DNA of 43,935 bases. Source: a virus. A program made the translations under genes and the position numbers. The DNA is taken from positions 1-43,935 of the IMG/VR virus record IMGVR_UViG_3300035210_000062. One strand, written 5' to 3'. Positions 1 to 43,935 of this stretch are shown here, piece after piece; the first letter of the stretch is position 1; every line of letters starts with the position of its first letter. The notes beneath the pieces are model-generated. The model did not search any database and was not told where the DNA came from. It saw only the letters and a program-made list of their open reading frames with translations.

Positions 1-71
1 ATATGATGTCGGGCAAAACGGTACTCGTTTGCACGTTGCATATCGTCGGTTAGCATAAGGGTAGGTTTCAC
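1..71 (-). CDS. 5' end of an unrecognised small gene (partial)
   Basis: Starts at a GTG at 69-71 behind a strong ribosome binding site (AGGAG, 7 bases upstream) and runs off the left edge of the window. The 23 visible codons read MKPTLMLTDDMQRANEYRFA and continue. The strong site and the tight spacing to the stop of the next upstream gene (82) fit the compact minus-strand cluster. The visible part does not resemble the N-termini of the paralogue family upstream, and no function can be assigned. Confidence 0.5.
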   Translation of the reverse strand, partial: MKPTLMLTDDMQRANEYRFARHH

Positions 72-81
72 GGATAAACTC

Positions 82-312
82 CTAGTTTACGATCAATGCA
101 GCCATTTTTACTTCAGCAGGCACTTTTGTTGCAATTCTCCACGCACTGGGGATACCCCGGTGGATGCAGTGCCAACCACCCATATCCCACGAATTAATGC
201 CTTGGGCGAACAGTTGCCCTGCCGGGAGGGTATAACTGATATAAGTAGGATCAATTGTAGCCAGTTCCTCTACTACAACAGACTTGTCGAACCTCAGAAC
301 GAATATAAGCAT
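82..312 (-). CDS. Array paralogue 1: 76-aa protein with C-terminal VPxxVxxA motif
   Basis: A 76-residue protein of unknown function. I chose the ATG at 312 because AGGAGA sits just upstream; the longer reading frame to 504 would run over the neighbouring gene. It ends in KVPAEVKMAALIVN, the same type of tail (hydrophobic-Pro-acid-x-Val-x-x-Ala) found in eleven other small proteins here. The middle holds the aromatic segment LFAQGINSWDMGGWHCIH, comparable to LQWRVLQRG in the next copy. It is among the more divergent copies, so membership rests on the tail and the aromatic core together. Confidence 0.6.
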   Translation of the reverse strand: MLIFVLRFDKSVVVEELATIDPTYISYTLPAGQLFAQGINSWDMGGWHCIHRGIPSAWRIATKVPAEVKMAALIVN

Positions 313-319
313 AAATCTC

Positions 320-580
320 CTATTCCGTGCACAAATGCACGAGTTGAACACATTCAGGTAAATCTTCGACAGCCATTGGTATGATCGCGTCGTAGAAACT
401 ACGTACATCATCAATACGTGAGCCGCGTTGCAACACACGCCATTGAAGACCTTGCGGCTCCAAGAAACGCGCGTATACCTCACCGATTGGGAACTTAGCC
501 GCAATATCCATAGATGTCATATGCGGCGATTCCAGCAACATACGAACATTGCCATTAATTACATTAACGATCAGGGCCAT
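320..580 (-). CDS. Array paralogue 2: 86-aa protein
   Basis: Unknown function. Start chosen at the ATG at 580, two bases after the TAG of the upstream gene (583), with AGG in front; the longer frame to 643 would overlap that gene. The segment VYARFLEPQGLQWRVLQRG parallels YYAKKAFQTHGKCRVMFYRP in the copy at 3141-3512, and the tail DLPECVQLVHLCTE keeps the LPExV signature. The order Tyr-Ala-x-x-(6 to 9 residues)-aromatic strand-basic suggests a common small beta-containing fold, which is inference. Confidence that it is a gene is higher than for any role. Confidence 0.6.
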   Translation of the reverse strand: MALIVNVINGNVRMLLESPHMTSMDIAAKFPIGEVYARFLEPQGLQWRVLQRGSRIDDVRSFYDAIIPMAVEDLPECVQLVHLCTE

Positions 581-582
581 CA

Positions 583-879
583 CTAACCTCGCACAAAGTT
601 CAGCATTTTGATCGGTTCTGGTAGGGTCATTACAGCAGACCACCCAATACCATCAGGCTGGCCATGTCCCCAGTAAGTTGGATTACCCCAGTAGAAATAG
701 TTGTAGTACCACGCAGTCTCAACTTTGCCACGTACTTCCATAGTCCGGCCGCAGAATACGCAACCGGGCTTGTGCAGGTAGAACTCTGGCCAATGAAGAC
801 TAGAGTCTGCATCATCTGTCTCAAAGACAGTGACTATTACATCCTTGGTTTCGTTGAGGATCACCCACACGTTGTTCAT
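583..879 (-). CDS. Array paralogue 3: aromatic-rich 98-aa protein
   Basis: Unknown function. Its start overlaps the stop of the upstream gene (ATGA, 876-879), indicating translational coupling. The protein has a CxxC (GCVFCGR, about residue 40) and a strikingly aromatic stretch, AWYYNYFYWGNPTYWGHG, where the other copies have their aromatic core. It ends TLPEPIKMLNFVRG, a degenerate form of the shared tail. The N-terminus (MNNVWVILNETKDVI) resembles the MTWYAFLYNKVSDSV and MTTFFAVYDTVDKEV starts of two nearby copies. Confidence 0.65.
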   Translation of the reverse strand: MNNVWVILNETKDVIVTVFETDDADSSLHWPEFYLHKPGCVFCGRTMEVRGKVETAWYYNYFYWGNPTYWGHGQPDGIGWSAVMTLPEPIKMLNFVRG

Positions 880-1169
880 GGTGCCACCAACTGCATCATC
901 AGGATTACGTCAGGAACTGATGCCAAACCCACATCAGAGAACTTATACCGCTGGTTTGCGTAACAATATTCACCTTTGTACCAACGGCGAGTATCGTCTT
1001 GCAGATAAACCATACAGAATGGGTCATTTTTATGTGCTCCATCGCATACTTGCAAAACTGCGTTGAAAGATACCCGCGTACTTACTTCGGGTACGTTATT
1101 TACGATCAGGAAGAGTATTCCTGTTGTAGCCCCGGAGATACCCGGGGGTTGGAAGTCCCAATTTCTCAT
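876..1169 (-). CDS. Array paralogue 4: 97-aa protein
   Basis: Unknown function. Coupled at both ends by ATGA overlaps (1166-1169 and 876-879). It contains the family's aromatic core (RRWYKGEYCYANQRYKF, about residues 61-77) and ends SVPDVILMMQLVAP. The first 30 residues look unlike the other copies, so an internal start is possible, but the ATGA overlap argues for the one given. Confidence 0.6.
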   Translation of the reverse strand: MRNWDFQPPGISGATTGILFLIVNNVPEVSTRVSFNAVLQVCDGAHKNDPFCMVYLQDDTRRWYKGEYCYANQRYKFSDVGLASVPDVILMMQLVAP

Positions 1170-1420
1170 TGCGCCAGTAACCTCGCAAGTTTTACAACAT
1201 CCGGGAGAACGTCAGCAAAGAACCACTGTTTGTGCTTCTTATGCCACGCTCCCCATTTGAGTTCGCCGGATACGTACACTTGCGCGTAGTACAGCTCCAG
1301 CTCACCGTTAACAGCCACTTCGTCGAACATAAACTCAGGAATACTTTCCTTATCACCCATCATCTGGGTGTTCGTAACACTGTCGGACACTTTGTTGTAG
1401 AGAAACGCGTACCACGTCAT
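1166..1420 (-). CDS. Array paralogue 5: 84-aa protein
   Basis: Unknown function. Start set at the ATG at 1420, which overlaps the TGA of the upstream copy (1417-1420). The longer frame to 1513 begins inside that gene and adds a low-quality sequence. MTWYAFLYNKVSDSV at the N-terminus, an aromatic core LELYYAQVYVSGELKWGAWH, and the tail VLPDVVKLARLLAQ make this one of the clearest members of the family, nearly matching the tail of the distant copy at 7880 (LVPDVVKLAAMLE). Confidence 0.7.
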   Translation of the reverse strand: MTWYAFLYNKVSDSVTNTQMMGDKESIPEFMFDEVAVNGELELYYAQVYVSGELKWGAWHKKHKQWFFADVLPDVVKLARLLAQ

Positions 1421-1635
1421 GTCAGCATCATCATGGCGACTTGCACTACTTCGGGTACTTCTCCTACCACAACCCCACAATGAGATTGCGTTTCTGGTGT
1501 CCACACCAGCCATGTCTGCGAGGCAGTGAGTGCATACACGTCCATATCATCACGAAGGTAAGGTATGTTCAATATCTGAACATCTAGCACCAGTTCTTGC
1601 GTTTTACGACACCAACCGACTTTCTTTATGCTCAT
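1417..1635 (-). CDS. Array paralogue 6: 72-aa protein
   Basis: Unknown function. ATGA overlaps at both ends (1632-1635 and 1417-1420). The core (DVYALTASQTWLVWTPE, about residues 32-48) and the tail EVPEVVQVAMMMLT match the family pattern. One of the shortest copies; the short N-terminal part suggests the conserved unit is the last 45-50 residues. Confidence 0.65.
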   Translation of the reverse strand: MSIKKVGWCRKTQELVLDVQILNIPYLRDDMDVYALTASQTWLVWTPETQSHCGVVVGEVPEVVQVAMMMLT

Positions 1636-1859
1636 GTCAGTAACATGTGCGCAAGACGCACAGCCTCCGGCACTTCAGTTGTGGTTATAGGGCTGCCGAT
1701 GAGAATATCAACATCAGTACCCAGGCGGTATGCGTACCAGCGATCCGGCACTTTGATGCCATACACTGGACGGTATACCGACCGTGTTTCAATGAACGTG
1801 TCCGAGATGCGGACCACCTCTTTGTCCACTGTGTCGTAGACAGCAAAGAAGGTGGTCAT
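1632..1859 (-). CDS. Array paralogue 7: 75-aa protein
   Basis: Unknown function. Coupled by ATGA to both neighbours (1856-1859 and 1632-1635). N-terminus MTTFFAVYDTVDKEVV, core VPDRWYAYRLG, tail EVPEAVRLAHMLLT. The tail differs from that of the upstream copy (EVPEMVRLAVMIAV) at only a few positions while the bodies differ widely, the pattern expected when the C-terminal helix is constrained and the rest diverges. Confidence 0.7.
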   Translation of the reverse strand: MTTFFAVYDTVDKEVVRISDTFIETRSVYRPVYGIKVPDRWYAYRLGTDVDILIGSPITTTEVPEAVRLAHMLLT

Positions 1860-2122
1860 ACGGCTATCATTACAGCCAGCCGCACCATTTCAGGTACCTC
1901 AGCTTCCTGTTTATACAGACATTCCCCAGGGCACCGGGTCAACGCCCATTGCAGGGAAGTGCGCCAAGGGTAATAGGTGTACGTCCAGTGGGTATCGAAC
2001 AAGCCGCAGCTCACCTCACCGCCATCAATTACTTGACCAGTCGAGTAGTCCCACAGGATTTTGACAGGCACCGCGGGCGCCTGATCTGGGACATTAAATG
2101 GATCATCCCAAGGCAGAGTCAT
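1856..2122 (-). CDS. Array paralogue 8: 88-aa protein
   Basis: Unknown function. ATGA overlaps link it to the unrelated gene upstream (2119-2122) and to the paralogue downstream (1856-1859). Aromatic core FDTHWTYTYYPWRTSLQW (about residues 42-59) and tail EVPEMVRLAVMIAV. The N-terminal third is proline and aspartate rich and not obviously shared with the others. Confidence 0.65.
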   Translation of the reverse strand: MTLPWDDPFNVPDQAPAVPVKILWDYSTGQVIDGGEVSCGLFDTHWTYTYYPWRTSLQWALTRCPGECLYKQEAEVPEMVRLAVMIAV

Positions 2123-2559
2123 GATACTGGCTTCCAGACTTGGATGTTACCCGGCAGGGGATCGATGAGGCCCTTGAACATCCACTCCGGTTCGGTGTGG
2201 CCAGGCCACTCCAAGGCAAAGGTCTTACCACGGTTGGCCAAGGCCACCGCAGTCAGGTCATGCAGTGCCCGGGACACCAGACGCAGATCAACCCCGTTGC
2301 GAGGCGAGATCATGTGCTGTAGGATGCCCACCTTGCCATTGGCACGCAGATAGAACTCCCCGCCATCACCACACGTCTCCTTGATCCACGCTCCCATCTT
2401 CGCCTTTAGGGTAGGGTATTTAAGACCCAACACCCCGGCGAGACCATTGAGCATAATAAGCTCTCCGGTCTCACTTCGCAGCTTACTGGCTACACAAATG
2501 ATGAAATGATCGACTTCGTCGAACACAGACATCATATCCCCACGTTTAATCGTATTCAT
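2119..2559 (-). CDS. Unrecognised 146-aa early-region protein
   Basis: Sits inside the paralogue array and is coupled to both neighbours by ATGA overlaps (2556-2559 and 2119-2122), but has neither the aromatic core nor the PExV tail. The body is well-behaved globular sequence with LNGLAGVLGLKYPTLKAKMGAWI (about residues 37-59), which could be a winged or HTH-like helical segment, followed by GEFYLRANGKVGIL. I do not recognise the family. An alternative start at residue 9 or 10 (MMSVFDEVDHF) is possible; SVFDEVD resembles TFDEVND in the copy at 3141-3512. Confidence 0.6.
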   Translation of the reverse strand: MNTIKRGDMMSVFDEVDHFIICVASKLRSETGELIMLNGLAGVLGLKYPTLKAKMGAWIKETCGDGGEFYLRANGKVGILQHMISPRNGVDLRLVSRALHDLTAVALANRGKTFALEWPGHTEPEWMFKGLIDPLPGNIQVWKPVS

Positions 2560-2903
2560 GACTTCTCCCTCACATATTCAGCAACCCGAACACATTCGGG
2601 TATGTTGGTTGTTAATTCAGGCGACCAGCGCTCCCAAGGTAACGCAACAGCAGGCAATGACATCCATTGCTTATCTACACACACCCAAGCGTGACAACCT
2701 TCATAAGTTTGCGCAATTTTATGAGCATACTCATTATCTTGGCTTTGTGCGTTAGTGATAGGGGCACCATCGACGTACTGACCGTCTTTGGTGAAGTGGA
2801 ACATGTACGCAGCCACAGATACATTCTCCGTTGTGCCAATAGAGACACGAACGACACCGTTTGCGTCCCTTAATTCGAACTTGTCAGCCGTGAAGGTAAT
2901 CAT
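2556..2903 (-). CDS. Array paralogue 9: 115-aa protein
   Basis: Unknown function. The first half (MITFTADKFELRDANGVVRV) reads like a beta-rich domain. The second half carries the family signature EYAHKIAQTYEGCHAWVCV followed by W, then the tail NIPECVRVAEYVREKS. The segment Tyr-Ala-x-Lys-(8)-Cys-x-x-Trp aligns directly with YYAKKAFQTHGKCRVMFY (3141-3512) and YLYRQEAKNFPDCRVWCC (2906-3151), which is the best evidence that these genes are true paralogues rather than chance tail matches. Confidence 0.7.
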   Translation of the reverse strand: MITFTADKFELRDANGVVRVSIGTTENVSVAAYMFHFTKDGQYVDGAPITNAQSQDNEYAHKIAQTYEGCHAWVCVDKQWMSLPAVALPWERWSPELTTNIPECVRVAEYVREKS

Positions 2904-2905
2904 AG

Positions 2906-3151
2906 TTACCCCTTTATCAAATCTGCCAACACCACCACATCAGGCGGTGTTGCAAATATCCAGATCGCAGAACGTATTTTATTTGTTTCCATGTAAGCCC
3001 ATCCGAACTGTACACAGCACCACACACGACAATCGGGGAAATTCTTGGCCTCCTGTCTATATAAGTATGTGTCCGGGTAATCAAGGACGATAACGCCCTC
3101 AATTGACCCATCACGCTCCACGTACCAGACAGGTGTAGGCTCAGCCTGCAC
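2906..3151 (-). CDS. Array paralogue 10: 81-aa protein, probable GTG start
   Basis: Unknown function. The ATG at 3190 would overlap the upstream gene by 50 bases. I prefer the GTG at 3151, which has AGGTGG about 9 bases upstream and gives an N-terminus (VWYVERDG after six residues) like the other copies. Core YLYRQEAKNFPDCRVWCCV and FGWAYM, tail TPPDVVVLADLIKG. The start choice is uncertain; the gene itself is well supported. Confidence 0.6.
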   Translation of the reverse strand: MQAEPTPVWYVERDGSIEGVIVLDYPDTYLYRQEAKNFPDCRVWCCVQFGWAYMETNKIRSAIWIFATPPDVVVLADLIKG

Positions 3152-3512
3152 AGAGCATGGCCACCTGAAGCTCAGGCGGCACCTTATCATGCTGCACCGT
3201 CATAAGCGACGGACGTTTGTACAAAGTACCCACGTTTGCATTCTTCCAGCGGATTTCACGCCAAACACGGTCAACACCGGGACGATAGAACATCACCCGG
3301 CATTTACCATGAGTTTGGAATGCTTTCTTTGCGTAGTACGCACCATCGAACTTGGAACGTTCTTCAATTTGCAGAACGTCGCCATCACGGAATACTGCGC
3401 ACAGAACTGGCTCAGCAATGTGAGCACGCTTCACAGTATGATTCATGGTGTTCATTGGATCGTTTACCTCGTCAAATGTGGCCATCCATGCAGGTTTGCC
3501 TTGGATGCTCAT
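3141..3512 (-). CDS. Array paralogue 11: 123-aa protein
   Basis: Unknown function. Start set at the ATG at 3512, which overlaps the stop of the upstream membrane-protein gene (3509-3512); the longer frame to 3569 lies inside that gene. It has the fullest form of the family: a beta-rich N-terminal part (VLCAVFRDGDVLQIEER), the YYAKKAFQTHGKCRVMFYRP core, a Trp-rich stretch (DRVWREIRW) and a tail with an inserted residue (KVPPELQVAMLCAG). It is the first copy in transcription order in this block. Confidence 0.65.
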   Translation of the reverse strand: MSIQGKPAWMATFDEVNDPMNTMNHTVKRAHIAEPVLCAVFRDGDVLQIEERSKFDGAYYAKKAFQTHGKCRVMFYRPGVDRVWREIRWKNANVGTLYKRPSLMTVQHDKVPPELQVAMLCAG

Positions 3513-3826
3513 ACAGCCTCCAGAACACCCATTGGGTTCATGACATGAGTCATTGTTGTACCATTCCACACGCCTGCCCGCATAATGCGGAACATGGCGA
3601 AGGAATTGGCCAGCTCTTGCAGTTCACCAAGGGTTTCAGCATGATGGATGACAGTTTGCCACCCATTGCCCTGCAAGTTCTTCAGATCGAGGGTAAGCCG
3701 CAACAAGTTGGACCCTTCATGATACATCTCACTGCTTTTCTGGCTTCGCCCCAGCTCAACCAGCACAAGGAGGATGAAGCCGAGGCAACCCAGCGCAAAC
3801 AGAACGTTAACGATTACTTCCAGCAT
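3509..3826 (-). CDS. Single-pass membrane protein, 105 aa
   Basis: An N-terminal hydrophobic segment (LFALGCLGFILLVLVELG, about residues 9-26) preceded by few charges and followed by a basic patch fits a signal anchor or single transmembrane helix. The rest is a helical soluble domain with Leu repeats (NLLRLTLDLKNLQG). No family recognised. It is translationally coupled to the first array paralogue downstream and lies two bases from the next membrane-anchored gene upstream, so the two could work together at the inner membrane. Confidence 0.6.
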   Translation of the reverse strand: MLEVIVNVLFALGCLGFILLVLVELGRSQKSSEMYHEGSNLLRLTLDLKNLQGNGWQTVIHHAETLGELQELANSFAMFRIMRAGVWNGTTMTHVMNPMGVLEAV

Positions 3827-3828
3827 GG

Positions 3829-4473
3829 TTATGCAACCTTCTTGGCAGCGACCGCACGAAGACGGTCATGTTCTTGAATAATGGCTTGATTGAACGCACG
3901 ACGAACACTCGGAAGGGCAATCTTGTCGTTCATTACGTTGGTCACAGCCTCAGTAAAGCGCATACGCCTTACATTGGCATTAGTCAGCTCACTGTCGTAG
4001 TGACGGATAGTTGCAGCCTGATTGTCGATAGACTTCTGCATAAACTTCTGCATCTGTGCACGACCTTTCTTGGCACCAGCACGAACGCCACGAACATACA
4101 GGTTCTTGGCTTTCTTGTTGAAAGCTGGATTTATTGCAAAATCAACTGCCTGTTCCACGAGCATTTTGAGCATTTTTGCAGGATCATCGCCATGTTTGGC
4201 AAAGTCCCACACACCAGTGTCAGTCATGACTTCTACCAGCGCATGACGATACTTATCCGCATATGCCCACTTACAATGGTGCTCACGAGCATTATCTTCA
4301 GCATCTTTCAGCAGTTCACGCCATTTAGCGTCACACGCATGCAGATGTTCACGTTGCAACGAGTTACCCAGCAGTTGCTGACTTTCACAGCGGGCATAGC
4401 CCAACATTGCACCTACAATCAGGCACAGCAGTGCACCAATACCACCCCAGCAGTACAGATTAATCATTTCCAT
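3829..4473 (-). CDS. Membrane-anchored helical protein, 214 aa
   Basis: Begins with a hydrophobic stretch containing small residues (CWGGIGALLCLIVGAMLGYA, about residues 8-27), a likely N-terminal transmembrane helix. A long, charged, mostly helical region follows, with a Lys/Arg/Gly-rich centre (GVRAGAKKGRAQMQKFMQ) and a basic C-terminus (AVAAKKVA). The start at 4473 is supported by GGAG upstream. The architecture (one membrane anchor plus a helical cytoplasmic or periplasmic part) recalls spanin-like or superinfection-exclusion proteins, but there is no motif to support either, so I leave the function open. Confidence 0.6.
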   Translation of the reverse strand: MEMINLYCWGGIGALLCLIVGAMLGYARCESQQLLGNSLQREHLHACDAKWRELLKDAEDNAREHHCKWAYADKYRHALVEVMTDTGVWDFAKHGDDPAKMLKMLVEQAVDFAINPAFNKKAKNLYVRGVRAGAKKGRAQMQKFMQKSIDNQAATIRHYDSELTNANVRRMRFTEAVTNVMNDKIALPSVRRAFNQAIIQEHDRLRAVAAKKVA

Positions 4474-4518
4474 GGTTTACGCTCCAAAGGGCATATAAAG
4501 ATGTAGACGAGTGCGGCT

Positions 4519-4803
4519 TTACCACGGGTTATTGCCCCGCGGGCCACAGTTTGGTTGAGGTTTCGCCTTATGATGGCGCTTGAGTTGATTACGCGAAGGA
4601 TGCAGCTCTTTATAGGGCCAACCGTGCGTGATCATGTCCAAGTTATCGTCATGCAGACGTATCTCGTACATGACAGTACCCATCAGTACGGCATTGGCTA
4701 AGGCCAGTCGCATACGCAGGTTTGTCTTTGGCGCCCCTCGTAATAACGGCTCAAAGCCTTGGATTACGGCGTTATACACACCAGTTGGTAACTTATCTGT
4801 CAT
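4519..4803 (-). CDS. Unrecognised 94-aa basic protein
   Basis: I chose the ATG at 4803 (GAGAG in front); an upstream ATG at 4833 falls inside the terminator of the preceding gene. The protein has a helical centre (LRMRLALANAVLMGTVMYEIRLHDDNLDMI) and a very basic, proline-rich C-terminus (LKRHHKAKPQPNCGPRGNNP) that could bind nucleic acid. No family recognised. Confidence 0.55.
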   Translation of the reverse strand: MTDKLPTGVYNAVIQGFEPLLRGAPKTNLRMRLALANAVLMGTVMYEIRLHDDNLDMITHGWPYKELHPSRNQLKRHHKAKPQPNCGPRGNNPW

Positions 4804-4815
4804 GGTTTCGCTCTC

Positions 4816-4851
4816 AAAAATGAGGGCCACCACCCCAATGGGATGATGGCC
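4816..4851 (-). terminator. Intrinsic terminator, minus strand
   Basis: The minus-strand RNA forms a 12-bp stem (arms 4840-4851 and 4825-4836) with an ATT loop, followed by CTCA and five T (plus-strand A-run 4816-4820). Two of the pairs are G-U wobbles that pair only in the minus-strand RNA and would be A-C mismatches in the plus-strand RNA, so the direction is clear. It follows the stop of the gene at 4858-5193. Confidence 0.7.
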
Positions 4852-4857
4852 GTCGGC

Positions 4858-5193
4858 TTACACCAGATCGAGCATCGACTCTTCGTCGGTACGGGTTGGG
4901 TTGAAGCTGAATTCCAGCTTGGCAACCACTTCAGCCAGGCGACGTGCTTTTTCAGCCGCACGGGCTTCATCGCCGACGAACTTGTCGTCACCTTCGCGCG
5001 CCAGACCGAGGTAGGCCGCCAGTTGTTCGTGAGTCTTGTTGCCTTCGATGAAGCGGATGGCGTCAACACGAATCGGGTTACCCGACCGGGTCGCCATGTT
5101 CAGGTTGAAGAAGCCGAGGGTTTTCTTGGCAGCGCTGCCATTTTCGGTACGGGCAGCAGCAGCGGTGGTTTGATTCTTACGTTCAACAGCCAT
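4858..5193 (-). CDS. Unrecognised 111-aa protein
   Basis: Start at the ATG at 5193 behind GGAG (8 bases upstream); the longer frame to 5358 runs through the intergenic hairpin and adds a Cys-rich, unlikely leader. The protein has an Ala/Thr/Ser-rich N-terminus, then GFFNLNMATRSGNPIRVDAIRF, which reads like a small beta domain, then an acidic helical part ending in EESMLDLV. The composition and acidic end recall small phage nucleic-acid-binding proteins, but I cannot name a family. It forms its own unit, ending at a strong terminator. Confidence 0.65.
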   Translation of the reverse strand: MAVERKNQTTAAAARTENGSAAKKTLGFFNLNMATRSGNPIRVDAIRFIEGNKTHEQLAAYLGLAREGDDKFVGDEARAAEKARRLAEVVAKLEFSFNPTRTDEESMLDLV

Positions 5194-5273
5194 GGGAAAT
5201 ACTCCAGAATAACGGATAAGTGAGGTTTGTTTGGCACAGATTGCCTTTACAGGGCCGAAGGCCGCTTTTGATG

Positions 5274-5534
5274 CTACTTTGGTACATCCAGTGAGATATT
5301 CACGGTAATGCCTGCATAAATTGCAGCAACGTACATGGTATCGAACGAAACACGCCATTCTTCACCACGATTGATGAAACCGACGATGTTGGTGCTAACA
5401 CCAAGAATTTCGCTCGCAACCTGCTGAGTCCACGCGTTTACCTTGATTTGCTTGCGCAATTCCTTGGCAATCAGTTCCTTCATGTGGCCCAAGGATTGTT
5501 TCGCGAAGCAATTGGTGCTTTGTACCTGTTTCAC
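5274..5534 (-). CDS. Small HTH (XRE-like) DNA-binding protein
   Basis: The region WTQQVASEILGVSTNIVGFINRG (about residues 35-57) fits a helix-turn-helix of the XRE type: a first helix with QQVASEILGVS and a recognition helix TNIVGFINRG, followed by SFDTMYVAAIYAGITVNI in place of the usual closing helices. At 86 residues it is the length of a minimal phage regulator. The start is GTG at 5534, directly behind GGAGG and overlapping the stop of the upstream gene (GTGA). It could regulate the neighbouring small-gene cluster; the operator is unknown. Confidence 0.65.
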   Translation of the reverse strand: MKQVQSTNCFAKQSLGHMKELIAKELRKQIKVNAWTQQVASEILGVSTNIVGFINRGEEWRVSFDTMYVAAIYAGITVNISLDVPK

Positions 5535-5719
5535 AGTTGACCTCCAGGTAATGGTCGAACGTTGCTACGCCCGTACCAACATTTGACACCGTTGTACAAA
5601 ATGACCCAAACCTTCGTTTGTAGGTCGATAGCTAGTGCGTCTTTGGGGTGTGGGATGACTTTTGCGATTTCTTCAGAATTGACGATGACTCGCTGGCCAA
5701 TTAGAAAGTCCATACTCAT
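5531..5719 (-). CDS. Unrecognised 62-aa protein
   Basis: Small beta-rich protein (VWVILYNGVKCWYG near residues 36-49) coupled to the HTH gene downstream by a GTGA overlap. Two ATG codons (5719 and 5713) share the AGAGG ribosome binding site; either may be used. A 6-bp hairpin with a three-base loop lies 24 bases before the first ATG. Co-expression with the HTH protein suggests a regulatory pair, but the sequence itself gives no function. Confidence 0.55.
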   Translation of the reverse strand: MSMDFLIGQRVIVNSEEIAKVIPHPKDALAIDLQTKVWVILYNGVKCWYGRSNVRPLPGGQL

Positions 5720-5742
5720 ACCTCTGGTTTAGCCTACCGCCG

Positions 5743-5757
5743 GCCCTCTATGAGGGC
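5743..5757. promoter_or_regulatory. Perfect hairpin GCCCTC-TAT-GAGGGC
   Basis: A 6-bp perfect inverted repeat with a three-base loop, 24 bases upstream of the gene at 5531-5719. N4 virion RNA polymerase recognises promoters as short hairpins (5-7 bp stem, three-base loop) on single-stranded DNA, so this has the right shape, but not the loop sequence I remember for N4. There is no T-run, so a terminator is less likely. Confidence 0.35.
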
Positions 5758-5818
5758 ACATAGCAGTATGGTTTTCATCGCCGAATAGGGCAATTACTGC
5801 ATTGATAGAATATCGGTA

Positions 5819-6112
5819 TCAGAATTGGAACAAATCCGACTCGATACCCTTGAGACCAAACTCAAGGTGATACTTTGTAGCCTTGGCTTTGACCTGGGCC
5901 AGAGTACCGCAGCCAGTCTGCTCGGCGACCTTAACCAAGGTCACATTCTCGATCAGGATGGCATTGGTGGCATCACGCTGCAAAGTTGCAGCCTGTACCT
6001 CACAGCTCTCACCCTTACGGATAACCGAGGTCATTTCAGTGTAAGAGTTGGAGCAAGATACTTCGCCAGTCACGGTACTGGCAATGCAGGTCATAAAGTA
6101 AGCGAAGATCAT
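5819..6112 (-). CDS. Small Cys-containing exported protein A, 97 aa
   Basis: The first 15-20 residues are hydrophobic (IFAYFMTCIASTVTGEVSC), like a short signal sequence lacking a strong positive start. The mature part has three cysteines in the order VSCSNSY, ESCEV, TGCGTL. The next gene upstream has the same order (VCIVNTY, NCYV, HNCYST), with matching spacing of the flanking helices, so the two appear to be paralogues. Small disulfide proteins of this type would act in the periplasm; the target is unknown. Two bases separate it from its partner. Confidence 0.55.
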   Translation of the reverse strand: MIFAYFMTCIASTVTGEVSCSNSYTEMTSVIRKGESCEVQAATLQRDATNAILIENVTLVKVAEQTGCGTLAQVKAKATKYHLEFGLKGIESDLFQF

Positions 6113-6114
6113 GA

Positions 6115-6417
6115 TTATTTATCCATGTTACGGATGGCGTACATAACGCCACCATCACTGTAAGTTTTCATGACTCGCTCGATGACAGCATCGCGATGAG
6201 CCACAGTTGAGTAACAATTGTGCGAACCCTTCTCCAAGCGCGTTACACCCGCTTGTTTCTTGAGTTCGTTATTCAGTTTGTACCGGACGTTGTCCATGGT
6301 GACATAACAGTTAGCATCACTGAACGAAAGGAACTTGTCGTACGTGTTCACGATACAAACTGTGCCGCCATCGACAACAGCGGCACACACCAGTGCTACT
6401 GTTGCGAAGAAGGGCAT
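6115..6417 (-). CDS. Small Cys-containing exported protein B, 100 aa
   Basis: N-terminus MPFFATVALVCAAVVDGG is a plausible signal sequence. The mature part contains VCIVNTYDKFLSF, NCYV and HNCYST, matching the cysteine order of the downstream gene, and a helical C-terminal half. It lies three bases after the gene at 6421-6873 and two before its paralogue. Function unknown; a periplasmic or envelope role follows only from the signal-like start. Confidence 0.55.
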   Translation of the reverse strand: MPFFATVALVCAAVVDGGTVCIVNTYDKFLSFSDANCYVTMDNVRYKLNNELKKQAGVTRLEKGSHNCYSTVAHRDAVIERVMKTYSDGGVMYAIRNMDK

Positions 6418-6420
6418 AAG

Positions 6421-6873
6421 TTACTCCTTGATAGACGCGGCGTACTCGCCAAGCAGATTCATGACAGTTTCATCACTGGTTTCAGGGAGACCGGCAGCTT
6501 TAATAGCTGTATGTATCTCACCTTCTGAGTGACAGCAGTGATACGCCGCTTCAATGATCAAGAACATCGGATCAGCCGCACGCAACTTAGCAATCAAGTT
6601 ACGATAGAACGTGAGTTGATAGTGCACATACTCAGGACTTTGAACAGACACGCCTTGGGGCATACTGCCAGTTTCACGCAAGTAGCCGGCCAATGTAACG
6701 TTGTTGCCAATGGCATTACGAATTACTTCTTGTGCTGCCTCGCTCTCGTCAAGCGTGATGTGCTTACGCGCATGTGCGCTCATCCAATCAAGATGACAGC
6801 ACATATACATGCGACTATTAGGGTCTTGGTCGAGCAGGCTCAAGGCCAACTCAAGTGTTTGGGAAACATGCAT
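6421..6873 (-). CDS. Unrecognised helical 150-aa protein
   Basis: An all-helical looking protein with several Cys and His residues (MYMCCHLDWMSAHARKH, about residues 22-38; AYHCCHSEGE, about residues 110-119). The two CCH clusters could bind metal, which is inference. The ATG overlaps the stop of the 41-aa gene upstream by one base (TAATG). No family recognised. Confidence 0.6.
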   Translation of the reverse strand: MHVSQTLELALSLLDQDPNSRMYMCCHLDWMSAHARKHITLDESEAAQEVIRNAIGNNVTLAGYLRETGSMPQGVSVQSPEYVHYQLTFYRNLIAKLRAADPMFLIIEAAYHCCHSEGEIHTAIKAAGLPETSDETVMNLLGEYAASIKE

Positions 6874-6998
6874 TAGTTGTCCTCTGCTTGCGCGTCAAAG
6901 TAGCCTTGTTGCCAGTCGGCACACTTGGTTGGGTCGAATTCTTCATCGAGTTCATACGCGTCGTAGCCTTCATCGTAGGCGAGAATGTTCTTGGGCAT
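6873..6998 (-). CDS. Small acidic 41-aa protein
   Basis: A gene of 41 codons: MPKNILAYDEGYDAYELDEE, then FDPTKCADWQQGYFDAQAED. The start has GGAG six bases upstream, and the stop overlaps the next ATG (TAATG). The pattern of Gly-Tyr/aromatic plus acidic residues (EGYDAYELD, QQGYFDAQAED) recalls short phage proteins with a repeated G-x-x-A helix face. Function unknown. It fills an otherwise unexplained gap exactly. Confidence 0.65.
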   Translation of the reverse strand: MPKNILAYDEGYDAYELDEEFDPTKCADWQQGYFDAQAEDN

Positions 6999-7000
6999 GA

Positions 7001-7225
7001 TTAACTCCGTGCAATAGCACATTGGATAATGAAGGTGTCGAGTTGTGCACGAAGACGCAGGGCATCTTCTTTAGTCAACAACACACTGATTTTTTGTTTT
7101 TGTTCGTTGGTCATGACCAGGGCGAACAACAACGCATGTTGCGGCTGCTCCATGTCAGTGGTGTAGCTCACCAACTCATCTGATGGAGTTACAGCACACT
7201 GAAACAACTCGGAGTCTTGCGGCAT
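7001..7225 (-). CDS. Unrecognised 74-aa protein
   Basis: Well-formed short protein with a hydrophobic beta strand (HALLFALVMTNEQKQKISVLL) and a C-terminal helix (KEDALRLRAQLDTFI). Two bases separate it from the genes on each side. The strand-helix layout with LTKEDALRLRAQLD is common in small phage proteins of unknown role. Confidence 0.6.
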   Translation of the reverse strand: MPQDSELFQCAVTPSDELVSYTTDMEQPQHALLFALVMTNEQKQKISVLLTKEDALRLRAQLDTFIIQCAIARS

Positions 7226-7227
7226 GG

Positions 7228-7563
7228 TTACTGCTCCAGAATGAATTTACGAACTGCCTCAACGTCAGCCAGTGTGACCACTTCCCAGCCCCTGTCATGA
7301 ATGACAGCCAACATGGCATCAGGCTTGCTGCCATACATGGTGAGCATGACAGTTACTTTCGCGAGTGCACCAGCAGCAGTGTCATGCGGGATAGGTTTGC
7401 CTGGCTCCATATTCTGGATATGTTTGATCGCATCATTACGAATGCTGAGATCTTCGAGTGAACGGATGTGATCATTCACAAGTGCTTGATCGGACTCTTC
7501 AATGAGCCCATCACTTACAGCAACAGCAAGACATGCGCGCAAAGCGATGATTAATTCTTTCAT
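7228..7563 (-). CDS. Unrecognised helical 111-aa protein
   Basis: Start set at the ATG at 7563, preceded by AGGAG; the frame could open further upstream at 7590 but that would run into the intergenic hairpin. Helical throughout, with MKELIIALRACLAVAVSDGL at the N-terminus and VEAVRKFILEQ at the end. No motif recognised. It is the last gene before a hairpin-bearing spacer, so it may begin a transcription unit covering the genes at 6421-7225. Confidence 0.6.
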   Translation of the reverse strand: MKELIIALRACLAVAVSDGLIEESDQALVNDHIRSLEDLSIRNDAIKHIQNMEPGKPIPHDTAAGALAKVTVMLTMYGSKPDAMLAVIHDRGWEVVTLADVEAVRKFILEQ

Positions 7564-7583
7564 TGGATATAACTCCTGAGATT

Positions 7584-7601
7584 GCCCCACATTTGCGGGG
7601 C
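7584..7601 (-). promoter_or_regulatory. Hairpin in the leader of the 7228-7563 gene
   Basis: In the minus-strand RNA, GCCCC (7601-7597) pairs with GGGGC (7588-7584), extended by a G-U wobble and two more pairs to an eight-pair stem with a two-base loop. The wobble pairs only on this strand. There is no T-run. It sits about 20 bases upstream of the start codon, as do several other hairpins before minus-strand genes. Confidence 0.45.
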
Positions 7602-7621
7602 TACTTACATGACTGGTTTAG

Positions 7622-7828
7622 TTACAACAGATCTTCAGCAGTAGCAATAACTTCGTAAGGATTGCCATCTTCTACGTCATGTTTGACCACGAGGGTGCAA
7701 TCATCAACGAGAACACCATGCAATGCACGGTACACGCGCTTAGCATCTTCAACAGATGCAACACCAACATGAAGGTGACTATCAGAAGCAATGACAAGCA
7801 TATCGAGCATGTACTGGAATTGATTCAT
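7622..7828 (-). CDS. Unrecognised 68-aa protein
   Basis: Start chosen at the ATG at 7828 (GGGG about 8 bases upstream); an in-frame GTG at 7864 would add 12 residues. The protein has a ferredoxin-like alternation: MLVIASDSHLHVGVASVEDAKR (strand, then helix), then a strand (CTLVVKHD) and a short acidic end. Function unknown. Confidence 0.55.
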   Translation of the reverse strand: MNQFQYMLDMLVIASDSHLHVGVASVEDAKRVYRALHGVLVDDCTLVVKHDVEDGNPYEVIATAEDLL

Positions 7829-7879
7829 GGGAATACCCCTAATTAATGAATTGAATACCTTCACAGCACCGAAGGTGAA

Positions 7880-8107
7880 CTATTCCAGCATTGCAGCAAG
7901 TTTGACGACGTCAGGTACAAGATCAACGCTAATTTGCGTATCACTTATCTTTGGAGTGATGGGAGTAATACTCGACCACTTGAATTGAATATTCCACCAA
8001 TAGTAGGCAACACCACCATAGTCATGAAGCGCATCGACTACTTCTGAATGTGTAGGCAAGCATTCGAACGTTTTGACACTGCCATCAGACAGCAACATGT
8101 ATTCCAT
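7880..8107 (-). CDS. Array paralogue 12, separate from the main array
   Basis: Unknown function. It lies 4.4 kb from the tandem array, yet its tail DLVPDVVKLAAMLE is almost the same as VLPDVVKLARLLAQ in the copy at 1166-1420, and its core AYYWWNIQFKWSS fits the family's aromatic segment. This is the first array-type gene transcribed from the promoter region at 8.35 kb, so the family flanks the small-gene cluster at both ends. A separate origin by duplication is the simple explanation. Confidence 0.65.
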   Translation of the reverse strand: MEYMLLSDGSVKTFECLPTHSEVVDALHDYGGVAYYWWNIQFKWSSITPITPKISDTQISVDLVPDVVKLAAMLE

Positions 8108-8124
8108 GATGAAACCCCCGAATA

Positions 8125-8268
8125 CTATATGAACTCGTAACTATAACGGACATCAGGTAACTTGCTACGCAAATCAGACAGCACACCACTGACAAAGGCC
8201 AATGTAGCTTCCTGATGCATATAGTGATACCAGACGATACCCAATTTGTTGACACATACAATACGCAT
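8125..8268 (-). CDS. Small 47-aa protein
   Basis: A 47-codon frame with GAGG about 8 bases before its ATG: MRIVCVNKLGIVWYHYMHQE, then ATLAFVSGVLSDLRSKLPDV, ending RYSYEFI. It has good protein-like composition, unlike the Cys/Trp-rich overlapping frame on the same strand. It is the first gene downstream of the sigma70-like promoter at about 8.35 kb. Function unknown. Confidence 0.55.
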   Translation of the reverse strand: MRIVCVNKLGIVWYHYMHQEATLAFVSGVLSDLRSKLPDVRYSYEFI

Positions 8269-8355
8269 GGCAATAGCCTCATAAGAATCCACCACAGGAC
8301 CGATAGGTCACGATAGCACATAGACATGCATAGGTATGACGAATGGGGATGACAG

Positions 8356-8384
8356 AATACAGGAATGGCATAAACCTATGCCAA
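8356..8384 (-). promoter_or_regulatory. Sigma70-like promoter with overlapping 18-bp palindrome
   Basis: On the minus strand, TTGGCA (8384-8379) is followed after exactly 17 bases by TGTATT (8361-8356), a fair match to host sigma70 consensus (5/6 and 4/6). The palindrome TGGCATA-AACC-TATGCCA (8366-8383) covers the -35 element and part of the spacer, the place where a repressor or activator would act. Transcription would start near 8348 and enter the small-gene cluster. Host-polymerase use is inference. Confidence 0.45.
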
Positions 8385-8602
8385 AGCACAACCCAAACTC
8401 ACCAATGTGCACTGAGTTACCCCAATTCCCTCCCCTATTTCCCCCTCTATAGGGGAATGGGATTGAAGTAGCCTGATATCCACTCTGACGAGTGGGAATC
8501 TGACTTATGTGGGAGGGAAAGGACTCTTCCGGACCAACTGTCTAAAGGGTGGAAGATCTTGATCTGTTGTGTGCCCTTGTTGTGTGCTTTGTGTGTGCTT
8601 GT
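8385..8602. other. Noncoding spacer with inverted repeats
   Basis: No convincing gene. It holds a C/T-rich stretch (8436-8452) that can pair with the adjacent GGGGAA, and a perfect hairpin CCACTC-TGAC-GAGTGG (about 8480-8495). Together with the palindrome at 8366 this makes three inverted repeats within 130 bases, between the start of the minus-strand cluster and the terminator of the unit at 8.6-9.06 kb. Probably a control region. Confidence 0.4.
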
Positions 8603-8634
8603 AAAAAAGAAGCCTCACCTCCGAAGAGGTAAGG
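8603..8634 (-). terminator. Strong intrinsic terminator, minus strand
   Basis: Nine-base arms (8626-8634 and 8613-8621) closed by the stable loop TTCG, followed on the minus strand by CTTCTTTTTT. One pair is a G-U wobble that exists only in minus-strand RNA. It ends the unit holding the 107-aa and 36-aa genes and insulates the cluster downstream. Confidence 0.85.
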
Positions 8635-8725
8635 ACTTGGTGCAGATAGAGCGCAGATACCAGCCGATGACGATCAGAGACCAGACCAGCGTGCAGGACA
8701 GAGCAAGAGAGGTTTCGAAAGTCAT
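8615..8725 (-). CDS. Putative 36-aa membrane peptide
   Basis: A short frame 13 bases after the 107-aa gene: MTFETSLALSCTLVWSLIVI, then GWYLRSICTKSLPLRR. The first part is a clear transmembrane-length hydrophobic segment, the end is basic. The stop codon lies inside the terminator hairpin, an economical layout. The ribosome binding site is weak (GGTAAC), so translation may depend on coupling to the upstream gene. Could be a small membrane toxin or holin-like peptide, but that is not shown. Confidence 0.4.
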   Translation of the reverse strand: MTFETSLALSCTLVWSLIVIGWYLRSICTKSLPLRR

Positions 8726-8738
8726 GGATGGTTACCGA

Positions 8739-9062
8739 TTAAGCAGCTTTAGCAGGTTTGGCCGCAGGAGCATCAGTTTCAGCATCAGCCTGGAGTTGGA
8801 GAGCCTTGAGCTTGGCATTGAGATCGGAAGCAGACAGAGCAGACTCAGCCGCACGAATACGGGAGTTGATGTCATATTTGCCACGGAGAGTATCGAGTTT
8901 CTCGTTACGTTCCAGAGTAGCGATTTCATTGAAGCCTTCAGCAGCACCCTCGACCCAGGAGGCAGAGTGGACAGCAGCATTGGACAGTTTGGTACCAGCA
9001 GTGAACAGGTTGGTCAACATCAGGAAGAACTGAGCAGCCATAGAGAAGAACTGAGCGAACAT
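8739..9062 (-). CDS. 107-aa protein with hydrophobic N-terminus and charged helical body
   Basis: N-terminus MFAQFFSMAAQFFLMLTNLF is a likely membrane-associating helix. The rest is a helical charged region (FNEIATLERNEKLDTLRGKY, AESALSASDLNAKLKALQLQ) with an Ala/Pro/Lys tail (APAAKPAKAA). GGAGA stands 7 bases before the ATG at 9062. It lies in its own transcription unit with a strong terminator, between the early cluster and the late operon, which usually means high expression. Possibly a structural or membrane-remodelling protein; I do not recognise the family. Confidence 0.65.
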   Translation of the reverse strand: MFAQFFSMAAQFFLMLTNLFTAGTKLSNAAVHSASWVEGAAEGFNEIATLERNEKLDTLRGKYDINSRIRAAESALSASDLNAKLKALQLQADAETDAPAAKPAKAA

Positions 9063-9425
9063 GGTGAATCTCCAATCGATTGGTAAGGATAGGCACCGAA
9101 GTACCCATCACATAGCCGAAGGCTTAGGTAAGAAGATCCTCTACGTAGTGAATGATGACTAAGGCACAGATGGCGCAGATCATAAGGTAAGGTCCCAGGC
9201 AGACTCAGGAGTGCAGCATGACAGGGCCGCAGGCCCGTAAGTGAACATAAGGGGTGGTGGGTCCTTGAGGAAAACGAATAAGGTAGCACCCCGGGGGGGT
9301 ATATTGAGTAAGGTGGTCGCCGTTACATATGCCCTGAAAGCGTCAGTCTATGAAGTTTTTCCCTCATACTGCGACCAACGGTATTTGTGCCATACTCCCC
9401 TATATCTCAACGACGGGTGGCATTC
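9063..9425. other. Control region between minus-strand unit and late operon
   Basis: No confident gene. It contains the hairpin GGGCC-GCA-GGCCC (9224-9236), with a three-base loop, and a C4G7 run (about 9291-9301). It must hold the start of the rightward late operon, whose N4 counterparts use weak host promoters activated by phage SSB; I see no strong -35/-10 pair. A 19-codon minus-strand frame at about 9123-9182 is too short and poorly started to call. Confidence 0.4.
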
Positions 9426-9725
9426 ATGGCTGTTCAACGTTTCGCTCGACGGGATCGCCCCTATCAGTACATAGCTGCACGCTTGGGTGGCCCATTCGAT
9501 CCCTTACCTTCTTGGTTTCAGCTTCTGCAACGAAACGGTACACTAAGGTACGATAGCGAGTACAATGTCGAAGTTCGCGTGATAACGGGTGCTTGGCAGA
9601 CTGTTTCGCAGGGTGATTGGGTGGTTCTACAGCGTGGTGGTGAGTCTGACCTTACTGGTTTCGATAAGGCCAACATTTGGCTGGTAGAGCACGAAGACTT
9701 CATAAAATTATGGGAGAAGATATGA
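9426..9725 (+). CDS. Unrecognised 99-aa protein, first gene of the late operon
   Basis: Start chosen at the ATG at 9426 (GGTGG in front); the frame extends upstream but without a ribosome binding site. A beta-rich sequence with many aromatics (YQYIAARLGGPFDPLPSWFQ; NIWLVEHEDFIKLWEKI). It ends in an ATGA overlap with the next gene, which starts a chain of six such overlaps through to the terminase. Position matches the uncharacterised genes just ahead of the N4 packaging genes. Confidence 0.6.
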   Translation: MAVQRFARRDRPYQYIAARLGGPFDPLPSWFQLLQRNGTLRYDSEYNVEVRVITGAWQTVSQGDWVVLQRGGESDLTGFDKANIWLVEHEDFIKLWEKI

Positions 9726-9967
9726 GCTTGCAGCGTAATGATCCAATGGACGAATTTAAGGACGTAACACCGGTGACTGTCCGCAATGCTGCACTGTTGG
9801 TGCGCCAAGCCGCGCTTGTTGAAGCCTCTGCGGTGTTGGCCCTGGAAGACTTGAAGGATCAAGTAAAGGCGGCTCAGGGTGTCGCAGAAGATGCTCACTA
9901 TCTACGTAAAGCTGCGCTGCACCGCTTGAGTATCTCGGCCATGCAGCCGAACGGTGGCGAAGCATGA
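9722..9967 (+). CDS. Unrecognised helical 81-aa protein
   Basis: Start at the ATG at 9722, overlapping the stop of the gene before (ATGA) and preceded by GGGAGAAG. Strongly helical and Ala-rich (NAALLVRQAALVEASAVLAL, then EDLKDQVKAAQGVAEDAHYL), likely a coiled coil. It may be a small head or packaging accessory; no family identified. Ends in an ATGA overlap at 9964-9967. Confidence 0.65.
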   Translation: MSLQRNDPMDEFKDVTPVTVRNAALLVRQAALVEASAVLALEDLKDQVKAAQGVAEDAHYLRKAALHRLSISAMQPNGGEA

Positions 9968-10179
9968 ACCTCGAAAATCTGAAGGAAGGTGACGTAGTTG
10001 CTGCGGTATGTGCCGGCTGTGCGCAAACACACGCATGGGATGTTGTTCGCCCAGTAAGTTCCTTGCATGTGACCATGCAGCGCGGCTGGCACCCAGGGCT
10101 TTGTACTTGTGCGCGACAGACCACGTCTGTAGGTAATGTTGTCTGTGTGCTTGCTGAATTTGCAGGGTTGAAACTATGA
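9964..10179 (+). CDS. Cys-containing 71-aa protein
   Basis: A small protein with the pattern AAVCAGCAQTHAW and then LCTCARQTTS, so two CxxC/CxC pairs about 30 residues apart (about residues 16-19 and 47-49). Such pairs usually bind zinc, which is inference here. Coupled to both neighbours by ATGA overlaps. No name can be given. Confidence 0.6.
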   Translation: MNLENLKEGDVVAAVCAGCAQTHAWDVVRPVSSLHVTMQRGWHPGLCTCARQTTSVGNVVCVLAEFAGLKL

Positions 10180-10862
10180 CTGACTTGCTGACACCGGAAG
10201 AGTTCAAGATGGTGCTCCCGGCGCAGTTCCGGGGGAATGTGACGCAAGATGTGATGGATGGGGTCAATGCGTTGTTGGCTGACCCAAACCTGGCAGAAGC
10301 TTACCGTGAGCGCATGATTGGGCACACCAGTGTGCTGCGTGAGGGTAAGTTCAAGCTTGAGAGTTATCTCGGTGCCGTGAAGTACGTCACGCAGAAGATG
10401 ATGAACAAGAGCAATCTGGATGCGTATATCGCGACCTTTCCTGATAAGTATCAGGATTTTGTGGCGCGGGGCGTAAGCCAGAAGGATATCAGCTCCTATG
10501 TGTCGGCTTTTAATAAGTCGAAGCTGGTAACGTTGATCATGGAGCAGGCGTTGATCCCGGCGTGGATCGGCAATCAGGACATGTATCAGCAGGCGTTGAA
10601 TGCGCAGTTTGATCTGGGTATGAACGCGAGCAGCGAGAAGGTGCGCGTGGAGGCGCTCAACAGTGTGCTGGGGCAACTCAAGCAGCCGGAGAAGACCAAG
10701 ATCACACTGGATATCAGCGAGGAAGTGGGCGACACCATGGCGGCTGTGCGTAAGCAAATGCAGGACTTGGCCGACCAACAGCGTGCACATATCGTGGGTG
10801 GTTTCGGTAATGCCAAAGAGGTCGCGGCTCAGCGCCTTCCATTTGAGGTACCAGCGCAATGA
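10176..10862 (+). CDS. Packaging-region protein, candidate small terminase subunit
   Basis: A 228-residue, mainly helical protein two genes ahead of the large terminase, at the position of N4 gp69. Opening LTPEEFKMVLPAQFRGNVTQ and the central helices (FKLESYLGAVKYVTQKMMNK) are followed by a long charged C-terminal helix (TMAAVRKQMQDLADQQRAHI). Small terminases are helical DNA-binding oligomers encoded next to the large subunit, so the role is plausible from position and size, but there is no clear HTH. The alternative is a packaging accessory or head protein. Confidence 0.5.
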   Translation: MTDLLTPEEFKMVLPAQFRGNVTQDVMDGVNALLADPNLAEAYRERMIGHTSVLREGKFKLESYLGAVKYVTQKMMNKSNLDAYIATFPDKYQDFVARGVSQKDISSYVSAFNKSKLVTLIMEQALIPAWIGNQDMYQQALNAQFDLGMNASSEKVRVEALNSVLGQLKQPEKTKITLDISEEVGDTMAAVRKQMQDLADQQRAHIVGGFGNAKEVAAQRLPFEVPAQ

Positions 10863-11317
10863 GTATTTTTGATAAGGCAGTGCCCGGGTTCTCCAGTTTG
10901 TTTCCGGATCGTGATGATGAACGGGCGCAGTTGGGTATTCTCGGGCAATGGGGCACGCCACAGGACAATGCGATCCGCAACTTTGGTACGCAGATTCAGA
11001 GCCCGGTGGTACCGAACGATACGAAGCTGAACTTCGAGAAGCGCATCCTCAAGCCAGGTGAATATCCGACGATTGATAATGGTGACGGTTCGGTGTCCAC
11101 GCATCGCATGGCCTACGGCGGTGTTGATAATGGGTTTGTGGCGTACCCGACTATCGTGCAGAAGCCCGACGGTAAGCTGGTGCAATTGGGTGACGATGAA
11201 GCTTTCGACTTCGCCATGAAGAATCGGGAGTACCGCATGTTCGATAAGGAAAGCGATGCGGCTTCCTATGCTGAGGGCGGTTACAAGAAATTTTGGGGCC
11301 TGGGTGAACGCAAATGA
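10859..11317 (+). CDS. Phage protein with a virion-associated beta domain, 152 aa
   Basis: Residues about 65-140 (YPTIDNGDGSVSTHRMAYGG, then FVAYPTIVQKPDGKLVQLGD, then EAFDFAMKNREYRMFD and AEGGYKKF) match a small domain seen in many phage proteins: a GDGSVST beta hairpin, a PTIV strand, then DEAxxxA and a closing AxxYAEGGYK. The domain is often attached to virion or lysozyme-type proteins, but its activity is not known to me. The gene is coupled by ATGA to both neighbours. Confidence 0.6.
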   Translation: MSIFDKAVPGFSSLFPDRDDERAQLGILGQWGTPQDNAIRNFGTQIQSPVVPNDTKLNFEKRILKPGEYPTIDNGDGSVSTHRMAYGGVDNGFVAYPTIVQKPDGKLVQLGDDEAFDFAMKNREYRMFDKESDAASYAEGGYKKFWGLGERK

Positions 11318-11514
11318 TCATGGGATACGCGCACTATCCTGATGGTCAATGCAAACCTATCGAGCACCCTAACCAGAAGCTGCGGGGCTTCAAGTTGAAC
11401 GGGGTTCGCCCGCATACCGTGATATTACTTACGGATGATGTTGATTATTACGAGGGTGCCCTTTGGACGGTGTGCCCGAACGAAGGCAAGATCTATAAGG
11501 CGGTTCCTCAATGA
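11314..11514 (+). CDS. Unrecognised 66-aa protein
   Basis: Small beta-rich protein (LRGFKLNGVRPHTVILLTDD, then VDYYEGALWTVCPNEGKIYK). ATGA overlaps on both sides place it firmly in the operon just ahead of the large terminase. Function unknown. Confidence 0.6.
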   Translation: MIMGYAHYPDGQCKPIEHPNQKLRGFKLNGVRPHTVILLTDDVDYYEGALWTVCPNEGKIYKAVPQ

Positions 11515-13175
11515 ATGTCACTGAAATGGAAATCGCCGTCGATGAAGTCTACCAATCTGTTGATGGTTGGTTGGATGGGGTCGATTACAGCATGGACCCG
11601 AACTATTTGCCCTCACAGTTCGCACTTGAGTTCGTAACCTTCATCAAGCTGGTGAATGGCGGGCAAGGCGAGGAAAACGAGACACCCGTGCTGCACTTGC
11701 ACATGCTCGATGAGATTGAATACATTGAGTACGATGAGAAGCATGAGGTCAACCGATTCCCGCGTATTGCCAACATGGTGTTCCGTGGCGCGGCAAAGAC
11801 CACACTGATGGGGGAATATCTGTTCTTGTACATCGGTATGTACGGCGGTTTGCCAAACTTCGGGCGTATTGAGCTGGCTCTGTACGTTTCTGACAGTATG
11901 GAGAACGGCGTGAAGAACATGCGCAAGAACTTGGAGTTCCGCTATGAGAACAGCGACTTCCTCAAGAAGTACATGCCGGCCAAGTCTCCAGACTGTCCAG
12001 GCGGTACCGAGTTCACTGACATCCGCTGGAAGTTCGTCAACCTTGATGGCAACGTGTTCATCGTCAAAGGTTACGGCGCTAAGACCGGTGTGCGGGGTTC
12101 CAAGGAAATGGGTAAGCGGCCCCGGCTTGCAGTGCTCGATGACTTGATCTCCGATGATGATGCGCGCTCGCCGACGGTTATTGCTGCCGTTGAGGACACA
12201 ATCTACAAAGCGGTGGACCACGCCTTGCACCCGGCGCGCAACATGATCATCTGGTCCGGTACCCCCTTCAACGCCAAAGATCCGCTGTATAAAGCGGTCG
12301 AATCTGGCGCTTGGCGGGTCAACGTGTACCCTGTGTGCAATCAGTTCCCTTGTGCAGAAGAAGACTTCTGTGGTGCCTGGCCTGATCGCTTTCCGTACAG
12401 CTTCGTGAAGAAGAAGTTCGATACCGCGATGAAGGTGGGCAAGGTTGATACTTTCAACCAAGAGCTGATGCTTCGCATCATGTCCGACGAAGATCGTCTG
12501 ATTCAGGACGGTGAGATCAGTTGGTACCGCAAAAAGAACGTGTTGCAGTTCAAATCCAACTTCAACTTCTACATCACCACTGACTTTGCCACGAGCGAAA
12601 AGCAAGCGGCCGACTTCAGCGTTATCAGCGTGTGGGCCTACAACTACAACGGTGATTGGTACTGGGTGGATGGCATCTGCAAACGGCAGGACATGTCGGC
12701 CAACCTGACTGACCTTTTTGAACTGGTTTCGAAGTGGCGTCCTATGGGTGTAGGTATTGAAGCATCCGGCCAACAAGGTGGCTTTATTTCCTGGATTCAG
12801 GACATGATGATCCAGAAGAACATCTTCTTTGTCATGACCTCGGAGAACAATAGTTCTAAGCCGGGTATTCGACCGAACACCAACAAAATGCAGCGATTCA
12901 ACACAGTTGTGCCATTGTTCAAGCTGCACAAGATCTATTTCCCGGAAGAGGACAAGAGCGGGCAGGTCATGATGGAAATGATGAACGAGTTGAGTCTTGC
13001 CTCGGCAAGCGGCTTCCGTTCGAAGAAAGATGACTTTATCGACACGATCTCGATGCTTTCGGTGATGCGGCCGGTCGCGCCAACGTCTCAGGACATTGAA
13101 CAGCGCGAAGGTGGCGGAATGTGGGATGATGACTACACCCCGCAACCTGGGGCACTGGCCAACTACTTAGCGTGA
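11511..13175 (+). CDS. terL: Terminase large subunit
   Basis: The DNA-packaging motor, which translocates genomic DNA into the prohead with an ATPase and cuts it with a nuclease. At 554 residues it has the usual length. The ATPase has a Walker A of the podovirus type (FRGAAKTT, residues 91-98) and a Walker B (LAVLDD, 206-211), followed by the SGTPF coupling segment (249-253). The RNase H-like nuclease carries acidic residues in YITTDFATS (D358), GIEASG (E417) and KKDDF (D507/D508). It starts in an ATGA overlap with the gene before. Corresponds to N4 gp68 by position and type. Confidence 0.9.
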   Translation: MNVTEMEIAVDEVYQSVDGWLDGVDYSMDPNYLPSQFALEFVTFIKLVNGGQGEENETPVLHLHMLDEIEYIEYDEKHEVNRFPRIANMVFRGAAKTTLMGEYLFLYIGMYGGLPNFGRIELALYVSDSMENGVKNMRKNLEFRYENSDFLKKYMPAKSPDCPGGTEFTDIRWKFVNLDGNVFIVKGYGAKTGVRGSKEMGKRPRLAVLDDLISDDDARSPTVIAAVEDTIYKAVDHALHPARNMIIWSGTPFNAKDPLYKAVESGAWRVNVYPVCNQFPCAEEDFCGAWPDRFPYSFVKKKFDTAMKVGKVDTFNQELMLRIMSDEDRLIQDGEISWYRKKNVLQFKSNFNFYITTDFATSEKQAADFSVISVWAYNYNGDWYWVDGICKRQDMSANLTDLFELVSKWRPMGVGIEASGQQGGFISWIQDMMIQKNIFFVMTSENNSSKPGIRPNTNKMQRFNTVVPLFKLHKIYFPEEDKSGQVMMEMMNELSLASASGFRSKKDDFIDTISMLSVMRPVAPTSQDIEQREGGGMWDDDYTPQPGALANYLA

Positions 13176-13182
13176 GGCAACA

Positions 13183-13848
13183 ATGAAATTGAACTACATC
13201 TTCAGTCAACTGGAAACCAGTGAGCTGAAACAACTGAACTGCATCGACCCGGTCACGGGAAAGATCAAGGCGGACCAGTACCAGGGTATTGTCGATGTGA
13301 TGAACCAAGGGCTGGTCGATCTGCACACACGCTTTGATCTGCGCATTGGCCGCGTTGAAGTACCGATCGATCCGACCGTTGCCTTGTATGACATGAGCAA
13401 GTTCGACCCCCAGGTGCGTGGGCGCTTCCTGCAACTGCACAAGGTGACCGATGAATGCGGCCGTGACGTCCGGGTTAACGACTTCACCAATTGCTCACTG
13501 AGCTTTCGCAGTCCGCTGGTGTTCGAAGTACCCGAGCACATGCGTACGGTGTATCCGTTGCGGCACGTGGTAATTCTGTACCGCTCGCTGCCAACCAAGA
13601 TCGGCGACTGCTTCGGTGACATTGACCCCGAGATGCTCGATGTGGATGTGCCAATGGCGTATGTATGGGCGCTATGCCTGTACGTAGCCAGCCGATTGCA
13701 CACACCCGTCGGATTGACTGATGGGACTTACCGGGTAAACGCATTCCTTGGTTTGTTCCAGGCAGAATGCACACGGTTGGAAGATGCCGGTATGGATATG
13801 GACTTCCAACGTGATCTCGGGGAGATCCGGCGAGGGGGCTGGGCATAA
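13183..13848 (+). CDS. Probable head-tail connector/adaptor protein
   Basis: A 221-residue protein seven bases after the terminase and at the position of N4 gp67, a virion protein. The C-terminal part (MAYVWALCLYVASRLHTPVG, then NAFLGLFQAECTRLEDAGMD) has the look of phage adaptor or tail-tube proteins, in which a helical segment ends in a long helix near the C-terminus. I infer that it sits below the portal and completes the head. No catalytic motif seen. Followed by a bidirectional terminator. Confidence 0.55.
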   Translation: MKLNYIFSQLETSELKQLNCIDPVTGKIKADQYQGIVDVMNQGLVDLHTRFDLRIGRVEVPIDPTVALYDMSKFDPQVRGRFLQLHKVTDECGRDVRVNDFTNCSLSFRSPLVFEVPEHMRTVYPLRHVVILYRSLPTKIGDCFGDIDPEMLDVDVPMAYVWALCLYVASRLHTPVGLTDGTYRVNAFLGLFQAECTRLEDAGMDMDFQRDLGEIRRGGWA

Positions 13849-13854
13849 ACTAAA

Positions 13855-13882
13855 AAAGGAGCCGATTGGCTCCTTTCTTTTT
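13855..13882 (+). terminator. Intrinsic terminator, probably bidirectional
   Basis: AAAGGAGCC (13855-13863) pairs with GGCTCCTTT (13868-13876) around GATT, followed by CTTTTT; an A-run upstream of the stem serves the minus strand. It separates the packaging genes from the minus-strand tad2-dut pair, whose transcripts end here from the other side. Confidence 0.85.
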
Positions 13883-13938
13883 GAATAGGTGGCGGGATTG
13901 CTCTCCCGCCCGTTCGCGTCCATTCACATGGCGCAGAA

Positions 13939-14196
13939 TTAGAAAATTGACCAGTCTTCGGCAAGACAGTCATTAACGCTTGGAACCCAGGTGCTTACAG
14001 TTTCGTCGACATTTTTGATGGCAAAGTATGCGTTATAAGGCACGAGCTTGTCGCCAAAGTAATCAAGTGCAGTACCAGTCCGGGCAGGATACTCACCCGG
14101 AGGAACGTAATAGACGAACATGCCTTTACCGTTCCAACCTTTGCGCTTGACCGGGTACCCTTCTTTCAGTGCGGCAATCGCGTCACCGAAGTTCAT
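13939..14196 (-). CDS. tad2: Tad2-type (DUF2829) anti-Thoeris protein
   Basis: The 85-residue protein is a textbook DUF2829 sequence: N-terminal MNFGDAIAALKEGYPVKRKG followed by WNGKGMFVYYVPPG, and C-terminal IKNVDETVSTWVPSVNDCLA ending EDWSIF. Members of this family were shown to be Thoeris anti-defence 2 (Tad2), which bind and sequester the cyclic ADP-ribose-type signal made by ThsB so that the Thoeris effector is not triggered. Length fits. The ATG overlaps the stop of dut (ATGA, 14193-14196), so both come from one message, against the late operon. Whether it retains the ligand pocket cannot be judged by eye. Confidence 0.8.
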   Translation of the reverse strand: MNFGDAIAALKEGYPVKRKGWNGKGMFVYYVPPGEYPARTGTALDYFGDKLVPYNAYFAIKNVDETVSTWVPSVNDCLAEDWSIF

Positions 14197-14618
14197 TTGC
14201 CTGTACTCCCGAAGCCGCCCGCACCGCGTGCGCTGGAGTTGGTGAACTTGTCCACGAATTGCAGCTCAGGTGTTGCAACCGGCACAATAATGAACTGAAA
14301 CAGGCGTTCGCCTGCTGCCCACTGAATAACATCGCCAGATGCACAGCGAATGTTCACCTTCCACTCCCCTTCATAATCACTGTCGATTACGCCGACGGTA
14401 TTGCCCAGACGCACACCAAGTTTCACACCTGCGCTGGAACGTGGCAGAATCATCGCCACATGCCCGGTCGGAACCTTGCAAGCAAAGCCAAGACCATGAA
14501 GTCCGGCAGAACCGCCCATGTTGTTGCCGTGAGCGGGCATGTACAGGTCATAACCTGCTGCGCCTTCAGTTCCGCGAGTTGGTGCGATCAAATCCGGGTG
14601 AAGTTTAACGATTTCCAC
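14193..14618 (-). CDS. dut: dUTPase (dUTP diphosphatase)
   Basis: Hydrolyses dUTP to dUMP and pyrophosphate, keeping uracil out of phage DNA and feeding dTMP synthesis. All five trimeric dUTPase motifs are present: AGYDLY (21-26), PRSSAG (59-64), GVIDSDYEGEW (76-86, with the catalytic Asp), GERLFQFIIV (103-112) and the glycine-rich tail RGAGGFGSTG (131-140). The length of 141 residues is normal. The start is GTG at 14618 with AAGGA about 9 bases upstream. It is divergent from the portal gene, with only 36 bases between them, and coupled to tad2. Confidence 0.93.
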   Translation of the reverse strand: MEIVKLHPDLIAPTRGTEGAAGYDLYMPAHGNNMGGSAGLHGLGFACKVPTGHVAMILPRSSAGVKLGVRLGNTVGVIDSDYEGEWKVNIRCASGDVIQWAAGERLFQFIIVPVATPELQFVDKFTNSSARGAGGFGSTGK

Positions 14619-14654
14619 TATGATGCTTCCTTTTCTGGTTTAGGAGATGTGCCA

Positions 14655-16808
14655 ATGGCACTTGATGAACAACAACCGCTCGTTACAAAGAACGAGCATA
14701 GCTTAACGGATTGGGCGAAGGAACCCACCCTTACTGAGCTAAAGGCAGATCTTGAGGGTTCACAGGTCTCTCATAACGCCCAAGTGCAGCAGATTGATCT
14801 TTGGTTGGATTATCTGCACACCCGGGGTAAAGGGGCGGCGCCTAAAATCGTCAACAAGTCGCAGGTACAGCCAAAGACGATTCGTCAACAGGCGGAATGG
14901 CGTTATGCGTCGTTGTCGGAACCGTTTCTGTCTTCGCCAGACATCTTCGAACTGAAGCCCGTGACCTGGGAAGATCGCAACTCCGCTATTCAAAACGGAC
15001 TGCTGCTGAATAACCAGTTCAATACCCGCATTGATAAGCAGCACCTGGTCGATTCGATGGTGCGTTGTGCGGTGGATACCGGTGTGGCCTTCCTCAAGGT
15101 GGGCTGGAAGCGCGAAACCAAGAAGTCTAAGCGCACGGTTCCGCAGTATGAGCTGACGCCGAACCCGGAATACCTGGAGATCATGCAGCAACTGGATCAG
15201 CTCAAGGCTGAATCCCCGTCGCAATACTTCGAAGTGGACGAAGGCTACCGACTTGCCCATGAGACGTATGAAACCGACGGTATCCCGTACGCTCCGTACC
15301 AAGTTGGCATGGTTGAAGAGGAATACGAAGAAGTTCTGGCGAATCACCCTACACTTGAGGTGATGTCGCACAAGAACATTATTGTTGATCCGTCCTGTAA
15401 CGGTGTGCTGGAAAACGCCGGGTTTGTTGTGCACAAATTCCTTTCCAGCCAAGCAGCGCTGAAAAAGGACGGGCGCTACAAGAACCTCGACAAGATCAAG
15501 GCTGACAAGTCGAATCCCCTGTCTGAACCGGATTACGCAGTAAATGCCAAGGACAAGACCTTCAACTTTGCGGATAAACCTCGAACCAAGTTCGTGGTGT
15601 ACGAATACTGGGGCTTCCGTGATGTTCACGGTAATGGCGAGCTGACGCCGTTTGTTGCGGCCTGGGCCGGCGATGTGCTGATCCGTATGGAAGTGAACCC
15701 GTTCCCCGATAACGAGATCCCGTTCGTGGCGATCCCATATCTGCCGGTATTCGAATCGGTGTATGGCGAGAGCGACGGTTCGCTGTTGATCGAAAACCAG
15801 AAGACGATTGGTGCGGTACAGCGCGGCATGATCGATGTGCTGGCCAAGTCGGCCAATGGCCAGACCGGTATCGCAAAAGGCGCACTCGATGCGGTGAACC
15901 AACGCAAATTCGAAGAAGGGCGCGACTACCAGTTCAACCCGGGCAACGATCCACGGACGGCCATCCACACCCACACCTTTCAAGAGCTGCCGACGTCAGC
16001 ATGGCAAATGGTGCAGAGCCAGAACCAACAAGCGGAGGCCATGACCGGGGTCCAGGCTTTCTCTGCTGGTTTGACCGGGGCTTCGTTAGGCGATACCGCA
16101 ACAGGTGTGCGTGGTGCACTGGATGCAGCGTCGAAGCGCGAGATGGGTATTCTTCGGCGCATGGCTTCCGGTGTTGTGAAGGCCGGTCGCAAGATCATCG
16201 CCATGAACGCCGTGTTCCTCGAAGACCGTGAGGTGATTCGGGTTACCAACGAAGCATTTGTGGATATTCGCCGTGATGACCTGCCGGGTAACTTCGACAT
16301 CTCGTTGACCATCTCGACGGCGGAAGAAGACAACGCCAAGGCGTCTGAACTGTCGTTCATGTTGCAAACGGTTGGTCCTAACGCGGGCTGGGAAGTAACT
16401 GCATTGATCCTGTCCGATATCGCACGTCTGCGTAAAATGCCGGACTTGGCCAAACAGATTAAGGATTACCAGCCAACACCGGACCCGATGGCGCAACAGA
16501 AGGCACAATTGGAACTTGCCCTGCTGCAAGCACAGATTGTTACCGAGCAAGCACGGGCTGCCCAGTTCGGTGCCAATGCCCAACTGCATCAGGTCAAACA
16601 AGGCACCGAAGTGGCGAAGTCCAACGCACTCAACGCAAGCGCGGACAAAACCAACCTCGACTTCCTCGAACAGGAGTCTGGTGTGCATCAAGAACGCAAC
16701 TTGCAGGCGCTTGATCGACAAGCTGAAGGTCAAGCACGCCTTCAAGCAGTTCAGTCGATTATTCGTCAACAAGAGACCAGTCAAATGAATAAGCCTGGCG
16801 CTTCCTAA
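14655..16808 (+). CDS. Portal protein (N4 gp59 type)
   Basis: Forms the dodecameric ring at the unique head vertex through which DNA enters and leaves. The start is the ATG at 14655, preceded by AGGAG; the frame opens far upstream but that part lies over dut on the other strand. The resulting 717 residues are close to the N4 portal. It has long alpha/beta stretches, FVVYEYWGFRDVHGNGELTP, a central wing region, and a helical, Gln/Ala-rich C-terminal tail (about residues 615-717) expected to point into the head as a barrel. Order in the operon (portal, small protein, scaffold, capsid) is that of N4. Confidence 0.8.
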   Translation: MALDEQQPLVTKNEHSLTDWAKEPTLTELKADLEGSQVSHNAQVQQIDLWLDYLHTRGKGAAPKIVNKSQVQPKTIRQQAEWRYASLSEPFLSSPDIFELKPVTWEDRNSAIQNGLLLNNQFNTRIDKQHLVDSMVRCAVDTGVAFLKVGWKRETKKSKRTVPQYELTPNPEYLEIMQQLDQLKAESPSQYFEVDEGYRLAHETYETDGIPYAPYQVGMVEEEYEEVLANHPTLEVMSHKNIIVDPSCNGVLENAGFVVHKFLSSQAALKKDGRYKNLDKIKADKSNPLSEPDYAVNAKDKTFNFADKPRTKFVVYEYWGFRDVHGNGELTPFVAAWAGDVLIRMEVNPFPDNEIPFVAIPYLPVFESVYGESDGSLLIENQKTIGAVQRGMIDVLAKSANGQTGIAKGALDAVNQRKFEEGRDYQFNPGNDPRTAIHTHTFQELPTSAWQMVQSQNQQAEAMTGVQAFSAGLTGASLGDTATGVRGALDAASKREMGILRRMASGVVKAGRKIIAMNAVFLEDREVIRVTNEAFVDIRRDDLPGNFDISLTISTAEEDNAKASELSFMLQTVGPNAGWEVTALILSDIARLRKMPDLAKQIKDYQPTPDPMAQQKAQLELALLQAQIVTEQARAAQFGANAQLHQVKQGTEVAKSNALNASADKTNLDFLEQESGVHQERNLQALDRQAEGQARLQAVQSIIRQQETSQMNKPGAS

Positions 16809-16826
16809 AAACAGTCGGTAATATGC

Positions 16827-16850
16827 GGGACTTCTGACGAAGTCCCTTCT
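16827..16850 (+). terminator. Hairpin after the portal gene (weak terminator)
   Basis: GGGACTTC (16827-16834) and GAAGTCCC (16839-16846) enclose TGAC, followed only by TTCT. The weak T-run suggests partial termination or 3'-end protection between portal and capsid genes rather than a full stop. Confidence 0.5.
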
Positions 16851-16873
16851 AATTCCACCAAGGAGCACCCCAA

Positions 16874-17215
16874 ATGGGCAATGCTGTTAAACAAATCGAA
16901 GTAACCATCGAACAGTGCAAAGAGATTGTCGAACGCGGCAAATCTCTCGACCGTCTGCTCGAACACCCCGATTTCAACTCGCTCATCATGAAAGGTTACA
17001 TGGAGCGTGAATCGCACCGTCTGACCCTGCTGTTGGCCGACCCGGCGTGCGAAACCCCGCAAGCCCGCGAGAACGTAGTCCGCGACCTGTCTGCCATTGC
17101 GCAGTTGAACGCATTCTTCCGCACTGTCCGTACTTCTGCGGATGTTGCCTATCGTTCCATGATCGAACACCAAGAGTTCCTTCAAGAAGAACTCGTTGCA
17201 GGCCTGGGGGTATAA
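16874..17215 (+). CDS. Head-region protein, 113 aa (N4 gp58 position)
   Basis: Helical protein beginning MGNAVKQIEVTIEQCKEIVE with a strong ribosome binding site (AAGGAG). Located between portal and scaffold, as N4 gp58. Charged helices (QCKEIVERGKSLDRLLEHPD; ARENVVRDLSAIAQLNAFFR) would suit an internal head component or an assembly chaperone. No conserved motif recognised. Confidence 0.6.
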   Translation: MGNAVKQIEVTIEQCKEIVERGKSLDRLLEHPDFNSLIMKGYMERESHRLTLLLADPACETPQARENVVRDLSAIAQLNAFFRTVRTSADVAYRSMIEHQEFLQEELVAGLGV

Positions 17216-17218
17216 GCC

Positions 17219-18406
17219 ATGTCTGACTTCCTGACGATGTCCGATGCTGACTTCATGGCGCAAGGCGCTGGCAAGTTGGCTGAAGTACAAGCTGCTGCTG
17301 CTGTTGTTGAAACCCCGGAAACCAATACCGAGGACACTTCGAATGCTGAAGCCCAGGCTGCTGCCGAAGCACTTGCCGCCGAAACTGGCGCTAAAGAAGC
17401 TGCTACAACTGATACCCCGGAAGTTAACGAAGAAGGCAAAGCGTCGCCTGAAGGGGGCAAACCGGCTGAAGCTGGCGCAGATGACGACGACCCTGACGAA
17501 GATGATCAAACGCAGCCAGAATTGGGCGCGGATGGCAAGCCAGTAGAGAAATCTGCGGCTGCCAAGACGGATGCCGCACCTTCTTCCATTGGTTTGCCTG
17601 ATGGCACCGAACGCATCTTTGAAACCTTCCGTGCGAACGGTCGCGACATGAAAGTGAAGTCTGTTGATGAAGCAATTCGTCTTATGCAGATGGGCGCCAA
17701 CTATTCGCAGAAACAAGCAGCAAACAAGAAGAACTTGTCGTATGTGAAAGTTCTGGAACAAAACGGCATGCTTGACCATGAAAAGTTGGCATTCGCTGTT
17801 GACTTGATGGCCGGAAAGCCCGAAGCTATCGGCAAGTTGCTGAAAGACTCGAAGATTGACGTTCACGACATCGACGACGACAAAGTTGCTGCTTACCGCG
17901 CAGAATCTCGCGCACCAAGCGAAGCAGTTATGGACCTCGACGCAGTTGTAACGGAAATCCAGGGTACTGAACACTTCGACCGACTTGTCGGTGAAATGAA
18001 AGGTTGGGATCAAAAGTCTCAAGCTTTGATCGGAAGTCATCCTGAGTCGCTGCGACAGCTCACTCAGCAAATGGAATCCGGTGTTTATGACAAAGTCATG
18101 GACGAAGTGAATCGGCAGCAAGTGTTGGGCAGTCTGCGTGGTGTTCCGCTGATGCAAGCGTACAACCAGATTGGTCAGGAAATGGCACAAGCCGGTGCGT
18201 TTAACGCGCCAGCCGCTGCACCGAAAGGTCCGGTTACCAAACTGGTCACTCCGGGCAAGAAGACTTCCACAGCCTCGAAGGCTGATGAAGAACGCCGTCG
18301 CGCTGCTGCCCCATCGAAGGGTGTAACGACAGCAACAGAAGAAACCAAGCAACCTGCATTCCTCAGCATGAGCGATGCAGAATTCTTGAAGCAATCTAAA
18401 CCGTAA
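17219..18406 (+). CDS. Probable scaffolding protein (N4 gp57 position)
   Basis: A 395-residue, acidic, Ala/Glu/Pro-rich protein just before the capsid gene, as expected of a scaffold. The first 135 residues are disordered-looking (AQAAAEALAAETGAKEAATT; DDDDPDEDDQTQPEL), the middle is helical, and the C-terminal part is basic and disordered. A short motif occurs at both ends: FLTMSDADFMAQ (residues 4-15) and FLSMSDAEFLKQ (about 381-392). Such a repeated motif could be a capsid-binding peptide, which is inference. The alternative is a decorated internal head protein. Confidence 0.65.
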   Translation: MSDFLTMSDADFMAQGAGKLAEVQAAAAVVETPETNTEDTSNAEAQAAAEALAAETGAKEAATTDTPEVNEEGKASPEGGKPAEAGADDDDPDEDDQTQPELGADGKPVEKSAAAKTDAAPSSIGLPDGTERIFETFRANGRDMKVKSVDEAIRLMQMGANYSQKQAANKKNLSYVKVLEQNGMLDHEKLAFAVDLMAGKPEAIGKLLKDSKIDVHDIDDDKVAAYRAESRAPSEAVMDLDAVVTEIQGTEHFDRLVGEMKGWDQKSQALIGSHPESLRQLTQQMESGVYDKVMDEVNRQQVLGSLRGVPLMQAYNQIGQEMAQAGAFNAPAAAPKGPVTKLVTPGKKTSTASKADEERRRAAAPSKGVTTATEETKQPAFLSMSDAEFLKQSKP

Positions 18407-18421
18407 TAAGGAAACCCTACG

Positions 18422-19612
18422 ATGGCAGCTCCAAACACCTATACCCCGGCTTCTTATAACGCCCCACCGGGCACCCCTTCGAGCATCGGCCCACAGGCCT
18501 ATGAAGAGTATCACCAGAAACAGGCGCTGATCGAAGCACGCAAGGAACAGTTCTTCACCCAACTGGCCGACGTTACTGTCATGCCGAAAAACATGGGCAA
18601 GAAGATCACCAAGTTCCACTACATCCCACTGCTCGACGACCGCAACGTCAACGACCAGGGTATCGACGCAAACGGCGCGACCATTGCCAACGGCAACCTG
18701 TACGGCTCCAGCAAGGACATCGGCGTCATTACCGGCAAACTGCCGGCCCTGACCGAACACGGCGGTCGCGTTAACCGCGTTGGCTTCACCCGTATCGAGC
18801 TGGAAGGCACCCTGGAAAAATTCGGCTTTTACGAAGAATTCACCCAGGAATCCCTGGACTTCGATAGCGACGAAGAGCTGGACATGCACATCACCCGTGA
18901 AATGGTGAACGGCGCGCACCAGATGTCCGAAGCTGCTTTGCAGATCGACATTCTGAACGCTGCCGGTGTGATTCGTTACGCTGGTGATGCAACCTCCAAA
19001 GCCACCATCGGTTCGAACGACCTGGTCACCTACGACGACCTGCTGCGTCTGGGCATCCAGCTCACCAACAACCGTACGCCGCGCAACATCACCCAGATCA
19101 ACGGTACCCGTCTGACCGACACCCGTACCATTCCGGGCGCCCGTCCGCTGCACTGCGGTTCTGAACTGATCCCGACGCTGAAAGGCATGAAGGACATGCA
19201 CGATAACCCGGCGTTCATCTCGGTTGAGAAGTACGCTGCCGGTGGCGAAACCCTGATCGGCGAGATCGGCCAGATCGATGAGTTCCGCATCATCATCGTG
19301 CCGGAAATGCTGAAGTGGGCTGGCGCTGGTGCCAACGTCGAAGTCGGCGATGCTGCCAACCACGACAACGGCACCAAGTACGACGTCTTCCCTATGCTCT
19401 GCATCGGCGACGGTTCGTTCACCACCATTGGTTTCCAAACCGACGGTAAATCGGTGAAGTTCAAGATCATCAAGAAGCTGCCGGGTGTTGAAACTGCTGA
19501 CCGCCTGGACCCGTACGGCGAGATGGGCTTCATGGCCATCAAGTGGTACTACGGCTTCATGACCCTGCGTTCCGAGCGCATCGGTTTGATCCTGACCGTA
19601 GCCCGCCTGTAA
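18422..19612 (+). CDS. Major capsid protein, N4 gp56 family
   Basis: Builds the icosahedral shell. The 396-residue sequence has the features of the N4 gp56 family: N-terminal disordered arm, then [40 protein letters not shown], the long spine-like helix ([20 protein letters not shown]), and near the C-terminus [20 protein letters not shown]. The fold is presumably HK97-like. Codon use is strongly biased to C/G-ending codons, typical of the most highly expressed phage gene. Followed at once by a strong terminator. Confidence 0.9.
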
Positions 19613-19630
19613 CGGTAACGTAAAACCACT

Positions 19631-19653
19631 AGGGGAGCTTCGGCTCCCCTTTT
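19631..19653 (+). terminator. Intrinsic terminator after the capsid gene
   Basis: AGGGGAGC (19631-19638) and GCTCCCCT (19643-19650) around a TTCG loop, followed by TTT. It should limit transcription of the downstream internal-protein genes relative to the capsid gene. Confidence 0.85.
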
Positions 19654-19686
19654 GGGTACAACTCACACCGTTTCGGGAGAAACGCA

Positions 19687-20412
19687 ATGTCTGAAGTAGA
19701 TGTCACGCAAAACGAAATCGAATCGCTCAAAGCCCGAGCTGAAAAGCTGGGGATTACTGTTGACGGTCGCTGGGGCGTAGAAAAGCTCCGCGAAGTCGTA
19801 AATGCCGCCGTACAAGGTGAAAAGATCGTGCCTGAACCAATTGCTGCACCTGCTGCTCAACCTGCACCAGCTCCGGTAGCTGCAACCGCTCCCGTTACTA
19901 AAGCTGTCGATACCGCTCCTGCTGTTGTAAAAGAAGCGCCGGTCGAGAACGAAATCAAGTCGCCGGTCGAAGTCACCAAGATGCCTTCGCTGGCTGACGC
20001 GATGCTGGTAAAAGAAGTGGCCGCAGCTGGCCCGGAAACCGAAGGCCAGAAAAAGAATCGCCTGCGCCGTGAAGCGATGGCCCTGGTCCGCGTTCGCGTC
20101 TCCTGCATGGACCCGCAGAAGAAGAACTTGAAAGGCGAGCTGCTGTGCATCTCGAACAAGAACTTCGGTACCGTCCAGCGTTTCATCCCGTTCAACCGCG
20201 AATGGCACATCGAAAAAGTGCTGTACGACGGTCTGATGGAAAAGGAATACATGGTCTTCGACCGTGAGAAGACTGGCCGCGCCGGTATCGAAGTCGTAAC
20301 CCCGCGCAATGTTCCAGCCTTCAACATCCAGGTACTGCCGCCGCTGACCAAGGGCGAGCTGAAAGATTTGGCCCAACGTCAGGCCATGGCCGACGGCACC
20401 CGTCAGGATTAA
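19687..20412 (+). CDS. Virion protein with N-terminal HeH/SAP-like domain (N4 gp55 position)
   Basis: A 241-residue protein in three parts. Residues about 10-45 (SLKARAEKLGITVDGRWGVE and following helix) look like a HeH/SAP-type helix-extended loop-helix, a small nucleic-acid-binding fold. Residues 50-105 are an Ala/Pro/Val linker. The C-terminal half is a compact domain with VRVRVSCMDPQKKNLKGELL and beta strands, shared by structural proteins of related phages. Probably a head component that contacts DNA; ribosome binding site GGGAG. Confidence 0.6.
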   Translation: MSEVDVTQNEIESLKARAEKLGITVDGRWGVEKLREVVNAAVQGEKIVPEPIAAPAAQPAPAPVAATAPVTKAVDTAPAVVKEAPVENEIKSPVEVTKMPSLADAMLVKEVAAAGPETEGQKKNRLRREAMALVRVRVSCMDPQKKNLKGELLCISNKNFGTVQRFIPFNREWHIEKVLYDGLMEKEYMVFDREKTGRAGIEVVTPRNVPAFNIQVLPPLTKGELKDLAQRQAMADGTRQD

Positions 20413-20418
20413 TCAACC

Positions 20419-21153
20419 ATGCCGACTTCCCTGATTACCCTTGACGACCTGACCCAGGCCAAGGTTGACGGTACCGGGGCATTCGACACACTGATGCGTT
20501 CAATGGTCAGTCACCTCGAACTGGAGTTCAATAAAGGACGCCTTCGAGGGGCTGACTACGCAAACGTCTACCTGAATGCACTGACCCCGGTATTGCAAAA
20601 TGCCGTGGTCTTTTTGCTTCAGAAGGACGAAGCGGCGAACAAAGCAGCACTGGTCGATGCTCAAGTGCGATTGACCGAAGTTCAAATCCTCTTGGCTGAA
20701 GCCGAGCTGGAACGTGAGCTGATCAACAAGGAACTGGTACAAGCCCAGGTCAACAAGCTCAATGCTGAGACAATCAACGTCCAGCAACAACTGAACAACC
20801 TGTTGGCTGAAGAGTGCGTACTTAAATCGCAATTCGACATCAACAAGTCGCAGAACCTGCAAGTCGTGGCGCAAACCACTCTGGTTAATCAGAAGGTAGC
20901 AACCGAGAAGGCACAGACCTCCGGTGTGGGCATCGAGCCGGCTTCGGTGATTGGCAAGCAAATCGCTCTGTACAGCGCACAGTCTGAAGGCTTCAAGCGC
21001 GATGCAGAACAGAAAGCGGCCAAGATCATGATCGACTCGTGGAACGTCCGGCGAACTACCGACGTTGGTACAGTCGCGGATGCGACCAACCAACTCAGCG
21101 ATCCTAATGTGGGTCGTGCGGTAACCGCGCTACTTGGCGGCGTCGGCGTCTAA
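20419..21153 (+). CDS. Coiled-coil internal virion protein (N4 gp54-like)
   Basis: A 244-residue protein with a short N-terminal part containing LEFNKGRLRGADYANVYLNA, then a long coiled coil rich in Ala, Gln, Leu and Glu (about residues 70-160, for example AEAELERELINKELVQAQVN). A Gly/Ser-rich C-terminus ends LLGGVGV. The N-terminal block is a recognisable feature of a family found in many podoviruses; N4 gp54 at this position is carried in the head. Six bases after the gene before, and followed by a strong terminator. Confidence 0.65.
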   Translation: MPTSLITLDDLTQAKVDGTGAFDTLMRSMVSHLELEFNKGRLRGADYANVYLNALTPVLQNAVVFLLQKDEAANKAALVDAQVRLTEVQILLAEAELERELINKELVQAQVNKLNAETINVQQQLNNLLAEECVLKSQFDINKSQNLQVVAQTTLVNQKVATEKAQTSGVGIEPASVIGKQIALYSAQSEGFKRDAEQKAAKIMIDSWNVRRTTDVGTVADATNQLSDPNVGRAVTALLGGVGV

Positions 21154-21169
21154 ACCAGCATGATAAGAT

Positions 21170-21197
21170 AGGGGAACTTCGGTTCCCCTTTTCTTTT
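21170..21197 (+). terminator. Intrinsic terminator after the coiled-coil gene
   Basis: AGGGGAAC (21170-21177) and GTTCCCCT (21182-21189) around TTCG, followed by TTTCTTTT. A second TTCG terminator within the structural block, again just ahead of low-copy virion genes. Confidence 0.88.
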
Positions 21198-21207
21198 GGA
21201 GCAATTC

Positions 21208-23496
21208 ATGGGGCTTTTCAGCAGCAAGACCACTTACACAGTGAACGTCACAGTTCAGCCGGTGTTTGAGGAAGAACAGATCCCAACGAGCGCACTTAAT
21301 GGCCTCATCAAGGGGATCATGCAGGAACAGGACATTGTGCCGTCGATGCTCGATGAGATCTCACAAAGCATGGGCATTCGTGCCATGACTGCGATGTACA
21401 ACACCCAAAACAAAGGTTACGCGGTTGGCATCCCGTCGGCGCAAGTTGCTACCTACATTCAAGCAAAGGACCAAGTAATCAGCGCGATTGAGGCCAACAT
21501 CGGCCGTACGATCAACGTTGAGTATTATTATATGGGTCCGTTGAACTCGATGCACTTTGGCTGGCAGTACTGCCACGATGCGCTTGGGTATGATGGCGCC
21601 ACCAACAAACTGGCGGGGCTCACTGCCTCTACTGGTTTTGCTTGTTACCTGGCCGACATGAAAGCGACTTACCTGCGTGAAGACTTCAACTGGATGCTCA
21701 GCACCAATGACACCGGGATGCTCACGCAACTGGGTCCATCGCCGCGGTCGGGTTATCGCCCTTCGGCGCCATTCAACACACTCAGCGGTATGGGCCAGTA
21801 TGCAGAGCAGCCGGCGTACGAAGTGAGCGACGTTGCGACCGAAGACTACGTGACGATCCAGTACGAGTTCAAAGACGCCAACGGCACCTTTGTGACCCGG
21901 GGTATTACGGCGTCTATGGCGTCACTCGACAACACCGCCGATTTCCACATGTGCCGTTATACCGACTCCACTGGCAAGACCGGGTTTTTCACCTATCTGC
22001 ACGGCTCCGGTACCTACCCGGCAATCGATCAGGCTTATGCCTTGGAACACAGCCAGTTCGGTACCTACTTCCCCTGGTGCTACTTCCGCCTGCAAGGTGA
22101 AGACGCCTATGAAGTGGAAACCCAAACCAGCATGGATCAGATGCACGCGTGGTGTGAACAACTCGGCGTGAGCTATGACCAACTGCACGACGGTGTACAC
22201 GAAGACCCGGATGTGGATGATGTAGAACAAAGCCTGTTGCTGATGGCGATTTCACCTGGGCACAAACATCAGGCATGCCGAGAGTATCTGTTCAAGCATT
22301 TCAGTGCCTTGCACGCGAATGCTCTGCCACAAGTGCAGCTCGACCCGTCACTTGAGGGAAAACTCAACGCCTTCACGTCGTCCCCATCACAAATGCAGCA
22401 TATTCAGGACAATCGCTTTGCAATGTCGTTTCAGTTCAGTGGTATCTCACGTCGCCGCATTCCTGGGGTCATTGGTAAGAAAGGCAGCTACGATTCGCAC
22501 TTCGGTATCCTCAGCCAGGGCAGTCAGAACTATCTGACGCAAACCCCTATTGGTACCGGAGTAGGCAATGCATTGCTGGAGCAGCCAGGGTGGATCTATC
22601 AGCATCAAGTCACCGACTCGCTCTATGAAGAGGTGATTGTTTATGGGCTGCGGGTGAACTACGAAGTGCACCACAAAAAAGGTTTTGCTGCTGGGAACGA
22701 AGACCCTGAGCTGCTTATCCCAATTGACCGGGCCATCGTGCAAACAATGTCCGTACCTGCGCGAGAACAACTGCTGTGCCGTGCCCTGACCATGCTGGTG
22801 AACACGTTGATCGTGTACAAAGCGCCTTGGTATACCTCTACTGGTTTCAAGATCGTCTTGCTGGTGATTGCCGTGGTTGTCACCATTCTCTCCGGGGGTA
22901 CCGCGTGGCAAGCCATTGTCGCGGCTTACGGTGTGGGGGTTGGTGCGCTTGCGCTGGTAATCCTGACGATCATCGTGAAAGCGGTAATCATCAGTTATGG
23001 CGTGAAGCTTTTTGCTAAAGCCGTCGGCCCGCGTCTGGCATTGGTGATTGCGATGGTCGCCGTAATCTACGGCAACACATCAGCAGTACAAGCGGCGTCA
23101 GCCTCCTGGGCGCAGAACTTAATTGCTATTGGTACCGCTCTTGTGAAAGAAGCCGGGGCATTGAGCCAACAGCAGATTGCCGCAGGCATGAAAGACATCG
23201 TTGAAGACGCTGAAGCGTTTTCTGTCTGGGCAGAAGACCAAATGGATGGCCTAAGTGATAACATGCTGACCTTGGGCTTAAAACCTGAAATTGTCGGGTT
23301 AAGCGCATTCGATGTGGTAAAAATGGGACCGCAGCTTGTACTTGGGGAAAGTCCGTCGAATTACTACGACCGAACTGTACATGCAGGCAATATCGGCACA
23401 CTGTCGTTCGATATGACAGAATCCTACGTTGCCATGCAAACAATGCTGCCAACTTTCAATCAAACGCAGGAGATCTTTAATTATGGCGGGGACTAA
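21208..23496 (+). CDS. Large virion protein with transmembrane segments (internal/ejected protein)
   Basis: A 762-residue protein starting MGLFSSKTTYTVNVTVQPVF (ATG at 21208 behind GGAG). The first 500 residues are soluble and rich in aromatic and acidic residues. About residues 545-620 hold three hydrophobic stretches (IVLLVIAVVVTILSGG, AYGVGVGALALVILTIIV, LALVIAMVAVIYGN). A short C-terminal domain follows. N4 internal proteins in this position (gp52/gp53) are ejected, and the segments could insert into the host inner membrane to help pass the genome and polymerase. The role is inference from position and topology. Confidence 0.65.
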   Translation: MGLFSSKTTYTVNVTVQPVFEEEQIPTSALNGLIKGIMQEQDIVPSMLDEISQSMGIRAMTAMYNTQNKGYAVGIPSAQVATYIQAKDQVISAIEANIGRTINVEYYYMGPLNSMHFGWQYCHDALGYDGATNKLAGLTASTGFACYLADMKATYLREDFNWMLSTNDTGMLTQLGPSPRSGYRPSAPFNTLSGMGQYAEQPAYEVSDVATEDYVTIQYEFKDANGTFVTRGITASMASLDNTADFHMCRYTDSTGKTGFFTYLHGSGTYPAIDQAYALEHSQFGTYFPWCYFRLQGEDAYEVETQTSMDQMHAWCEQLGVSYDQLHDGVHEDPDVDDVEQSLLLMAISPGHKHQACREYLFKHFSALHANALPQVQLDPSLEGKLNAFTSSPSQMQHIQDNRFAMSFQFSGISRRRIPGVIGKKGSYDSHFGILSQGSQNYLTQTPIGTGVGNALLEQPGWIYQHQVTDSLYEEVIVYGLRVNYEVHHKKGFAAGNEDPELLIPIDRAIVQTMSVPAREQLLCRALTMLVNTLIVYKAPWYTSTGFKIVLLVIAVVVTILSGGTAWQAIVAAYGVGVGALALVILTIIVKAVIISYGVKLFAKAVGPRLALVIAMVAVIYGNTSAVQAASASWAQNLIAIGTALVKEAGALSQQQIAAGMKDIVEDAEAFSVWAEDQMDGLSDNMLTLGLKPEIVGLSAFDVVKMGPQLVLGESPSNYYDRTVHAGNIGTLSFDMTESYVAMQTMLPTFNQTQEIFNYGGD

Positions 23497-23953
23497 CTTC
23501 TTGCCCTTCGACTTCGACCTGAGCAGCATCTTCGGAGGCACGACGGGCGCAAATAACGGCGCAGGCAACGGGCTGGTTAACTTCCCTGGCTTCGGTGGTG
23601 GCGGCTCTGCTGGTGCTCCGGTAGCCGGAGGTGGTGGGGGCATGCTGGGCAATATGTTCAGCCGGCAATCCATGTTCGGTGGTACTGACCCAAACTCCGG
23701 TATTTCTACTGGCGGCTGGGCACCCGTAGCACTCGGCGCAGGTCAGGCAGTTTTCGGGGCACTGCAAGGCAACAAAGCAATGAAGCTGGCCGAGGATCAG
23801 TTCAAGGAAGGCAAACGCCAATTCGACCTGAACTTCAACGCTCAGCGTCAAACTATTAACACGCAGCTCGAAGATCGCCAGCGTGCGCGTAATGCGTCCA
23901 ACTCGACGGCTTACGAAAGCACTGATGACTATCTGCGTAAGAATCGGGTGTAA
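23483..23953 (+). CDS. Gly-rich virion protein, 156 aa
   Basis: Start at the ATG at 23483, preceded by AGGAG and overlapping the previous gene by 14 bases. The first half is almost pure Gly/Ser/Asn/Phe low-complexity (FPGFGGGGSAGAPVAGGGGG), the second half helical (ALQGNKAMKLAEDQFKEGKR, then QRQTINTQLEDRQRARNAS). Matches the layout of small internal proteins encoded just upstream of N4 virion polymerase (gp51-type). Function not known. Confidence 0.55.
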   Translation: MAGTNFLPFDFDLSSIFGGTTGANNGAGNGLVNFPGFGGGGSAGAPVAGGGGGMLGNMFSRQSMFGGTDPNSGISTGGWAPVALGAGQAVFGALQGNKAMKLAEDQFKEGKRQFDLNFNAQRQTINTQLEDRQRARNASNSTAYESTDDYLRKNRV

Positions 23954-23955
23954 CC

Positions 23956-25233
23956 ATGGCTGATCCAATCACTTGGCGTAACGTTGGCGGCGGGGGCGGG
24001 AGTAATCCCGCAGCGCTGCTGGCCCTCGGGCAGAATCAGGTAAACCAAGGGTTGAATGCCCTGGGTGGCCTGTTCAAAGACGAATCTCGCCTGCAACAGC
24101 GGAATGCTGTGCAAGTGCGGGACAACAACACGGCTCAATATCTGGATGCAGTGGCATCCGCTGGGGGTGTCGATGCCCTGCAAGATCCTGCAAAACGTGC
24201 TGAGCTTGAGGCTACTCGTGCCGGGTTCGGTGCTGCTATCGACCGAAATGCCACCCGGGATGCCATCGACAATCGCGTCAAAGGACTGCAACAGCAAACC
24301 CTGGTGGAGAACCAGTTCAAGGATCAAGCGACGGAACGCGAACAACGAGGGCTGATCGACACCGGTTTGCAACTGGCTCAAGCTGGGGACATGGAAGGCG
24401 TGCAGAAATTGCTCGGCGATACCCAGTTCCTGAACGAAGGCAAGGTCGCCAGCGATCTCATGGGGATCTTGGACGCCAAGACCCGCCGACAGTACGCCGC
24501 CGAGGATCAACAGCGTCAGGGGCGCGCTGAGGGCCGACAGATCGCACAATTCCAGGAGAGCATGGCAGCGTCCGAGGAAAACCGTATCTACCAGCGTGAA
24601 GCGCGGGCAGATGCCAAAGATGAACGTGCTTACCGTCAAGGTGCCAAGGTTCTCGACGATGCCTCCGAACAAGCCAAAGGAATCCTGAACAGCCGGCTGG
24701 CGGGTAATGAATGGGCCAATGTTTCTACTGACCCAACGAAAGATACTCAAGTCATCCTGAAAGCTGCTGGGGGCCTGGATAAATTTTCGTCTTGGTGGAA
24801 CCGGGACAAAGTAGACTTCAAACAGGTACAAAGCGGCCTTACTGATCTGCTTACCACGGGTATCGATGTTGAGGGGGAGAACTACAAAATTCCTCCGGCA
24901 GTTCTGCAACAGGTACTGCTTTCGAACAGTAACCGCTTGAACATTACCGATAACCCGATGGAAGACATCCGTGAAGAACTGCGCAATAGCCTATCGGGTA
25001 ATGAAGGTGCAGGAAACCGTGCAAAAGTGCGTGAAGCGCAGGAAGTACGGTACCAAGCGAACAATGTGATGCAAACCCTTAAACGGGCGAAAACGCAGCT
25101 TGGGTCTAGCTCTAAGCTCGACACTTCTGGTATTGTGCAGGCACTCGCAGAGTTGGCAGGAAAAGCACCGGCCAAGTCGTCAACGAGTGGCCCAGACCTC
25201 CTGCCTTCCGCAGACGAGGATTCTAAATACTGA
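23956..25233 (+). CDS. Helical internal virion protein, 425 aa
   Basis: Starts three bases after the gene before (ATG 23956). A mostly helical, charged, Gln/Arg/Ala-rich protein (for example QQRQGRAEGRQIAQFQESMA and YQREARADAKDERAYRQGAK) with coiled-coil character. The C-terminus is Ser/Pro/Asp-rich. It is the last gene before the virion RNA polymerase. Proteins of this build in other podoviruses line the inner core or form part of the ejection channel; that is inference. Confidence 0.6.
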   Translation: MADPITWRNVGGGGGSNPAALLALGQNQVNQGLNALGGLFKDESRLQQRNAVQVRDNNTAQYLDAVASAGGVDALQDPAKRAELEATRAGFGAAIDRNATRDAIDNRVKGLQQQTLVENQFKDQATEREQRGLIDTGLQLAQAGDMEGVQKLLGDTQFLNEGKVASDLMGILDAKTRRQYAAEDQQRQGRAEGRQIAQFQESMAASEENRIYQREARADAKDERAYRQGAKVLDDASEQAKGILNSRLAGNEWANVSTDPTKDTQVILKAAGGLDKFSSWWNRDKVDFKQVQSGLTDLLTTGIDVEGENYKIPPAVLQQVLLSNSNRLNITDNPMEDIREELRNSLSGNEGAGNRAKVREAQEVRYQANNVMQTLKRAKTQLGSSSKLDTSGIVQALAELAGKAPAKSSTSGPDLLPSADEDSKY

Positions 25234-25247
25234 TAGGAGAGACAAAT

Positions 25248-28200
25248 ATGGCAAACGGCGACGAGAACAACGGTTTCGACCAACTGTTCCCTGCCGGTCT
25301 GCCCGCTGCACAGGAAGGGGGCTTTAAGCCCCTTTTCGACCTTTCAGCGAAAGCTGAATCGGTTGCAGCGGCTTCTGAACAAAAGAAGCAGACTCTTATC
25401 GATAAAGTGGGTTATGAAGTTGACGATACTTTAGGGGCTGCCCTCAACTTTGGGGCATCCTTCGTGTCCGGCGCCAGCCGTTTGGCCGGCAACCTTACAA
25501 CCCTGCCTATCGATTTGATCTCTGGTTTGGCCCAAGGCTCTGTTCCTGAAGAACAGGTTCAAGCGTACAACCGACTGCAAACTGGCCAAGCCTCTGAGGC
25601 TGACCAGGCCCTTCTTGCGCAGACTGCACCGTATGAAGACGGTGTGCCGCAATCTTACCTGCAACGCCTGCAAGGCACTCAAGGTTTGCAAGAAGTTGCG
25701 CAAAACGTCGATGACTTCTTCAATATCGACAGCATCGTCGATCAAACCAACCGTGGGCGTCTGAGCCGGGATCTCAAAGAGAACACCGGTGATGGCGTCA
25801 ACCGTCTGCGTTATGCAGCGGAAGCGTTCAAGATTGGGCATTATAAAGACGCACTGACCGAAGGCTTCGGCGGTCTTGATTCGACTTTGAGCGAGGCGTT
25901 GAAAACTGCGGGAAGCAGCCCAGTAGCTACTGGCGAATACGTAGTAGAGAACATTCCCCAACTGTTGGCTGCGGCCTACAGTGGGACACTCATGGCTGCA
26001 TCAAACGCGGGTTACGGTTATGACGCCTACCGTGAGGGTGTGCGTCAATTCTTCGACCAGAACAATGGCCAACTGCCGAACGCCGATGAGCGTGCGAAGA
26101 TGGGCCTGTTTGCTGCATCCGCTGCCCTGGCTGAACAAGTCGGCGACGCCTCCATGTTGCGCGGCTTCCGTGCAGCCGGTACCGGTACCGGCTCCAAGGC
26201 TATGGCCGCGGCTGCGGGTATTGGTGGTGCCATGACACGCGAAGGCGTGACTGAAGGCTACCAGACCTACGCTGAATCCAAAGCCAAACTGGAAGATGCA
26301 TCTTTGGAAGAAATCGTCGAAGGCGCCACCATTGGTGCGCTTGTTGGCGGCAACTTCCACGGTTTTGTAGAACTGGCGAATGCCGGTGCTCCAAAAGAAG
26401 ATCCGGCCGCTCGTGCCGCATCTAATCAAGCATTTACCGCTGCTGTTGAATCCGGCGATGTTTCGTCCCTGACTGATGCAGAATCTGCCACGTATAATCC
26501 GGTTCGTGCTGTTGAAGCGCTGCACCAGATGAACCTGTCGGAAAATGCTGACGTTAAGGCAAACCTCGCTCAAGCAGACCAAATTCAGCAAAACGTGACG
26601 GCTGATGTGTCGTCTCTGCAAGCCCGTCTGGAAAACACTTCCCCGGAAGCTGTTGCCCGGATCGGTTCCCTCGTTGAACAGCTTGAGGCCGCTGGTGCAG
26701 ACCAAGCCCAAATCGCTGAACTGCGTGAGATCCATGAGGCTGTGTCGAGCTACACACCGGAACAACGCAAAGCTGATGAGGCACGGCTTGCCACACTGGA
26801 AAACCAGTTGGGTGAGATTCATACCGCGGCCGAGCGCATGCGCGTAGATGCCAGCCCTGAGCAGGCTGAAGTCGAAAGCATGGCTACCGAAGCACAGGCA
26901 GGTGATACCCAGGCGGCTGACCGTCTGCTAACCCTGACCATGATCAACCCTGATTCCATCGACACCCAGCTTGCCGAGTCTCTTGCACAGAGCGGAGCGC
27001 TGTCGGAGCCGCAACGTATTGCCATGCGCCTTTTCAGCGAGGCTCAGGTGGCAACCAACGCCCTGAAAGGCCTTACTGGCGTACGTTCGGACATTGCCAC
27101 TGGTGGTGATGGTTTCAAAGGTATCTCGCAATATCGCAATGCAATCCGTATGGCCCTGGCCAATGGCAACGAAGACGCAGCCCGCTCGCAAGTCGATGGC
27201 ATCCGCGCATTCGCTGACAGTCGTGTGTCGAAACTGAACGCTATCACCACTGCTTTCGAGCAAGTGAAGGGCACTGATAATTCGATCAATATCGTGCGGA
27301 ATCAGCAAGGTGAATGGGGTCCGACTGACCTGAAGGGCAAAGCCCTGAAGAAAGCCGGTGGTCTGGAAGTCTCGGCACGTTCTTTCAAGCTACGCGACGG
27401 TGTAGCTGCGGAAGCTGACGCATTGTCCAAGACTGCTGCTGCATTCGAAGCTCTGGTAAATGCTGCTCCATCTCCTGAAGCGGCACCGGTTGTGCAACCG
27501 GCTGCTGGCGTACAGGGTGAAGTTACCCCGGCAACTCCTGAAGTTGCGGCAGACCCAATCGTTGAAATTGCGCCGGTAGCTCCGGTCGTAGCAGAAGCGG
27601 CTGCGCCTGCTGTAAAAGAAGAAGCTGCGGTCACACCAGAAGAAGCCCCGGCAACGGCCGAGTCGGTACCGGCAAATGCTGGCCAACTCACCGCAATCGG
27701 CGAGCAAACTGGTGCGGCGGTAACTGCCGACAACTACCGTTCTATCAATCTGGTTTCTGAGCTGTTTGAACAACAAGCTGGCAACGAGACTGATGCAAGC
27801 GTTCGCCCGCTGGTAGCGATCAAAGACTTCGCTTCGGCTGTCAAAGCCGGCGATGTGCAGGCAAAGGACTTCATTGATCAAGAAGGTGACCTTACTGCCC
27901 CGCAAACCCAAGCCCTTAACGCTTTCTTTAACTTCGTGCAATTCTCTGCACAAGCGATCCGCAACCAATTTAAGGTGACGGAATCTCGCGCCAAACGCCC
28001 GGACTTCTTCTACCGGGACATGGCGCAATTCCTCCAGAACGCGGATGGGCAAATTGATGAGAACTTGGCGACTGCCGTCTCTTTTGGCATGTTCTCCTGG
28101 GCCAACGAAAACGCAACTCAACTGCGTAATTCCGACGAGGGTATCAACGCTATTCTGTTGAAAGAACTCGATTCTGAGATCTCGTCTGCTGCCTATAAAG

Positions 28201-31200
28201 AGCTGTCGCTGATCGGTACGCGTGAATCCGTGGTTGCCTCGCAACTCGGTGGGCGTATCGTTCAAGCGATGGGTCTGCGCCCAAACCAGCAAGGTACCTC
28301 TGCTGAGCTGAGCAAGCTGGAAGCTTCTATCGGTGCCCGGGCCATCGCGGCCATGGTTAAGCTGGGTATCGTTGAACGTGTGCAATTGGCAGACGTCAAA
28401 CTGCAAGCCCTGATGAACTCCGGTGAACAAGGCGATCCGCGTGTCAAGCACACCTTCGTCCGGGTTAAATCGGAAGAGGTGAATGGCAAGCGCGAGCCGG
28501 CTCCTGTGGTCAAACGCATCCGTGATCGCAACGTCGGCTCGCAGTCGGTGGTGTCCAAGCTGATGTCGGTTGAAGCCGCGGGCGTTGAGCCGAGCTACAC
28601 CCCGGTCAAATTTGACCAAGCTTTCGCTAAACGTACCGGTCAAGCCATCCCTAAAGGCCTGGCCGAGACCTTGAATAAAGAAGGGGCCAAAGCTCACGTC
28701 GTGCGCCAGAACATGTGGCACGTCTGGGGCAAACTGAGCAAGCAGGCCCTGTACGAGATGGGCGGTGTGGTTTCCACTACCGACATCCCCACTCACGTTG
28801 AGAACCTGGATTCCCGTCAGGCGAAGAATGATGGGCTGATTCAGCAAGTCGATAACCTCGACACCTTCATCAACGCCATGGCGGCGGATACCAGCACCAA
28901 TGGCCTGGAACAGGAAATGTTCTTCGGTCGTTCGGTGTGGAAACCTCAACGTGTCGGTTTGACCGCAAACGTGGTCAACCCACAGACCTCCAAGATTCAT
29001 CGTCACATGTTGGCCATGAAAGGCTGGAATGCGTCCATTGAGTTGGCAGACGCCGCATCAATGAACAACTTCAAGCTGCGTGTGCTGGAGGCGTTCGGCA
29101 AGAAGACTGAAGCAACCAATACCCCTGTGGTTCTGGCCGGCTACGACGCTGTTGTGTCGAATCCTGCAATTCAGGCTGGTATTGACGCATTGGTCGATGT
29201 TCTGCGCGACACTGGTACAACCAATGAAGCTGCCATCGTCGCCGCAGTAAAAGCCGGCGGCGAGAACTTCCATTCGTTTGACGCACTGGTTGCCCTGGCT
29301 GAACAGCGTATTGCTGAACAGGACGGCAAGCCTGCGTTCGAAACCAGCATGATGGGTGAAGTTGACGGCGTTACCAACGGCCCTATGCTGTCCTTGCTGA
29401 TGCTCGGCGCCAAAGGCTTTGAAACCATGAACCAAGGTGGTTTCTTCGAGCTGGAAAGCCCGTACAGCCAGTTCAATGACTTCCACGGCGTGGATGGCAA
29501 CCTCGATCTGTACGAGTCGAACATCGCTGACTCGCTGAACCGTCTGCAAGGGCGCAACGTCAACATGCTGCAAGCCATGCAGGCAATCACTGGTCAACTG
29601 CAAACTGCCGAAGGCAACGTGACCTCCAAGGGTCGTAACATCATCAAGAAGCCGCTGACCGCGCTGATGTTTGGGTCCAATCCGAAAACAGCCGTAGAAG
29701 GTATGGCTGATGGTTTTGTTGAAGCAATTTACAGTCGTATCGAAGATGCTGCGGCGAACCGTGACGATGCTGCTGTCGAGGCGTTATTTACAGCGGTCAA
29801 CACCCTGATCGGTTCCAAGAAAGCTGCACTTGACGTGAAGATGGGGTATGTCCAGGCACTCGAAGCCAAGCTGACCGAACAGCAGAAAGCTGCCTTGAAG
29901 AAGTCGTTCTACGATCTGCTGGGCAAGCCAACCGAAGATGCACTGGCCGATAACTACGCGACGTTCATTGCACGCCGTAACGTGATCAACCAGACCGCAC
30001 AACTCTCGTTTGACCTGTACAACGCGGTGCGTGACGGTGTAACTGAGTTCGTCACCACAAACAGCCCTGATGTCCCAACAACTACCTATCGCCCACGCAT
30101 TAAAGGCACAGATCAACGTGGAGCGCCGGTAACTGAGGCAATCCGTACCCTGACCAAAGAACAGTTGACCAAAGTCACCGAGCTGATGGGTGATATGGCG
30201 CCAATCCTGCAAACTGCCATGTCTCAGGCGGCCAAGCAGCGTGAAGCGGGTATGTACATGGCGAAGTCGCAGCGTAAGCTGGATTCTTCGATGCCTTACG
30301 AACAAGAAGTCGCATTCGGTGACATGGTGAACACCATTGCCCCGGACGGCCAAATGCAGGGCATAGGCTCGTCGTTGGTGTCGTCGCTACGCAATGAAGA
30401 CATCGACCCGGGCGTGATGCCGTTCATTACCTCGATTCACTCTTCCGACTCGGCGATTGCCTCGGCAGTCTACGGTGAAATGGAAGCGCTCAACGTTCAC
30501 GATGCCCTGGGTGTCGATTTGAACAACGTAGCGAAAGTGGGCCAGGAACTGAACAAAGCCACGTTCAGTACCCTGCTGAACTATTCGTCGCCGTCGGCAA
30601 TGTCCAACATGTTGGATGAAGTGCTGGCCGGCGTTGCAAAAGTGATGCAGAACCCGGAACTGGCTGCGCTTATTCAACCGAAGCTGCGCGAGAAGATGAT
30701 TCAGCGTGCTGAGAAGAAACGTGGTGGCATTGCTCAACAACTGACCGCTATCCGTGAAACTGCCCGTCAGGCAGACACCGATAAGCTGGCCATGATGGCT
30801 GAGCTGAAAGCAATCGGGCAGTACGCCACGGAAGGCGGTTCGTACATGGTGACCGACGCTGATCGTGAAGCTGCATCCAAGAAATTGGGTGAAGTGGGCA
30901 ACTCGTTCAACGAAGGCGCTGAATCGGTTGCTGAAATGCTGGATGTCGCCGCTGCTGTCGATCCTGCTGTGTATCAGCCGGGTCAACGCGCTGTGTTGTC
31001 CAACACCTCGATTTCTACCCTGGCACCGGCCACTTCCCTCAATACTCTGGCTTCGCTGGAGCAAACTGAGGCGGTACTCAAGGTTATTGATTCCATGGTT
31101 TCGGGTAACCGGACCCTGGGCGATGCTGTGCAGGTTCTGCCTGAGCATCAAGCCGCGGAGGTAATCAATGCGGTAAACGGCGCATCGGAAGCGAAGCTGT

Positions 31201-34200
31201 CGGTATGGGGCCAGTTGGGCGCGCCTGTTGTGCAATCTGACGTGAATCTGGTTGAGCTGCTGTCCGGTAACAACCTGACTGCGCATAACCTGATCGACTC
31301 ACTGGTTGCCTACACTCAAGACCCGTTCCAGCGCACTGTGCTGCAAATGGCAAAGAAGGGTATCCCCGCCGGTATGCCAGTGAACTACGTCACGGCTGAA
31401 ACTGGGCCTGAAGGCGCGTTCGGTGAAGGCGTGGACAAATCCCGTGGTTGGTACGCACAACGCAACGGTACCGAAGCGCTGTTCGTCAAATCGCCAGAGT
31501 TTGTCGAGTCGGGCATTACTCCGGAGATGCTGTCCCACGAACTGGTACACGCTGCGCTGGCACACCTTGTTGATGCCCACGTAGGCAAGAACACTGCGAT
31601 TGGTCGTGCTGTTGCCGATCTGGAAGCGATCCGTACCAAAGCTGCCGAGTTCATCGACAACAACGGTGCATTGTCTGCCCAGTTCCGCAATGCCACGGCG
31701 AACGTGCATGAGCTGCTGGCCTGGGGCCTGACCAACAAGGCGTTCCAACGGGATGTGCTGTCGCAGATTCAGGTAGAGCAGAATAATCGCAGCTTCCTCG
31801 ACGGCCTGAAGGCTTTCATCGGCAACCTGACCACCATGCTGTTCGGCAACAATAAAGTGTCGGCGAACAACGGTATGGCCAATCTGGTGGCCAATGCTGC
31901 CGGTCTGTTTCAAGAAGCAGCCGCTGTGCGTGATACCCGCGCTGCAAGCACCCACAAGTACGAAGATGCGGTCGATCACATCAATGCCATGACTGCGGAG
32001 CAGGTGTTTGATGCACTGGCTTCGCTGTCGGGCACCCAAACGGATGCGCGTCACGTCGAGTACCTGAAAAGCCTGCTGACTTCCACAACCGAACCGGTCT
32101 ATGGCCCTTATGGTGCGTTCAAAGAGCAAGCGTCGGCAAACCGTGCGTTCACTCCAATGGACGTGTTCCTCAAAGCTGTACAAACCGGCACTCTGCCGTT
32201 CAGCTCGGAAGCAACCACCAATGCCTTCATCCTGTCGCAGCAGGAAGCATTTGTGCTGGAATCGGTTGAAGCGACCGTAGCCTTTGCCTTCGACCACAAA
32301 GAAACATTGTTTGTGCGTCAAGGTCTGGAAAACCTGTTCAAGGAAGCGCGAGCTACCCTGAAGCCGGCCAATTTCCACAAAGGTGTGTGGGCTACCGCAA
32401 GCCAGAATGAGAAGGACATCGCTCAGGCGAAGTTCGACTTTATCTTCCGGCCGCAGGCGGGTGCCACCAACAAGAACGCTTACCTGTCGCGCTTTGCAGC
32501 ACTGGGTCTGGCTTCGGCTGAAGTCCGCAACGTGTTGGCGTTCTCAACGGCGAATCTGGAAACTCCGCTGAAAAGCTTGCCTTGGGCCAGCCGACTGACT
32601 GAAATCTTCCGTCGTCTGATGACCCGTCTGGCCTCGCTGGCAACCAAAGTCACTCCAGGTCAGGCAGCCAATCAGGCGCTGAGCACCCTGGTCGAGCAAC
32701 TGGTGGACATCGAAGCCAAACGTAAAGCCCGCATGGCTCAAGGCAAACTCGGCTCCCTCGATCAAATCGAGACCGTGATGTCGGCGGCGGGGCAAAAGGT
32801 TCGCGATAAGGCGGATGCCTTCGGCCAATCGAAGTTCTTCCGTGCCTCGCGTATCCCGGGTGTTCCGTTCGTGGGTGTGGCGATCTCGACCATCGCTGGC
32901 GACCGTCTGGACGCTGTACTGGAACACATCACCAAGACGCGTGATGCTTACCAGAAGAGTCGTCAGGGCCTGGTGATGGGCATCGTCAGCGAATGGCGTG
33001 GTGTCTACGACTCCCGTCGCTTGGCGGCTGAGCTGTTCAAAGGCGCCAAGGCCATCGAGCAGGAACGCAAAGCGGTAATTGAGAACACCGCCAGCGCTGT
33101 GAACGAAGCCTTCGCCAACCAAGGTCAGGACTTGTCCCAGGAGCAACGCGATGCGCTGACCAAGGTGTTCCTGCGCACCAACGCCCAGGCCATTGCCGCG
33201 GTGAAAGGTGTGTCGGGTTTGCGCGACCTGATGGAAGATCCGGTCCAAATGGCCGCCTACCGCGCGGATCTGGAAGCACAGGTCAAGGCAATGACTGGCA
33301 ATTCGCAGTACATGATCAGCCAAGCCAAGGATCTGGCTCACCACAAGGTGATTGGTGGCTCGACCTCGGCCAACCTGATGCTGTCTACCGACAACATCGC
33401 AGCGATGTACGGCACCAAGAAAGCGGGGCAGGATGCTTATCTTATTGCTGGTTTGGCGCCGTTGCTTGAGCAATTGGTGGGTGTCTACGGCTTGCAGTAT
33501 TCCGGTGACGTCGATATGAACAACGCCAAGCAGGTGTTGCGTACCGAGATGAATCGTCAGGACGGCGGTAACGGTGTCAAGTTCATGCTGAAGTTGCACA
33601 CCGGGCTGCAAGCGAAGGCCAAGAAGGATCTGTTCGCCGGTACCGAAGCGCTGCAACAAACCGGTTATGTTGCCGAGATCCACGACAACAAAATCGAAGT
33701 GTTGCTGGTAGCACAAGCGGATGTGGCAGCACATCTGCGAGCCGGGTATGCCATTGGCACCCGTCTGCAAATGGACCCGAATGTGAAAGCGCTGCAAGGC
33801 GGTTCGCGGGTACTGATGACGCGCCGTGGCTCGGGCCAGAACGCGTTGCTGACCGGTGCCATGTCTTTCACTGGCATGAACGCCAAAGGCTCCAGCCCGG
33901 TCACCGAAGCGTTGAACATGATGCAGGGTACACAAACCACGTCGGCTGCCGTACGCCAGCAGATTGCAGCGGCCAAAACCGGTGCCATTGCTGACTTGTT
34001 CAACCGCGGCCCGAACTACGACCCACGTACTGCCCAGTCCGGACACATGGCCCCCACCCTGGCACCTGACGGTCGTATAGCTGACTACCGTCACCTGATG
34101 GTCGAACACAATCGCGATGTCCTGTTGGACCGCGATAATTCGATGGATCAGGTGATGGGAGTCATGGCCGGTCAAATCGCGGACAAGGTGGCATCTGCTT

Positions 34201-35438
34201 CGCAGAATGCTGATGTGGTTCGGTCGATGTACGACCAATACCGTGCTGATTACACCTCGCGGCCGGCTTCGTACCTGCGTGTGGCGGCGGACAGCAATGA
34301 TGCAACCCTGGCTGAGGCTTACCGCCTGTTGCCGGAGAGCACCAAGAAAGAAATCAAGAAGGTCTGGAAAGAAGACGCGATGTACGTGCCTGCTGACCAA
34401 GTCGATCTGATTTTTGGCTACCGCAAGTTCAGCCTGACCAGTGCGTTCCAAGCGCTGCCGACTGACCGTAACTTGATGGAGAAGACCCTTGTGGGTATCA
34501 CTTCTGCCCTGTTCGGTGAGAAAGCTGCACTACGTGTCGGTCAAGCTGAAGACATTATGCAAGCACTGGTCAAAGAGATGAAAGACATCCTCGTTGTAAA
34601 AAACGTGGTGACTTTGGCCGGCAACATCATGTCCAACATGACGTTGCTCGCTTGGGAAGGTGTTCCCCTGCAAAAGGCGGCTGCTTCGCACGCAATTGCG
34701 ATCAAAGCGGCAATCGACTTCCGCAAGGATTCGAAACGCTTGATGCAACTGCAACAGTCGGTGGATATCGGCTACTACGCAGACACCCAAGCGGCTGAAG
34801 CGGAAATGGTGGAGTTGCGGGATCGTTTGGCGCGTAACCCGATCAAGCCGCTGATTGATGCCGGACTTATGCCGACAATCGTAGAAGACGTTGAAGTTGA
34901 CGATGATCGTTACACTTACAAGGCGCATCTGGAGCGCAAGGTGGAACGGTTCACTTCTAAGGTGCCAGCATGGATGCGTACTGTCGGCCGTCAGGTTTAC
35001 ATGACTCATGACACCGCGACGTACAAGTTCTTGAGTCAAGCAACACAGTTGTCTGACTTGGTGGCTCGTTTTGCGCTTTATGAGCATGCAACGACTCGGA
35101 AGAAAGATCCGCTGAGTCAAGCTGATGCATTGCGCCTGGCTGAGGACAGTTTCGTAAACTACGACCTGCCTTCGCACCGTACCCTGCAATATCTCAACGA
35201 TATGGGTATTGTGATGTTCACCAAGTATTACCTGCGGATTCAGAAGGTAATCATGCGTTTGATGAAAGAACGTCCTGCGCGTGGCCTGATCATGATGACG
35301 CTAGAGCATTACATCTCTGGTTTGCAATCGGTGATGGATTCTAGCTGGGTGAACAAGCTGGGTAACAACCCGCTGCAAGATGGTGCACTTGGTTTCATCG
35401 GAGCGCTCAAAGAGCTTCCGGCAATCAAGTTGCTGTAA
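25248..35438 (+). CDS. Giant virion RNA polymerase (N4 vRNAP type) with metallopeptidase-like domain
   Basis: A 3396-residue protein packaged in the head and injected with the DNA; in N4 its counterpart transcribes early genes from hairpin promoters on single-stranded DNA. Central polymerase domain (about 815-1900): FFGR near the TxxGR motif (R1228), motif A EVDGVTNGP (D1373), motif B RNIIKKPLTALMFGS (R1463, K1467, F1475), motif C NVHDALG (H1751, D1752). The spacing K-x7-F and F to D (277) follows N4 (273). F1475 stands where T7 Y639 and N4 Y678 stand. An Ala/Pro/Val/Glu linker (738-812) separates an N-terminal domain. At 2097-2101 HELVH plus E2155 form a zincin signature. The last 1200 residues are helical and probably serve packaging. 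Ribosome binding site AGGAGA. Confidence 0.9.
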   Translation: MANGDENNGFDQLFPAGLPAAQEGGFKPLFDLSAKAESVAAASEQKKQTLIDKVGYEVDDTLGAALNFGASFVSGASRLAGNLTTLPIDLISGLAQGSVPEEQVQAYNRLQTGQASEADQALLAQTAPYEDGVPQSYLQRLQGTQGLQEVAQNVDDFFNIDSIVDQTNRGRLSRDLKENTGDGVNRLRYAAEAFKIGHYKDALTEGFGGLDSTLSEALKTAGSSPVATGEYVVENIPQLLAAAYSGTLMAASNAGYGYDAYREGVRQFFDQNNGQLPNADERAKMGLFAASAALAEQVGDASMLRGFRAAGTGTGSKAMAAAAGIGGAMTREGVTEGYQTYAESKAKLEDASLEEIVEGATIGALVGGNFHGFVELANAGAPKEDPAARAASNQAFTAAVESGDVSSLTDAESATYNPVRAVEALHQMNLSENADVKANLAQADQIQQNVTADVSSLQARLENTSPEAVARIGSLVEQLEAAGADQAQIAELREIHEAVSSYTPEQRKADEARLATLENQLGEIHTAAERMRVDASPEQAEVESMATEAQAGDTQAADRLLTLTMINPDSIDTQLAESLAQSGALSEPQRIAMRLFSEAQVATNALKGLTGVRSDIATGGDGFKGISQYRNAIRMALANGNEDAARSQVDGIRAFADSRVSKLNAITTAFEQVKGTDNSINIVRNQQGEWGPTDLKGKALKKAGGLEVSARSFKLRDGVAAEADALSKTAAAFEALVNAAPSPEAAPVVQPAAGVQGEVTPATPEVAADPIVEIAPVAPVVAEAAAPAVKEEAAVTPEEAPATAESVPANAGQLTAIGEQTGAAVTADNYRSINLVSELFEQQAGNETDASVRPLVAIKDFASAVKAGDVQAKDFIDQEGDLTAPQTQALNAFFNFVQFSAQAIRNQFKVTESRAKRPDFFYRDMAQFLQNADGQIDENLATAVSFGMFSWANENATQLRNSDEGINAILLKELDSEISSAAYKELSLIGTRESVVASQLGGRIVQAMGLRPNQQGTSAELSKLEASIGARAIAAMVKLGIVERVQLADVKLQALMNSGEQGDPRVKHTFVRVKSEEVNGKREPAPVVKRIRDRNVGSQSVVSKLMSVEAAGVEPSYTPVKFDQAFAKRTGQAIPKGLAETLNKEGAKAHVVRQNMWHVWGKLSKQALYEMGGVVSTTDIPTHVENLDSRQAKNDGLIQQVDNLDTFINAMAADTSTNGLEQEMFFGRSVWKPQRVGLTANVVNPQTSKIHRHMLAMKGWNASIELADAASMNNFKLRVLEAFGKKTEATNTPVVLAGYDAVVSNPAIQAGIDALVDVLRDTGTTNEAAIVAAVKAGGENFHSFDALVALAEQRIAEQDGKPAFETSMMGEVDGVTNGPMLSLLMLGAKGFETMNQGGFFELESPYSQFNDFHGVDGNLDLYESNIADSLNRLQGRNVNMLQAMQAITGQLQTAEGNVTSKGRNIIKKPLTALMFGSNPKTAVEGMADGFVEAIYSRIEDAAANRDDAAVEALFTAVNTLIGSKKAALDVKMGYVQALEAKLTEQQKAALKKSFYDLLGKPTEDALADNYATFIARRNVINQTAQLSFDLYNAVRDGVTEFVTTNSPDVPTTTYRPRIKGTDQRGAPVTEAIRTLTKEQLTKVTELMGDMAPILQTAMSQAAKQREAGMYMAKSQRKLDSSMPYEQEVAFGDMVNTIAPDGQMQGIGSSLVSSLRNEDIDPGVMPFITSIHSSDSAIASAVYGEMEALNVHDALGVDLNNVAKVGQELNKATFSTLLNYSSPSAMSNMLDEVLAGVAKVMQNPELAALIQPKLREKMIQRAEKKRGGIAQQLTAIRETARQADTDKLAMMAELKAIGQYATEGGSYMVTDADREAASKKLGEVGNSFNEGAESVAEMLDVAAAVDPAVYQPGQRAVLSNTSISTLAPATSLNTLASLEQTEAVLKVIDSMVSGNRTLGDAVQVLPEHQAAEVINAVNGASEAKLSVWGQLGAPVVQSDVNLVELLSGNNLTAHNLIDSLVAYTQDPFQRTVLQMAKKGIPAGMPVNYVTAETGPEGAFGEGVDKSRGWYAQRNGTEALFVKSPEFVESGITPEMLSHELVHAALAHLVDAHVGKNTAIGRAVADLEAIRTKAAEFIDNNGALSAQFRNATANVHELLAWGLTNKAFQRDVLSQIQVEQNNRSFLDGLKAFIGNLTTMLFGNNKVSANNGMANLVANAAGLFQEAAAVRDTRAASTHKYEDAVDHINAMTAEQVFDALASLSGTQTDARHVEYLKSLLTSTTEPVYGPYGAFKEQASANRAFTPMDVFLKAVQTGTLPFSSEATTNAFILSQQEAFVLESVEATVAFAFDHKETLFVRQGLENLFKEARATLKPANFHKGVWATASQNEKDIAQAKFDFIFRPQAGATNKNAYLSRFAALGLASAEVRNVLAFSTANLETPLKSLPWASRLTEIFRRLMTRLASLATKVTPGQAANQALSTLVEQLVDIEAKRKARMAQGKLGSLDQIETVMSAAGQKVRDKADAFGQSKFFRASRIPGVPFVGVAISTIAGDRLDAVLEHITKTRDAYQKSRQGLVMGIVSEWRGVYDSRRLAAELFKGAKAIEQERKAVIENTASAVNEAFANQGQDLSQEQRDALTKVFLRTNAQAIAAVKGVSGLRDLMEDPVQMAAYRADLEAQVKAMTGNSQYMISQAKDLAHHKVIGGSTSANLMLSTDNIAAMYGTKKAGQDAYLIAGLAPLLEQLVGVYGLQYSGDVDMNNAKQVLRTEMNRQDGGNGVKFMLKLHTGLQAKAKKDLFAGTEALQQTGYVAEIHDNKIEVLLVAQADVAAHLRAGYAIGTRLQMDPNVKALQGGSRVLMTRRGSGQNALLTGAMSFTGMNAKGSSPVTEALNMMQGTQTTSAAVRQQIAAAKTGAIADLFNRGPNYDPRTAQSGHMAPTLAPDGRIADYRHLMVEHNRDVLLDRDNSMDQVMGVMAGQIADKVASASQNADVVRSMYDQYRADYTSRPASYLRVAADSNDATLAEAYRLLPESTKKEIKKVWKEDAMYVPADQVDLIFGYRKFSLTSAFQALPTDRNLMEKTLVGITSALFGEKAALRVGQAEDIMQALVKEMKDILVVKNVVTLAGNIMSNMTLLAWEGVPLQKAAASHAIAIKAAIDFRKDSKRLMQLQQSVDIGYYADTQAAEAEMVELRDRLARNPIKPLIDAGLMPTIVEDVEVDDDRYTYKAHLERKVERFTSKVPAWMRTVGRQVYMTHDTATYKFLSQATQLSDLVARFALYEHATTRKKDPLSQADALRLAEDSFVNYDLPSHRTLQYLNDMGIVMFTKYYLRIQKVIMRLMKERPARGLIMMTLEHYISGLQSVMDSSWVNKLGNNPLQDGALGFIGALKELPAIKLL
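25318..25336 (+). terminator. Terminator-like hairpin inside the vRNAP gene
   Basis: GGGGCT (25318-25323) and AGCCCC (25327-25332) around TTA, followed by TTTT, at codons 24-30 of the polymerase gene. By form it is a short intrinsic terminator; translating ribosomes would melt it, so it could attenuate synthesis of a protein needed in one or two copies per virion. Chance is possible, as the codons also make good sense. Confidence 0.45.
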
Positions 35439-35441
35439 AGA

Positions 35442-35563
35442 TGGCCCGTGGTGGCGGAATCGAACCACCCGCTGGCAAAGCTTATCTAGAAAGCTCTGCC
35501 AGTGTTAACCCACAGGGAACGTCACTGTCTTGCAAAACAAGCGAGGCCCTGGCGTTACCACGG
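35442..35563 (-). tRNA. Oversized tRNA-like element, 122 bases, anticodon unclear
   Basis: Ends look like a tRNA: acceptor CCGTGGT (35563-35557) pairs perfectly with ACCACGG (35452-35446), then G73 and an encoded CCA (35444-35442), and a proper T arm (GGTGG, loop TTCGATT, CCGCC). Between acceptor and T arm are 87 bases instead of about 42. They can fold as one arm with AACGCCAGGG opposite CCCTGTGGGTT (holding a CTTG/CAAG hairpin), and a 12-bp stem with loop TCTAGAT. No ordinary D arm or anticodon arm can be drawn. It may be a tRNA with an insertion, a decayed tRNA, or a tRNA mimic. Confidence 0.45.
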
Positions 35564-35572
35564 AGAAATTGA

Positions 35573-35643
35573 TGGAGGTGGGAGGGATCGAACCCCCGTC
35601 AAATGCTTAGAAGGCACCTGCTCTACCATTGAGCTACACCCCC
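35573..35643 (-). tRNA. tRNA-Arg(UCU)
   Basis: A complete 71-base cloverleaf: acceptor GGGGGTG/CACCTCC, D arm GCTC-AATGGTA-GAGC, anticodon stem GGTGC/GCATT with loop CTTCTAA (anticodon TCT), T arm GGGGG-TTCGATC-CCTCC, discriminator A and no encoded CCA. It reads AGA codons, which are rare in GC-rich hosts, so it probably supports phage translation. Nine bases upstream of the tRNA-like element on the same strand, so both may be cut from one precursor. Confidence 0.92.
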
Positions 35644-35656
35644 AACGGAAATAAAG

Positions 35657-35682
35657 AAAGCCTCCTACTCAGGAGGCTTTTT
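35657..35682. terminator. Bidirectional terminator at the end of the late operon
   Basis: AAAGCCTCCT (35657-35666) and AGGAGGCTTT (35671-35680) around ACTC: a 10-bp stem with T-runs on both sides. It stops the rightward late operon after it has crossed the tRNAs antisense. On the minus strand it overlaps the stop codon of the gene at 35665-35874, so the tRNAs need read-through or a promoter of their own. Confidence 0.85.
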
Positions 35683-35874
35683 CGTCTTGGCTTGCCAGAA
35701 CTCTTTAATCGCTGCCCAAACCAGCACAACAATGAAGATGATTACGCACAGGAGGGCCAATAGGAAACCAATGATCTTGATGGCGTAACCAAAAACAATG
35801 AACGACGTGATAAGGGCTAGCAATGCGCCAATACTGAAACAAATCCTCAGTAGTAGCATGCCTGCCCGGATCAA
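35665..35874 (-). CDS. Two-helix membrane protein, 69 aa
   Basis: Two hydrophobic segments (RICFSIGALLALITSFIVFG, about residues 10-29, and IIGFLLALLCVIIFIVVLVW, about 34-53) and a basic C-terminal tail (KEFWQAKTKKPPE). Length, two helices and basic tail fit a class II holin, but no endolysin or spanin is next to it, so the assignment is weak. Its start overlaps the stop of the upstream gene (ATGA, 35871-35874). Confidence 0.55.
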   Translation of the reverse strand: MIRAGMLLLRICFSIGALLALITSFIVFGYAIKIIGFLLALLCVIIFIVVLVWAAIKEFWQAKTKKPPE

Positions 35875-36230
35875 TGCTTGGTTGGGCCGATTACAACAAC
35901 CCGACCGACAGCCGCACCGTTGATGTACATGATGCCGTCATCGCTGATAGTGAAGCCCTGCGGCAGTTTGACGCCCGGAGTGTTCTTTGGGTCGCTCGCT
36001 TTTTTAGGCGCGTCCTGGGCAGAGCCAGTATCGCCAGCTTCGCCAGGTGTGGTGGCATAATCGCCGGACGGTACGTCGTCTTTGACGATGCTGAAGAGAT
36101 CCGCCGCAGCTTGAGCCAGAGACTTGGCTTGTGCGGTCTGGTTGATGTCATAAAGATCTTTTGCGGCACTTGCGAGCAAACTGGCTGCTTGTGCTGCGGC
36201 GAGCAACGAATCATTACATTTCTGGCACAT
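35871..36230 (-). CDS. 119-aa protein with CxxC start and small beta-hairpin end
   Basis: Start chosen at the ATG at 36230, preceded by AAGGAA; the longer frame to 36392 runs into the noncoding region. Opening MCQKCNDSLLAAAQAASLLA gives a CxxC and a helical Ala-rich segment; residues 52-80 are a Pro/Gly/Asp-rich linker; the end FTISDDGIMYINGAAVGRVV is a beta hairpin seen as a small C-terminal module in phage structural and tail-fibre-type proteins. Function unknown; coupled to the membrane protein downstream. Confidence 0.6.
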   Translation of the reverse strand: MCQKCNDSLLAAAQAASLLASAAKDLYDINQTAQAKSLAQAAADLFSIVKDDVPSGDYATTPGEAGDTGSAQDAPKKASDPKNTPGVKLPQGFTISDDGIMYINGAAVGRVVVIGPTKH

Positions 36231-37289
36231 ATTGCATTCCTTCTGTTGGTTGGTGTTCTGGAAGTACACCTGCCTCGGCTTCCCATAGCAACACTCACTT
36301 AAGAGTGGCAGATGTACCACCAGAACACCATCCAAGTGCAAACCTCTCCTTAGAGTCAGCTTGCGTAGATAATGTTCCGGGTGAGTGACCATCTCACAAC
36401 TTTATAGGTTATTAGCCACAAACTTGCGCGTTCGTGCACAACTGACTTCGGCTGAAGTTATGTTGAGATTTAAAATCAATATCCCCTGCCCATCAGGTCA
36501 GAGGTACGCTATTGCGGCTAACTTGCACGCTCGCGTAACCACATTTCTGTTTTTACCAAACGCAGCGCTTACTTGCACTGCTACGTAATGTTGCAGCGGT
36601 TATCTGCCCTAGGGAGGCATTGGGGAACACACCGACGTAACAGACCACTTCCAGTTACAAATGGCCGTTATCCCTCCCGGTATGCTCCCCAATACCACCG
36701 TAAACGGCGATATTGGGTTCGATCTTATGTTCGAACAGACATACCGACTCTATGCTCGTCGGGTCAGCAGCCCCTGCCCGGGACAAGGGTTCAAATGAGA
36801 TTGGTGATGTCGGTAGTCACGGTCGGTCATCACAAGCGCGTGAACGCTCAGCTTTACCTTCAATCTCAACCTGGGTGGCAGCATGATCGGTGATACACCT
36901 AATCAGCTTCAGCTCTCATCCACACATTAGGATGACTTTCGCACAGCGCTATGAGGCTGATGCCTTGCTGCCATAAAGGGTGGCACTCCAGCATTGTATC
37001 TGTACCTGCCGTCGCGACGGCGTTTCTGTGTCCAGAAGGAGTGCCAATTAGGTGGGATTGTTGTATTGGCACAAGGCCCCACTACAAATGCTGCGGTCCA
37101 GGGTATTTCGCCTGTACCTCATCAGCCAACCCCATAAATACGGCTCGTTGTTTTTCAAACAGTTTTCGCGGTAACAAACGTCGTTCTGTTCGCCAACTTC
37201 AGCTGGTTTTGCTGTTCAGTACCGATCACAGCATTATTCGTTCTTTTTTGCGGAAGTACGAATGACTCAGTCACCTCCCGGCATATTTG
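36231..37289. ncRNA. Gene-poor 1-kb region rich in inverted repeats, possible structured RNA
   Basis: No frame here has a good start plus protein-like composition; the plus-strand frames are Cys-rich and lack ribosome binding sites. One minus-strand stretch (stop at 36655, about 44 codons to a TTG) reads like protein but has no proper start. Secondary-structure signals are dense: TGAGATTG/CAATCTCA (36796, 36861) enclosing GTGATG/CATCAC and a small GCGT-ACGC hairpin; CCTAAT/ATTAGG against TCATCC/GGATGA near 36900-36935; a 14-bp palindrome at 37008-37021; GGCACTCC/GGAGTGCC against GTGCCAAT/ATTGGCAC at 36982-37072; GTTCGA/TCGAAC near 36716. Strand and function unknown; a control region or origin is also possible. 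Confidence 0.4.
36422..36588. repeat. Three imperfect short direct repeats, ACTTGC core
   Basis: ACTTGCGCGTTCGTGCACAA (36422-36441), ACTTGCACGCTCGCGTAA (36521-36538) and ACTTGCACTGCTACGTAA (36571-36588). The last two agree at 13 of 18 positions; all share ACTTGC followed by A/G and C, each follows a similar short lead (CCACAA, CGGCTA or GCGCTT), and each can form a small imperfect hairpin. They might be protein-binding sites or promoter hairpins on the minus strand. Confidence 0.35.
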
Positions 37290-37760
37290 TTAAACCTGTA
37301 CATGCTCAGGCATCGTCAGCTTGTCACCGCCCGGAGGCCGCGACGAAACTGCTACGATTTTGCTACGCATTTCACGGCCACAGGCTACGCCCATATCCCA
37401 TTCCACGCGATTGAAGTGGTCACCTTCAGGGAAGGCATTGACCAGTTGTTCTGGGTCAGGGACAGTCAAAGCCTGCTCCAAACCAAGGTTGTAAGCTGCG
37501 GTCGTTACCGTCGGCACCGGTTCCGGTGAAGTACCGGTCAGTGCGTACTGGGTCATGTACCCCACGTAGGAGATACTCACCAACACAGCGCCATCACCCA
37601 ACTTGCGCTGCTCTTTCGCAGCATTCAAGGTGGGGATGTCGAGACTGCGTTTGTCAGACCATACGTACGCACTGGCCGGCATGTAGGAACCGACCTGTGG
37701 CACAGACCACACCGCAAGAAACCAATGGCGCTTGCGGGCTTGCAGATCCGGTTGAGACAT
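37290..37760 (-). CDS. Unrecognised 156-aa protein at the end of the replication block
   Basis: A well-formed protein (KRHWFLAVWSVPQVGSYMPA near the start; VEWDMGVACGREMRSKIVAV near the end) with AGAGG before its ATG at 37760. It lies 43 bases after the 124-aa gene, with a 7-bp hairpin between. I recognise no motif. Its position next to the SSB and gp49-type genes suggests an N4 gp46/47-like accessory. Confidence 0.6.
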   Translation of the reverse strand: MSQPDLQARKRHWFLAVWSVPQVGSYMPASAYVWSDKRSLDIPTLNAAKEQRKLGDGAVLVSISYVGYMTQYALTGTSPEPVPTVTTAAYNLGLEQALTVPDPEQLVNAFPEGDHFNRVEWDMGVACGREMRSKIVAVSSRPPGGDKLTMPEHVQV

Positions 37761-37776
37761 GTTCTACCTCTGGTTT

Positions 37777-37794
37777 GCCCCGGTTGCCCGGGGC
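37777..37794. promoter_or_regulatory. Hairpin GCCCCGG-TTGC-CCGGGGC
   Basis: A perfect 7-bp stem with four-base loop, 17 bases upstream of the ATG at 37760 and 10 after the stop of the preceding gene. There is no T-run on the minus strand. Like the hairpins at 39303, 40156 and 41575 it stands between genes of the replication block. Confidence 0.45.
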
Positions 37795-37803
37795 GATGCA
37801 GGA

Positions 37804-38178
37804 TCAGTCGAACAGGTTGTCGTCGTCACCGCCAGCGGTGGCCAGTTCCTGGGTTTCAGCCGTGGTAGCTACAGCTTCCGCTACTTGAGTAGAGGCAGGC
37901 TCGGCAGGCGTTTCGGCAGCCACGGCTGGTGCAGTTTCCGGGACTTCCGCAACCGATGCAGAGGTGGTCGCGGCCGGGATCTCGGCGGACGGCTTTGGGG
38001 CTTCAGCCACCACCGCAACCGGCGCTTCGGTATCCAGGGTACAGATCAGTTCTTTGCTGCCGCGCTTGAAAGCGAATTCAGCGGTGACAACGTTCGGGTC
38101 GAACGCGGTCATGCCCTGGGTTTGCAGGTAGAGGCACAGCGCTTTGGTGACATCGTTGTGGGTCAGAGTCAGTTGCAT
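37804..38178 (-). CDS. 124-aa protein with SSB-like acidic tip
   Basis: Residues 1-50 form a small domain (MQLTLTHNDVTKALCLYLQT, then VVTAEFAFKRGSKELICTLD). Residues 52-115 are an Ala/Pro/Glu/Val linker, and the end is GGDDDNLFD. That tip closely resembles the end of the SSB encoded 1.2 kb upstream (GAEVDSLFD). In SSBs such acidic-hydrophobic tips dock partner proteins, so this protein may share a partner with SSB; that is inference. It starts inside the last codons of the RuvC-like gene. Confidence 0.6.
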   Translation of the reverse strand: MQLTLTHNDVTKALCLYLQTQGMTAFDPNVVTAEFAFKRGSKELICTLDTEAPVAVVAEAPKPSAEIPAATTSASVAEVPETAPAVAAETPAEPASTQVAEAVATTAETQELATAGGDDDNLFD

Positions 38179-38738
38179 GTTTGCGTTCCTTTATGGAATT
38201 GGATGAGTTGTTTGTACTGGTCCGTGAGCAGACCGGCATAAATCGCACCGATGGCATCAGCCATGTGTTCGGCGTCACCAAGGAGGATTTCCCCCTTTGT
38301 TTTCCGGGGCCACGGGGCTTCCGGGTGTTTTGCTACAGCCCACGCGATCATTTGCTTTTTGGTCGCCGTTCGGCTTCCTACAGTCGCAAGCTTGACCTCG
38401 TTGGGCGTTACTTCAAAGAACTGCGACTTGGCGCGCAGACCACCTAAAACTCCAATGCAGATGCCAGAACAGAGCGAGGCGCGGGCGCTTTGACTACCTT
38501 GCGGAATCTCGGCGAAGTTTAAGCTCGCTGCCATGAAAGGAGCCACGCCCTCATATAACTGGTTTGCCGTGCGCAGATCTTGAGAATTCTGCCGCACCTG
38601 CTTTCCTTCGAGCGATTCAGCTCGCACAACCCGGAGAGTCTTGATGGTCACGATACCGGTGTCGGTGTCGAGTGTGCCGCCAGCAATGCCCCAATTCCGT
38701 GAGGAAGGGTCATGACCGGCGACGGTCATTCGAGCCAT
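38169..38738 (-). CDS. RuvC-like Holliday junction / crossover nuclease
   Basis: RNase H-fold nuclease that would resolve branched DNA before packaging. The signature residues fit RuvC: GHDPSSRNWGIA (D10) in the first strand, FAEIPQ (E78) after the central strand, VTPNEVKLATVGSRTATKKQ as the typical DNA-contacting helix pair, and AEHMADAIGAIYAG (E157, D161) in the last helix. Length (189) is close to RuvC. Starts with a one-base overlap on the previous stop, so it is coupled to the gp49-type gene. Activity on junctions versus other flaps cannot be told from sequence. Confidence 0.8.
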   Translation of the reverse strand: MARMTVAGHDPSSRNWGIAGGTLDTDTGIVTIKTLRVVRAESLEGKQVRQNSQDLRTANQLYEGVAPFMAASLNFAEIPQGSQSARASLCSGICIGVLGGLRAKSQFFEVTPNEVKLATVGSRTATKKQMIAWAVAKHPEAPWPRKTKGEILLGDAEHMADAIGAIYAGLLTDQYKQLIQFHKGTQTCN

Positions 38739-39286
38739 TACACGCCAGCGCGTGAAAGGCGCTGTTGAAGCACTTCAACGTAGCCAGACATGAGACCGTG
38801 TTGCTTGCGCAGGTCAGAGACTTCGTCTTCTGCCATATTCAAGCCCACAAGTACCCCGGCGTCCAGTTTCGCAAGGAATTCGGACAATCCCATCAGACGA
38901 GCGGCAACTTGGTACATTTCGGTGATAACGCGCTGCACATGATCAGGCAGCTCGCGCTGTTCCTGAGTCAGTGGGCGATTGCCACGGTGAATGTCCTCGG
39001 CCAGCAGGAAGCCGGCCAGCGGCCATAGTTGGTCACGGGCATCCTTGAATGCCAGCTTTTTACCCAACTCTTCGTCGTAGTTCTCCGGGCAGACACTGCC
39101 AAGGTTCTTACCGACGATGATGAGGCCGTTATGCAGAGTCAGGATACAGAGCAAGATCGAAGGTTCGATCTTAATCAGCTCAGTGGTCTTGATCATGGCA
39201 TCAATGGCGGCAGGCGTTACGCGAGGTGCGTTGAGGCCCTTGGCTTGAATTTCAGACTCAAGCGCTTGTTCGGCGGGTACAGACAT
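38738..39286 (-). CDS. N4 gp49 / Sf6 gp66 family protein
   Basis: A 182-residue protein whose residues about 25-105 match this family: VTPAAIDAMIKTTELIKIEP, ILLCILTLHNGLIIVGKNLG, SVCPENYDEELGKKLAFKDA and RDQLWPLAGFLLAE. Its biochemical role is unknown. The C-terminal half is an additional helical part. In N4 the gp49 gene sits next to the virion polymerase, in keeping with its place here at the far side of the replication block. A hairpin lies 17 bases upstream of its ATG. Confidence 0.8.
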   Translation of the reverse strand: MSVPAEQALESEIQAKGLNAPRVTPAAIDAMIKTTELIKIEPSILLCILTLHNGLIIVGKNLGSVCPENYDEELGKKLAFKDARDQLWPLAGFLLAEDIHRGNRPLTQEQRELPDHVQRVITEMYQVAARLMGLSEFLAKLDAGVLVGLNMAEDEVSDLRKQHGLMSGYVEVLQQRLSRAGV

Positions 39287-39302
39287 GGACAGCTCCTGAA
39301 AA

Positions 39303-39320
39303 TGGGCAGTTGCCTGCCCA
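39303..39320. promoter_or_regulatory. Hairpin TGGGCAG-TTGC-CTGCCCA
   Basis: A perfect 7-bp stem and four-base loop between the stop of ssb (39329) and the start of the gp49-type gene (39286). On the minus strand it is followed by TTTTC, so it may be a weak terminator or mRNA end; its position before the ribosome binding site is like that of the other hairpins here. Confidence 0.5.
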
Positions 39321-39328
39321 GGGTTGGA

Positions 39329-40111
39329 TCAATCGAACAGGGAATCGACTTCAGCACCACCGGCATCAGTCGGGGTACCAGCAGGACCGGCGCCGCCAGC
39401 TTCAGGCACCAGGCCGTCTTTCTTGACCTTGTCGATGACTTTGCCTTTGTTGGCTTCGACCCACTTGTCGTAGAATTCGGCAGTCGGCGTACTGCCGGAC
39501 TGTTTGGCCTGGCGCAGTTCAGCGATGGTGCACTTGTTATCGGCGAAGAAGATCTTGCCGATTTCGTTGTTGAACTTGGTGATCGGGGCACCGGTTGCAT
39601 CGGCAACAGGCAGATAGTCGTTGCCGACTTTCTTGGTCTTGTTTTCTTCGACCTTCAGCAGGCCCAGGATGAACTTTTTGCCGATCAGCTCGACCGCCAT
39701 TGGCACTTCGGTCGGAACGTCGGTCTTGGTGTCGAAGTTGCGCAGCTTGACGATTTTGGTCTCGAAGGTCAGCGCGTTCAGTTCTTTCTTGGCGCAGAAC
39801 ATCGCGATGGCATTCATGTTGTTGAAGCCCGGCAGGTAGGACTTCTTGCCGTCACGTTCGTAGTACGGCTTGTTGCCCTTGGCATCACCCGAGGTGACCC
39901 ACTCGGTGAACTTGTGCTTACGGCCGTCGGCGCTCTGGACTTCCAGAGTCATGGAACCGGCGCCGCCTTTGGACTTGGCAGCGAATGCGGACAGGATGGT
40001 CACTTCGTACGCATCGGTATCCCAGACAAAACCACCGCCCAGGCGGTCACTGTCGGTTTCGATCGATTCGTTGGTGGTGTTGGCGGTATTGGCAAAAGGG
40101 TTGAGGCTCAT
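39329..40111 (-). CDS. Single-stranded DNA-binding protein (N4 gp45-like)
   Basis: 260 residues, the length of N4 SSB (265). The core is beta-rich, with VTILSAFAAKSKGGAGSMTL, KPYYERDGKKSYLPGFNNMN and the variable C-terminal third. The end is a Gly/Ala/Pro linker plus the acidic tip EVDSLFD. In N4 this protein coats single strands, is needed for replication, and activates both virion polymerase at early promoters and host polymerase at late promoters. These roles are transferred from N4 by position, length and tail. The ATG at 40111 has a plain leader with a hairpin upstream. Confidence 0.75.
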   Translation of the reverse strand: MSLNPFANTANTTNESIETDSDRLGGGFVWDTDAYEVTILSAFAAKSKGGAGSMTLEVQSADGRKHKFTEWVTSGDAKGNKPYYERDGKKSYLPGFNNMNAIAMFCAKKELNALTFETKIVKLRNFDTKTDVPTEVPMAVELIGKKFILGLLKVEENKTKKVGNDYLPVADATGAPITKFNNEIGKIFFADNKCTIAELRQAKQSGSTPTAEFYDKWVEANKGKVIDKVKKDGLVPEAGGAGPAGTPTDAGGAEVDSLFD

Positions 40112-40155
40112 GGTGTTGCTCCAAATTTAAGGGAAGGTGTTTAAAAACCACAACA

Positions 40156-40170
40156 GCCACCGGAGGTGGC
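40156..40170. promoter_or_regulatory. Hairpin GCCACC-GGA-GGTGGC before ssb
   Basis: A perfect 6-bp stem with three-base loop, 45 bases upstream of ssb and 6 bases after the stop of the mobile endonuclease gene. The minus strand then runs TGTTGTGGTTTTTAA, so it could act as a terminator for the endonuclease transcript. The three-base purine loop on the plus strand is of the size N4 polymerase uses. Confidence 0.45.
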
Positions 40171-40175
40171 CACTG

Positions 40176-40778
40176 CTATTGGTAGTAGGTTCCTGATTCA
40201 ATCAGGTCTGCGACGTTCAACAAGGCTTTGCGCACATCGTCAGGTTGCACTGCTGCGACTTCACGCACCAAAACAGACTTTGCTTTGGTGAATGCAATAT
40301 GGGCTTCTGTCGGGGTATCGAACAAGCCTATGTAGGTGTTCTTGCCTTCGACACGCATGCGTGCCATGTAGCGCCCTTTTATAGCGTCTACTCCCACAGG
40401 CAGCTCAGACTGTTTTCCGCTAGGAAAACTGACCAGCATATTCACACGGCGAGACACCCATAAACAGGTATCGGCGCTGTAGGTTTTATTGCCAGGGGAT
40501 TTCAAGTCTTTATCTAAAAACTTGTCTTCCCAGTCCTGTGTATCTGCCCATGATAGAAATGCAGAGAATGAATGCCATGAAGGTTCCATGGCCACGCTGA
40601 CATAGCACGGAAAGCGAGCTTTCCATTTGGGGCAGTAGGCACGTTGCAAAGCAGCCTTCCACTGTGCGTACAGTGGGCAATCTCGTGTGACATATGGGGC
40701 ATCATTGATACCAACCCCGAAGACACGGGTCCGGCGAGAGATGCTCATAATTCCTGCGGGTTTTCGTATGAAAGTCAC
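40176..40778 (-). CDS. Probable HNH-type homing endonuclease with AP2-like domain
   Basis: A 200-residue protein of a family common as free-standing mobile genes in phages. The start GVGINDAPYVT and CPLYAQWKAALQRAYCPKW, then FSAFLSWADTQDWEDKFLDK, DLKSPGNKTYSADTCLWVSR is the typical order, in which the LDKDL-PGNK-Y-TC block corresponds to the HNH-like nuclease centre (about residues 89-115). The C-terminal YMARMRVEGKNTYIGLFDTP followed by EAHIAFTKA is an AP2-like DNA-binding domain. It sits alone between the ATPase and ssb genes with its own spacers, as a selfish insertion would. Possible alternative start at residue 11. Confidence 0.65.
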   Translation of the reverse strand: MTFIRKPAGIMSISRRTRVFGVGINDAPYVTRDCPLYAQWKAALQRAYCPKWKARFPCYVSVAMEPSWHSFSAFLSWADTQDWEDKFLDKDLKSPGNKTYSADTCLWVSRRVNMLVSFPSGKQSELPVGVDAIKGRYMARMRVEGKNTYIGLFDTPTEAHIAFTKAKSVLVREVAAVQPDDVRKALLNVADLIESGTYYQ

Positions 40779-40832
40779 GTAAGCTCCTTAAATGGTTGAC
40801 TAGACTAATCCCCGCAGTCTACACAGATTCCA

Positions 40833-41546
40833 TCAGTTATAATAGGTGTCCATGCGGTCGATGACCATCTGGATGTCGTTGTCGATGTACGTTTCGTTCT
40901 CGGCCCACAGCAGCATAGGACCGCGGATGCGCGTGTTGATCGTATCCTTGGTGACTTCCGTCTGGAAGACGTGTTTGAAGCCCAGGGCTTTTTCGCGCGG
41001 GGTGATCTTCAGCAGATCGCTGCCCTCGACCAGATCGTCGATCTTGATCTTCTGGCACATCAGCACCAGCGAGAAGTAAGCTTCGATGCCTTGGTTCTTC
41101 AGGGAGCCGGCGACCGGGATCGCGGTTTCCATGACCATGGCGGTCTCGTTGTACACGTCGAGAACGTGGGCGAGGAAGATGACCTTCTTGGTGGACTTGG
41201 CGACTTCGACCTGCATGGTCGAGCGGAAGAACTCCGCGAAGTTGCCCCAGGCGGCACGACCATCGACCGCGGTACGCACATACTGGCTGATGTACATATC
41301 AAGCCAGAAGGTCAAGGTGTCAACCACGATGACTTTGATGTTGTCCTGCTTCTCGGCCCAGGCGAAAGCTTCTTTCACTTGGTTTGGGTTGGTCACCGTC
41401 TTTTGGGTGAACTTCGCCGGGAATGGCAGACGCTTGCCCGCTTCACAGTTCAGATACAGAACCGTTTCGGGATCGCGCAGATTGCGCAGGGAAGCAGACT
41501 TGCCGCTACCCGATTTGCCGCAAATGAGCGCCAAATGTTCATTCAT
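40833..41546 (-). CDS. RecA-like P-loop ATPase (N4 gp44-like)
   Basis: A 237-residue ATPase: Walker A GKSGSGKS (residues 10-17), Walker B KVIVVDTLTFWLD (D76), and TKKVIFLAHVLD as a likely sensor strand. It belongs to the small phage RecA/AAA_24-like proteins that handle single-stranded DNA, encoded next to SSB. Start at the ATG at 41546 with AGGAG seven bases upstream. N4 gp44 occupies this position between gp43 and gp45. It probably cooperates with SSB and primase-helicase at forks or in recombination. Confidence 0.75.
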   Translation of the reverse strand: MNEHLALICGKSGSGKSASLRNLRDPETVLYLNCEAGKRLPFPAKFTQKTVTNPNQVKEAFAWAEKQDNIKVIVVDTLTFWLDMYISQYVRTAVDGRAAWGNFAEFFRSTMQVEVAKSTKKVIFLAHVLDVYNETAMVMETAIPVAGSLKNQGIEAYFSLVLMCQKIKIDDLVEGSDLLKITPREKALGFKHVFQTEVTKDTINTRIRGPMLLWAENETYIDNDIQMVIDRMDTYYN

Positions 41547-41574
41547 AGGAAAACTCCTGATAGAAAGCACAAAA

Positions 41575-41589
41575 GCCCCGGGACGGGGC
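41575..41589. promoter_or_regulatory. Hairpin GCCCCG-GGA-CGGGGC before the ATPase gene
   Basis: A perfect 6-bp stem with loop GGA, 11 bases after the primase-helicase stop and 28 bases before the ATPase ATG; on the minus strand it is followed by TTTTGTGC. The same loop as the hairpin before ssb. Could be a terminator of phage polymerase, an mRNA end or a promoter. Confidence 0.5.
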
Positions 41590-41600
41590 CAGAGTGACTG

Positions 41601-43757
41601 TTAAGGACGTGCCGCCAGCTCTTTGCCGACAGTGACCATGATGGAACCGAGAATCTCGGACTCGGATAGTTTGTCCGCCAACTTATCGTTGAGGGCTGAG
41701 ACATGGTCCTTAATTTCGTTCCAGTTCTTCCCAGCTTCAATCAGCAAGCGGGCGTAGCGGTGCAACATGACATTGCGGTTGCCATCGCCCGTGTTGTTGA
41801 TGATCCAGCGTTCCAGATTGTCCATCTGCTGTTGGTTGCCCAACCGCTGCTGACGCTCTTCGTTTTTGCTGGTTTTCGGGATGAACGGGAGGACGTCGAA
41901 CAATTCGCCATCAACTTGCTCGAAGTTGGCGTTATGCGACATCCACTTCTTGCTTCGGTGAGTACAGGACTCATCCACTTCGAACGGCAGAGATTCCAGC
42001 ACGTTCTTCATGAATTCCTTATATTCCTTCGCGTCCATTTGCAGAACGTAGTTCGTTGGCAGAATAATGCGGAACCGATTGACATCGTCGGTGTGACGCT
42101 TGGTCGTGTAGTAAACCGCGGCGTAATCCTTCATAAGCATCTTGGCCGTAGCCAAGTTCATGGTGCCGTCGATATCCAACACAATCATGTTAAAACCAGG
42201 GACACAAGTGTCCTCGGTGCGATGACCGCCGTGAACGTGGTGATTCAACCAGTGCAGGTCGGTCCCGGTAACGAGACGTTCCAACTGGGTCCATGGCGCC
42301 GTTTTATTGGCATAGCCATGTGCAGGGTGTTCACCGGCTCCGCCGCGGGCGTACGACACCACCATCTTGGTCAGGTCAGTGACCTTCAGCTTCTCGCCGC
42401 GCAGGAACTCAATCCCGTCGGTGAAAGCCTTCTTGATGATGACGTTGTTCTTGTAGCCCCAGGCGATGGCCATCTTGACCATGTCCGCACGCGCTGCCTG
42501 ACTGCCCTTGTAATAAGGCAAGTCCTGTATCAGGTCCGGTTCGGTCACTTCGGTACCGCAGTTGCCCAGATAGTTCGCCAGCTTGACATACGGGCGTTCA
42601 CGAGACAGCAGAAGCTCGAAAGCCTTACCGCTTTCTTCAGCAAGCTTTACCGCTTGGTAGAAATGCAGTTCCGTCAACTCAGGCGAGCCGTCGATGAATG
42701 CATAGGCACCAGCAGCCTTCAAAGCCTTGAAGTAGCGGTGAGAGATTTCCGCTTTGCGTTGTTCTTCGTGTTCGGGCAGGGCATCGGCAAAACGCTCGCA
42801 GTCGATCTTGTATTGGATCACCAGCAAGCTGGTTTCCTTCGTCATCGTCAACACGGTGCCCATGTTGTGCGAATCCGCCAAGTAGCCCAGCTTTTCGCTG
42901 AACGCATCGACAAACGTAGACGAAACCTTGTTCGTCATACGGTCGTAAATCTCTTCAGCCGAAAGGGTCAGATCGCGGGTGCTTTCTTTGCCATAGCTGA
43001 AGAAACAACGACGGGCGTAACCGGTGTCGAGTAACGAGATCAACTCGTCCTCGGTCTTGCCACCATCGAGCAATTTCGACGGTGTACCGAACATCATGAG
43101 GTTCGTTGGCGTGTTGCCATCGATTTCCTCGTGACGTACGTTTTCAGCGGTCACTTTGGTGATCTTCTGACGAATACCGCCCATGTCGAACAGTTCCAGC
43201 AGTGTTGTGAGCACTTCAGAGCTGGACGACAGATTGGAACCGATTTCGTCAATGATCAAGTTGACTGCGCCCGCGTCGGCGAGCAACAGCTTGTGCCGCA
43301 TCTGTTTTACCGCAGCCGGGGTACCGGAGTCGAAGCTATAAACCAGGGGACCAAGGGAAGCGAATTCCTTCTTGATCTTTTCCAGTTCGAAGTCGTAGTC
43401 CGTCGAATCCCGGCCAGAGCGTTTGAGCGCAATCTTTTCGAGGTTCGGTTCGGCGGTGAACGGGAAGTTTTCGAGGAACCGGGTACGGAATTGAGTCGTT
43501 ATCTCCTTTTCCAGGATGTTCGTCGAGAAACCTTTACCAGCACCGGAGGTGGCGAGGTTCAAGGCGTACATGTTGACTGGGATGTCACCCCGATCATGGG
43601 TGCGGATCAATACCCGCATTTGTGACGCGATCATGCACAGATGGAACGTCGTCAACACGCGGAAGAACAGATGGTTCGAACTCTGTGTCTTTTCACACAG
43701 AATGCGTACTACGTCCTCCACGTCAGGGTTATACGACGTGTCTTCGACAGCTTTCAT
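41601..43757 (-). CDS. Primase-helicase (N4 gp43-like)
   Basis: 718 residues with two parts. Residues about 55-300 form a P-loop ATPase: ATSGAGKG (69-76), a Walker A ending GKG instead of GKS/GKT, Walker B VNLIIDEIG (D170, E171), and NLMMFGTPSKLL as a sensor strand. Residues about 480-640 look like an archaeo-eukaryotic-type primase: IVLDIDGT (D528, D530) as the metal-binding DhD, YYTTKRHTDD with the s-x-H-type motif, and NRFRIILP. Such primase-ATPase proteins start and unwind DNA at replication forks. Start at 43757 behind GGAG. The N4 counterpart is essential for replication. Confidence 0.75.
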   Translation of the reverse strand: MKAVEDTSYNPDVEDVVRILCEKTQSSNHLFFRVLTTFHLCMIASQMRVLIRTHDRGDIPVNMYALNLATSGAGKGFSTNILEKEITTQFRTRFLENFPFTAEPNLEKIALKRSGRDSTDYDFELEKIKKEFASLGPLVYSFDSGTPAAVKQMRHKLLLADAGAVNLIIDEIGSNLSSSSEVLTTLLELFDMGGIRQKITKVTAENVRHEEIDGNTPTNLMMFGTPSKLLDGGKTEDELISLLDTGYARRCFFSYGKESTRDLTLSAEEIYDRMTNKVSSTFVDAFSEKLGYLADSHNMGTVLTMTKETSLLVIQYKIDCERFADALPEHEEQRKAEISHRYFKALKAAGAYAFIDGSPELTELHFYQAVKLAEESGKAFELLLSRERPYVKLANYLGNCGTEVTEPDLIQDLPYYKGSQAARADMVKMAIAWGYKNNVIIKKAFTDGIEFLRGEKLKVTDLTKMVVSYARGGAGEHPAHGYANKTAPWTQLERLVTGTDLHWLNHHVHGGHRTEDTCVPGFNMIVLDIDGTMNLATAKMLMKDYAAVYYTTKRHTDDVNRFRIILPTNYVLQMDAKEYKEFMKNVLESLPFEVDESCTHRSKKWMSHNANFEQVDGELFDVLPFIPKTSKNEERQQRLGNQQQMDNLERWIINNTGDGNRNVMLHRYARLLIEAGKNWNEIKDHVSALNDKLADKLSESEILGSIMVTVGKELAARP

Positions 43758-43775
43758 TGATATCTCCGTGTTTGG

Positions 43776-43935
43776 CTACAGAACCAGATCGCCGCACGCA
43801 ATGAGTGCGTCTTTCTGTTTGCACGCAAGGAATGCGTTGCAATATTTGCAGCCGGTGACACCGCCGCGTTTGGTGACTACGACGCCACCTTTTGTGGCGG
43901 CTAGAAGATCAGCATCCGCTTTGTCGTCAAAGTTT
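43776..43935 (-). CDS. C-terminus of a probable PD-(D/E)XK nuclease with Fe-S cluster (partial)
   Basis: Fifty-two codons up to a TAG at 43776, cut by the window edge. The visible end GGVTGCKYCNAFLACKQKDA followed by LIAC has cysteines spaced C-x2-C-x5-C (and a further Cys eight residues on), as in the C-terminal iron-sulfur motif of Cas4/RecB-type or DUF2800-type phage exonucleases. The catalytic part lies outside the window. It precedes the primase gene by 18 bases and would be the recombination nuclease of this operon. Confidence 0.5.
   Translation of the reverse strand, partial: NFDDKADADLLAATKGGVVVTKRGGVTGCKYCNAFLACKQKDALIACGDLVL

Follow-up and report, generated by a model that had tools for sequence, protein, structure and literature searches.

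A tandem family of small, putatively early proteins with a shared predicted C-terminal helix adjoins RNAP1 in N4-like Pseudomonas phages

The window analyzed here is the whole stretch of 43,935 nucleotides of IMG/VR record IMGVR_UViG_3300035210_000062, which comes from an N4-type Pseudomonas phage. Positions 82-3512 contain twelve minus-strand genes upstream of RNAP1, placed between a Drc-like RNAP cofactor gene and RNAP1 itself, the start of which (phCDa gp49) is read in bases 1-60. As a sequence-only reading of this DNA had stated, eleven of the twelve encode proteins of 72-123 aa that end in a common tail. A further family copy, overlooked in that reading, lies outside the array at 7880-8107. 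An open frame of 3396 aa at 25248-35438 is a candidate for the giant virion RNA polymerase gene, as its size and place are those expected of it. The family members (A), the non-member (X9) and an upstream hairpin are as follows.

82..312, minus strand: A1, 76 aa, tail VPAEVKMAALIV; last copy before RNAP1; orthologue of phCDa gp47
320..580, minus strand: A2, 86 aa, tail LPECVQLVHLCT; orthologue of phCDa gp46; found in every complete array locus
583..879, minus strand: A3, 98 aa, tail LPEPIKMLNFVR; orthologue of phCDa gp45
876..1169, minus strand: A4, 97 aa, tail VPDVILMMQLVA; orthologue of phCDa gp44; AlphaFold2 E E H E E E H
1166..1420, minus strand: A5, 84 aa, tail LPDVVKLARLLA; in six of nine complete loci
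1417..1635, minus strand: A6, 72 aa, tail VPEVVQVAMMML; orthologue of phCDa gp43
1632..1859, minus strand: A7, 75 aa, tail VPEAVRLAHMLL; body related to phCDa gp42
1856..2122, minus strand: A8, 88 aa, tail VPEMVRLAVMIA; family member
2119..2559, minus strand: X9, 146 aa, without the tail, not a member; PHROG 335 'phosphatase' (E 2.7e-6)
2556..2903, minus strand: A10, 115 aa, tail IPECVRVAEYVR; orthologue of phCDa gp40
2906..3151, minus strand: A11, 81 aa, GTG start, tail PPDVVVLADLIK; body linked to A10 and A12
3141..3512, minus strand: A12, 123 aa, tail VPPELQVAMLCA; first in the array; orthologue of phCDa gp39
7880..8107, minus strand: A13, 75 aa, tail VPDVVKLAAMLE; distal member; orthologue of phCDa gp27; AlphaFold2 E E H E E E H
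9288..9300, minus strand: hairpin ACCCC-CCC-GGGGT, 5-bp stem and 3-nt loop; candidate virion-RNAP-type early promoter

Most genes of the array had been described as joined by ATGA overlaps, and such overlaps make up seven of the eleven internal junctions (2556/2559, 2119/2122, 1856/1859, 1632/1635, 1417/1420, 1166/1169 and 876/879). At one junction (3141/3151) the genes overlap by 11 bases and the start codon is GTG, the remaining three are gaps of 2-7 bases, and the upstream neighbour gene is joined to the array by another ATGA (3509/3512). X9 has orthologues in phCDa gp41 and Littlefix gp53, and genes annotated as 'phosphatase' adjoin RNAP1 in LIT1 and KPP21. The 13-mer hairpin, for which we infer a promoter function, is located upstream of the first early gene and is identical in six of the eight loci compared, the window counted. 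The position of the array in the early region together with this conserved hairpin suggests early expression.

The strict pattern P-x-x-V-x-x-A-x-x-L is present within the last 18 residues of 11 of the 12 family proteins (distal copy counted), against 0.13 matches (maximum 2) in residue-shuffled proteins, so that the shared C-terminal motif noticed at first sight is borne out. The remaining protein, A6 (VPEVVQVAMMMLT), fits once M is permitted at the last position. A second motif that had been proposed, the Y-A-x-K...C-R/H-x-W/M-aromatic core, stands in part: it is literal in A10 and A12, loose in A11 and not literal elsewhere, and the equivalent stretch in the other members corresponds to helix 1 and strand 3 of the predicted fold. 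A C-terminal degron was considered and rejected because the last two residues vary in nearly every copy.

A short motif like this might have arisen by convergence at the ends of otherwise unrelated proteins. Full-length profiles relate 86 of 120 group pairs at P<0.01, against none of 128 pairs with control early proteins. Upon removal of the tail, 10 of 120 pairs are retained at P<=0.01, against 2 of 240 with column-shuffled profiles and none of the 128 controls. Convergence would account for the other 110 tail-less pairs, which are not significant, and most pairs of bodies resemble each other only weakly (median P 0.2). As a set, on the other hand, the tail-less bodies are above chance in rank tests (p 2e-7 against column-shuffled profiles, p 7e-10 against control proteins), and A4 and A13, which are unlinked by sequence, share a predicted topology. 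Individual links connect the body of A1 to those of A2, A3 and A13 (P 1e-4 to 3e-4), A10 to A11 (P 1e-6), and A7 to the gp42 group (P 2e-4). Since the tail-less profiles and the two models agree, a convergent motif alone is very unlikely. The all-against-all comparison called for in the sequence-only reading thus extends the similarity beyond the tail, and on these profiles the array is a genuine paralogue family.

The structure models cover two members. That of A13 has a pLDDT of 88.6 and a pTM of 0.76, and that of A4, built from orthologues only, is of moderate confidence (pLDDT 71.8, pTM 0.65). Both show one order of elements, strand-strand-helix-three strands-helix, in which the tail is the final helix. 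Unrelated predicted folds would have spoken against a family; the two members modelled are alike in topology. Foldseek matched the A4 model to phCDa gp44, gp39 and gp40 and to a LIT1-type protein; for the A13 model the matches were gp27, gp28 and gp40. Probabilities were 0.90-1.00 throughout, with E<0.001 only for gp44, gp27 and gp28. All members seem to encode one small protein fold with the same last helix; a single alpha/beta domain per gene is supported by the two models and, for the other members, by profile similarity.

No PDB chain matched the A13 model at Foldseek E<0.001, neither model gave a VIA match at Z>=6, and a profile search of PDB by sequence returned nothing convincing. The missing PDB match for the two models does not show the fold to be new. 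The Dmd proteins of T4 and RB69 rank with the PDB chains that align best (A13 against 5hy3_B, Z 3.6, 2.3 A over 46 residues; A13 against 5i8j_B, Z 3.5, 1.9 A over 44; A4 against 5hy3_B, Z 3.4, 2.5 A over 52), which raises the idea of Dmd-like antitoxins or decoys neutralizing RNase toxins of the host or defence proteins of a similar kind. Inhibition of RnlA/LsoA-type toxins is a defining activity of T4 Dmd. A Dmd-like role is very unlikely, as Z values below 4 fall in the range of common arrangements, Dmd matches the first five elements only and lacks an equivalent of the tail helix, and the members have no sequence similarity to PDB Dmd chains at E<=10. The resemblance to T4 Dmd, as judged from models, is too weak to count other than as a lead.

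No fitting family was found in Pfam, PHROG, NCBIfam or PADLOC at library thresholds (A8, A10, A11 and A13 were compared with some of these libraries), in agreement with the earlier suggestion of an undescribed family. The best library match, DUF2097 to A5, reaches 20.3 bits against a cut-off of 25 and was rejected, as were single PHROG matches of members, which are under cut-off or at E ~0.1.

The window fits Shizishanvirus-like Schitoviridae (N4-like): a homologue of RNAP1 adjoins the array, and its gene order is common to phCDa and the IMG/VR relatives. In phCDa (Shizishanvirus, NC_048003), whose host is P. fluorescens, gp39-gp48 and gp27-gp29, all annotated as hypothetical, are orthologues with the same order, tail and place before RNAP1; gp27, the orthologue of A13, belongs to a second small cluster, gp27-gp29. 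This phage lacks A5, A7 and A8 while having gp42, A1b, gp48 and three distal copies, and two of its family copies lack annotation. Among the other N4-like IMG/VR relatives (L021-L048), no tail array was found except in the Littlefix record. The search among relatives, which had been proposed with attention to copy number and gene order, showed one fixed order of orthologues in phCDa and eight metagenome contigs, with 9-16 copies in complete loci and gain and loss of single members.

The "fast divergence" assumed at first is not supported. Median dN/dS values of the family are 0.16-0.26, against 0.14-0.29 in control early genes, which indicates purifying selection at an ordinary rate. Rapid positive selection was rejected on these values as far as gross effects are concerned, synonymous sites being near saturation in many pairs. 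Because relatives keep a fixed order and dN/dS is ordinary, the duplications are, on sequence evidence, old and the family is stable rather than unusually fast-diverging.

Fixed order, gene overlaps, a core set in all relatives and the adjoining RNAP1 would also suit subunits of one early hetero-oligomer in place of independent effectors; such an assembly might be accessory to the middle RNA polymerase or to the entering phage DNA. Similar small proteins of LIT1/PEV2-type phages (Litunavirus), gp18 and gp20-gp22, flank RNAP1 and sit between RNAP1 and RNAP2; this set of about four copies with diverged tails, such as VPPEIRAQSLLFD, provides candidate family members, and the phi176 protein matched by the A4 model (probability 1.00, E 0.029) is probably a gp22 homologue. 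A copy number of 9 to 16 with single gains and losses is unusual for a fixed complex, and we regard such an assembly as unlikely.

In Littlefixvirus (Littlefix gp49-gp56, 98PfluR60PP gp81-gp86), small ATGA-linked genes surround a PHROG 335 gene before RNAP1, and the proteins have a P-led C-terminal helix and bodies distantly similar to phCDa-type groups. The Littlefix-type array is shorter, with eight copies only, and its tails follow P-x-x-[IVL]-x-M-x-x-L-[IV]-G instead of the phCDa-type P-x-x-V-K-L-A-x-M-L. Apart from the Littlefix type, two further N4-like lineages have other arrays of this style. LUZ7/KPP21 has a cluster of about 29 small genes (PMC3715699), likewise lineage-specific tiny genes of an N4-like phage with one short shared signature; the signature is K-x-x-K-E, however, located nearer the N-terminus, and the cluster occupies a different place and has no detectable relation to the tail family.

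The eight Littlefix tails all have M-x-x-L-[IV]-G in common and differ in this from tails of the phCDa type (permutation p 2e-4 to 2e-3). Once the tails are removed, the Littlefix bodies resemble one another no more than they resemble bodies of the phCDa type (p 0.86, against 1e-5 with tails), a comparison weakened by Littlefix profiles of 1-2 sequences each. Phage-specific tails on bodies unclustered by phage are a hint that the tails have one partner in common; a partner that changed between lineages would give this pattern. The tail helix may then be a docking element for one common partner (phage RNAP1 or RNAP2, the virion RNAP or a host protein), with the bodies as adaptors bringing different things. 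Of 14 orthologue groups, 13 have a tail that is better kept than the body (0.77 vs 0.43 in A13, 0.80 vs 0.36 in A1b), although a last helix packing on the sheet would likewise be expected to be best kept. K, R or Q occupies tail position 6 in 79 of 96 tails, perhaps beyond the needs of packing. Tails could also have become alike through gene conversion or a lineage-specific expansion, and AlphaFold2 places the tail helix inside the domain with high confidence. Docking is possible, though doubtful.

The reading we prefer, to which we give about an even chance, is that the array consists of old tandem paralogues of Shizishanvirus-like and Littlefix-like N4 phages, each copy encoding a small domain that binds a fixed partner of its own. 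Each gene would provide one alpha/beta domain (strand-strand-helix-strand-strand-strand-helix) with the P-x-x-V-x-x-A-x-x-L tail as its last helix. Because the genes belong to the early block, which ends at RNAP1, the proteins would be made within minutes of infection. Each copy may block or redirect the activity of its partner, be it a protein of the host or part of the phage transcription machinery, with specificity presumably arising from the sheet and loops, whose surface varies, while the C-terminal helix would hold the fold together and may double as a shared contact. The core set in all relatives might address conserved targets, and the variable set targets or defences that differ between hosts. 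A role in host takeover or anti-defence is plausible as a hypothesis. Unusually fast evolution, which is suggestive of such proteins without defining them, is not seen in the dN/dS values, and strict order and ordinary dN/dS fit a structural or regulatory complex equally. Weak body similarity for most pairs and the moderate confidence of A4, one of two models, also count against the preferred reading.

Annotation treats most early proteins of N4-like phages as hypothetical and unrelated. In one group, about half of the pre-RNAP1 early genes seem to reduce to one fold family, so that a dozen orphans would share a structural frame and could be approached with a single set of experiments. It is rather unlikely that several N4-like lineages have independently combined a lineage-specific constant element for hub docking with variable bodies into an undescribed modular takeover toolkit; if true, the hub would be a common phage or host component and the bodies would address different targets. 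Lineage-wide tails on lineage-independent bodies offer a direct test of a shared docking element in early phage proteins. Collectively, the array members probably form a set of specialized proteins directed, soon after infection, at the host or at phage transcription.

Gene calling gives twelve genes with plausible starts on the minus strand at 82-3512, and all except X9 encode a C-terminal proline-led amphipathic helix (the tail), of the form P-[ED]-x-[VIL]-[KRQ]-[LMV]-A-x-[ML]-[LMV] or close variants. The eleven tailed small genes reported by the sequence-only reading are thus confirmed, and its statement that most are joined by ATGA overlaps stands with a small correction, such overlaps occurring at 7 of the 11 junctions. 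One more member, A13, was found by a scan of all open frames. With A13 counted, the strict tail pattern is present in 11 of 12 members, against 0.13 of 12 expected by chance from residue-shuffled proteins, and the remaining member matches once its final residue may also be M.

Features of the early region in the window
82-3512, minus strand: array; from 3512 downward A12, A11, A10, X9, A8, A7, A6, A5, A4, A3, A2, A1
2119-2559, minus strand: X9, a separate protein
4861-5193, minus strand: Drc-like gene, upstream of the array
7880-8107, minus strand: A13, distal family copy
9288-9300, minus strand: hairpin ACCCC-CCC-GGGGT (5-bp stem, 3-nt loop), ahead of the first early gene

A small open frame without the tail (MNQFQYMLDMLVIASD..., 7643-7829, minus strand) lies between A13 and the next gene.

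Orthologue groups were aligned and compared by hhalign, with eight early proteins of the same phages as controls. Full-length profiles are similar (P<0.01) in 86 of 120 group pairs and in none of 128 pairs with controls. After removal of the tail, 10 of 120 pairs remain, against 0/128 with controls and 2/240 with column-shuffled profiles of unchanged composition and depth (p 2e-7 by rank test); these include A13-A13b, A10-A11, A11-A12, A1-A2, A1-A3, A1-A13, A7-gp42 and A10-A1b (gp42 and A1b being further members in phCDa). The AlphaFold2 models of A13 (mean pLDDT 88.6, pTM 0.76; 20 sequences, A1 orthologues among them) and A4 (pLDDT 71.8, pTM 0.65; its seven orthologues only) both have the order strand, strand, helix, strand, strand, strand, helix, the last helix being the tail, and the two bodies have no sequence link (P about 0.3). 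Among predicted viral proteins, with gp numbers set by protein length and group, the A4 model finds its phCDa orthologue gp44 and also matches gp39 (orthologue of A12), gp40 (orthologue of A10) and, in the LIT1-like phage phi176, a protein of 90 residues (probability 0.90-1.00, E above 0.01). Matches to the A13 model are gp27, gp28 and, at weak strength, gp40. The similarity therefore extends beyond the last 14 residues and the two predicted folds are not unrelated, because the tail-less profiles match above chance and a single predicted topology is shared by these two members.

The tail is more conserved than the body in 13 of 14 orthologue groups. In Littlefix another signature, P-x-x-[IVL]-x-M-x-x-L-[IV]-G, is common to all eight tails. 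By permutation test, tails group by lineage (p 2e-4 to 2e-3), whereas Littlefix bodies do not (within- versus between-lineage similarity, p 0.86; with tails included, p 1e-5). These bodies match particular phCDa-type groups (LFa-A1b, P 1e-4; LFg-A8, 6e-4; LFc-A12 and LFe-A6, about 1e-3), and none of the 28 pairs among them is alike. Lineage-specific tails on bodies that do not follow lineage would be expected under the main alternative, a shared docking tail, if each lineage had its own partner for the tail. Gene conversion could also yield this split, as could the small number of sequences in the Littlefix profiles.

The window is an IMG/VR virus record, and among named phages its closest relative is phCDa, a Pseudomonas phage (Shizishanvirus). 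Searches with the phage RNA polymerase gene RNAP1 gave eight phCDa-group contigs (phCDa itself counted) and 28 remoter N4-like loci, and a search with A12 gave one additional contig. Profile assignment of every open frame shows a fixed order: A13, A12, A11 and A10, X9, gp42, A8, A7, A6, A5, A4, A3, A2, A1b, A1, gp48, RNAP1. A13 is accompanied by 0-3 extra copies, A11 and A10 are exchanged in some relatives, and single members are absent from single phages. Loci reaching RNAP1 carry 9 to 16 copies per genome, always including A6, A4, A3 and A2. Some members are unannotated in public records (phCDa, L002 27660-27890 and 25685-25894; Littlefix, L013 6770-6988). The fast divergence proposed earlier is not borne out, since median pairwise dN/dS is 0.16-0.26, the same as in control early genes, although with high synonymous divergence this excludes only gross acceleration. 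Together with the fixed order, the ordinary dN/dS means that divergence among the paralogues is old.

Because bases 1-60 of the window encode the start of RNAP1, the array is the final block ahead of this gene, as in phCDa. Upstream lie further small early genes beside the Drc-like gene, which resembles a ssDNA-binding RNA polymerase cofactor (PDB 6qlc, E 0.001); in the records of LIT1, KPP21 and Littlefix its apparent homologues carry the label 'toxin', which is probably wrong. The hairpin ACCCC-CCC-GGGGT is identical in 6 of 8 loci compared. Promoters of the N4 virion polymerase are hairpins of roughly this size (PMC3715699), which makes early transcription of the array block likely. With GGGCC-TGC-GGCCC, the ACCCC-CCC-GGGGT hairpin forms a pair of conserved perfect 3-nt-loop hairpins at 9224-9300 (minus strand), both upstream of the first early gene and both candidate virion RNA polymerase promoters. 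The embedded X9 matches PHROG 335 (phosphatase, E 2.7e-6). Littlefix has its orthologue, and annotations point to counterparts adjoining RNAP1 in LIT1 and KPP21; X9 is possibly a divergent macro domain, which neither Pfam nor PDB sequence searches confirmed.

No family in Pfam, PHROGs, NCBIfam or PADLOC matches the tailed members searched above threshold. The papers found in a search of openly accessible literature do not describe the tail family, and a review of the N4-like family does not mention paralogues (PMC7650795). Among solved structures, the sole recurring phage protein is Dmd of T4/RB69 (Z 3.4-3.6 over 44-52 residues); as Z under 8 is common between unrelated folds, this predicted resemblance is a lead only. 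Small LIT1 proteins around RNAP1 (gp18 and gp20-gp22; L014 5532-5879 and 6836-7691) have P-led tails similar to those of the array and are likely distant members; being in P. aeruginosa phages, they are easier to test.

The tailed array proteins and A13 are small, related to one another and encoded in the early region, in conserved order and under purifying selection. The likeliest reading, to which we give about an even chance, is that they are small specialised binders of host or phage proteins: the genes would be expressed early, and each copy would bind a separate partner.

An unsupervised count of four-residue motifs common to early small proteins in some twenty N4-like loci picked out phCDa, Littlefix, KPP21 and one or two Cbunavirus-type loci.

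Shared-signature arrays in other N4-like phages
KPP21, L015 2843-8356 (NC_029017 23604-29117): 27 tandem genes of 57-83 aa
Nepra (Cbunavirus), L017 3072-8368: lineage-specific array before RNAP1; also in L037 and L045

K-x-x-K-E occurs in 26 of the 27 KPP21 genes (0.74 expected from shuffling), apparently an unrecognised paralogue array, and a reported cluster of 29 small genes in LUZ7 without similarity to database entries (PMC3715699) is probably its counterpart. At least 9 of 12 Nepra small early genes carry [RQ]-T-x-x-L-[LI] (0.12 expected). Several similar-looking tiny Cys-rich early proteins (MNxxLxxIL ... LC ... C ... C) of Salmonella phage FSL SP-058 (L020 3833-6773) are possibly another array. 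Inspection revealed no kinship of KPP21- or Nepra-type arrays to the phCDa type; the KPP21 and Nepra arrays suggest that shared-signature arrays are recurrent in N4-like phages.
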